This document shows, in pieces, positions 1 to 40,865 of a stretch of DNA of 40,865 bases. A program made the position numbers and the translations under genes. The notes below the pieces were generated by a model. That model searched no databases and was not told where the DNA came from. It saw only the letters and a list, made by a program, of their open reading frames with translations. Numbering within the stretch: position 1 is the first letter of the stretch; each line of letters opens with the position of its first letter. The DNA is from an uncultured Pelagibacteraceae bacterium (lineage in GTDB: Bacteria > Pseudomonadota > Alphaproteobacteria > Pelagibacterales > AG-422-B15), in assembly GCA_902570675.1 (NCBI GenBank), contig CACFYZ010000011.1:1-40865 (forward strand), read 5' to 3'.

Positions 1-1128
1 GTATATATATGGATCAGTGGCTTCTTCACTTTGTTCCTCAAGATTTGACTCCTCTACTGAAGCTTGAATAGCACTTGGCCTAGCTGGCTCAGAATTAGCC
101 ATAGGTGCCACTGCAGAATTTTTCGTAACTTGTAAATCAACAATAGATTTGGTTGGTCTTGGATTAGAGTCAAGTCCAGTAGCAACTACTGAAACTCTAG
201 CTTTCCCCTCCAAATTCTCATCAAAGATTGAGCCTACAATTACATCAGCATCAGGATGAACTTGTTCTCTGATCTCATTCGTAATTTTATCAACTTCATG
301 CAGAGTGAGATCCGTTCCTCCTGTAATATTGATTAAGAGACCTTTAGCCCCATCTAATGAGTAGTCGTCTAATAGTGGATTAGTAACTGCATTGTGGGCA
401 CATTCAATTGCTCTATTTTCACCTGAAGCTTCACCTGTTCCCATCATTGCGCGACCCATATTATTCATAATAGTTTTTACGTCTGCAAAATCTAAATTGA
501 TTAAACCAGGCACAACCATTAAATCTGTAACACTTCTAACTCCTGCGTGTAGTACATCATCGGCCATCGAGAAAGCATCAGCAAAAGTTGTTTTTTCATC
601 TGCTACTTTAAATAAATTTTGGTTTGGAATAACAATCGTGGTGTCAACCAAGTGTTCTAATTCTTTTAAACCTTGCTCTGCAATTCTCATTCTTCCTGCC
701 CCTTCAAATTGAAATGGCTTCGTAACTACTGCAACAGTTAAAATTCCTAATTCTTTAGCGACTCTTGCTATAACAGGAGCTGCTCCCGTTCCAGTACCGC
801 CTCCCATGCCTGCGGTAATGAAGAGCATATTGGTTCCCTCAAGTCGTTCCATTATTTCATGCTTTGTTTCATCTGCAGATGACTTTCCTATGTCTGGATG
901 AGATCCCGCACCAAGTCCCTTTGTGACTTGTACACCTAATTGCATTTTTGAGTCACTCAGTGATTTTGATAAGGCTTGTGCATCAGTATTGGCTGCAACA
1001 AATTCAACTCCTGACAAACCAGATTGTATCATATTATTAATTGCGTTACCGCCTGCACCTCCAACACCAAAAACTGTTATTTTTGGTTTAAGTTCTTTTA
1101 GTTCTGGAACACTTAAATTTAAAACCAT
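1..1128 (-). CDS. ftsZ: Cell division GTPase FtsZ (5' part; runs off the left edge)
   Basis: FtsZ is the tubulin-like GTPase that polymerises at mid-cell and recruits the divisome. The frame reads from ATG at 1128 to base 1 without a stop, 376 codons, so the C-terminal tail is outside the window. The N-terminal Rossmann glycine signature [12 protein letters not shown] and the tubulin T4 loop GGGTGTG are both present, followed by the conserved NFAD-like segment (here NLDFADV) and the T7-loop region. The end seen here (rich in E, S and P) is the start of the variable linker. The start is supported by a strong Shine-Dalgarno, AGGAGGA at 1136-1142, seven bases before the ATG. mraZ lies 25 bases upstream on the same strand, so the two are probably co-transcribed and the MraZ boxes would control both. 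Identity is certain; only the 3' end is missing. Confidence 0.97.
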
Positions 1129-1135
1129 GAAATTA

Positions 1136-1142
1136 TCCTCCT
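1136..1142 (-). promoter_or_regulatory. Strong ribosome binding site of ftsZ
   Basis: The minus strand reads AGGAGGA seven bases ahead of the ftsZ ATG. It is one of the few near-perfect Shine-Dalgarno sequences in the window, where most genes have weak ones or rely on overlap with the gene before. It fixes the ftsZ start and suggests high translation compared with mraZ, which has no visible ribosome binding site. Confidence 0.85.
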
Positions 1143-1153
1143 ATTTTCATTAG

Positions 1154-1606
1154 TTATTCACTTTTCCATTTGAGATTAGCTAAATTATTTTTTAAGTTAT
1201 TTACCTTTTCATTTTTAAAGGACTCATATGAGCTTGGATTCCACATTTGAAATGTTTCACCCATGCCAACAAAAGAAACCTGATCTGCTATACCAGCAAA
1301 TGCTATAAGTTCATTTGGTATAATTACGCGTCCTTCCTGATCAAAATGTATTTGATGACTATCTGCAAATATTGAAGATGAAAACGCACTACGATCATCA
1401 CTAAAAGGTCCAGCTGATTCAATCGCATCACTAATCTTTTGCATTCGATTAGCGGTACATCCTTCAATAGACTCTAATGTTGGGGAAGGATAACAAATCA
1501 TTCCTCTAAGACCATTTTGCTCCAATACATTTCGAAATGTAGAAGGAACAGAAACACGTCCTTTTTTATCAATTCGATTAATATATGTAGATAGAAACAA
1601 AGCCAT
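1154..1606 (-). CDS. mraZ: Transcriptional regulator MraZ
   Basis: MraZ is the AbrB-like regulator that usually heads the division and cell wall (dcw) cluster and represses its own operon. The 150-residue product has the two expected swapped-hairpin repeats, each carrying a DxxGR motif: DKKGRVSVP near residues 13-21 and DQEGRVIIP in the second half. I place the start at the ATG at 1606, where the family's usual N-terminus begins (MALFLSTYINRIDKKGR). An in-frame start 12 codons further upstream would add a hydrophobic stretch not typical of the family. No Shine-Dalgarno is visible. Five TGGG repeats lie upstream at 1655-1699. Downstream comes ftsZ rather than rsmH, which is unusual. The identification is secure from the two motifs and the length. 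Confidence 0.95.
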   Translation of the reverse strand: MALFLSTYINRIDKKGRVSVPSTFRNVLEQNGLRGMICYPSPTLESIEGCTANRMQKISDAIESAGPFSDDRSAFSSSIFADSHQIHFDQEGRVIIPNELIAFAGIADQVSFVGMGETFQMWNPSSYESFKNEKVNNLKNNLANLKWKSE

Positions 1607-1654
1607 TTTAAAAAAAAAGTTACTAATTAAAATAATCAACAAAATTACCTCATT

Positions 1655-1699
1655 TGGGTTAAATTGGGATTACGTGGGATATTATGGGATTAAGTGGGA
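1655..1699. promoter_or_regulatory. MraZ-box array: five TGGG direct repeats at 10-bp period
   Basis: On the plus strand TGGG occurs at 1655, 1665, 1675, 1685 and 1695, exactly 10 bases apart; the last four are TGGGAT. MraZ proteins are known to bind short tandem TGGG-type repeats of this spacing upstream of their own gene, usually about three or four copies. The array lies 49 bases upstream of the mraZ ATG, with the TGGG reading on the strand opposite to mraZ. A TATAAT-like hexamer on the minus strand (1728-1733) would put the transcription start upstream of the boxes, so bound MraZ would block elongation or promoter clearance. That promoter is only tentative, as I see no good -35 element. 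Confidence 0.85.
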
Positions 1700-1802
1700 T
1701 TTGTCTACAGCTATTTAATTTTTTTCATTATATATCAATTGCTTAAATAATATATAACATTAGGGTTATTTGTTAACATATTGATATTAAACAAAGATAG
1801 TT

Positions 1803-2161
1803 TGCCAGATAATCTATAAGCCGGGTTCTGTAATTTCTTAAAAAAATCGATAACTATTCATCTAGCTTAATTGTTACCAATTAAGTCTTGCGATCAACCC
1901 AGTTACAGCCAAGATAAAGCTTATGTAACTCTATTTGATCTTGCTCCTGGTGGGGTTTACCATGCCTTTTTTGTTACCAAAAAAGCGGTGAGCTCTTACC
2001 TCACCTTTTCACCCTTACCCTATAAATTTCAATTAGGGCGGTTTATTTTCTGCGGCACTTTCCCTGAGGTTGCCCTCGCCGGCAATTAACCGGCACCATA
2101 ACCTTGTGGAGCCCGGACTTTCCTCTTTTTTAATTAAAAGCAGTTATCCAATTATCTGGCA
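1803..2161 (-). ncRNA. rnpB: RNase P RNA (bacterial type A)
   Basis: This is the catalytic RNA of ribonuclease P, which trims tRNA 5' leaders. On the minus strand the 5' universal segment GAGGAAAGTCCGGGCTC (2108-2124) and the 3' universal segment ACAGAACCCGGCTTAT (1816-1831) are both present, as are the P4-associated sequences and a TAGATGAATAGTTATCGA-like block matching the 3' domain. The ends are set by helix P1: ATTATCTGGCA (2151-2161) is the reverse complement of TGCCAGATAAT (1803-1813). About 359 nucleotides is a plausible length for this RNA. It is transcribed toward mraZ, with no obvious hairpin-and-T-run terminator between them. An open frame on the opposite strand here is a by-product. 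Confidence 0.96.
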
Positions 2162-2166
2162 TTTAG

Positions 2167-2195
2167 GGTTTAGCCTCTAAAGGATTATTGGTCAA
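2167..2195 (-). promoter_or_regulatory. Candidate rnpB promoter
   Basis: The minus strand has TTGACC (2190-2195) and, after a 17-base spacer, TAAACC (2167-2172); the RNA would begin about six bases later, at or near helix P1. The -35 element fits sigma-70 well and the -10 only partly (3 of 6). The -35 hexamer contains the stop codon of ampD (2192-2194), so the promoter sits at the very end of that gene. Confidence 0.5.
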
Positions 2196-2908
2196 GTCTC
2201 TCTTTTAATAGATATTAGATACCTTAAATATCCCAATAATTTACGCTTCACCCTAAATTCATCTAATTCCTCAGGGCAATAGTGGCTTTCAAATGCATAA
2301 ATCACCTGTAGTGTTTCTTTATCCATCAAACTAGATAAAGATATTTTATAACCAAAATTTCGAAGTAATAGTTGTAACAATTTAATCTCTGAATTCTTAA
2401 GTAATGTATTTGAATTATTTTTCTTCGGCAATATCGCTAATCCATTTATTGCAAGCTTATGCCAAGGAAATAAATACCCAGGATCACTTTTACGTAAAGG
2501 AGCTATATCAGAGTGACCAAGAATATTGTATATCTTTATTTTATGTTTAACCTTTAAATTTTTTAACAAAAAAATTAATGCGTTTATTTGAGATTTTTTG
2601 AAGGAGTGGTAGCCGTATTTGCTACCTTTATTTTGTAATTCAATTCCAATTGACTTTGAATTTAAATTTGTATCTTTTTGCCAATATGAAACACCTGCAT
2701 GCCAAGCTATATCTTTATCATTTACGAGCTGTATTATTTTTCCACTTTCATAAATTAAATAATGCGAACTAACTTTATATTTTTTTGATTTTAATCTTTT
2801 GAGGGCCTCTTTGGCAGTTTTCATTCCTGTATAATGAATTATAATATATTTGATATTTCTCTTCCTTACTTCATTGAAATTAGGTGACTTGTTAAATTCA
2901 ATTTTCAT
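2192..2908 (-). CDS. ampD: 1,6-anhydro-N-acetylmuramyl-L-alanine amidase (AmpD type)
   Basis: A zinc amidase of the Amidase_2/PGRP family that cleaves the bond between muramic acid and L-alanine. Without a signal peptide it should act in the cytoplasm on recycled anhydro-muropeptides. The catalytic domain covers residues 1-155: IIIHYTG with zinc ligand H25, SHY and AWHAG (H49, H70), SIGIE with the likely catalytic E90, and GHSDIAPLRKSDPG with H132, K140 and D142. The H/K/D spacing equals that of E. coli AmpD (H154, K162, D164). Residues 175-238 resemble a degenerate peptidoglycan-binding domain. The start overlaps the EamA gene stop by four bases (ATGA), so they are co-translated. Confidence is high for the family; cytoplasmic recycling is inferred from the missing leader. 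Confidence 0.9.
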   Translation of the reverse strand: MKIEFNKSPNFNEVRKRNIKYIIIHYTGMKTAKEALKRLKSKKYKVSSHYLIYESGKIIQLVNDKDIAWHAGVSYWQKDTNLNSKSIGIELQNKGSKYGYHSFKKSQINALIFLLKNLKVKHKIKIYNILGHSDIAPLRKSDPGYLFPWHKLAINGLAILPKKNNSNTLLKNSEIKLLQLLLRNFGYKISLSSLMDKETLQVIYAFESHYCPEELDEFRVKRKLLGYLRYLISIKRET

Positions 2909-3804
2909 GGCGAACTTAATACTTTTTTTTCTTCGGGTTCTCTCATCATTACTATGGCCACTCCAGAAAATGACATTATTGCTCCAATAATTATTTTTAG
3001 TGTAAGGACTTCATTGAATCCCTCATAAAGAGAAAAATAGGAAATAATTAATGCATTAATAATTGCAAGAACTGGGGCTAAAAGGGTTAAGGGAGTGATC
3101 TTTGATAAATCATATTTTGTTATTAAATAATAAAAACCAGCGTGACCAATAGCTGTTGCAGCGAATGCTGTAAATAGAATTGCTCCCCACCCAATCATTG
3201 ATGCATTTAAAATTAATTCTACTTGACTCTCCTCTACTAGAAAGGAAATTGAAGCTAGAAATAAAAAACTTATGAATGCAATCCATGCCTGCAAATCAAA
3301 TACTTTTACATTATTTAGTTTTTTCATAAAAAGTAGACTAATTGCTATTGAAAGGGCTGCTAATAAAGCATAATAAACACCGCCTAAATCTGAAAATATT
3401 GTTGGCTCAAAAATAAGTATTATTACTCCCCCAAATGCAAGCGCTATACCCAGAATACGTCTCCACTTTATCACTTCACCTAAGAAAATAACTGATAATA
3501 TAGTTGCAAACGGGACACCTAATTGAAGCACTACAGCAACCGACGAAATATATTCAGAGTTATCAAGCGCTAAATAGAAGAATGCAAAATGAATGCCTCC
3601 TCCTAGAACTGAAATTATTAGAATATTTATCATCTGGCCATGATGAATTTTTAAAAATGGTATAAGTAAGACTGCAATTATCAAAAACCTCATAGTGGTA
3701 AATAAAAAGGGTGGAAATTCATTAACACCAATTTTTGCTGAAATAAAAGCCAGTCCCCATGCGAGGTTGATCGATATAACTATTAATATGTCTATTGTTC
3801 GCAA
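2905..3804 (-). CDS. EamA-family (DMT) transporter
   Basis: An integral membrane protein of the drug/metabolite transporter superfamily with two EamA repeats and about ten transmembrane segments in 299 residues. The first repeat begins at NLAWGLAFISAKIGV and the second around residue 145; LAAL, GWGAILFTAFAATAIGHAGFY and the closing helix are typical. Members export amino acids, nucleotides or other small metabolites, and the substrate cannot be read from sequence. The start appears to be TTG at 3802-3804, as no ATG is close and the first helix begins at once. It is followed by ampD with a four-base overlap. It is divergent from mlaA across a 92-base gap. Confidence 0.88.
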   Translation of the reverse strand: MRTIDILIVISINLAWGLAFISAKIGVNEFPPFLFTTMRFLIIAVLLIPFLKIHHGQMINILIISVLGGGIHFAFFYLALDNSEYISSVAVVLQLGVPFATILSVIFLGEVIKWRRILGIALAFGGVIILIFEPTIFSDLGGVYYALLAALSIAISLLFMKKLNNVKVFDLQAWIAFISFLFLASISFLVEESQVELILNASMIGWGAILFTAFAATAIGHAGFYYLITKYDLSKITPLTLLAPVLAIINALIISYFSLYEGFNEVLTLKIIIGAIMSFSGVAIVMMREPEEKKVLSSP

Positions 3805-3896
3805 TACTAACTCATTTTAAGTTACTTATTTATGTAATATTATTATACTCAAATATTAATTTGATTAGATATTTTTATTAGAATAGCATTAAATCA

Positions 3897-4712
3897 ATGA
3901 AAGTAAGAGTCATAATAGTTATTCTGCTTTGTTCAATCATAACTCTACAAGCTTGTGCAACTAAGAACTCAGAATTCAACTCACCTCAGTCAAGTGTTGC
4001 AACTTTGCAAGATCCACTTGAAAAAGTTAATCGAGTCGTTTTTTCTTTTAATATTATTTTTGATAAATTTATTCTAAGACCTATCGCTATTACCTATCGG
4101 ACAATAGTTCCTGGTTTTGTTAGAGATAGAATTACTTACTCACTCAATAATCTTGGAATGCCAATCACAGCTGTTAACAATGTGCTACAGGGCGAATTAA
4201 GAAAAGCTGGAGTCTCTACTGGTCGATTTATAATAAATTCAACTGTTGGAGTATTAGGTTTTTTTGATCCTGCGGCAAGTATAGGATTAACTTCTGAAAA
4301 TGAAGATTTTGGTCAAACTCTTGCTGTATGGGGAGTTGAGTCTGGTCCATACATTATTCTTCCATTTTTAGGGCCGTCTACTCCAAGAGATTTTACAGGA
4401 CTCTTATCAACCTCTCTGTTAGATCCTATGTATCAGGTAGGTGGTGGCAGTGCATCTAGTAGTCTTAGAAATTATCGACTTGGGACTGGAGTCATTGACT
4501 TTAGATCACGAAACATAGAGATTCTTGACGACTTGCAAAATAATTCAATTGATTATTATGCTGCTGTAAGGAGTTTTTATGCTCAAGGAAGAGAAAGTCA
4601 GGTATCTAATAACCTTGAAAGTGACACAATTGAATTAGAAGATAATATGTTTGACGAATTTGAATTTGATGAAACTTATGTTGGACCAGATATAGAGATT
4701 ATTTATGAATAA
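3897..4712 (+). CDS. mlaA: MlaA family outer-membrane lipoprotein
   Basis: MlaA (VacJ) sits in the outer membrane with porins and removes misplaced phospholipid from the outer leaflet, passing it to MlaC. The product (271 residues) begins with a lipoprotein signal ending in the lipobox LQAC, lipidated cysteine C20. The MlaA domain follows: DPLEKVNRVVFSFN from residue 39, then a long conserved core with NSTVGVLGFFDPA and EDFGQTLAVWGV, and PFLGPSTPRD. The C-terminus is acidic and low in complexity. The next gene, mlaC, starts eight bases before this one ends. The inner-membrane transporter genes mlaDEF are not in this window. The family is clear; the direction of lipid flow is taken from enterobacterial work. 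Confidence 0.93.
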   Translation: MKVRVIIVILLCSIITLQACATKNSEFNSPQSSVATLQDPLEKVNRVVFSFNIIFDKFILRPIAITYRTIVPGFVRDRITYSLNNLGMPITAVNNVLQGELRKAGVSTGRFIINSTVGVLGFFDPAASIGLTSENEDFGQTLAVWGVESGPYIILPFLGPSTPRDFTGLLSTSLLDPMYQVGGGSASSSLRNYRLGTGVIDFRSRNIEILDDLQNNSIDYYAAVRSFYAQGRESQVSNNLESDTIELEDNMFDEFEFDETYVGPDIEIIYE

Positions 4713-5304
4713 ACTGAAGAATATAATTTTTAGTATTATAATTTTGTTTGTATTAAGCATAAATGCACAGACCTCAAACTATTCTGATGAGGAGAAGTTT
4801 GTAAGTACTTTTACGGAAGAGGCGATATCAATTTTAAGTAATGATACTATAAATGATAGTGAAAAAACTAAAGCATTTACTAGCTTAGTAATGTCATCAA
4901 TAGATTTATCTTTAATATCAAAATTTGTTCTTGCGCGTTCATGGAAAGAGTCCTCTGATGATCAAAAACAAAGATATCTGATCGCTTTTAAAGATTATTT
5001 TGTAAATTCTTATGCTAATAAACTTGATCAATATTCAGGCGAAAAAATAGCTATAATAGATTCTGAAGAAGCGGGAAAATATGTAATTGTAAATAGCAAT
5101 ATTGTACGTGAAGGAACAGATACTCTCAAAATCAATCTAAAATGGAGATTACTCAATAGAGACGGTCAAATAAAAATTATAGATCTTAATATTGAAGGAA
5201 TAAGTCTTATCATTGCGCAGCGTGAAGAATTTCAATCTTTCTTAGCAAATAATAATTATGATTTAGACAAACTTATTGAGAAAATTATCTCTGTTTCAAA
5301 TTAA
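4705..5304 (+). CDS. mlaC: MlaC-type phospholipid-binding ABC transporter protein
   Basis: A periplasmic lipid carrier of the MlaC/Ttg2D family that shuttles phospholipid between MlaA and the inner-membrane MlaFEDB complex. The first 20 or so residues are a signal peptide ending SINA before QTSNYSD. The rest (199 residues in total) shows the family pattern: DLSLISKFVLARSWKESSDDQKQRY, FKDYFVNSYANKLDQYSGEKI, then the NTF2-like strands ending in IIDLNIEGISLIIAQREEFQ. It overlaps mlaA by eight bases. Its stop shares the palindrome TTAA with the stop of the convergent rhodanese gene. A hopanoid-associated HpnM role is an alternative for this family, but no hopanoid genes are near. Confidence 0.88.
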   Translation: MNKLKNIIFSIIILFVLSINAQTSNYSDEEKFVSTFTEEAISILSNDTINDSEKTKAFTSLVMSSIDLSLISKFVLARSWKESSDDQKQRYLIAFKDYFVNSYANKLDQYSGEKIAIIDSEEAGKYVIVNSNIVREGTDTLKINLKWRLLNRDGQIKIIDLNIEGISLIIAQREEFQSFLANNNYDLDKLIEKIISVSN

Positions 5305-5672
5305 TATTTAACTGACGGTAAACCTTTAGGGAGCCAACCCATTACAAATCCATCCTCAACATTGAATAAATTTTGATAGCCCTCAGCTTCAATAATTGAA
5401 GCTGCGTGAAGAGATCTAGCGCCAGATCTACAAATCAAATAAATATTGGAGTCTTTTGGTATTTCGAGAGAATTAAATTCATTTACAAAATTAATATTTT
5501 CTATTCCATCCTCATTTATGAGCATTAGTTTAAAAAAAACTCCTTCTATCGCATCTTCATCTGGCATACCATGATTACTCCATTCCATAGGTGTTCTCAC
5601 ATCAATTAAATACGAATTTGGATCACTATTTAATTGTTTAAAACAATTTTCAGACGAAATACTCTTGATCAT
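5301..5672 (-). CDS. Single-domain rhodanese-like sulfurtransferase
   Basis: A 123-residue rhodanese domain. LIDVRTPMEWSNHGMPDE (residues 22-39) is the first conserved block and YLICRSGARS carries the catalytic cysteine C81 in a CRSGARS loop of seven residues, the usual size for sulfur-transferring rhodaneses. GFVMGWLPKGLP near the C-terminus matches the closing motif. There is no signal peptide, so it acts in the cytoplasm. Its partner and sulfur donor are unknown. It starts seven bases after the DUF2805 gene on the same strand and is probably the last gene of that operon. The stop is shared with mlaC. Confidence 0.9.
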   Translation of the reverse strand: MIKSISSENCFKQLNSDPNSYLIDVRTPMEWSNHGMPDEDAIEGVFFKLMLINEDGIENINFVNEFNSLEIPKDSNIYLICRSGARSLHAASIIEAEGYQNLFNVEDGFVMGWLPKGLPSVKY

Positions 5673-5679
5673 TTATTTT

Positions 5680-5922
5680 TTATGCCTTCTGATTTGATGA
5701 TTTAAAGCGATTAGATAATGACTGTATTTTTGTTGACCGACCTCGTACTCTTTGCCGCCATTTTAAAAAAGAATTGCGTTTAAGATTACCTTTCATTATT
5801 TTTATAACCTCTTTTTCTTGTAAACCAAACTGAAGTTTAATATCTGAAAAAGGCGTTCTATCTTCCCATGCCATCTCTATTATTCGATCAATATCATTGA
5901 CTGTAAGTTCTTCTTTTTTCAT
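5680..5922 (-). CDS. TIGR03643 / DUF2805 family protein
   Basis: A small (80-residue) basic protein matching the TIGR03643/DUF2805 family: DIDRIIEMAWEDRTPFSDI, then FGLQEKEVIKIMK, SFLKWRQRVRGRSTK. The pattern, a predicted helix-turn-helix-like core followed by a very basic tail, suggests nucleic-acid contact, but no function is established that I know of. The ATG overlaps the stop of the upstream methyltransferase by one base (TAATG), so the two are translationally coupled. The rhodanese gene follows seven bases later. Confidence 0.85.
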   Translation of the reverse strand: MKKEELTVNDIDRIIEMAWEDRTPFSDIKLQFGLQEKEVIKIMKGNLKRNSFLKWRQRVRGRSTKIQSLSNRFKSSNQKA

Positions 5923-6710
5923 TATTTTCTTTTTTTTATAGCTTGAAAATTACCTGGACGGTGCTCACCTTTTTTTACTACACCTAGAAGTTGCTCCCAA
6001 ATTTCAAGAGCTCCATCAGCTTCCTCTTTACCAATTAAATTAATGACTTGATCGTATAAGGGACCTTTGATATCTGAAATTTCTTTTTGGACTACTTCTA
6101 AGTACCATTGATTTCGATCATTTAGTGAAATAACAGAAAATCCTGTTTCTTCTAAAAGCTCACTATATTTATTGAGAGAACACATATACATGTCTAAACC
6201 CTCAGCGGCAATATACTCTTTCATTTGATCTGAAGGCTCTTGGTCATCATTTCTCATCCAGTCTCCTACTGCTATAATTCCATCATCGATTAATATTTTA
6301 CTTAATTCAGTTAATAATATTTTCTTATCTGGTACATGTAAAAATGCTTCTTTACTGAAAATAATATCAAAACTTTCTTGCTTAAATTCCAGTATACCTG
6401 GTGCTGCACAGATAAAATTTACTTTACTAGATATACCCTTTTCTCTAGCTAGCTTATTTGCTGTCTCAATTACAAGGGGTTCTGGATCTATTCCAGTAAC
6501 TTCGGCCGCATTATGCTTTTCGATCATATGAAACACGGCGCCACCTGTTCCGCATCCAAAGTCGAGGACTTTTTTATCTGTTAAATCTATGCCTTTTAAA
6601 ATTTCATCAATTTCTTCTTTTCCACCAGGTGATAAAAACCCCTCACCCCAGACAGTTTTTAGCATATTTAGTTGCTTTGGACCGTAATGACCTTCGTCCG
6701 TGAGACTCAT
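5922..6710 (-). CDS. SAM-dependent methyltransferase (class I)
   Basis: A 262-residue class I methyltransferase. Motif I, VLDFGCGTGG, lies at residues 48-57, and the acidic end of beta-2 is at GIDPEP; FSKEAFLHVPDK and ILIDDGIIAVGDWM complete the fold. The lead-in (residues 19-30: TVWGEGFLSPGG) resembles the N-terminus of phosphoethanolamine or small-amine N-methyltransferases, where a similar FVSPGG or YVSTGG precedes motif I. A methylamine- or phosphobase-type substrate is therefore possible but unproven. It is followed by DUF2805 with a TAATG overlap. The gene ahead of it on this strand is over 100 bases away, so it may have its own promoter in 6711-6818. Confidence 0.85.
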   Translation of the reverse strand: MSLTDEGHYGPKQLNMLKTVWGEGFLSPGGKEEIDEILKGIDLTDKKVLDFGCGTGGAVFHMIEKHNAAEVTGIDPEPLVIETANKLAREKGISSKVNFICAAPGILEFKQESFDIIFSKEAFLHVPDKKILLTELSKILIDDGIIAVGDWMRNDDQEPSDQMKEYIAAEGLDMYMCSLNKYSELLEETGFSVISLNDRNQWYLEVVQKEISDIKGPLYDQVINLIGKEEADGALEIWEQLLGVVKKGEHRPGNFQAIKKRK

Positions 6711-6818
6711 ATATTTTAGTGATATGAATTTGAGGATTTAGAAACCTTATTCAAATCAATAAAGTTTAATCTGAGCTGACGTTTTATTATCGTCTTGATA
6801 ACAGGTGGTAATAGATTT
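6711..6818. other. Intergenic stretch, nothing assigned
   Basis: This gap lies between the methyltransferase start and a possible 43-codon frame. I see no RNA gene, clear inverted repeat or strong promoter pair. It presumably holds the promoter of the methyltransferase-DUF2805-rhodanese group. Confidence 0.4.
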
Positions 6819-6950
6819 TTAAACTTTACTCGTCTGACCAAAATATCGTGCTGCATCATCATAAGTTCCATTTGAATAAAGCTTTGAAATACTTAAAAGC
6901 AAAATATGTAATGGCATTCCAATTATTACTTCTAAGATATCAAATTTCAT
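6819..6950 (-). CDS. Possible small membrane-associated protein (43 aa)
   Basis: An ATG at 6950 opens 43 codons ending in TAA at 6819. The product starts MKFDILEVIIGMPLHILLLS, a hydrophobic or amphipathic helix, and ends in a hydrophilic tail SNGTYDDAARYFGQTSKV. It begins 19 bases after the stop of the ABM monooxygenase on the same strand, as expected of the next gene of an operon. No Shine-Dalgarno is visible, and frames of this length arise by chance in AT-rich DNA, so this is a tentative call. I do not recognise the family. Confidence 0.35.
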   Translation of the reverse strand: MKFDILEVIIGMPLHILLLSISKLYSNGTYDDAARYFGQTSKV

Positions 6951-6969
6951 AACTTTAACTTAATCAGAT

Positions 6970-7266
6970 TTAGCCAATTGGATCAAGAATAACTGTGCCT
7001 GACACTGGATCAGTAACACCAAGTTCAGGTGAAAGCTCCTCAAGAACATGTCTCATTTGATCTAATTGAGAAATCATCAAGGGCCTTTGAGCTGCTATAG
7101 CTTCTTCCGAGTCCCAAATACCAATATAACAATAGGTTCTGTCTCCAGTCTTAAAAAGACGACTAATTTTTTGCCCTTGAGGACTTTCAAATGACTTGTT
7201 GAGCTCAATAAACTCGTCTTCACAACCCTCTTTAACTCTAAATCTTACCGAATTACAAAATTCCAT
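6970..7266 (-). CDS. Antibiotic biosynthesis monooxygenase (ABM) domain protein
   Basis: A 98-residue ferredoxin-like (dimeric alpha-beta barrel) protein of the ABM superfamily. Strand one, CNSVRFRVKEGCEDEFIEL, and the later TYCYIGIWDSEEAIAAQRP follow the family layout. Members include cofactor-free quinol monooxygenases and heme-degrading enzymes, but many are uncharacterised, so the substrate is open. The start is supported by GGAGAAATAAT just before the ATG. It lies 32 bases after the beta-lactamase-like gene on the same strand. A second, distinct ABM protein is encoded at 16225-16527. Confidence 0.75.
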   Translation of the reverse strand: MEFCNSVRFRVKEGCEDEFIELNKSFESPQGQKISRLFKTGDRTYCYIGIWDSEEAIAAQRPLMISQLDQMRHVLEELSPELGVTDPVSGTVILDPIG

Positions 7267-7298
7267 ATTATTTCTCCTTTTTGATTAATTTAAAAAAA

Positions 7299-8471
7299 TC
7301 ATGCATAAACTTCTTGTTCAAAAGCCACTACCATATCATACCATTCCTTGTCATTATAAGGATAGAAATTAGAAAAGATCAATGCAGCTTTTTGTTTTTC
7401 TAAATGAAAACTAAACCAAGTACACGCTGCACCCCCATGGCCAATTGATCCCACGGGTCTTGATATATTCGGATCAAAGCTAATTGTTAGTCCTAATCCA
7501 TACTTATTCATGGGATTCTTGATTCTTCCATTCTCACCCATAAAAAAATTGTATTGATTATCCCGTTCAAACATTTGATCAAACTCTCCTGGTTTTATCA
7601 TTTCTTCAAACATTGATGAGTCAAGTATCTGTTTATTTTTATACGATCCTCTGTTCATAAGACATTTTACAAAGTTTGCATAATCATTAGGCGAGCTATA
7701 AATTTCAGTGCCTCCATAATATGATTTTCGTCCAAAACTAAAATATGGCTGTCCTTTGAATGGTACTTTACTTATATTTTGAGAATTCTTACCTCTTCTT
7801 ATTCCTAAACTTACAATTTCGTTAATCTTATCTTGCGGGATCTTAAAAAAAGTATTTTTCATTTCCAAGGGGGCAAAAATATTTTTTTCACAGTATTCTT
7901 GTAACGGCAAACCAGTGACTTTTTCTATCATTAATCCAGCAAAGCCAAGTCCTGTGCCATACTTAAAGTTTGATCCAGCTTCAAATAATCTAGGTCCTTT
8001 TGAAAATACATCAGTATAAGGCATCATGCCTCTCATAAAGAGTGATAATTTTTTTAATGCTGAGAGATTTTTGATTTTTTTTGAAGTATTTAATAAGTAA
8101 GAGTTATATGCCAGACCAGAGGTGTGAGACAAAAGGTGTCTTAGAGTAATCTGTTTTTTTTGTTTTTTAAGCTCATTATTTTCATTTAGAATTGGTATGT
8201 CTTTTAATACAGGTAAAATTTCTTCTGCAGGTGTATCTAAGTGTAAAAGCTCTTTTTCTACTAGCTGCATAGCTGCAAAAGCTGTTAAAGGTTTACTCAT
8301 CGACATCAATCTAAATATATGATCACCATTAAGATCTTCTTCATTGTCCCAATGAGATTTTCCAAATGAAATTGTATTGCTGGTAAAGTTATCACCATTT
8401 TTTTCTAGTGACATACAATAACAAGATTTTAAAGAATTTTTATTAAAGAGATTTTTAACTTCATCAAACAT
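7299..8471 (-). CDS. Beta-lactamase-related serine hydrolase (class C / family VIII esterase type)
   Basis: A 390-residue protein of the beta-lactamase/transpeptidase-like superfamily (PF00144). The SxxK motif is SMSK at residues 57-60 and gives the nucleophile S57 and general base K60. The region HTSGLAYNS supplies the conserved tyrosine (Y122), and GHGGAACTWF near residue 345 replaces the KTG box. No signal peptide is seen, so a cytoplasmic esterase or amidase is likelier than a periplasmic beta-lactamase. I use the ATG at 8471; a TTG two codons upstream is in frame but less likely. It follows the propeller-protein gene by 55 bases and precedes the ABM gene. The true substrate is unknown. 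Confidence 0.85.
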   Translation of the reverse strand: MFDEVKNLFNKNSLKSCYCMSLEKNGDNFTSNTISFGKSHWDNEEDLNGDHIFRLMSMSKPLTAFAAMQLVEKELLHLDTPAEEILPVLKDIPILNENNELKKQKKQITLRHLLSHTSGLAYNSYLLNTSKKIKNLSALKKLSLFMRGMMPYTDVFSKGPRLFEAGSNFKYGTGLGFAGLMIEKVTGLPLQEYCEKNIFAPLEMKNTFFKIPQDKINEIVSLGIRRGKNSQNISKVPFKGQPYFSFGRKSYYGGTEIYSSPNDYANFVKCLMNRGSYKNKQILDSSMFEEMIKPGEFDQMFERDNQYNFFMGENGRIKNPMNKYGLGLTISFDPNISRPVGSIGHGGAACTWFSFHLEKQKAALIFSNFYPYNDKEWYDMVVAFEQEVYA

Positions 8472-8526
8472 AGTCAAATCTTATAAGAACGTATAATTTT
8501 AGAAAGGTAAGAAATTAATACTAATT

Positions 8527-9849
8527 TTATTTCCATGATACCCGCGCAAAAGTTCTTGTTGAGCAATAAAAAATATCATTATTAAGACCTGGGGTTAAGA
8601 ACATCCCATTGGCAAGTGGCGAATGGAGAGCGATTTTGGAAATTATTGTTCCATCTGTTAAATCAATGACTACTAAATGATCGTCATGATTTTCAAAACT
8701 ATTTATTACTAATTCTTTGCTTTCAGGAAATACCACGGGTTGCATTGTTGCTCTGATTTCTGGGATCAACCAAGCTGTCTCTAATTTATTGTTTGCTGTA
8801 TTTATTCCAGCTATTCCTCCATTTATACTGTCCCAACATACACATATATTTAATTCCGGGATATTAACTGGGGGAGCGATTATACCACCACCAGAGTCAG
8901 CAAATGGTTCAATGTACTTGCTGGTGTTAGTTAAAAGATCAAACTTATAAAGTCTCTGCTTGCAAGACCAAGGGGCAGGTCTTCTCCAGCTTAATTCCTT
9001 TGGCGCTGTTTCAAATCTCCCGTTTGGATGAGTTGAATAAATAGCTCGTAATGAGTCGATATCTCCATTGTTCATGAGCCACAGTGATCCGTCAGAAATA
9101 CATCCATCCCAGGAAAGTCCTTGATCATCTTGTTTTGATCGATAAGTAGGTGACCAAGTAAAGTCGACTGTCAACTGATTACTGTCAACTTGTATCTTCC
9201 ATATTTTTTCAATTCCTGGAATATATATAAACTCGCCCTCCTTATTTTTATCTGAGGCAATTCGGCCCATAGATCCCTCAGGTAGCCTTAAAGGTTCGTG
9301 AAGAATCTCTAAATTTTGATTTAACCTAGTAATAGTTGATAGGCCTTGGTTTTCTAAACGTAAATCTTTTGTGACTATAGATCCATCAGACAAAATTAAT
9401 AAACCATTGTGGGCCTGATCAATTGGAAGCTTTACTTCTTTTAACACTTCACAGTCTTTTGAGATACTGTGCATATAATTGCCATTAACTTTTATTATAT
9501 TACCATTTTCATGAGCAGCTATTGCTCCGCACCAGACATGCTGACCACAGGGTAGCTTTGGCGTTTCCTTAACAACGTCTAAGGTTTCTGGATTGATTTT
9601 TTGAAGCCATCCATACGGTTCTGGACCAGTAAAATTTGGCATTGTGCCTCCTAAGAATATTTCGTCACTATCACGAAAGATCGTCATTACATTCCATCGT
9701 TCATTACGAACACTTTTAACTTCTGGCTTTTTATCCTTTGCATTAAGTGATCCTATGCAGGCTTTTTGACGTCTATTGCCACCGCACTCAACAGGCCAAT
9801 GAGATTTATAATAACCCTCTAATTTCGTATAACGGTCTAATGTGACCAT
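8527..9849 (-). CDS. Uncharacterised beta-propeller-like protein
   Basis: I do not recognise a named family. The 440-residue product has no signal peptide and shows repeated short beta-strand patterns ending in DG or NG turns, such as LLILSDGSIVTKDLRL, LVVIDLTDGTIISKI and FIYIPGIEKIWKIQV. This is the look of a beta-propeller in the quinoprotein-like or SMP-30/gluconolactonase-like class. Cysteines near the N-terminus (CGGNRRQKACIG) and in CGQHVWCG could bind metal or form cross-links. The start overlaps the GST stop by one base (TAATG), which ties its function to that GST. A lactonase or sensor role for a small molecule is possible but unproven. Confidence 0.6.
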   Translation of the reverse strand: MVTLDRYTKLEGYYKSHWPVECGGNRRQKACIGSLNAKDKKPEVKSVRNERWNVMTIFRDSDEIFLGGTMPNFTGPEPYGWLQKINPETLDVVKETPKLPCGQHVWCGAIAAHENGNIIKVNGNYMHSISKDCEVLKEVKLPIDQAHNGLLILSDGSIVTKDLRLENQGLSTITRLNQNLEILHEPLRLPEGSMGRIASDKNKEGEFIYIPGIEKIWKIQVDSNQLTVDFTWSPTYRSKQDDQGLSWDGCISDGSLWLMNNGDIDSLRAIYSTHPNGRFETAPKELSWRRPAPWSCKQRLYKFDLLTNTSKYIEPFADSGGGIIAPPVNIPELNICVCWDSINGGIAGINTANNKLETAWLIPEIRATMQPVVFPESKELVINSFENHDDHLVVIDLTDGTIISKIALHSPLANGMFLTPGLNNDIFYCSTRTFARVSWK

Positions 9850-10703
9850 TATGCTGACAATAAAGATTTAATTGATTTTCCATTAAAATTGGTCGTCATT
9901 CTTGCATAAAATCTAATTAATTTTAGTACAATAGGATCATTAACTTCTTTATAGAACTCTTTTTGAGAATAAAGGCCGTGAAACCATTTAGAGATTCTTG
10001 GATACATTGCTTTGAATGGAAAACCAGAAACATACAATCGATACGTGTAAATAAACCAAGCTAGATCAACTAAAGATAAGTTATCGCCCGTTAAATTTTT
10101 TTGACTAACTAATGCACTCTCATATTTATCAAAACAAATACAAAATTTATTCAATGAATTGCGTACTGCATTATTTGTAATTCCTTCTGCTCGGTAGGAT
10201 TTATAAAATTTTACTTCTTTTTGCTTATGCTCATCAAATTCTTGATTTGATGACTTATAATTTTCAAATTGTTTCAGACTTTTAGGATCTTTCTGACCTA
10301 ATCCACCAAACATATATCTATATGCAATATTTCTTATATCTTCGTGCAAATCATCCTCTTCTTTTAACAAACTTTGAATTTGTATAATGTCAGCTTTTTC
10401 AGTAAGTGGATTCTCAGGAAACTTATTTTCTAAATACATTAAAATATCATTGCTTTCAATTTCAACATGACCGTTATCAACTAATACTGGTACTAGCCCT
10501 TTGGGATTAATACCCAAAAACCATTCTGAATAATTTTTACCTGTTGCAAGGTTGATACTATGTGAAGTCCACTTAATATTTTTTAAATTTAAATAAATTC
10601 TCAGTTTCTGCGAACACGATGAAGTTCTAAAATTAAATAAGTGTAATCCTTTCCAATCTAAAATTTCTTTTGTTTTAATTTGATCGCTAAGGATTTGAAC
10701 CAT
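9849..10703 (-). CDS. Glutathione S-transferase family protein
   Basis: A 284-residue GST. After about 18 leading residues, the thioredoxin-like N domain runs LHLFNFRTSSCSQKLRIYL, then NPKGLVPVLVDNG with the cis-proline, and ESNDILMYLENKFP with the glutathione gamma-glutamyl contact. The all-helical C domain follows and includes LTGDNLSLVDLAWFIY, the conserved N-capping box region. The Ser/Cys-rich SSCS at the start of helix 1 suggests a Ser- or Cys-type active site rather than Tyr. It is coupled on both sides by TAATG overlaps: to a small membrane protein upstream and the propeller protein downstream. Longer than most bacterial GSTs because of an insert near residues 125-165. Confidence 0.87.
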   Translation of the reverse strand: MVQILSDQIKTKEILDWKGLHLFNFRTSSCSQKLRIYLNLKNIKWTSHSINLATGKNYSEWFLGINPKGLVPVLVDNGHVEIESNDILMYLENKFPENPLTEKADIIQIQSLLKEEDDLHEDIRNIAYRYMFGGLGQKDPKSLKQFENYKSSNQEFDEHKQKEVKFYKSYRAEGITNNAVRNSLNKFCICFDKYESALVSQKNLTGDNLSLVDLAWFIYTYRLYVSGFPFKAMYPRISKWFHGLYSQKEFYKEVNDPIVLKLIRFYARMTTNFNGKSIKSLLSA

Positions 10704-10870
10704 TATTTTTTCTCTTTATTGTTTTGTTTAGTAACCAAGTACGCAAGAATAAGGATTATAACTGTACCTGTCATCATTGATATATCTACTGAAAGGCCAA
10801 AACTAAGAAGGATAAAGCCAGTGAGGGCCCCTACAAAAAATACGCCAATAATTTGTAATACATTTTTCAT
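10703..10870 (-). CDS. Small two-helix membrane protein (55 aa)
   Basis: A short gene easily missed by length filters. ATG at 10870 opens 55 codons ending in TAA at 10703-10705. The product has two hydrophobic segments, around residues 5-25 (IIGVFFVGALTGFILLSFGL) and 32-47 (MMTGTVIILILAYLV), then a basic tail (TKQNNKEKK), the profile of an inner-membrane hairpin with its C-terminus probably in the cytoplasm. Its stop overlaps the ATG of the GST gene by one base (TAATG), the same coupling used elsewhere in this window. This argues strongly that it is translated. The upstream SRAP gene ends 35 bases away on the same strand. I do not know the family. Confidence 0.75.
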   Translation of the reverse strand: MKNVLQIIGVFFVGALTGFILLSFGLSVDISMMTGTVIILILAYLVTKQNNKEKK

Positions 10871-10905
10871 AGGATGATCTTAGTCATTTATGAAGGCTAT
10901 ATAAA

Positions 10906-11466
10906 TCATATTTTATATAATAATTCCTCGTCATTGTTCTTTGGAGAGTTAACTCTCTTAGAAACTTGGTAAAACGATATTTGGTCATCTAATATTCGAC
11001 TTATTTCATGCTTTCCTGAGATCCACTCATTTATTTGATTTTCATCTAGCAATAATGGTTGTCGATGATGAATATGTGAGATGTTGTTCGCCGACTCACA
11101 CGTAACAACTGCGCATCCACTTGATAAATTATAAATTCCGGCAAAATATAGAAGATTTTCTGGCAAAAAATGAAAGTAAGGTGTCTTTATATTTTCTTGT
11201 CTTTGCCATTCATACCATCCATTTGAAATAATTACACATCTCAAAGACCCACGAAAAGATGGTTTTTCTAATAGAGTTTCGTGACGACAATTAATTAGGT
11301 TCATATCGTCTTTCCACTTTGGGGAATATGACCAGCGCATAAAAGCTGGTTCAGGCTTAAGCACTAGAACATCAGTTGACGGGGAGACATTATAAGAAGG
11401 TGATATCTTAATTTGGTGTTTCTTTTGAACTAGCTCATTTTTTGAAAGTACAAATCTTCCACACAT
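10906..11466 (-). CDS. SRAP-family protein (YedK/HMCES), abasic-site DNA-protein crosslinker
   Basis: SRAP proteins use a Cys at position 2 to form a thiazolidine cross-link with abasic sites in single-stranded DNA and shield them. The start MCGRF places C2 correctly. The other catalytic parts are visible: N59-x-R61-x-E63 (INCRHE), WYEW with E86, and IHHRQP with H133. At 186 residues it is shorter than E. coli YedK (222), with loops trimmed between the first strands and at the C-terminus. It begins two bases after the TPR gene stop. It fits the DNA-repair flavour of the wider window but sits in a different operon from uvrB, uvrC and the photolyase-like gene. Confidence 0.92.
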   Translation of the reverse strand: MCGRFVLSKNELVQKKHQIKISPSYNVSPSTDVLVLKPEPAFMRWSYSPKWKDDMNLINCRHETLLEKPSFRGSLRCVIISNGWYEWQRQENIKTPYFHFLPENLLYFAGIYNLSSGCAVVTCESANNISHIHHRQPLLLDENQINEWISGKHEISRILDDQISFYQVSKRVNSPKNNDEELLYKI

Positions 11467-11468
11467 GA

Positions 11469-12002
11469 TTAAACAAATAGCTCATTAATCTTCTCCAACC
11501 GATCTTTAGATTTCTTACTTGATGGGATAATTTTCAAAATTTTTTCATAAGTTGCTGCTGCCTTAATCAAATCTTTTTTAAGTAGATATATTTCTGCTAA
11601 TCCATCAAGTGCACCAAAATGGCGAGGCTCAAGAATTAGAGTTTTTTCTATATCACTAATGGATTTATCAAACTCTCCCATAAGAAAGTAAGTAGTTGCT
11701 CTCTTATTCCAAGCCTCAGCAAATTCAGGATTAATATTAATGACTTTAGTGAAGAGTTGTATCGCGCTTTGAAACTCGCCATTATCCATCTGCAGTTTAG
11801 CTTTATTATATAGTTGCTGTACGTTAGGAGTTTCAATAATTGACCAAATTTCCCAAATATCTGAAATAATGATGCTAGATTCTAGATTACTACTACTTAA
11901 ATAGAGTTTTTCAAATAATTCGTTTAAGCGAGAGTCTTTTTGATCTGCTAATATGGAGGATGAAAAAAAAAATAAGAATGAAACTATTAATAATTTTTTC
12001 AA
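11469..12002 (-). CDS. Secreted TPR-repeat protein
   Basis: A 177-residue exported protein. Residues 1-19 form a signal peptide ending SSSILA before DQ. From about residue 58 there are roughly three tetratricopeptide repeats: LYNKAKLQMDNGEFQSAIQL, then AEAWNKRATTYFLMGEFDKS and HFGALDGLAEIYLLKKDLIK, with the conserved small and aromatic positions. Such proteins act as scaffolds; the partner is unknown. The start is TTG at 12000-12002, overlapping the oxidoreductase stop as TTGA, and the signal peptide beginning right there supports it. SRAP follows two bases later. Confidence 0.85.
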   Translation of the reverse strand: MKKLLIVSFLFFFSSSILADQKDSRLNELFEKLYLSSSNLESSIIISDIWEIWSIIETPNVQQLYNKAKLQMDNGEFQSAIQLFTKVININPEFAEAWNKRATTYFLMGEFDKSISDIEKTLILEPRHFGALDGLAEIYLLKKDLIKAAATYEKILKIIPSSKKSKDRLEKINELFV

Positions 12003-13312
12003 CTTAAATCGTTCCAGTGATTTTTATATTTTTTACTATTGGCAGCATCGTCTCTAAAATGATCAAGAAATGCTCTGAACAATCCCAATTTTGGATCAAC
12101 TTCTTTGCCATCGGCCATTTTTAAGATCTGTCGATAACACCAATATACTTGTGCAGCTTTATTGTTTGATCTCATCATTGAAATTGGACTATTCAGTCCA
12201 AATATCCATGGTCCAAATTCAAGAATATTTTCATATAACGTTGCAGATTTTTTTGCTCCACTGATCAAATCATTGATAATTTCTGGTTCCGAACAAAGTG
12301 GTCTGCCTAATCCAATTATGTCGCAAGCACCACTTTGTAATGCATCGTTCATTCCCTCAGATGAACGAAAACCACCTGTTACAGCAAGAGGAATTGATAA
12401 AACACTTTTGATAGCCTCTGCATACTTTAAAAAATAAGCTTCTCTAACCTTTGTGCTTCTTTGCGGTTTGATTGTTTTTGCTTTTTTTAAGTTTAATGAG
12501 TCAATTTCAAGAGCAGTAAAATTTTCATAAGTGCCACCAGATATTTCAAGTAGATCAAGTGAAGAAGTATTGAGGATTTTTGCAACTTCAATACTTTCCT
12601 CGTGAGTAAAGCCACCTTTTTGAAAATCACTTGAATTAAGCTTTACTGATATTGGATAGTTATTACCAACTTTGTCACGAATGGCTTCGATGACTGTAAG
12701 TAGTAATCTGGATCTATTTTCAATACTGCCTCCCCATTGATCACTTCTTTGATTTACATTTGGTGATAGAAATTCTGATAAAAGATAGCCGTGCGCCGAA
12801 TGTAGTTGCACACCAGTAAAGCCTGTTTGCTTCGCTATCTCAGCTGCGTTCACAAATCGATCAACTATATCTAAAATTTCTGAGTGAGTGAGCTCTTTAG
12901 GTACGCCGAATTTTAGAATACCACCCAGAGTTGGCAAAGGCTGTACTGATGGAGCAGCAGATTCTTTATTAATACTAAAAGGTGTTTGTCTACCTGCATG
13001 ACTTAATTGCATCCATAAATGCGTATTATTTTGTGTTCCTGCATGTGACCAGTCAGCAAGTGCAGCTAGACTTTCATTTGATTGCTCACCTTCAATGACA
13101 ACATTGCCAGCTCTTTCTATATATCTATGGTCTATCTGCACATTTCCGGTAACAGATATTCCGACACCCCCATATGCCCATTTTTTGTAAAGGTTGTTGT
13201 GTTTTTTGTTAGCAACAGCATCACTATCAGCAAGACCCTCAGTCATAGCTGATTTAAGAAATCTATTTTTTACTTCAACTCCACATGGAAGTTCTAGTTT
13301 TTCATTTATCAT
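11999..13312 (-). CDS. NADH:flavin oxidoreductase (Old Yellow Enzyme family)
   Basis: An FMN-dependent TIM-barrel ene-reductase of the Old Yellow Enzyme family, about 437 residues. The conserved features are NRFLKSAMTEG near the N-terminus, LWMQLSHAGRQ, GVQLHSAHGYLLSEFLSP with the active-site His pair region, NQRSDQWGGSIENRSR (phosphate and FMN contacts), VKLNSSDF, and GLGRPLCSEP at the FMN-phosphate loop. It lacks the extra FAD/NAD domain of dienoyl-CoA reductases. The chosen ATG at 13312 (MINEKLELP) is where homology starts; a TTG 13 codons upstream is in frame but adds an Asn/Tyr-rich lead without family support. Substrate unknown. It heads the long minus-strand run and is divergent from the methyltransferase at 13431. 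Confidence 0.9.
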   Translation of the reverse strand: MINEKLELPCGVEVKNRFLKSAMTEGLADSDAVANKKHNNLYKKWAYGGVGISVTGNVQIDHRYIERAGNVVIEGEQSNESLAALADWSHAGTQNNTHLWMQLSHAGRQTPFSINKESAAPSVQPLPTLGGILKFGVPKELTHSEILDIVDRFVNAAEIAKQTGFTGVQLHSAHGYLLSEFLSPNVNQRSDQWGGSIENRSRLLLTVIEAIRDKVGNNYPISVKLNSSDFQKGGFTHEESIEVAKILNTSSLDLLEISGGTYENFTALEIDSLNLKKAKTIKPQRSTKVREAYFLKYAEAIKSVLSIPLAVTGGFRSSEGMNDALQSGACDIIGLGRPLCSEPEIINDLISGAKKSATLYENILEFGPWIFGLNSPISMMRSNNKAAQVYWCYRQILKMADGKEVDPKLGLFRAFLDHFRDDAANSKKYKNHWNDLS

Positions 13313-13398
13313 ATTGGGTACATTTAAATAGTTGTTATAATTAAAATACAATTATAATTAAAATGCTAAAAATTTAAATAAAGTAAATATATTATTTT

Positions 13399-13416
13399 AT
13401 AGATAAATTTATCTAT
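13399..13416. promoter_or_regulatory. 18-bp perfect palindrome ahead of the methyltransferase gene
   Basis: ATAGATAAATTTATCTAT is its own reverse complement over 18 bases. It lies in the divergent region between the Old Yellow Enzyme gene (minus) and the methyltransferase gene (plus), three bases before the AAGGAG ribosome binding site (13419-13424). A dyad of this size is what a dimeric repressor would bind. As RNA it could also form a hairpin beside the ribosome binding site. The composition is AT-rich, so chance is possible. No regulator gene is adjacent. Confidence 0.5.
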
Positions 13417-13430
13417 GTAAGGAGAATAAA

Positions 13431-14498
13431 ATGAGTAAACCCGAACTTAATCTTGAGGCCTTAAAAAAATTACAATTGAAGGTGATGCAAGATGTCTCTG
13501 CATCAGCAATCATACCGTTAATGAGAATTGGTGATCAATTAGGTATATTTAAATATTTGTCAAACTTAGGGGAAGTAAGTTCACATGAACTGGCAGATAA
13601 ATCCTCACTAGACGAGAGATATTTAAGAGAATGGTTATACGCTACTGCTGCTGCAGGTTTTACATCTTATAATTCTGAAGCAAACACATTTTCACTTACA
13701 CCAGAACAAGCAGCGGTTTTTGCTGATGATGAAGGGCCGGCATCAATGATGGGTGCTTATGATATGTTGACTGGTGCGATACATAATGAAGACAAAGTAA
13801 AAGAAGCCTTTAAAACGGGTGATGGTGTTGACTATAAAGATTCATGCCCAATTTGTTTCCAAGGAACAGCTCGCTTTTTTAAACCATCATATGAAAAAAA
13901 TTTAGTAAGAAGTTGGTTACCTAAAATTGATAATCTTGAGGAGAAAATGAATGCAGGGGCAAGCTTTGCTGATATTGGTTGTGGCTATGGATTATCCACC
14001 ATGATTATCGCACAAACATTTCCAAATGCTCATGTTTGTGGTTATGATATTCATGAACCTTCAATAAATGAAGCAAGAAAATTAGCAAAAAAAGCAGGGT
14101 TGGGGGATAGAATTGAGTACAATACTGCTGACGCTAAAAGCTACAAAGGTCAACATGACTATATTGCATTTTTTGACTGCTTACATGATATGGGAGATCC
14201 TGTTGGTGCGGCTAAGTATGCATATAATCAACTAAAGGATGGTGGTTCTGTAATTTTAATCGAACCAACAGCAAATGATAACCCTGAGGACAATTTTAAC
14301 TTATTTGGTCAAATGTATTATTGTTTTTCAACAATTGGTTGTGTTCCGACATCAAAATCTCAAGAAGTAGGATTGGCACTTGGAGCACAAGCGGGACCAA
14401 AAAAATTGATTGATGTACTAAATGAAGCAGGTTTTAAGAATTGTAAAGTAGTTAAGAAAAATGCAAGTAATATGGTTATAGAGGCAAGAAAAAATTAG
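13431..14498 (+). CDS. SAM-dependent methyltransferase with N-terminal winged-helix domain
   Basis: A 355-residue class I methyltransferase of the Rv2258c-like type. Residues 25-95 form the dimerising winged-helix domain (MRIGDQLGIFKYLSNLGEVSS, then LDERYLREWLYATAAAGF). The Rossmann core has motif I FADIGCGYGLS (179-189), GYDIHEPS as the beta-2 acidic end, and FFDCLHDMGDP and GGSVILIEP further on. Relatives methylate oxygen or nitrogen on small molecules; the substrate is unknown. The start has a strong AAGGAG Shine-Dalgarno (13419-13424) with six bases of spacing. The 18-bp palindrome immediately upstream suggests regulation. It converges with the GST gene, seven bases apart. Confidence 0.88.
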   Translation: MSKPELNLEALKKLQLKVMQDVSASAIIPLMRIGDQLGIFKYLSNLGEVSSHELADKSSLDERYLREWLYATAAAGFTSYNSEANTFSLTPEQAAVFADDEGPASMMGAYDMLTGAIHNEDKVKEAFKTGDGVDYKDSCPICFQGTARFFKPSYEKNLVRSWLPKIDNLEEKMNAGASFADIGCGYGLSTMIIAQTFPNAHVCGYDIHEPSINEARKLAKKAGLGDRIEYNTADAKSYKGQHDYIAFFDCLHDMGDPVGAAKYAYNQLKDGGSVILIEPTANDNPEDNFNLFGQMYYCFSTIGCVPTSKSQEVGLALGAQAGPKKLIDVLNEAGFKNCKVVKKNASNMVIEARKN

Positions 14499-14505
14499 AC
14501 TTGGA

Positions 14506-15186
14506 TTATGTTTTTGTAGTACCAGTTGAATGAGCTTTCCCATCAATCACAAGCTTAGGTTCTATGCTAACATCAATAAGCTCAGGTCTTTGAGATAAAT
14601 AATTTTTCACTGTATCAATAGAATTTATATCTTCTAAAAACTCCTCTAACCTTGGAAATTTTTTTATCACAGAGTCGTCTAATTTTTTTGAAAGATCAAG
14701 ATGATGGAAAGCTGCGAAATCACAAGCTCTAGGTGTATCATCAATAAAAAATTTCATTTCATTTGATTTTAATATCTTTTCTAAATCCTCAAACCTTGAC
14801 ATTAGAATTGGTTTCATATCATCTCTTCTCTTTTTAAAGTCATCTCCTACAGCAAAATTGACTACTGGATTAAGTGGTAAAAATAATTCTTGTGCACTTT
14901 GTAAAATAGAGCTGGCTTTGGCTTCCTCTAAAGGATCTTTTAATTTTAAGCCCGCAACATTTTCAATATAATTAAGAATAGCAATACTCTGACAGATCTC
15001 ATATTTATCATCAACAACTATCATTGGTAGTTGCTTAAATGGAACTAGTGATTTCACCTCTGACCATTCCTTGCCATAATAATCCCAAGACATAATGTAA
15101 TTATAATTAATTCCTGTATAATGCATCAGTAATTGTGGAGCTTCAGCTAAAGCTCTCATTTTAAAATATATGAGATCTATTTTCAT
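14506..15186 (-). CDS. Glutathione S-transferase family protein (sigma-like)
   Basis: A 226-residue GST. The N-terminus IDLIYFKMRALAEAPQLLM has the Tyr at residue 7 used by Tyr-type GSTs, with the helix that follows. PFKQLPMIVVDD contains the cis-proline, and ICQSIAILNYIENVAG carries the QS pair that binds the gamma-glutamyl group of glutathione. The C domain is helical (FFIDDTPRACDFAAFHHLDL). It resembles sigma or prostaglandin-synthase-like GSTs in layout, unlike the GST at 9849. It starts two bases after the TauD-type dioxygenase gene stop, so the two form an operon. Substrate unknown. Confidence 0.85.
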   Translation of the reverse strand: MKIDLIYFKMRALAEAPQLLMHYTGINYNYIMSWDYYGKEWSEVKSLVPFKQLPMIVVDDKYEICQSIAILNYIENVAGLKLKDPLEEAKASSILQSAQELFLPLNPVVNFAVGDDFKKRRDDMKPILMSRFEDLEKILKSNEMKFFIDDTPRACDFAAFHHLDLSKKLDDSVIKKFPRLEEFLEDINSIDTVKNYLSQRPELIDVSIEPKLVIDGKAHSTGTTKT

Positions 15187-15188
15187 TT

Positions 15189-16037
15189 TTATAATCCATA
15201 TGCAGCAATGGTGGTTCGGTGCAATAAGCGCTCCTGTCCCTCATAACCACCCGTAGCTCTGTGCAAAACACTTCTATTATCCCACATTATCAACATATCT
15301 TTTTTCCATTTATGACGATAGATAAATTCATCTTTGCATTGCCACGCACTTAATTCCATTAGTATTTTCATTGCCTCCTGATTATCAATACCGTCAATCC
15401 CAATTATGTAACCTATTGTTCCGTAGATACCCTCTTCTCTTGTTTCAGGGTGATACTTTATTATTGGATGCAATTGTTTTGAAAACGCATCATTTGAAGC
15501 TCTTATATCCATGCTTCTACCCATTTCTCTATCTTTGTCACCATAACCACCTCCAGGAGAATAAGGTACTAATGCTGAATGAATAGCTACTTTTCCTTCT
15601 AACTTTTTTCTTAATGACAAAGGCATTTTTTCTAATGCTAAATGTTGATTAGCAAATAACGTATCGCCACCTTGTGTTGGTATTATTTTTCCAAAAAGGC
15701 ATGTACCTGCGGGTGGATTTTCTTGAAAACTCCAATCAGTATGCCAGTTATCTGCAAAGATTGGAACCTTCTCGTCTGCAGTCCTTTTGACTGCAATAAT
15801 ATTTTCTCTTCCTGGTATTGATGCAATAAATGGATCATCACCAAATGAACCAAAATATAGCGTAAACCTCTCTAAATCATCATCAGATAATACTTGATTC
15901 GGGAAACTGAGAACGTGATGTTCAAGCCAGTGCTCTCTTATTTCTTGAATCTGAAAATCTAAAAGATCTTTTCTTAGGTCAATTCCAGTTATTTCCGCTC
16001 CACAAGATTGACCAGATTGTTGAATTTTCATACCCAT
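15189..16037 (-). CDS. TauD/TfdA-family 2-oxoglutarate dioxygenase
   Basis: A non-heme Fe(II)/2-oxoglutarate dioxygenase of the TauD/TfdA family, 282 residues as usual. The iron site is H99-x-D101 (NWHTDWSF) and H259 (VLHRATG); R274, fifteen residues after H259, should bind 2-oxoglutarate as R270 does in E. coli TauD. The substrate-side block PPAGTCLFGKIIPTQGGDTLFAN is conserved. TauD itself releases sulfite from taurine, but relatives act on many carboxylates and sulfonates, and no taurine or sulfonate transporter is near, so the gene symbol is withheld. It is followed after two bases by a GST gene. Divergent from the ABM gene across 187 bases. Confidence 0.9.
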   Translation of the reverse strand: MGMKIQQSGQSCGAEITGIDLRKDLLDFQIQEIREHWLEHHVLSFPNQVLSDDDLERFTLYFGSFGDDPFIASIPGRENIIAVKRTADEKVPIFADNWHTDWSFQENPPAGTCLFGKIIPTQGGDTLFANQHLALEKMPLSLRKKLEGKVAIHSALVPYSPGGGYGDKDREMGRSMDIRASNDAFSKQLHPIIKYHPETREEGIYGTIGYIIGIDGIDNQEAMKILMELSAWQCKDEFIYRHKWKKDMLIMWDNRSVLHRATGGYEGQERLLHRTTIAAYGL

Positions 16038-16188
16038 ATTTTACTATAATTTAATTTACTAGGAACTTAAGATATAAGATATATTTGAAATTTACAGTCA
16101 AGTTAAGTATTTCAAGAATTCGTACTAACCGTTTGTATTTAATAAGATAAAATATTTGGATATTTAATTACTTTAAATATTAATTGTC

Positions 16189-16220
16189 ATTGAAATATGG
16201 ATCTCTAAGTATATTTCAAT
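16189..16220. promoter_or_regulatory. 10-bp inverted repeat directly before the ABM gene start
   Basis: ATTGAAATAT (16189-16198) and ATATTTCAAT (16211-16220) are exact reverse complements, 12 bases apart, ending four bases before the ATG at 16225. As DNA this resembles an operator with half-sites about two turns apart; as RNA it would form a hairpin occupying the place of the Shine-Dalgarno. I cannot tell which. No ribosome binding site is visible for this gene. Confidence 0.5.
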
Positions 16221-16224
16221 TTTT

Positions 16225-16527
16225 ATGTATATAGCAATGAACAGATTTCAAATAATCAAAGGCTATGAAGATGATTTTGAACAGTTATGGAAAAATAGAG
16301 AGTCCTATCTAGACGAGGTAGAAGGATTTTTAGGGTTCAATCTTATAAAAAGTAAGACATATAAAGATTATACTCTTTATGCATCTCATAGTACTTGGAA
16401 AAGCGAAGAGGATTTTATTTCTTGGACAAAATCTGGCGCTTTTAGAAAAGCACATCAGGGTGCTGGGACAAATAAACATCTTTATCTTGGTAGTCCTCAG
16501 TTTGAGGGATTTAATGTGGTTCAGTAG
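16225..16527 (+). CDS. ABM-superfamily protein, heme-degrading monooxygenase-like
   Basis: A 100-residue dimeric alpha-beta barrel protein. The order MNRFQIIKGYEDDFEQLWKN, then LDEVEGFLGFNL, YASHSTWKSEEDFISW and SGAFRKAHQG is that of IsdG/HmoA-like monooxygenases, including the Asn near the N-terminus and the Trp and His that contact heme in that group. Heme cleavage is possible but many relatives have no known substrate. It differs clearly from the other ABM protein at 6970. The next gene starts 14 bases before this one stops, so translation is coupled. A 10-bp inverted repeat precedes the start. Confidence 0.8.
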   Translation: MYIAMNRFQIIKGYEDDFEQLWKNRESYLDEVEGFLGFNLIKSKTYKDYTLYASHSTWKSEEDFISWTKSGAFRKAHQGAGTNKHLYLGSPQFEGFNVVQ

Positions 16528-17971
16528 CAAAATAAATACAAGCAAATTTGTTATTTATACCCTTGCACTAGTTATCATGAATAACTTTGCTAAAGCTGAT
16601 TTTTTCGAAAATATAACAGATATAATTCAAGAAAACCAGGCACGCTTAAGCTATGGAGTAGCAGTAAGTGATATTACAAATGATGGAAACTATGAATTTA
16701 TTGTTACAGGCTTCGGAACAGATAATTTAGCACTGAGTTATCAAAATGGAGTAATAAAAAATATTATTAACAACGAAACTTTCTCTGATACTGATCGCAG
16801 GGCCATAGGCGTAGTAACTTGTGACATCGATCAGGACGGTTATGAAGAGATATATTTTCTTAACACTGACAGTTACAGTGGAAATAAATTATATTCAGAT
16901 CGACTTCTTGATTTAGTGAATAATAAACTGAAAGACCTATTTTTATTAGATAAAAATATAAAGGACCTCAATTATACAGCAGGCAGATCAGTTGCATGTG
17001 TAGACCGTAATGGGGATGGTAAATATGGAATATATGTTTCAAATTATGGGGGACCTGCACGTTTTTATGAACTTGAAAATGATATCTTAGTTGATCAAGC
17101 TCCAAGCTTGAATTTAGACAGAATTACAGGTGGTCGAGCTGTTGTGGTTGGAAATATAATTTCTGGAAAGAGTGATATTTTCGCCGCTAATGAACGAGGG
17201 GCAAATTTCCTTTATACAAATAAAAATGGAAGTTTTAAAGAAGTTGCAAAACAATTTGGTATTGCTGACGAATTGCAAAACGGACGTGGAACTACACTAT
17301 CAGATATTTTTTATGATGGAAAATTAGATATCATTTATGGAAATTGGAAAGGTTATCACCGAGCTTACATTAAAAAAAATAACAAATTTTTTGATATAGC
17401 AAATAAGGATTTTAGAACTCCGACAAAAGTTAGGACTGTGATATCAGCTGATTTTGATAATGATGGTTATGATGAAGTATTTTTCAATAACATAGGCGAG
17501 CCAAATAAACTTTTTAGAATAAATGATAATGGTGAATTTATTGAGTTAAAGCTTCGCGATGCTTTAGAGCCATACGGGTTAGGAACAGGTGCAGCGGTGG
17601 CTGATATTGATAATGATGGTATATTAGAACTACTAATTACTCATGGCGAGACAGCTGAACAGCCACTTTCAATGTTTAAGGCCAACGTACCAATGAACCA
17701 TAAATGGATAAGAATTTTACCAAAAAATAATTTTAATGCACCTTCAAGAGGTTCAACTGTTACACTTTATACAGACCAACGAACTCATGCAAAAACTATA
17801 GACGCTGGATCTGGATATCTTTGTCAGATGGAGCCTGTCGCTCACTATGGTATCAGGAGTGGAGAGAATATTGAAAAAATAGTTGTTACATGGACAGATG
17901 GTACGACCAAAGAAATTTATAACGTCAAGTTAAATCAAATGATAGAAATTAAACAAGATTATGCTTTTTAA
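16514..17971 (+). CDS. Secreted FG-GAP/VCBS repeat protein with ASPIC/UnbV domain (CRTAC1-like)
   Basis: A 485-residue exported beta-propeller. The start at 16514 gives a signal peptide ending NFAKA before DFF, residues 1-28, whereas longer frames upstream do not. FG-GAP/VCBS-type repeats follow, with calcium-binding-like DxDxDG motifs: DITNDGNYEF, DIDQDGYEEIYF, DRNGDGKYGIYV, DFDNDGYDEVFF and DIDNDGILELL. The C-terminus (about 405-485) is an ASPIC/UnbV domain: RGSTVTLYT, IDAGSGYLCQMEPVAHYGIRSG, VTWTDGTTKEI. Such proteins are extracellular and often bind calcium or other proteins. It overlaps the ABM gene by 14 bases. Its stop shares TTAA with the convergent gene. Confidence 0.9.
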   Translation: MWFSSKINTSKFVIYTLALVIMNNFAKADFFENITDIIQENQARLSYGVAVSDITNDGNYEFIVTGFGTDNLALSYQNGVIKNIINNETFSDTDRRAIGVVTCDIDQDGYEEIYFLNTDSYSGNKLYSDRLLDLVNNKLKDLFLLDKNIKDLNYTAGRSVACVDRNGDGKYGIYVSNYGGPARFYELENDILVDQAPSLNLDRITGGRAVVVGNIISGKSDIFAANERGANFLYTNKNGSFKEVAKQFGIADELQNGRGTTLSDIFYDGKLDIIYGNWKGYHRAYIKKNNKFFDIANKDFRTPTKVRTVISADFDNDGYDEVFFNNIGEPNKLFRINDNGEFIELKLRDALEPYGLGTGAAVADIDNDGILELLITHGETAEQPLSMFKANVPMNHKWIRILPKNNFNAPSRGSTVTLYTDQRTHAKTIDAGSGYLCQMEPVAHYGIRSGENIEKIVVTWTDGTTKEIYNVKLNQMIEIKQDYAF

Positions 17972-18681
17972 TTTGCCATCTGGATAAAAATATCACCCAT
18001 TCCACCTTTTACTTCATCAATTGGCTGATTATTTCTAAATTCACAATATCGTCCTGTCATTTCATTTGAAGCAATAGACATTATTTGTTTATCTGTGCAT
18101 TCTGCTGCATTATGTAATAAACCGATTACAAGATCACCATCAACAGTAAATACCTGATCTTTGTCAAGTTTGTTTTCTTTACAAAAATAATTTCTATTAA
18201 CTTGAATTGGAAAATTTTCTTTTTGACACGGATCTTTAATGGTAAGGACGTTTAACTCAAAATCTATTTCATCAAAAGTAAAGTTTACTTTTCTGGTCTT
18301 TGCGTATTTCATTAAGTCACATGAACAGGGTAAGCAACATTTGTAATATTCTCCACATATTAATCTATTGGTCTCTTCCTCATAAATTTTGACTAAATCA
18401 GGAGTTTCGCCAGGATCAATTAATGAGCCGGATACGGCACAGTAGAGCTTATTGTATTCTATAAAATCATCTATTATTAAGCTTTGTTTTAATGCAAAAT
18501 TAAAAAATTTTGGACCAGCGGCGTTCCTATTTCTATCTGGGAATATACTACTCCATGAAGTAAGTAGTTTTTCATAATATATTTCTCCAATTTCAACAGT
18601 CTCAACCTTTTCATCAGCTTTAATATTGACTGAGAGCAGTAAAATAGTAGCAATTATAATATTAGTTATTTTTACTTTCAC
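17968..18681 (-). CDS. Uncharacterised cysteine-rich exported protein
   Basis: I do not recognise the family. The 237-residue product starts with a signal peptide ending SVNIKA before DEK. The mature part has ten cysteines (81, 109, 115, 116, 119, 121, 152, 167, 195, 213), five of them clustered in CGEYYKCCLPCSCD at 109-122. An even number suggests five disulfides in the periplasm or outside; the C-CC-C-C cluster could instead bind metal. The start is GTG at 18679-18681, overlapping the photolyase stop as GTGA, so the gene is coupled to it. Its end shares TTAA with the FG-GAP gene. Function unknown. Confidence 0.7.
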   Translation of the reverse strand: MKVKITNIIIATILLLSVNIKADEKVETVEIGEIYYEKLLTSWSSIFPDRNRNAAGPKFFNFALKQSLIIDDFIEYNKLYCAVSGSLIDPGETPDLVKIYEEETNRLICGEYYKCCLPCSCDLMKYAKTRKVNFTFDEIDFELNVLTIKDPCQKENFPIQVNRNYFCKENKLDKDQVFTVDGDLVIGLLHNAAECTDKQIMSIASNEMTGRYCEFRNNQPIDEVKGGMGDIFIQMAN

Positions 18682-20123
18682 TTAATTCTCCTTCTAAATC
18701 GACTTCCATGCATTAGATAAACTTGCTTTGCAATATTCTTAAACTGCTCACTTTTTCTGATATTCCATATTTCTTTTCGAGCGAATGCGGCAGATAATTT
18801 ATGATCAATAACTTTACCTGGATATTTTGATTTAATTTCAGCATTATGAATGTTATCAAGATTTTCATACTCAAGTTGAGGAATTTCTTTTTTTATAAAC
18901 AAAGCTTCGGGGTCCTGATCCATACTTTGTTTTAATACTGAATAGATTCTCGGTAGATTAATTCCGGTTACACCACTTTGCATTTGGACCTGACTTATGT
19001 GAATTCCAGGTTCATAATCAACAAATAATTGAGCTAAAAGAGGAGACGTTTTTTGCCAAGGTTGCCAAAGATTATAAGAAGCGAAAGACATTATCATTGC
19101 TCTCATTCTAAAATTTATCCAACCATATTTTCTTAGGTGCCTTATACATGCATCAAGAAAAGGAAAGCCTGTCTCTCCCATGATCCATCTTTCAATTAAT
19201 TCTGAATTTTCACTAGATCGAAGTGTATCACACATTGAATGCATGCTGTTAAATTCTAAATTTGGCTCAGTTTCCAATTTTTGAATAAAGTGACAGTGCC
19301 AATGAAGTCTTTTTTTAAATGAATGTAAGTCAATCCTGTAGTTAGAGTTTAATAATTCATTTTTTAATTTTTGATATACATATCTCATGGATATTGTCCC
19401 AAAAGCAAAGTGTGGTGATAACCTTGAGCAGTGATCACGAGCATCTAGTGGGTTTGACATCTTAAATCGGTAACCGTTACATCTTTCTGTGAAAAAGGTA
19501 CTCAGTAAATACTCAGCTGCTGCAGTTCCACCAGGTTGTATCTCAAGAAAATCTTTTTCACAAGTATCTACTGAAATTTTTAAAAACGTATCGAGCGAAA
19601 TTGTAGGCAATTCTTTTTTTATTTTATTATATTTATTTGGCATTGGAATATCATGTATCTTTTGATTCATTTGAGATTCCCAAAATTTCGACCATTGATT
19701 GCGATTAGTTTCTGCGCCGCGCTGAACTCCAAAATCGCTAAATATATTAACATTATAACATTCAGCTGCAATTTTTGTGAATTTGCAATACTGTGTATTA
19801 TAATAATTGATATCAGTAGTATGGTTAAAATATAAATTATATTTATTACTATTTTTAGCTAAGGATTTATAAAATTCAAAGTAATCTCCTCTAAATATTT
19901 CAAGTTTTGAATTTAGTGTTTTTAGGTTACAATCCAACTCTAAAAGACAGTCTTTTAAAAAATATAATTGCCTGACAGATTTACCATTACCCCGCCAATA
20001 TTTAGGATCAAAAATATAAATACATCGATAATTTTGTCTGAGAGATCCATAGTATAGAGATTCGTTGTCTTTTATACGTAAGTTTTTGTGAAATATTATT
20101 AAATCAGTCTGATCTGAGTCCAT
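18678..20123 (-). CDS. Cryptochrome/photolyase family protein
   Basis: A 481-residue flavoprotein of the DNA photolyase/cryptochrome superfamily. Residues 5-135 are the antenna-binding Rossmann domain (LIIFHKNLRIKDNESL). The helical FAD domain includes LSPHFAFGTIS (235-245), LHWHCHFIQKLE (273-284), GETGFPFLDACIRHLRKYGW (316-335) and RMRAMIMSF. Where classical CPD photolyases have the WQW segment before an FRIFNP block, this protein reads HISQVQMQSGVTGINLPRIY (375-394), so it belongs to a divergent subgroup. No iron-sulfur cysteine cluster is evident. Repair versus sensing cannot be decided. The ATG at 20123 is preferred to a TTG three codons upstream. It follows the tRNA gene and overlaps the Cys-rich protein gene. 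Confidence 0.85.
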   Translation of the reverse strand: MDSDQTDLIIFHKNLRIKDNESLYYGSLRQNYRCIYIFDPKYWRGNGKSVRQLYFLKDCLLELDCNLKTLNSKLEIFRGDYFEFYKSLAKNSNKYNLYFNHTTDINYYNTQYCKFTKIAAECYNVNIFSDFGVQRGAETNRNQWSKFWESQMNQKIHDIPMPNKYNKIKKELPTISLDTFLKISVDTCEKDFLEIQPGGTAAAEYLLSTFFTERCNGYRFKMSNPLDARDHCSRLSPHFAFGTISMRYVYQKLKNELLNSNYRIDLHSFKKRLHWHCHFIQKLETEPNLEFNSMHSMCDTLRSSENSELIERWIMGETGFPFLDACIRHLRKYGWINFRMRAMIMSFASYNLWQPWQKTSPLLAQLFVDYEPGIHISQVQMQSGVTGINLPRIYSVLKQSMDQDPEALFIKKEIPQLEYENLDNIHNAEIKSKYPGKVIDHKLSAAFARKEIWNIRKSEQFKNIAKQVYLMHGSRFRRRIK

Positions 20124-20195
20124 TTGATACAAATATAGCTATAACAACTTAAATCAAATTTTTTAGTTTTATTTTGGTTTTCTTGATAATGTTTA

Positions 20196-20272
20196 TGGTG
20201 GGCCCACCAGGACTCGAACCTGGGACAACTCCGTTATGAGCGGAGGGCTCTAACCAACTGAGCTATGGGCCC
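20196..20272 (-). tRNA. tRNA with CAU anticodon, probably tRNA-Ile2 (lysidine type)
   Basis: The minus strand folds as a 77-nucleotide tRNA with encoded CCA. The acceptor stem is GGGCCCA paired with TGGGCCC, the D-arm TAGCTCAGTTGGTTAGAGC, the anticodon stem CTCCG/CGGAG enclosing CTCATAA, and the T-arm CCAGGTTCGAGTCCTGG. The anticodon is CAU. It is not an initiator, because the first base pair is G-C. Between elongator Met and Ile2 (CAU modified to lysidine by TilS to read AUA), the GGGCCC acceptor looks more like alphaproteobacterial Ile2, but this is a judgement from memory. It sits 39 bases after rpoD on the same strand and may be co-transcribed. Confidence 0.93.
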
Positions 20273-20311
20273 GGAATAACTTTTATACACAGATAGGTTC
20301 CGACAATCAAA

Positions 20312-22327
20312 CTAGTTTTTATCTAAAAAACTTTTTAAAAGTTTAGCTCTAGTTGGATGCTTAAGTTTTCTAAGTGCTTTTGCTTCAATTTGCCTAATTC
20401 TCTCTCTTGTCACTGAGAATTGTTGACCGACTTCTTCAAGTGTATGATCTGAATTCATTCCGATTCCAAATCTCATTCTTAAAACTCTTTCTTCACGAGG
20501 AGTAAGAGAAGAGAGAATTTTTGTAGTTGTTTGTCTTAGGTTTGAGTGAATCGCCGCATCAATTGGAATAACTGCATTTTCGTCCTGAATGAAGTCACCT
20601 AAATGACTGTCTTCCTCATCTCCAACTGGAGTTTCCAAACTCACTGGCTCTTTTGCTATTTTTAATACTTTTCTCACTTTTTCGAGAGGCATATTTAATT
20701 TTTTTGAAATTTCTTCAGGTGTGGGCTCTCTTCCTATCTCGTTTAGAAGCAATCTTTGAGTTCTAACGATCTTGTTAATTGTTTCAATCATATGCACAGG
20801 TATTCGGATTGTTCTTGCCTGGTCAGCAATAGATCTGGTAATTGCTTGCCTTATCCACCAAGTGGCATAAGTTGAAAATTTATAACCTCTACGGTATTCA
20901 AATTTGTCAACAGCTTTCATTAAGCCTATATTTCCTTCCTGTATTAAATCAAGAAACTGTAAACCTCTATTCGTATATTTTTTTGCAATAGAAATAACTA
21001 ATCTGAGGTTGGCTTCAATCATTTCTTTTTTTGCAATACTTGACTCTCTTTCTCCTTTTTGAACATTACTTACTATTCTTTTAAATTCATTTAATGTTAA
21101 ACCAATATTACTCGCTGCTGCTCGAACTTCGTTCATAATATTTTTGATACTATTTTTCTCTTGCTTAACAAATTTTTCCCAACCTGATAATCTTGTGATC
21201 TTTCTCAGCCAATAAGGATTGTCTTCATTTCCTATATATTTATCTAAAAACTCTTCACGAGATATTTTATGTTGAACAGCTAGACGAAGAAGTTTACCCT
21301 CGAGAGATACGAGATCTTTATTAATAATATATAATTTATTAATAAGCTCTTCAATTTTACTTGTATTTATCTGTAAACCTTTAATTTGCTCAACAACAGC
21401 AGATTTTGAAACTTGATAGCTTTTTTCCGAACGAGAGGGAAACTCTTTACCCTTTTCCTGAAACGCAATTTTATCTTTCTGCAATTTCTGAAGTTTTTTA
21501 AAGCTCTTGTTCAGTTTTTTAAATGTTTCTAATATTTGTGGTTTTAATTCTTCTTCCATTATAGCAATTGATACATTGAGCTCATCTTCAGAATCTTCAT
21601 ACTCTTCAATCGATTGATCTGATGATGATTCAACCATTGGCTCAGTATCATCACCATATGTAGCAGATTTTTTCTCTTCTTCTTTTCTTCTTCGAAGTTC
21701 TTCCTTTTCTTCTTGCTCTTTCTTTTTCTTAGCTTCTTTAATTTTTTTACTTAGTTCTTTTTTATTTGGAGACTCTTCAAATAGTGACTCCAAATCAATA
21801 ACCTCTCTTAATGTTATTTTTTCAGCAATTATGTCATCTCTCCAATCAAGAATAGCCTTTAAAGTTAGTGGACTTTCACATAAACCTGATATCATTGCTT
21901 CTTGGCCAGCCTCGATTCTTTTTGCGATTGCGATTTCACCTTCACGCGAAAGAAGGTCAACTGTTCCCATCTCACGCAAATAAAGTTTTACAGGATCATC
22001 AGTTTTTTCAGTTCCAGTCTTTGGACTTGTTCCATCTTCATCTTTCTCTTCATCATTATCAGAGTCGTCTGAGTCAATAATATCGAAACCTACTTGTGAT
22101 AACTTAGTAGTATATTGCTCAATTTGTTCAGATGTGAACTTATCTTCTGGAAAAGATTTTTTAATTAATTCATTTGTAAGATATCCATCTTTCTTACCTT
22201 GTTTGATTAATTTTTTTATAATTGATTTTTCTAAATCAAGAACTGGTCCATCTTGTTCATTAGATTGAATATTTGCATGTTCAAGCTCAGTCTTTAACTG
22301 CTTTTTTTTTCGGCCACGCTTTTTCAT
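20312..22327 (-). CDS. rpoD: RNA polymerase primary sigma factor sigma-70 (RpoD)
   Basis: The housekeeping sigma factor, 671 residues. Region 1.2 begins at [22 protein letters not shown] long charged segment of Lys/Glu (about 190-260) is the non-conserved insert typical of proteobacterial RpoD. Region 2 holds [30 protein letters not shown] and [18 protein letters not shown], the -10 recognition and melting helices; region 3 and region 4 follow. Region 4.2 ends with [20 protein letters not shown] (about 639-658), the -35 recognition helix. It is one base after the dnaG stop on the same strand, the old macromolecular-synthesis order (dnaG-rpoD). A tRNA gene follows 39 bases later. Confidence 0.98.
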
Positions 22328-22328
22328 C

Positions 22329-24134
22329 TTAATTTTTAATCAAACTTTCATTTTTAATTTTTACAAAGTTTTCAAAGCTTTCCTGATCCATATTTTGCTC
22401 TAAATCCGCAAAAGCTTTAGTTAAATCATTTTCATCTACGAGTTTGCTATGAAACTCAACAAGTCCTAAAAAGCTTTTTTCAACATTTGCTGTTTCACTT
22501 CTAATTAATGATCCATAAGTGTTTATGAGATTAGGCTGATAAACTGAATTAATCTCCTGATCTAAACCTTGCTCTAGTAAATATGCTTTAAAATCGAAAT
22601 TTTCAAGATCTTTATCGGCGTGGGAGGAAGAAAATTCAAGAATTTTACTAGTTAATTTTGATAATTTTAGATCGTTGAACCTTATTTTGCCGAATTCCTC
22701 AGTATACTTATATATTAAGAAAGGATTTTCTATTATGGACAGGATAATGATTTTTTCTCTTACTGCCGAGTCATGAGAACTTAAATCTACTCTTTCGCTC
22801 TTCTTTATTTCGTTTGATACTTTTTTATTATAATACGTTTTATAACCTTTATTGATATTAAAATTTACATCTTTCAAAAGTCCTATTTTCTCAGTAAATT
22901 CTTTATTATAATATTCTCTCACTGTTTGATTATTAATTTTACTTAATAATGTTCTTATTCTTTTTTCAAACCCTGCCTTCTTTTCTGGGGTTGATAATTC
23001 TTCTCTTTCCAATTCTTTACGCCATAAAAATTCAGATAATGATAAAGACTGGTCAACTAGCTTAATAAAATCTGCAGTGCTATTTTTATTTATAAAATCA
23101 TCAGGGTCATAATTTTTTGGTAATATAGCAAATCTTAATGAAAGATCTGGTTGCAAATTATGAATAGCCAATAATGAAGCTCTCTCAGCTGCTTTCTGAC
23201 CAGCCTCATCACCATCAAAAATAACAATGGGACTCTGACAAAATTTCCAAGCTTTTTCGAGCTGAAAACTTGTCAGTGCAGTACCAAGGGGTGCAACTGT
23301 TGTTTTAAAATCATTTTGATAAAGAGAAATAACATCCATATAACCCTCAACAATAATTAAATTCTGTACTTTTCTATTTGCTTCAATTGCAAGATTTAAA
23401 TTAAAAAGATTATAACTCTTTTTAAATAAGGGGCTGTCAGAAGAATTTATGTATTTTATGTTTGAGTTATCAAGTGCTCTACCTCCAAATGCAATGACTT
23501 GAGATCGATAATCTTTAATTGGAAAAATTAGTCGATTTCTAAAAAAATCATAATATTCGCCTTCACGATTATTTGATTTTTTAATTAATCCTAAAGATAA
23601 AGCATCATCTAAATTTAAACCTTTATTTTTTAAATGGAGATAAAGTTGATTAGAAGAACTCCCTGAATAACCCAACTTAAATTTTTCTACAATACTATTT
23701 TTTATTAATCTTCTATCTAAATATTTTTTTGCAACATTGCTCTTTTTAAGTTGCGTTTGAAAAAAAATATTGGTTTCATTCATGAGATTTTTTAAACTTG
23801 AATAATTTTTTTCAATATAATTTCCATCTTTAATCATTCCATTCTCAGGATTTAATCCTGCTTGTTTAGCAAGAAATTCAATTGACTCTGGATAAGTCAT
23901 ATTTTTATGTTTCATTAAGAATGAAAAGATATCTCCATGCTCAGCACTGCTAAAACAATGATAAAATTCTTTATCATCATTTACAGTAAATGAAGGTGTC
24001 TTTTCGTTTTTAAATGGGCTTAGGCCAATAAATTCATTGCCTCGCTGGGTAAGTTTCACAAATTTACCGACCACATCAGATACCCGAAGACGTGATTTAA
24101 TTTCGTTTATGAATTCTTTTGAATATCTTGGCAT
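22329..24134 (-). CDS. dnaG: DNA primase DnaG
   Basis: Primase makes the RNA primers for replication and works with DnaB helicase. At 601 residues it has the N-terminal zinc-finger fold, the RNA polymerase/TOPRIM core ([15 protein letters not shown], then [14 protein letters not shown], giving the EGYMD and DGD catalytic acids) and a C-terminal helicase-interaction domain. Three of four zinc ligands are replaced: S39 and K42 in [12 protein letters not shown] where E. coli has C40 and H43, and S63 in [10 protein letters not shown] where it has C64; only C60 remains. The fold may be held without zinc. I recall similar losses in other alphaproteobacterial primases. It lies between yqeY and rpoD on one strand. 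Confidence 0.97.
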
Positions 24135-24183
24135 TGACTGAGTATATTATTAAAGTCAAAAAAAAATAGACAACAAATTGCCG

Positions 24184-24639
24184 TTAATTTCTAAGTTTTT
24201 CCTTTATTAATTTGCTAGCAAGAGAAATATCAAGGGAAGAATTGGAATTATCTCTAAGATATTTGATTACCTTACCGATTTCTTTCAATGTTGAAGCTTC
24301 TGTTGCTTTTATAGCATCATCACATAATAGTGCTGTTTGAGCTTCATCAAGCTGCTCAGGCAGAAATTCGTTGATAATTTTGATTTCACCTTTTTCCTTA
24401 CTGACTAACTCTGACCTGCCAGCTTTTTCAAACATTACAATCGAATCATTTCTTTGTTTCACCATTTTTTTTAATAGTTGAATAACAGCTTCCTCAGAAA
24501 TTTCAGAGTCTTCACCTGAAGAACGGCTTGCTATTTCTCTATCTTTAATGGCAGCTAGTACAAGTCTCAAAGTATGGATTCTCTCTTTATCGCCATTTTT
24601 GAGAGCATTAGATAATTCTGATGTGATAGTTTCTTTCAT
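24184..24639 (-). CDS. GatB/YqeY domain protein
   Basis: A 151-residue YqeY protein, related to the tail domain of GatB (Asp/Glu-tRNA amidotransferase subunit B). All-helical: RLVLAAIKDREIASRSSGED, then EEAVIQLLKKMVKQRNDSIVMFEKAGR, LVSKEKGEIKIINEFLPEQL and the conserved C-terminal KLIKEKLRN. The family pattern R.D.I..FEKAGR.DL...E..E..I...YLP is followed closely. Its exact role is not settled; a tRNA-related function is often assumed. The gene is 49 bases before dnaG and is probably the first of yqeY-dnaG-rpoD; the divergent carA starts 131 bases away. Confidence 0.92.
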   Translation of the reverse strand: MKETITSELSNALKNGDKERIHTLRLVLAAIKDREIASRSSGEDSEISEEAVIQLLKKMVKQRNDSIVMFEKAGRSELVSKEKGEIKIINEFLPEQLDEAQTALLCDDAIKATEASTLKEIGKVIKYLRDNSNSSLDISLASKLIKEKLRN

Positions 24640-24738
24640 TTGAAGTAAACTTAAAATCTATATCATCAAATATCTTGTGGCAATAATAGATCATAATTTA
24701 TTATCTTATCTTACTATTGCATGAATGCCCCATTTGCA

Positions 24739-24758
24739 CTAGATTTCTATAAATCTAG
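24739..24758. promoter_or_regulatory. 8-bp stem-loop just upstream of carA
   Basis: CTAGATTT (24739-24746) and AAATCTAG (24751-24758) are exact reverse complements around a CTAT loop, ending 11 bases before the carA ATG. No Shine-Dalgarno is visible for carA. The dyad could be an operator or an RNA hairpin near the ribosome landing site. It is not followed by a T-run, so it does not look like a terminator. Confidence 0.4.
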
Positions 24759-24769
24759 AATCAGTACAT

Positions 24770-25918
24770 ATGTTAAAGTCGATTAGGTTGAAAAAAGATC
24801 GTGCAACTGCTCGACCTAAACCTATTGAAGGTCAGCTCATTCTTGAAGATGGATCCCACTATAATGGAATTAAAATTGGTTCTCCTAATATGGAAATTGG
24901 TGAAGTATGTTTTAATACGTCAATGACAGGCTACCAGGAAATAATAACTGATCCTTCATATGCAGGACAAATAATAAATTTTACATTCCCACATATTGGT
25001 AACGTTGGGACAAATTTTGATGATGACGAGTCTAGAAAGCCATTTGCGAAAGGAATAATCATTAACTGTGATATTTCTGATCCCTCAAACTATAGGTCTA
25101 TTCTTCATCTTGATATGTGGCTTAAAAAGAATAACGTACCCGGTATTTGCAATATTGATACAAGACTAATTACAAATAAAATTCGCTCAAAAGGTGCTCC
25201 AAAAGGCGGTATCATTGAAGGTCCAATAAACAGAAAAAAAACTGCATATTGTTTAAAAGAAATAAAAAAATGGAAGGGTCTTAATGGGCTTGATCTTGCT
25301 ATTGATGTATCACGTAAAGATGTAAAAATTTATAAATCAAAGAAAAAATCAAAGCTAAAAGTCGTTGCAATAGACTATGGAATTAAACAAAATATATTAA
25401 ATTGCTTATTAGATTTAAATTTAGAAGTAATTTTAGTACCAGCAATAACCTCGGCAGAAAAGATACTGGCTTATAATCCAAACGGTATCTTTCTCTCAAA
25501 TGGTCCTGGTGATCCAAAGGCAACAGGAAAATATGCTATACCAATTATAAAAAGACTCATAAAAGCAAGGATTCCAATATTTGGTATATGCCTCGGTCAT
25601 CAACTTATTTCGCTAGCGATGGGTGCAAAAACAAAAAAAATGTTTCAAGGTCACAGAGGAGCCAATCATCCAGTAAAAAATCTTGAAACTAAAAAAGTTG
25701 AAATTACATCCCAAAACCATGGATTTGAAGTAACTGAAAATTCAATACCTAAGAATGTAAAAATAACTCATAAATCATTATTCGATGGAAGTATTGAAGG
25801 TATAAAGAAGGGAAAAAAAATATTTGCAGTCCAATATCATCCTGAAGCAAGCCCTGGACCACATGATAGCCATTATCTTTTCAAGGACTTTAAAGAAATG
25901 ATTAAACAAGATGCCTAA
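24770..25918 (+). CDS. carA: Carbamoyl phosphate synthase small subunit (glutamine amidotransferase)
   Basis: CarA hydrolyses glutamine and sends ammonia to CarB to make carbamoyl phosphate for arginine and pyrimidine synthesis. The 382-residue protein has the N-terminal CarA-specific domain ([24 protein letters not shown]) and a class I amidotransferase domain: [17 protein letters not shown] with nucleophile C274, and [11 protein letters not shown] with H357 and E359. The first 20 residues are a basic lead not needed by the family, but no later start codon fits. carB begins eight bases before the carA stop. An 8-bp hairpin lies just upstream. Confidence 0.98.
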
Positions 25919-28900
25919 GAGGAAAGACATAAAATCTATTTTAATTGTAGGAGCTGGTCCAATAATTATAGGTCAGGCATGTGAGTTCGATTATTCAGGA
26001 ACGCAGGCATGCAAAGCATTACGAGAAGAAGGTTATAGAGTAATCTTAATCAATTCTAATCCTGCAACTATAATGACTGACCCTGATACTGCAGATGTAG
26101 TATATATTGAACCAATAACACCTGAAATTGTTGCAAAAATAATTAAAAAAGAAAAGCCAGATGTACTTCTACCAACAATGGGTGGTCAAACAGCATTAAA
26201 TATAGCAATTGAACTCTCAAAAAATGGAACCTTAAAAAAATATAAAGTCGAATTAATTGGTGCAAATCTTCAAGCAATCAAAAAAGCTGAGGAAAGAGAA
26301 AGTTTCTATAAAGCAATGACCAAGATAGGATTAGAATGTCCTAGAGCAGAAATTGCTAGAAATTTTAAAGATGCTAGAAAGGCTCTAAAAAAAATTGGAT
26401 TGCCAGTCATCATAAGACCATCATTTACTCTTGGTGGCACGGGTGGTGGAATTGCTACAACTGAAAAGCAATTTGAAGAAATTGCAAATTCGGGACTTTA
26501 TAATTCACCCATTAATGAAATTTTAATTGAAGAGTCTGTTGCTGGATGGAAGGAATTCGAAATGGAAGTTGTGAGGGACAAGAATGATAATTGTATAATT
26601 ATTTGCTCAATTGAAAATGTTGACCCTATGGGAGTTCATACTGGTGACTCTATTACAATCGCTCCTGCACTTACACTGACTGATAAAGAGTATCAAATCA
26701 TGAGAAATGCATCCATTGCGTGCTTGAGAGAAATTGGCGTTGAAACAGGTGGATCAAACGTTCAATTTGCTGTTAACCCAAAAAATGGAAGGCTTGTAAT
26801 AATTGAGATGAATCCTAGAGTTTCTAGATCATCCGCTTTAGCATCTAAGGCAACAGGTTTTCCAATTGCAAAAGTAGCTGCGAAACTGGCGGTTGGGTAT
26901 ACTTTAGATGAGCTCACAAATGAAATCACAAAAGTCACGCCTGCATCTTTTGAGCCAACAATTGACTACATAGTTACAAAAATACCTAGATTTACTTTTG
27001 AAAAATTTCAACTAACTCAACCACTATTATCGAGTTCAATGAAATCCGTTGGTGAAGTAATGGCAATAGGGAGATCATTTCCGGAATCACTACAGAAAGC
27101 AATGAGATCGCTTGAAACTGGCTTAGATGGCTTAGACGAGGTAAGTGTGAGTATGAACAATAAAAGGCTAACCAAGAAAAATATTTTAACAGAACTTAAA
27201 AAACCACTTGCAAACAAACTATTATTAGTAGCTCAGGCACTAAGATTTGGAATAAAAATAAATCAAATCTATCAAACTTCAAAAGTTGATCCTTGGTTTA
27301 TTGGTCAGATAAAGAAGATAGTTGATACAGAAAAAATCTTAAAAAAAGGATTACCAAATGACCCTAAAGAATTGCTTAAAATCAAAGCATTGGGATTCTC
27401 AGATAAAAAAATATCGCAATTGTGCAATGTTAAAGAAGAGAAAATTTTTAATATAAGACTCAAAAATAAAATTTTTCCTGACTTTAAAAGAATTGATACT
27501 TGTGCAGCAGAGTTTGAGGCAAAGACCCCATACATGTATTCTTCTTACGCTAAAAATACCTTTGATACTGATGCCTGCGAATCTAGTCCAACAAATAAGA
27601 AAAAGGTGATTATTTTAGGAAGTGGTCCAAATCGAATTGGACAAGGTGTTGAATTTGACTACTGCTGCTGTCATGCATCTTTTGCCCTTAAAGATTTAAA
27701 ATATGAAACAATCATGATCAACTGTAATCCAGAAACGGTCTCTACAGATCCAGATACCAGTGACAGGCTTTATTTTGAGCCACTGACGAATGAAAACGTA
27801 TATGAAATTATTAGAAGGGAAAAAAGTAAAGGAGAGCTTTTAGGAGTTATTGTTCAGTTTGGTGGTCAAACACCTCTTAAATTGTCTGGTTATTTAAATA
27901 AAATGAATATTCCAATCTTGGGTACTTCAACTGAGTCAATTGATACGGCAGAAGATAGAGAAAAATTTAAAAAGATTGCAGAAGAGCTTAATCTCTTACA
28001 GCCAGCAAACGGAATTGCATACTCTGAAAAAGAAGCTCATTTAGTGATTAAAAAAATAGGATTTCCTGCTGTAATAAGACCGTCATACGTTTTAGGCGGA
28101 AGAGCGATGGAAATTGTTCATAATAAAGATGAATTAAAAAAGTACTTCAAAGAAGCTGTGGTGGTTTCTGGTAAAAGCCCAGTACTCATAGATCACTATT
28201 TAAAAGACTCTATTGAAGTAGACGTAGATGCCGTATCTGATGGAAAAAAAGTTGTCATTGCTGGCATAATGGAACACATCGAAGAAGCAGGAATTCATTC
28301 GGGCGACTCAACATGTACATTACCTCCTTACTCACTGTCAGAAAAAATTATTAAAGATATAGAAAAACAAACAAAAAAATTGGCACTTGCATTGAAAGTA
28401 AAAGGACTACTCAATATACAATTTGCAATTCAAAATAATAATATATTTCTTCTTGAAGTTAACCCAAGGAGTAGTCGAACAGTACCATTTGTTGCGAAAG
28501 CTACTGGTAACCCAATCGTAAAAATTGCGCTAAGCGCTGCGATGGGGAAACAATTGAATAATAAAAAATTCAAATCTCACAAAACTAATTGTATCTCAAT
28601 TAAGGAACCTGTTTTCCCATTTAAACGTTTTCCAAACGTTGATACTATTTTGGGTCCTGAAATGAAGTCCACTGGGGAAGTAATGGCAATCGATAAATCG
28701 TTTGAATCAGCTTTTATAAAATGTCAATTAGCATCCTCAAACCCACTTCCTAAAAATGGTTCTTTATTTGTCTCTGTGAAAGACTCTGATAAGCCAAAAA
28801 TTGTTCCTATTATTAGATCTTTTCAGAAATTAGGTTTTTTAGTGAAAGCAACTGCAGGCACCGCCGACTATTTAACAGAAGGCGGTATTAAAGTTAAGAA

Positions 28901-29147
28901 AATAAATAAAGTTTCTCAAGGATCACCACATGTTGTTGAGGAATTAATGAACGATAAAGTTGACATTCTGATTAATACAACAGAAGGCAGAAAATCAATT
29001 AATGACTCCTTTGGAATAAGAAGAACTGCTCTTATGAAAAGTTTGCCATACTTTCTTACAGTATCTGGTGCAAGAGCCGCTATTAACTCCATAAAAGAAT
29101 TAAGAAATAATGAATTAGAGGTTAATCCTATTACTGAATTTCACTAA
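25911..29147 (+). CDS. carB: Carbamoyl phosphate synthase large subunit
   Basis: CarB uses two ATP, bicarbonate and the ammonia supplied by CarA. The 1078 residues match the normal length and show the internal duplication: two ATP-grasp synthetase halves, each opening with a nucleotide-fold motif ([20 protein letters not shown] and [20 protein letters not shown]) and containing [15 protein letters not shown] or [14 protein letters not shown] and [18 protein letters not shown] or [18 protein letters not shown]. The oligomerisation domain and the C-terminal MGS-like regulatory domain ([18 protein letters not shown]) follow. It overlaps carA by eight bases, and its stop overlaps the convergent Lrp gene by four. 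Confidence 0.98.
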
Positions 29148-29614
29148 TCTAAAGGAACAGTACCTAGTTTTTTTGTATTTTTAATTACAAAGGCTGTTTT
29201 AACACTCAAAATATTTTCATTTGGTGTAACATGTGTTGTTAAAAAATTATTAAATTCATTCATATTTTTCACTACACATTTTAATATAAAATCTATTTCA
29301 CCATTTAACATAAAACATTCTCTAATTGGTTCCCAACCCCAAACCAATTTTTCAAAAGACCCCAGGCTTTCCTCATTTTGATTCTTCAGACTTACAAATA
29401 TCCATGCTACTAAATCATATCCAAGCTTTGATGGATCTAGATTTGCACGAAAACCGTCAATATACCCATTATCTTCCAAGTCCCTTACTCTTCTTAATGT
29501 AGGAGGCGGCGACATTTCAATTTTCTTTGATAAGTCTAGATTTGAAATTCTTCCCTCATTTTGAAGTATTCGAAGAATTTTTAGATCTATGCTATCTATT
29601 TCTTTTTTTCCCAT
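29144..29614 (-). CDS. Lrp/AsnC-family transcriptional regulator
   Basis: A 156-residue feast/famine regulator. The N-terminal winged helix reads [24 protein letters not shown], then [20 protein letters not shown], and the C-terminal RAM domain follows with the pattern [27 protein letters not shown] and [17 protein letters not shown] domains usually sense amino acids; the ligand is not known. I prefer the ATG at 29614 because it overlaps the stop of the upstream oxygenase as TGATG; a GTG five codons earlier is also open. The likely own targets are the adjacent oxygenase and ELM1 genes, but that is guesswork. Confidence 0.93.
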
Positions 29615-30240
29615 CAATCTACTGGCCACTCCGTTTCAAAAGTTACGTAATTTAACTGTAGACAGCGTCTTTCTTTTTTAATTTTTTTCTTTTCAAGCCC
29701 ATGCCAGGAATTTTCTTCCGACGTGAATATATATCCTGTGTTATTTTTGTAAGGTAGTGTTTTAGCAACTTTTAAGTCAGGAGTATAAAAATCAGTTCCT
29801 AAGTTTTCATTTTCTCCATATCGGTTTACAAATAGAATTGATGACATTAACTTTTCCTTGATATCACAGTGTGGTTCAAGCCAAAATCCATCACGATCAG
29901 CAATAACTTCTAATCTAACATAAGAATTTTTAAGATCTCTATTAATTAGATTAGAAATAAATGTAGTACATTCCGTTGATTGCATTTGTTTGACTAGCTC
30001 AAATAACTCTGGATGCTTATTAACATTATCTTTATTAATAAATATTCTCAATTTACTGAGTAAATTTTCTCCAGTTTTATCTCCTGCTCTTGTACCATCG
30101 AATATAACCTTGCCCTCAGTGAAATTAATTGAATAAATTTCATCGATGGCTTTTTCTGATAAGGGATTTTTAATAGTCCAATGATTAAAAGGAATATCAG
30201 AATGTGATAAATTATTTTTCAAAGCATTTATTAATGTCAT
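29614..30240 (-). CDS. 2-oxoglutarate/Fe(II)-dependent oxygenase-like protein
   Basis: A 208-residue protein with the double-stranded beta-helix signature of prolyl-hydroxylase-like oxygenases. H124-x-D126 in LEPHCDIKEK and H180 in NSWHGLEKK form the iron facial triad, and R191 or R192 (KERRCLQLNYVTF) is in place to bind 2-oxoglutarate. Residue spacing (54 between D126 and H180) fits the fold. The substrate is unknown. It overlaps the ELM1 gene by four bases (ATGA) and is coupled to the Lrp gene by TGATG, so the three form one operon. A sugar or protein target connected with the ELM1 partner is conceivable. Confidence 0.8.
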   Translation of the reverse strand: MTLINALKNNLSHSDIPFNHWTIKNPLSEKAIDEIYSINFTEGKVIFDGTRAGDKTGENLLSKLRIFINKDNVNKHPELFELVKQMQSTECTTFISNLINRDLKNSYVRLEVIADRDGFWLEPHCDIKEKLMSSILFVNRYGENENLGTDFYTPDLKVAKTLPYKNNTGYIFTSEENSWHGLEKKKIKKERRCLQLNYVTFETEWPVD

Positions 30241-31211
30241 GCTAAATTATTATACCTTTCTTCAATCATTCTGGCTACTTTGAAGGTTTCATTTTCATAT
30301 GAATTTGAAAAGTCTTCTAATTTTTCTCCTAAGAGTCTTGCGTAATTTTTGCGTAAGATCGTTGTAATAAATTTTTCAATTCTGTTATTTTTTTTTAAAC
30401 TTGGTAGTTTGAAAATATATACTGGTTTATTTGCAGATATTGACTCTGAAATTATTGAAACGGAGTCAGATGTACAGATAAGATATTTCGAATATTGCAA
30501 TAAGGCTAGATAGGGATTGCCCTCACCATTCCATATAATATTCTTTTCTGAAAAACGATCATTTAGGTATTCAATGATGAATCGGTTGGTCCTCCTTGAA
30601 AATAGCATAAATAACTGAATGTCATTATTCTCTAAAACTTTATCAACCTGATCGCCTAATTTCTTAAGAACTGAAACATCGAAGCGATAGTTTCTATTTT
30701 GTCCTCCTAAAAAAATTGCACAAATAGGTTTTTGTATTTCTGAAAATTGATCAGCATAAAGTTCAGCTTCTTTATTAAGTAAATTCGAATTTATATGATT
30801 AATTGCTAAATCAGTTTTAAGAACATTATTAGCACTTAGATTATCATGTGCTGGTGCAACGACCAAATCAAAGTTATTTGGGTTTATTTTTGGATCTTGT
30901 ATATGAATTGATAAAACTTTATTTTTTAATGATTTTTTGAGATATAAAGATGCATAAATTGATCTTTTGCCACATGATATAATAACTTCTGGAGGAGCGT
31001 TCATTTCTAAACTTATTTGCTCATAATGATTAAATATAATTTTAGATGGAGGTAATATACCCACGGGCAATTTATTCCATGGAAATTTTAAATCTACAAT
31101 TTTTTGTTCATAATTTACTTTAAGGGCTTCTGCAAGCCCTCTAACCTGACTAATCATGCCTAAGGATCCATCTGTTATGCACCATGCTCTCAAATTCTTG
31201 AAATTAGACAT
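30237..31211 (-). CDS. ELM1/GtrOC1 family protein (PF06258)
   Basis: A 324-residue protein of the family named after plant ELM1, a mitochondrial fission factor, and widespread in Alphaproteobacteria. The pattern AWCITDGSLGMISQVRGLAEAL at the N-terminus, VISCGKRSIYASLYLK, VLSIHIQDPKINPNNFDLVVAPAHD and TSDSVSIISESISANKPVYIFKLP near the C-terminus looks like a GT-B glycosyltransferase fold. Bacterial members have been linked to lipopolysaccharide or cell-surface sugar genes, but no activity is settled. It heads an operon with the 2OG oxygenase and the Lrp-type regulator and is divergent from trxB by 72 bases. Confidence 0.85.
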   Translation of the reverse strand: MSNFKNLRAWCITDGSLGMISQVRGLAEALKVNYEQKIVDLKFPWNKLPVGILPPSKIIFNHYEQISLEMNAPPEVIISCGKRSIYASLYLKKSLKNKVLSIHIQDPKINPNNFDLVVAPAHDNLSANNVLKTDLAINHINSNLLNKEAELYADQFSEIQKPICAIFLGGQNRNYRFDVSVLKKLGDQVDKVLENNDIQLFMLFSRRTNRFIIEYLNDRFSEKNIIWNGEGNPYLALLQYSKYLICTSDSVSIISESISANKPVYIFKLPSLKKNNRIEKFITTILRKNYARLLGEKLEDFSNSYENETFKVARMIEERYNNLA

Positions 31212-31283
31212 TTAATAACTATCTATATTGAATACAAAAGTTCTTTAATTACTAAGTGATAATATATAGATTATAAAAGTTAA

Positions 31284-32216
31284 ATGCATTCAAAAGTTCT
31301 AATAATAGGTTCAGGTCCAGCAGGATACACCGCAGCAATATATGCTGCGCGGGCAATGCTCGAGCCAACTTTAGTTCAAGGCTTGCAGCCTGGTGGACAA
31401 TTAACCATAACTACCGACGTGGAAAATTATCCTGGATATGGAGATGTAATACAAGGTCCATGGTTAATGGAACAAATGCAAGAGCAGGCAAAAAATGTTG
31501 GAACAAATATCATAAATGACATTATTAAGAGTGTAGATTTCAAAACCAAGCCTTTTAAAGCTATTAGTGAGTCAGGTACAGAATATACTGCTGACTCTGT
31601 TATTATTTCTACTGGAGCTCAAGCAAGATGGCTTGGATTAGATTCTGAAAAAAAGTTTCAAGGTTTCGGTGTTTCAGCATGTGCGACTTGTGATGGCTTT
31701 TTCTTTAAGGAAAAAAAGGTAGCAGTCATTGGTGGTGGTAATTCAGCAGTTGAGGAAGCTTTGTATTTAACAAATTTTGCATCTAAGGTTTATCTTGTTC
31801 ATAGGCGTAATAAACTTCGAGCAGAAAAAATTCTTCAAGATAGATTATTTAAAAACGAAAAAGTTGAATGTGTATGGGATAGTGAATTAAAAGAAATAAT
31901 TGGAGATGAAGATCCTTTGAATGTAAAAAGTATAAACATTAAAAATACTAAAACTAGCGAAACTAGTAATATAGAACTGGACGGTGTATTTATTGCTATT
32001 GGCCATGATCCAGCTACTCAAATTTTCAGGGATCAGGTCGAAATGGATGAGGAAGGATACATAATGACAAAACCTGACTCAACACTTACAAATGTTGAAG
32101 GGGTTTACGCAGCAGGAGATGTAAAGGACAAAATCTATCGTCAGGCAGTTACAGCAGCTGGAATGGGTTGTATGGCAGCGCTTGAAGCAGAAAAATACCT
32201 AGCTGAATTATCTTAG
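31284..32216 (+). CDS. trxB: Thioredoxin-disulfide reductase
   Basis: NADPH-dependent flavoenzyme that reduces thioredoxin in the cytoplasm. 310 residues, the normal size. FAD-binding GSGPAGYTAAIYAAR lies at 9-23, the redox disulfide C133-A-T-C136 in SACATCDGFFFK, the NADPH-binding GGGNSAVEEALYL at 150-162, and the closing FAD motif GVYAAGDVKDKIYRQAVTAAGMG near the C-terminus. It is a single-gene unit: divergent from the ELM1 operon, and ending convergently inside the aminotransferase stop by nine bases. Confidence 0.97.
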   Translation: MHSKVLIIGSGPAGYTAAIYAARAMLEPTLVQGLQPGGQLTITTDVENYPGYGDVIQGPWLMEQMQEQAKNVGTNIINDIIKSVDFKTKPFKAISESGTEYTADSVIISTGAQARWLGLDSEKKFQGFGVSACATCDGFFFKEKKVAVIGGGNSAVEEALYLTNFASKVYLVHRRNKLRAEKILQDRLFKNEKVECVWDSELKEIIGDEDPLNVKSINIKNTKTSETSNIELDGVFIAIGHDPATQIFRDQVEMDEEGYIMTKPDSTLTNVEGVYAAGDVKDKIYRQAVTAAGMGCMAALEAEKYLAELS

Positions 32217-33425
32217 TGTATTTAAAAACTCTCTCATGCGAACGCATGCATTTTCTAAGTTTTCATCCGAAGTTGCATAAGAAATTCTAAAGTATCCTTC
32301 TAAACCAAAAGCAGACCCTTGAACAACAGCGACACCTGCATTTTCTAATAATGATGAAGTAAATTCCTCATCATTAGAAATTTTATTATTTGACTGATCA
32401 ACTTTACCAATTAACTCTTTACACGAAGGAAAAACATAAAACGCTCCTTCGGGTACTCTACAGGTAATTCCATTCATACTATTAAGTTCCTTGATCAGGA
32501 AATCACGCCGACCTCTAAACACATTGGCTCTTTCAGTAATAAAAGAATTATCTCCATTTAAGGCTTCAACTGCGGCGGCTTGACTTATAGATGTTGGGTT
32601 ACTTGTTGACTGAGACTGAAGTTTCCCCATTGCTTTAATTAAATCGGCATTACCGCCCGCATATCCAATTCTCCAACCTGTCATCGCATATGCCTTACTT
32701 ACTCCGTTCAGTGTTAATATTCTATCTTTAAGCTCCGGAGCAATGCTTGCAAAAGTATGAAATTCATTATCATCATATATTAGATGCTCATATAAATCGT
32801 CAGTCATTATGTTGACGTGCGGATGTTTTTTTAAAACATGAGCAAGTTCTAAAAGTTCGTTTTTTGTATAGCATGAACCAGTAGGGTTTGATGGTGAATT
32901 AAGAATAAACCATTTGGTTGATTGATTGATCGTATTTTCTAGTTGTTGAGGTGTGATTTTAAATCCTGACTCTTCACCACATTGAACAAAAATAGGTGTT
33001 CCGTGAAAATAATTTACTACATCAGGATAAGTTACCCAATAAGGGGCAGGAATAATTACTTCATCCGATACATTCAATGAAACAGCAAATGCATTAAATA
33101 TAATTTGCTTACCTCCTGTACCTACAGATATTTCGTTAAGCTCGTAATCTATGTTGTTCTCCCTTTTAAATTTTTCTTTGATTGCATTCTTTAATTCTGG
33201 TGTTCCATCAACAGCCGTATATTTAGTATCTCCATTATTAATAGCTTGAATTGCTGCTTTTTTTATATTTTCAGGAGTATCAAAGTCAGGTTCTCCTGCC
33301 CCAAGACCAATAATATCTTTTCCTGCAGCCTTTAGTTCTCGGGCTTTTTGAGTAACTGCTATTGTAGCTGAAGGCTTTATCCTTTTAATACTATCCGACA
33401 GTTCTACCACAAGTTTATCCTTCAA
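32208..33425 (-). CDS. Aspartate aminotransferase-type PLP enzyme (class I, subgroup Ib)
   Basis: A 405-residue class I/II aminotransferase most like the Ib aspartate (or aspartate/prephenate) aminotransferases. The N-terminal signature KPSATIAVTQKARELKAAGK is characteristic; GLGAGEPDFDTP follows, and the PLP lysine is K244 in NGVSKAYAMTGWRIGYAGG. The C-terminal FRISYATSDENLENAC carries the substrate-carboxylate Arg. The reaction is Asp + 2-oxoglutarate to oxaloacetate + Glu, or the arogenate route. The start appears to be TTG at 33423-33425, with no ATG near. It is divergent from uvrB across 78 bases containing an inverted repeat, and converges on trxB. Confidence 0.93.
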   Translation of the reverse strand: MKDKLVVELSDSIKRIKPSATIAVTQKARELKAAGKDIIGLGAGEPDFDTPENIKKAAIQAINNGDTKYTAVDGTPELKNAIKEKFKRENNIDYELNEISVGTGGKQIIFNAFAVSLNVSDEVIIPAPYWVTYPDVVNYFHGTPIFVQCGEESGFKITPQQLENTINQSTKWFILNSPSNPTGSCYTKNELLELAHVLKKHPHVNIMTDDLYEHLIYDDNEFHTFASIAPELKDRILTLNGVSKAYAMTGWRIGYAGGNADLIKAMGKLQSQSTSNPTSISQAAAVEALNGDNSFITERANVFRGRRDFLIKELNSMNGITCRVPEGAFYVFPSCKELIGKVDQSNNKISNDEEFTSSLLENAGVAVVQGSAFGLEGYFRISYATSDENLENACVRMREFLNTLR

Positions 33426-33460
33426 AATTTGTTATTTGCTTAATCAGCTATTATATTAAA

Positions 33461-33488
33461 TTAGAATAACACACAATTGATATTCTAA
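33461..33488. promoter_or_regulatory. 8-bp inverted repeat in the aminotransferase-uvrB divergent region
   Basis: TTAGAATA (33461-33468) and TATTCTAA (33481-33488) are exact reverse complements with a 12-base spacer, 16 bases before the uvrB start and inside a 78-base divergent promoter region. The layout resembles an operator. It does not match the alphaproteobacterial LexA box (GTTC or GAAC half-sites). Confidence 0.35.
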
Positions 33489-33503
33489 CTAATTGATTAA
33501 TTA

Positions 33504-35558
33504 ATGCCTAATTCTGAAATCCTAAAAGTTACCTCTGAGTATAAACCTGCAGGAGACCAACCTCAGGCAATTGATGAAATTGTTAAAAGCATTCAAGGTA
33601 AAGAAATGGAACAAGTTTTGCTGGGTGTCACTGGTTCAGGCAAAACTTTCACAATGGCTAAAATTATTGAAAAACTTCAAAGGCCAACTTTAATACTAGC
33701 TCCAAATAAAACTTTAGCTGCGCAACTATATGGTGAGATGAAGTCATTCTTTCCTGAAAATGCAGTGGAATATTTTGTATCTTATTATGACTATTATATT
33801 CCTGAAGCATACGTGCCAAGATCAAATACCTATATAGAAAAAGAAGCATCGATTAATGAACAAATTGATCGAATGAGGCACTCAGCAACACAGTCATTAC
33901 TTGAGAGAAAAGATGTAGTAATAGTTGCTAGTGTTTCGTGTATATACGGAATTGGTTCTGTTGAAACTTACAGATCAATGACAATTCGATTAGAAAAAAA
34001 TCAAAAGATTGGAAGAAATGAAATTGTACAAAAACTAATTACACTCCAATATAATCGGAATGATACAGATTTTCATAGAGGGACATTTCGAGTACGTGGG
34101 GACTTAATTGAAGTATTCCCCTCTCATTATGAGGACCGTGCATGGAAGTTATCATTGTTTGGAGATGATCTTGAATCAATAAGTGAATTTGATCCACTGA
34201 CTGGAAAAAAAACAGCTGAATTAGAAACTATAAAAATTTATGCAAATAGTCACTACGTTACCCCAAGGCCAACACTTGAAACTGCCATAAAACAAATACG
34301 TAAAGATTTAGAAATTAGGATTCCAGAGTTTAAAAAAGAGAATAAATTAATTGAAGCACAACGAATTGAGGAAAGAACCCGATTTGATTTAGAAATGATT
34401 GAGGCAACAGGTAGTTGTCCTGGTATTGAAAATTACTCGAGATACTTATCTGGAAGAAAAACTGGTGAACCACCTCCGACACTTTTTGAATATTTACCTG
34501 ATAACGCTCTTCTTTTTGTAGATGAAAGTCATGTAACTGTTCCCCAATTGGAAGGCATGTATAAGGGTGACCGAAGTAGAAAAACTACATTATCAGAATA
34601 TGGCTTTAGACTTCCATCATGCCTAGATAACAGGCCGTTAAAGTTTGAGGAATGGGAAATGATGCGACCTCAGAGTTTATTCATTTCTGCTACACCTGGA
34701 CCATGGGAAATGCAAAAAACCCAGGGTGTTTTTACTGAACAAATAATAAGGCCAACTGGACTGATTGATCCAGAAATTGAAATAAGGCCTGCAAAGACTC
34801 AAGTTGAGGATTTGATTTCAGAATGTAAAAAAATTATTGACCTAAAGTATAGAGTATTGGTTACAACACTAACTAAGCGCATGGCTGAAGACTTGTCAGA
34901 GTATATGCATGAAAACGGCATAAAAGTAAAATATATGCATTCAGACATAGATACGCTCGAAAGGATTGAAATTATTCGTGACCTCAGAAAAGGTCTTTTT
35001 GACGTCTTAGTAGGCATAAATCTACTCAGGGAAGGTTTGGATATACCTGAATGTGCTTTGGTAGCTATATTAGATGCTGATAAAGAAGGTTTCTTAAGAT
35101 CAGAGAGATCATTAGTACAAACAATCGGAAGAGCTGCAAGAAATGTGGATGGAAGAGTCATATTGTATGCTGATAAAGAAACTGAAAGCATAAAAAAAGC
35201 AATAAGTGAAACTGATAGACGAAGAGATATTCAGAAACAATATAATAAAGAAAATAACATCACACCTGAGACAATAAAAAGAGATATTAGTGATATCCTT
35301 GAGAGTATATATGAGAATGATCGAGTTAATGTAGACTTAAAGAGTACAGAAAAACATCTAGTTGGAAATAATCTAAAAAAGCATATTGATGAATTAAAGA
35401 AAAATATGATGGATTTCGCTGATGATCTTAATTTTGAAGAAGCCGCAAAGTTAAGAGATGAGATTAAAAGACTAGAGAATAATGAATTAGAGTTACCATC
35501 CAACAGCAATATAGTTTATAAAAAAAATAAAAGAAAAAAAAGAAAGTACTTTACTTAA
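33504..35558 (+). CDS. uvrB: Excinuclease ABC subunit UvrB
   Basis: UvrB is the damage-verifying helicase-like subunit of nucleotide excision repair, handed DNA by UvrA and partnered by UvrC. The 684-residue protein has Walker A GVTGSGKT (41-48), the beta-hairpin region [12 protein letters not shown], the DEAD-like box [11 protein letters not shown], helicase motifs V and VI ([29 protein letters not shown]), and the C-terminal UVR domain ([21 protein letters not shown]) that docks UvrC. Start ATG at 33504. The stop overlaps the next gene's ATG as TAATG. uvrC lies four genes later in the same run; uvrA is not in this window. Confidence 0.98.
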
Positions 35559-36490
35559 TGATCGTCGATTTTTGCATATTGTTAATAGGACTAACGCTTC
35601 TTTTATACAGTGCAGAAAAAATGATCGTATCAGCTGATACAATTGCTAAAAAGTACAAATTATCACCTGTATTAATAGGTTTAACGATTGTAGCTTTTGG
35701 TACATCGGCACCAGAGATAGTTATAACTCTATTTGCTGCAACAAAGGCTATTCCAGCCACTGATGCGATAACCGGTAATATTATAGGATCTAATGTTGCT
35801 AATATTTTGCTAATCCTTGGGACCTCAGCTTTATTTTTCAACATTAATTTAGATAAAATAGGTACCAAAGATATAGTCTACTTAATTACTATATCGCTCT
35901 ATTTTTCAGTTCTATTTTATATCGGGCAAGCAATAACCCTTTTTCACACAATCGGTTTTTTGATTTTAATGTTATTCTATATAAATTTTCTTAGAAATTA
36001 TAAGTCTTCAGATCAAGAGGAAGATCATAAAACTTTTAAAAGTAATACTTATTTAATTTTAGTAATCACATTTATTGGAATCTTTATGGGTGGAAAAATA
36101 TTCCTAGACAGTTCCCTGAATATTTTTCAAGCATTGGGGATGAATGAAGTATTAATAGGTGTTTTTGTACTAGCTGTCGGCACATCTTTACCAGAATTAA
36201 TTACGGTTATCATATCGTACCTAAAAAAAAAGGGCTCTATTGGTATAGGAAACGTTATTGGAAGTAATATTATGAATGTCTTATTTGTATTCCTACCAGG
36301 GATTATAATTGTGCAAATGAGGGGGCTTGAATATTCATTAAAAAATATAGATATATTTCACATAAATATTTTAATATTGGTAACTTTAATGATAGCGCTT
36401 ATGGCAGTACTAAAAGTTCAAATGAAAAAAATACATTCTTTATTTTTTCTATTAAGTTATTTTTTATATCTTGGATATTCTTTCACATGA
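35558..36490 (+). CDS. Calcium/sodium antiporter (CaCA family, YrbG-like)
   Basis: A 310-residue inner-membrane exchanger with about ten transmembrane segments. The two inverted alpha-repeats are plain: GTSAPEIVITLFAATKAI with TGNIIGSNVANILLILG in the first half, and GTSLPELITVIISYLKKKG with GNVIGSNIMNVLF in the second. The paired Glu residues within GTSAPE and GTSLPE bind the cation. It exchanges Na+ (or H+) for Ca2+. It starts with a TAATG overlap to uvrB and overlaps the SDR gene by four bases, so it sits in a repair/folate operon without an obvious functional link. Confidence 0.92.
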   Translation: MIVDFCILLIGLTLLLYSAEKMIVSADTIAKKYKLSPVLIGLTIVAFGTSAPEIVITLFAATKAIPATDAITGNIIGSNVANILLILGTSALFFNINLDKIGTKDIVYLITISLYFSVLFYIGQAITLFHTIGFLILMLFYINFLRNYKSSDQEEDHKTFKSNTYLILVITFIGIFMGGKIFLDSSLNIFQALGMNEVLIGVFVLAVGTSLPELITVIISYLKKKGSIGIGNVIGSNIMNVLFVFLPGIIIVQMRGLEYSLKNIDIFHINILILVTLMIALMAVLKVQMKKIHSLFFLLSYFLYLGYSFT

Positions 36491-37212
36491 TGAAAAAAAC
36501 AATACTAATTACAGGTGGTTCACAGAGAATTGGAAGGTCAATTGCTCTGTATCTCAAAGAACTAAATTATAATTTTATAATCCATTACAATAAGTCAGAT
36601 AAGTCAGCCAAAGAGTTAAGAAACATCATTAATCATTCTGGAAGCAGTTGCAAAATAATAAAAGCTGATTTGTCTAGAGTATCCGATGTAAAAAAAATAA
36701 TAAAAAAAAGTAAAAAACTCTTTGGGCCAATACATGCAATTATAAACAATGCCTCCTTATTCCTTAATGATGATATAGAAAACTTAAATGATAAACTTTG
36801 GTATGATCATATGAATATAAATTTATATGCGCCTTTATTACTATCTAAAGAGTTCAAAAAACAACTTCCAAAAAAGAGTTCTGGACATATTATAAATATA
36901 CTAGATCAAAATGTAATTAATCCTGATACATCATTCTTCTCGTACTCTATTTCAAAATCTGCTTTACTATCAGCCACTATAATTATGGCCAAATCATTTG
37001 CGCCAAATATTAGAGTGAACGCCATTGGCCCAGGGCCAACTCTCAAAAATATTCATCAATCAAAAAAACACTTTGATAAATCGTTAAAAAAAACATTACT
37101 TAAAATAGGTTCTCCGCCTGAAGAAATAGCTAAAACGGTAAAATTTCTTCTTGAATCTAAATCAATTACAGGTCAATTTATAGCGGTAGATGGTGGAGAG
37201 CATTTATCATGA
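36487..37212 (+). CDS. SDR oxidoreductase, pteridine reductase/FolM-like
   Basis: A 241-residue short-chain dehydrogenase. The nucleotide motif is TGGSQRIG (9-16), INNAS follows, and VNAIGPGP and ITGQFIAVDGGEHL close the fold. The active site has Y153 and K157 (YSISK), but the usual Ser is replaced: D140 lies 13 residues before Tyr, the same Asp-Tyr-Lys spacing as pteridine reductase PTR1 (D181, Y194, K198). This, and its position four bases overlapping folB, points to a FolM-type dihydropteridine or dihydrofolate reductase. The activity is inferred, not shown. Two Met codons open the frame; either gives an overlap with the antiporter stop. Confidence 0.8.
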   Translation: MMKKTILITGGSQRIGRSIALYLKELNYNFIIHYNKSDKSAKELRNIINHSGSSCKIIKADLSRVSDVKKIIKKSKKLFGPIHAIINNASLFLNDDIENLNDKLWYDHMNINLYAPLLLSKEFKKQLPKKSSGHIINILDQNVINPDTSFFSYSISKSALLSATIIMAKSFAPNIRVNAIGPGPTLKNIHQSKKHFDKSLKKTLLKIGSPPEEIAKTVKFLLESKSITGQFIAVDGGEHLS

Positions 37213-37637
37213 TAGCTAGAAACATTCTTAAGTTAAGTGAATTAAGGTCAGATACAGACCTTATCAACCCAAACTCTGGATACGATTTAATCTTCTTAAA
37301 TGACTTTATGATTGAAGCAAACATTGGAGTATATAAGCATGAGAAAAAAAAGAGTCAGCCGCTTCGAATAAACATAATTGCTAAAGTTAAAAATCCAAAA
37401 AAAATAAATGATGATAAATTGTACAGTGTGGTTTGTTACAATCAAATTTCAAAAAAAATAAAAAAAATTATTAAATCTGGTCACACGATTTTGCTTGAAA
37501 AACTTGCCGAAAAAATATTTCAAGAATGTTTTAAAAATAAAAGAATTCAGACAATGAAAATAAGGCTTGAAAAACTTGACGCTATTCAAGAAGCTGAAAG
37601 CGCAGGTATTGAAGTTGAACGCTCACGTTCAGAATAA
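37209..37637 (+). CDS. folB: Dihydroneopterin aldolase (FolB)
   Basis: FolB converts 7,8-dihydroneopterin to 6-hydroxymethyldihydropterin in folate synthesis. The 142-residue product has the family core from about residue 28: LIFLNDFMIEANIGVYKHEKKKSQP, with the pterin-anchoring Glu after GVYKH; CYNQISKKIKKIIKSGHTILLEKLAEKIFQECF, and MKIRLEKLDAIQEAESAGIEVER with the catalytic Lys. The first 27 residues are an extension over the normal enzyme (about 120). It overlaps the SDR gene by four bases (ATGA) and is followed by uvrC with a TAATG overlap. Other folate genes are not in this window. Confidence 0.88.
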   Translation: MIARNILKLSELRSDTDLINPNSGYDLIFLNDFMIEANIGVYKHEKKKSQPLRINIIAKVKNPKKINDDKLYSVVCYNQISKKIKKIIKSGHTILLEKLAEKIFQECFKNKRIQTMKIRLEKLDAIQEAESAGIEVERSRSE

Positions 37638-39469
37638 TGAACAATATTGAGAATATTAAAAAAATAGTAAACCATTCTCCTTCGTCATCAGGCATTTACA
37701 AGATGCTCAATGAAAAGAAAGAGATTATGTATGTTGGTAAAGCCAAAAATCTTCAAAACAGACTTAAAAGCTATCTAAATACTAATAATCTCTCAAATCG
37801 AATTAGGAGAATGGTAAGTAGAATATCAAATATAGAGGTAATAATAACTGAAACAGAAAAGGAAGCATTATTACTTGAAGCAAATTTAATAAAAAAACTT
37901 AAACCACCATTCAATATTCTTTTGCGAGATGATAAATCATTTCCCTATATATTTATAAATCACGAGCAAGAATTTCCACAAATATCTAAACATAGAGGGA
38001 AACAAAAATATAAAGGAAAATACTTTGGTCCATTCGCAACAATCAATTCTCTGAATTACACGCTTAAAATATTACAGAAAGTTTTTCTATTAAGGTCTTG
38101 CGATGATACTATTTTTCAAAATAGATCTAAACCGTGCCTTCTTTACCAAATTGAGCGATGCAGTGGTCCATGTGTTGATTATACATTAAGTAAAAAAGAG
38201 TATTTACAAAGCGTTAAAAATGCTGAGCACTTTCTTTCAGGTCATCATAGCAATCTACAAGAAGAATTATCTACCAAAATGGAAGAAGAAAGTAATAGTC
38301 TCAATTATGAAAAGGCAGCAAGTTATAGGGATAAAATTGTTGCATTGACTCAAATTCAAAGCCAACAAAACATTAATCTTTATGATATTAAAAATACTGA
38401 TGTTATTTCAATTTCTAGAAAATCAAACAAATCTTGCATTCAAGTATTTATTTACAGGTCAGGACAAAATTGGGGAAATAGATCTTATTTTCCAAAACAT
38501 AGCGATGAAGTTGAAACATTTGAAATTTTAGAACGTTTTATAGTGGATTTCTATACTAGATATTCCCCTCCAAAGAACGTATTGATAAATACACCTATAT
38601 CTAATGCATCTCTTATAGAAAAATCTCTTACTTCAATCTATAATTATAAGACAACATTCCTTGTGCCTAAAAAAGGTAAAAAATTGGATATTGTAAACTA
38701 CGCAAGTAGAAACTCGGAACTATCACTTAAAAATCATATTGCCCGGTCTCACTCTGATAAAGAGAATCTAAGTCAACTATCACAAGTACTTAATACGAGC
38801 AAAAAAATTGAAAGAATAGAAGCATATGATAATAGTCATTTATCAGGTAAAAATGCAGTCGGTGCAATGATTGTTTGCTCTGAAGAAGGTTTTGACAAAA
38901 AGTCTTATAGAAAATTTAATATAGATTCTTCAAAAGTTAAACTTGGCGATGATTACGGAATGATGAGACACGTTCTTGAAAGAAGGTTTTCTAAAGAAGC
39001 TATCAAAAATTCAAAAAAATACCAAAAGCTTCCTGATCTAGTTATTATTGATGGCGGAAAAGGTCATTATGATTTAGCAAAAACAATCTTATTGGAAAGA
39101 GGATTAAAAAATATTGAGCTTTTATCAATATTCAAAGGCGAAGGCAGAAAAGAATCTTTAGATCGAATTATTTATAAGGATAAAAAAAATTCTATAGATA
39201 AGAATAGCCCATCATTTTTCTTTATACAAAGACTCAGAGATGAGTCGCATCGCTATGCTATTGGTGCTCATAAAGCAAAAAGAAAAAAAGAAATGCATAC
39301 GTCTGAGCTTGAACCGATTGAAGGACTTGGAAAAAGTAGACGAAAACTTCTTCTCAACCATTTCGGTTCAGTCAAAAATATTAAAAATGCCTCTGCTCAA
39401 GATATTTTGAAGGTAAAAGGAATAAGCAAATTGCTATCTGAAAAAATATATGATTACTTTAATGATTAA
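37637..39469 (+). CDS. uvrC: Excinuclease ABC subunit UvrC
   Basis: UvrC makes the two incisions around damage recognised by UvrA/UvrB. The 610 residues begin with a GIY-YIG nuclease domain (SSGIYKMLNEKKEIMYVGKAKNLQNRL, Y21 and Y32), followed by the UVR domain that contacts UvrB (NYEKAASYRDKIVAL), the RNase H-like second nuclease (ERIEAYDNSHLSGKNAVGAM; PDLVIIDGGKGHY) and tandem helix-hairpin-helix motifs at the C-terminus (PIEGLGKSRRKLLLNHFGS, then ILKVKGISKLLSEKIYDYF). Length and motif order are standard. TAATG overlaps tie it to folB and to pgsA. Confidence 0.98.
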   Translation: MNNIENIKKIVNHSPSSSGIYKMLNEKKEIMYVGKAKNLQNRLKSYLNTNNLSNRIRRMVSRISNIEVIITETEKEALLLEANLIKKLKPPFNILLRDDKSFPYIFINHEQEFPQISKHRGKQKYKGKYFGPFATINSLNYTLKILQKVFLLRSCDDTIFQNRSKPCLLYQIERCSGPCVDYTLSKKEYLQSVKNAEHFLSGHHSNLQEELSTKMEEESNSLNYEKAASYRDKIVALTQIQSQQNINLYDIKNTDVISISRKSNKSCIQVFIYRSGQNWGNRSYFPKHSDEVETFEILERFIVDFYTRYSPPKNVLINTPISNASLIEKSLTSIYNYKTTFLVPKKGKKLDIVNYASRNSELSLKNHIARSHSDKENLSQLSQVLNTSKKIERIEAYDNSHLSGKNAVGAMIVCSEEGFDKKSYRKFNIDSSKVKLGDDYGMMRHVLERRFSKEAIKNSKKYQKLPDLVIIDGGKGHYDLAKTILLERGLKNIELLSIFKGEGRKESLDRIIYKDKKNSIDKNSPSFFFIQRLRDESHRYAIGAHKAKRKKEMHTSELEPIEGLGKSRRKLLLNHFGSVKNIKNASAQDILKVKGISKLLSEKIYDYFND

Positions 39470-40026
39470 TGAGTAAAGTTCCAAATTTCTTAACTATTTC
39501 TAGAATTATATTACTGCCCCTGCTGGCTTTTTTCATCATAGTTGATAGTCAATTCAATGCTCTCTGGTCTATTTTTTTATTTTTTTTAATTTCAGCAACT
39601 GATTTTTTTGATGGCTATATTGCACGTAAATTGAATACATCATCTCACCTTGGAAAAATGCTGGATCCAATTGCAGATAAATTATTTGTGACAGTAATGA
39701 TCATAATTTTTATATATACACGGGATATTGAGGGTTACTCAGTTATTGCTGGTACACTGATTATATTACGAGAAATTTTTATTTCAGGTCTAAGAGAATA
39801 TGCTGTACGTTCAAATGCAAAAATATTAGAAGTTTCTAAATTAGGAAAATATAAAACAGCTACTCAAATACTTAGTTTATTTATTATATTAATATCAACT
39901 TCGTTTAGTTCTCTAGAAATTTCTTATCCACTGGGGATTGGTTTATTATGGATTGCAGTAGCGATGTCTTTAATCAGTGCTTATAAGTATTATAATGCAG
40001 TATTCAATCAAGATCTTACTAATTGA
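39469..40026 (+). CDS. pgsA: CDP-diacylglycerol-glycerol-3-phosphate 3-phosphatidyltransferase
   Basis: PgsA makes phosphatidylglycerol phosphate, the committed step to PG and cardiolipin, in the inner membrane. The 185-residue protein carries the complete CDP-alcohol phosphotransferase signature: D45-xx-D48-G49-xx-A52-R53 with G62, D66 and D70 (in DFFDGYIARK and LGKMLDPIADK), within a six-helix membrane protein. The N-terminal NFLTISRI is also typical. The ATG overlaps the uvrC stop as TAATG; the uvrC-pgsA order is common in bacteria. Its 3' end overlaps the convergent ilvE by 19 bases. Confidence 0.95.
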   Translation: MSKVPNFLTISRIILLPLLAFFIIVDSQFNALWSIFLFFLISATDFFDGYIARKLNTSSHLGKMLDPIADKLFVTVMIIIFIYTRDIEGYSVIAGTLIILREIFISGLREYAVRSNAKILEVSKLGKYKTATQILSLFIILISTSFSSLEISYPLGIGLLWIAVAMSLISAYKYYNAVFNQDLTN

Positions 40027-40865
40027 TGGAAATCTTGCATAAATTGAAACGTTTTTGTGTCTTCGCCAGTACTAAATTTTGTCTCATCAATCAATTGTAT
40101 TGGTGTTATCTCAGCAGCCGTACCAGTTAAAAATGCTTCTTCATAATTTTTCATCTCTTCTGGCTTAAGGTGTTTTTCCTCAACTTGAAAACCTTGGTCT
40201 GTAACCATTTCAATTACGGTTTGTCTTGTAATTCCATTGAGAAAACAATCAGGAATCGGAGTATGAATTACCTTATCTTTTATAAAAAATATATTAGCAC
40301 CTGTCCCCTCTGCAACAAATCCTCTATAGTCAAGCATTAGTGCATCATTGTAACCCTTATCTTCAGCAAATTCTTTTGACATTGTGCAAATAACATATGG
40401 CCCTGAGGCTTTAGCTTCACAGGGTGCTGTATCGGGAGATGGTCGTTTCCAAGGTGAAGTAACTAATTTAAGACCAGCTTTACGATCTTCAATTTTAAAA
40501 TAAGAAGCCCAATCATCCCAGACAGCAATAGCAACGTTGATATCTGACTTTGCAGTAGATATTCCCATTTGCTGACTTCCTCTCCATGCTATTGGACGGA
40601 CATAACAGTCTTTAAAACCCATTTTTTTGATTAATTCATCTTTGGCTTTATTTATTTCATCTTGACTGTAAGGTATTTTAATTCCGACAATTTCTGCAGA
40701 CTTATAAAGTCGTTGGGTATGCTCTTTAGATTTAAATATTTTTCCATTGTAGGCTCTTTCACCTTCAAATACTGCGCTAGCGTAATGAAGACCTTGTGTG
40801 ATGACGTGACACTTAGCATCATTCCAGTGAATGAAATCACCGTTCATCCATATAAATCCGTCTCT
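40008..40865 (-). CDS. ilvE: Branched-chain amino acid aminotransferase (5' end beyond the right edge)
   Basis: A class IV PLP aminotransferase that moves the amino group between Leu/Ile/Val and 2-oxoglutarate. In the window, 285 codons are present and the frame stays open to the last base with RDGFIWMNGDFIHW, the usual near-N-terminal sequence; the first few residues lie outside, so the internal Met at 40847 is not the start. GLHYASAVFEGERAYNG, the PLP-Lys region PCEAKASGPYV and the cofactor-phosphate block EGTGANIFF, with LNGITRQTV, match group I enzymes. It converges on pgsA with a 19-base overlap. Confidence 0.95.
   Translation of the reverse strand, partial: RDGFIWMNGDFIHWNDAKCHVITQGLHYASAVFEGERAYNGKIFKSKEHTQRLYKSAEIVGIKIPYSQDEINKAKDELIKKMGFKDCYVRPIAWRGSQQMGISTAKSDINVAIAVWDDWASYFKIEDRKAGLKLVTSPWKRPSPDTAPCEAKASGPYVICTMSKEFAEDKGYNDALMLDYRGFVAEGTGANIFFIKDKVIHTPIPDCFLNGITRQTVIEMVTDQGFQVEEKHLKPEEMKNYEEAFLTGTAAEITPIQLIDETKFSTGEDTKTFQFMQDFHQLVRS

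Follow-up and report, generated by a model that had tools for sequence, protein, structure and literature searches.

In the SAR11 clade (order Pelagibacterales), we found an alphaproteobacterial dcw cluster, complete in other respects, whose ftsZ has with high probability been relocated from the gap between ftsA and lpxC to a position between mraZ and rsmH, and in which MraZ would repress one long transcript. Few gene orders in bacteria are as conserved as that of the dcw cluster, in which ftsZ normally comes last within the Alphaproteobacteria. The relocation is fixed in SAR11 and in one further order, and makes this a new version of a known gene cluster.

The mraZ-ftsZ locus and the remainder of the dcw cluster

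The window (the whole stretch of DNA analysed, 40,865 nucleotides) is an entire contig, C11 of genome G000, from an assembly of 32 contigs that is 78% complete. Base 1 of the window is the contig end and lies inside ftsZ. The gene order on the minus strand at this end is eamA - ampD-like - rnpB - mraZ - ftsZ, with the following features.

1-1128, minus strand: the 5' 376 codons of ftsZ (TIGR00065, 412 bits), running off the contig end within the C-terminal linker
1129-1153, minus strand: mraZ-ftsZ spacer of 25 bases, with AGGAGG, the ftsZ ribosome-binding site, at 1137-1142
1154-1606, minus strand: mraZ (Pfam MraZ), 150 aa from ATG 1606 (162 aa from TTG 1642)
1655-1698, plus strand, opposite to mraZ: MraZ-box array of five TGGG with a period of 10 (repeats at 1655, 1665, 1675, 1685 and 1695)
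1679-1707, minus strand: putative promoter of the mraZ operon (TAGACA at 1707-1702, 17-nt spacer, TAATAT at 1684-1679)
1801-2159, minus strand: rnpB, RNase P RNA class A (Rfam RF00010, 327.6 bits)
2192-2908, minus strand: ampD-like N-acetylmuramoyl-L-alanine amidase gene (Amidase_2, profile match), kept as a neighbour in relatives
2905-3804, minus strand: EamA-family transporter gene, the next neighbour, conserved within the window's family

An earlier note on this DNA had described mraZ and ftsZ as separated by 25 bases, with rnpB and ampD on the other side of mraZ. Both statements held: the two genes share a strand, with the mraZ end at 1154 and the ftsZ start at 1128, and rnpB and the AmpD-like amidase gene occupy the far side. 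The product of mraZ matched Pfam PF02381 (E = 9e-17; 61.2 bits vs a cut-off of 23), and has two D-x-x-x-R motifs, DKKGR and DQEGR. It scored below the NCBIfam equivalog cut-off (154.6 vs 162); this cut-off (TIGR00242) was missed by every genome in our order and class surveys, and not by the window's MraZ alone. Judging from the sequence, translation of mraZ may start at TTG 1642 instead of ATG 1606, adding 12 residues. A conserved GAGGT(AA) motif is located 5' of this TTG, and 13 relatives all keep the same in-frame distance of 36 nt between TTG and ATG. For FtsZ, both the GTPase and the C-terminal domains were matched (PF00091 and PF12327). MraZ and FtsZ are thus both ordinary representatives of their families.

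The earlier note had also taken the rest of the dcw cluster to be absent. This was not borne out: contig C11 ends inside ftsZ, and the other dcw genes are found on contigs C19 and C4 of the same genome and 3' of ftsZ in relatives. Contig C19 begins with the C-terminal part of FtsZ that the window lacks, followed by rsmH-ftsL-ftsI-murE-murF-mraY-murD. Just 5' of rsmH on this contig are codons for ...DLFSEPNIHQ...DLLEIPSFLRRQNK. This stretch can be aligned to the C-terminal end of FtsZ in relatives, picks up past the point at which the window breaks off, and includes the conserved C-terminal peptide of FtsZ, DLLEIPSFLRRQ. Contig C4 begins in murD and continues ftsW-murG-murC-murB-ddl-ftsQ-ftsA-lpxC, with lpxC directly after ftsA. 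The dcw genes of this genome are spread over three contigs, with ends falling in ftsZ and murD, and C11 and C19 are placed next to each other by homology, with a gap of unknown length in the sequence between them. Mapping the genes, as the earlier note had proposed, therefore placed rsmH, ftsI and murE on C19 and ftsQ and ftsA on C4, in a cluster that is complete for these genes, with ftsZ second, and not missing. The cluster had looked absent because the contig ends within the repetitive FtsZ linker.

Two candidate explanations were rejected. Loss of the dcw cluster is contradicted by the remaining genes on C19 and C4. A duplicate ftsZ at the old site was sought in the window's genome and no second ftsZ was found, there being a single copy overall and none between ftsA and lpxC, which are directly joined on C4.

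The gene ftsI on C19 is in two overlapping frames (L002:4213-5992; frames 5992-4961 and 5004-4213), where relatives have one ORF of ~592 aa. This split is probably a sequencing or assembly frameshift.

The cluster can be read without interruption in a genome of the same genus (L091), as ampD-mraZ-ftsZ-rsmH-ftsL-ftsI-murE-murF-mraY-murD-ftsW-murG-murC-murB-ddl-ftsQ-ftsA-lpxC (names by NCBIfam), and the closed genomes of the order's other family have the identical order. In L091 and in these closed genomes the 16 dcw genes are contiguous on one strand, and in every relative where the region is readable ftsZ is followed by rsmH and the downstream dcw genes. The distal end after ftsQ-ftsA is occupied by lpxC, with ftsZ in second position.

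There were several local irregularities among the relatives. In some genomes of the second SAR11 family murE and murF form a single reading frame of 918-955 aa (L080:11276-14119, L082, L083, L084, L086, L089); they are separate in others of that family and in the window's family. In SAG-MED32, copies of ampD and eamA seem to be inverted past mraY, at the distal end of contig C19 (L028:9231-10597), and this is possibly a chimeric single-cell contig. An inverted segment interrupts murE near a contig end in AG-422-N09 (L023:15210-16138), likely a chimera of single-cell amplification.

Spread and origin of the rearranged order

The earlier note had proposed a survey of gene order in related genomes, and this survey showed that the adjacency is fixed. 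Both mraZ and ftsZ are present in 110 of 118 Pelagibacterales genomes and are adjacent in all 110. In one other order (f9, which includes G141), they are likewise adjacent in every genome that has both, 21 of 21. In G141, rnpB and ampD are still upstream of mraZ, and the cluster likewise ends ftsA-lpxC; the rearranged gene run is unbroken in this order too. We also surveyed the class with one genome per family, which gave 96 genomes with both genes. The two genes are in the canonical arrangement in 74 of these, on one strand and 11-30 kb apart (median 16.5 kb), far apart in 2 and on different contigs in 17. Only 3 have them adjacent, and these are two Pelagibacterales and G141.

The canonical cluster (mraZ...ftsA-ftsZ in E. 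coli, and its form in canonical Alphaproteobacteria) has the same genes in otherwise the same order and on the same strand, with mraZ as the leading gene, preceded by TGGG boxes, with ftsQ-ftsA distal and, in the alphaproteobacterial form, lpxC next. It differs in that ftsZ, here between mraZ and rsmH, lies between ftsA and lpxC in the alphaproteobacterial form. A canonical-order alphaproteobacterium (L045) has ampD-rnpB-mraZ-rsmH, and ftsZ therefore appears to have been inserted into that ancestral context. In P. ubique HTCC1062, mraZ is located beside the RNase P RNA, for which the intergenic region 38796-39447 is given (PMC2704228, table); the mraZ boundary at 38795 in G041 abuts this region. 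A literature search on SAR11 together with dcw, mraZ or ftsZ found no discussion of the relocation of ftsZ, with genomes public for years.

A tree of FtsZ alone joined the two Pelagibacterales families (SH-aLRT 97) and left the second order on a long branch of unresolved position. We therefore built a tree from 13 concatenated dcw proteins. In this tree all rearranged lineages (f1, f2 and f9) formed one clade with an SH-aLRT of 99, a value from a homogeneous model applied to sequences of uneven composition, for which AT-rich composition bias is a real caveat. The sister to this clade was G173, which has the canonical order with ftsA-ftsZ-lpxC intact. This topology fits one ancestral relocation. 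It seems most likely from these sequences that ftsZ moved once, in the common ancestor of the Pelagibacterales and the one other order, and one event is the simpler interpretation. Two separate events, with the Pelagibacterales and the other order each relocating ftsZ, would be in keeping with the very divergent FtsZ of the latter and its unresolved position in the FtsZ tree. We consider this unlikely, given that the concatenated tree unites the two orders and that both retain ampD-rnpB-mraZ upstream.

The putative MraZ operator and the control of ftsZ

There were five TGGG repeats with a 10-base period upstream of mraZ (1655-1698), giving three overlapping triple matches where 0.03 would be expected. 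The array is kept upstream of mraZ in relatives, with five boxes in the window's genus and 2-4 in other lineages. Interleaved with the five boxes is the TAGACA-17-TAATAT pair, a putative promoter, and its TAGACA is unchanged across all 13 aligned relatives. No other box array was found elsewhere in the window or on the stretches of C4 examined, and C19 had one box pair, at chance level. The box strand was considered as a peculiarity of the clade and rejected: arrays of 2-5 boxes on the opposite strand are common 5' of mraZ across the Alphaproteobacteria read, so this orientation is not special to SAR11. The MraZ operator of E. coli, as read from its sequence, also has TGGG repeats with a 10-base period directly 5' of mraZ, but it has three repeats on the coding strand, in contrast to five on the opposite strand in the window's genus.

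In the window's family (f1), the GGAG core of the ftsZ ribosome-binding site and a spacer of 24-25 bases are present in all relatives. The end of ftsZ overlaps the start of rsmH by 4 bp (ATGA) in every readable case of this family, and in the other lineages examined the rsmH start codon is within ~30 bases of ftsZ. Because of the overlap, the most likely reading is that a MraZ-controlled operon yields FtsZ as its second product, and that FtsZ does not have a switch of its own. The earlier note had read the locus as a minimal switch by which MraZ sets the dose of FtsZ rather than of the whole cell-wall operon. The adjacency is indeed unusual, and extends through the order. The restriction to FtsZ is not supported, since rsmH and the full dcw cluster directly follow ftsZ, and a MraZ-controlled transcript would therefore carry ftsZ plus the cell-wall genes.

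MraZ is a repressor of dcw genes in Mycoplasma genitalium, where its loss raises FtsZ about 25-fold (PMC8475190); work cited in that paper attributes repression of the dcw operon in E. coli to MraZ. The M. genitalium cluster, mraZ-mraW-MG_223-ftsZ, resembles that of SAR11 in having MraZ boxes and an operon led by mraZ that includes ftsZ, but it is reduced to four genes with ftsZ last, whereas the SAR11 cluster is complete with ftsZ second (PMC8475190). By analogy with E. coli and Mycoplasma, MraZ would bind the TGGG boxes that overlap the promoter, occlude it, and so repress one long transcript, within the full order rnpB - [MraZ boxes/promoter] - mraZ - ftsZ - rsmH - ftsL - ftsI - murE - murF - mraY - murD - ftsW - murG - murC - murB - ddl - ftsQ - ftsA - lpxC. 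The promoter-proximal ftsZ would be translated from a strong ribosome-binding site, and the ATGA overlap would couple translation of rsmH to that of ftsZ. With ftsZ second in one such transcript, MraZ would set FtsZ together with the cell-wall genes, and these would rise and fall together. The unusual point is the position of ftsZ, close to the promoter and away from ftsQA. Additional promoters within mraZ or ftsZ may also contribute, as may transcription continuing from rnpB.

A different possibility is that ftsZ reached its second position by duplication or transfer and is no longer under MraZ, with ftsZ and the downstream genes driven separately by an internal promoter close to the end of mraZ. 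E. coli ftsZ has several promoters within upstream genes, and there is a 9/12 promoter-like match inside mraZ at 1212-1184. We consider escape from MraZ quite improbable, however: promoter-like sites in this AT-rich stretch are near chance (8 found vs 5.3 expected), and the sole box array and the sole invariant -35-like element are upstream of mraZ.

It is very improbable that mraZ and ftsZ form a stand-alone two-gene division switch, with the other dcw genes lost or elsewhere and MraZ setting the dose of FtsZ alone. The adjacency, the MraZ-box array and the lack of genes after ftsZ in the window would agree with such a switch, but the window stops at a contig edge, all downstream dcw genes follow ftsZ in readable relatives (with the 4-bp overlap in the window's family), and the FtsZ tail is joined to rsmH on C19 of the same genome.

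The contig break within ftsZ and the meaning of the relocation

The genome is in 32 contigs and 78% complete, and many contigs of the clade end inside ftsZ, but a chimeric mraZ-ftsZ join from assembly or binning, which the earlier note had named as a way the adjacency could fail, can practically be dismissed because the identical junction recurs in independent assemblies, with 24-25 base spacing in relatives of the window's family and in 110 of 110 genomes of the order, including the closed isolate genomes G040 and G041.

The window ends at ftsZ base 1128. Among 44 named mraZ contigs, 14 end inside ftsZ, and for 10 of these the end falls within ftsZ bases 1124-1171. In the window's genus the C-terminal linker of FtsZ is acidic (~30% D/E) with in-frame tandem repeats, EPEMIAEPEVEPEPIEEP...; related genera have repeats of the EEARLAAEA type. 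This variable-number acidic tandem repeat was noted in the window and in L004, L028, L037, L042 and L043. In L004 the linker (L004:11666-11995) has two 117-base copies with a 92% match. Among the named relatives the complete FtsZ protein is 487 to 606 aa long, and L027 and L028, whose FtsZ core DNA is 99.2% identical, differ by 26 aa in total length. The break in ftsZ is a recurrent assembly limit, found again in relatives because the linker holds this acidic repeat. Contig-end trimming, as practised by single-cell pipelines, may account for a break just ahead of the repeat. Breaks at the linker repeat make the dcw cluster look truncated in SAR11 draft genomes.

The relocation of ftsZ provides a gene-order character for the disputed relatives of SAR11. 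As a single fixed change common to all SAR11 surveyed, it is also a natural experiment on whether ftsZ needs complex internal promoters of the E. coli type. We suggest, tentatively and as less probable than its opposite, that in SAR11 the move beside mraZ took ftsZ away from the usual ftsQA-proximal promoters and left the MraZ operator as the main transcriptional control of FtsZ. If this is true, FtsZ would be produced earliest and in the largest amount from the dcw transcript, and the relocation would have rewired division control, in a form since fixed, in the streamlined ancestor of the most common bacteria in the ocean.
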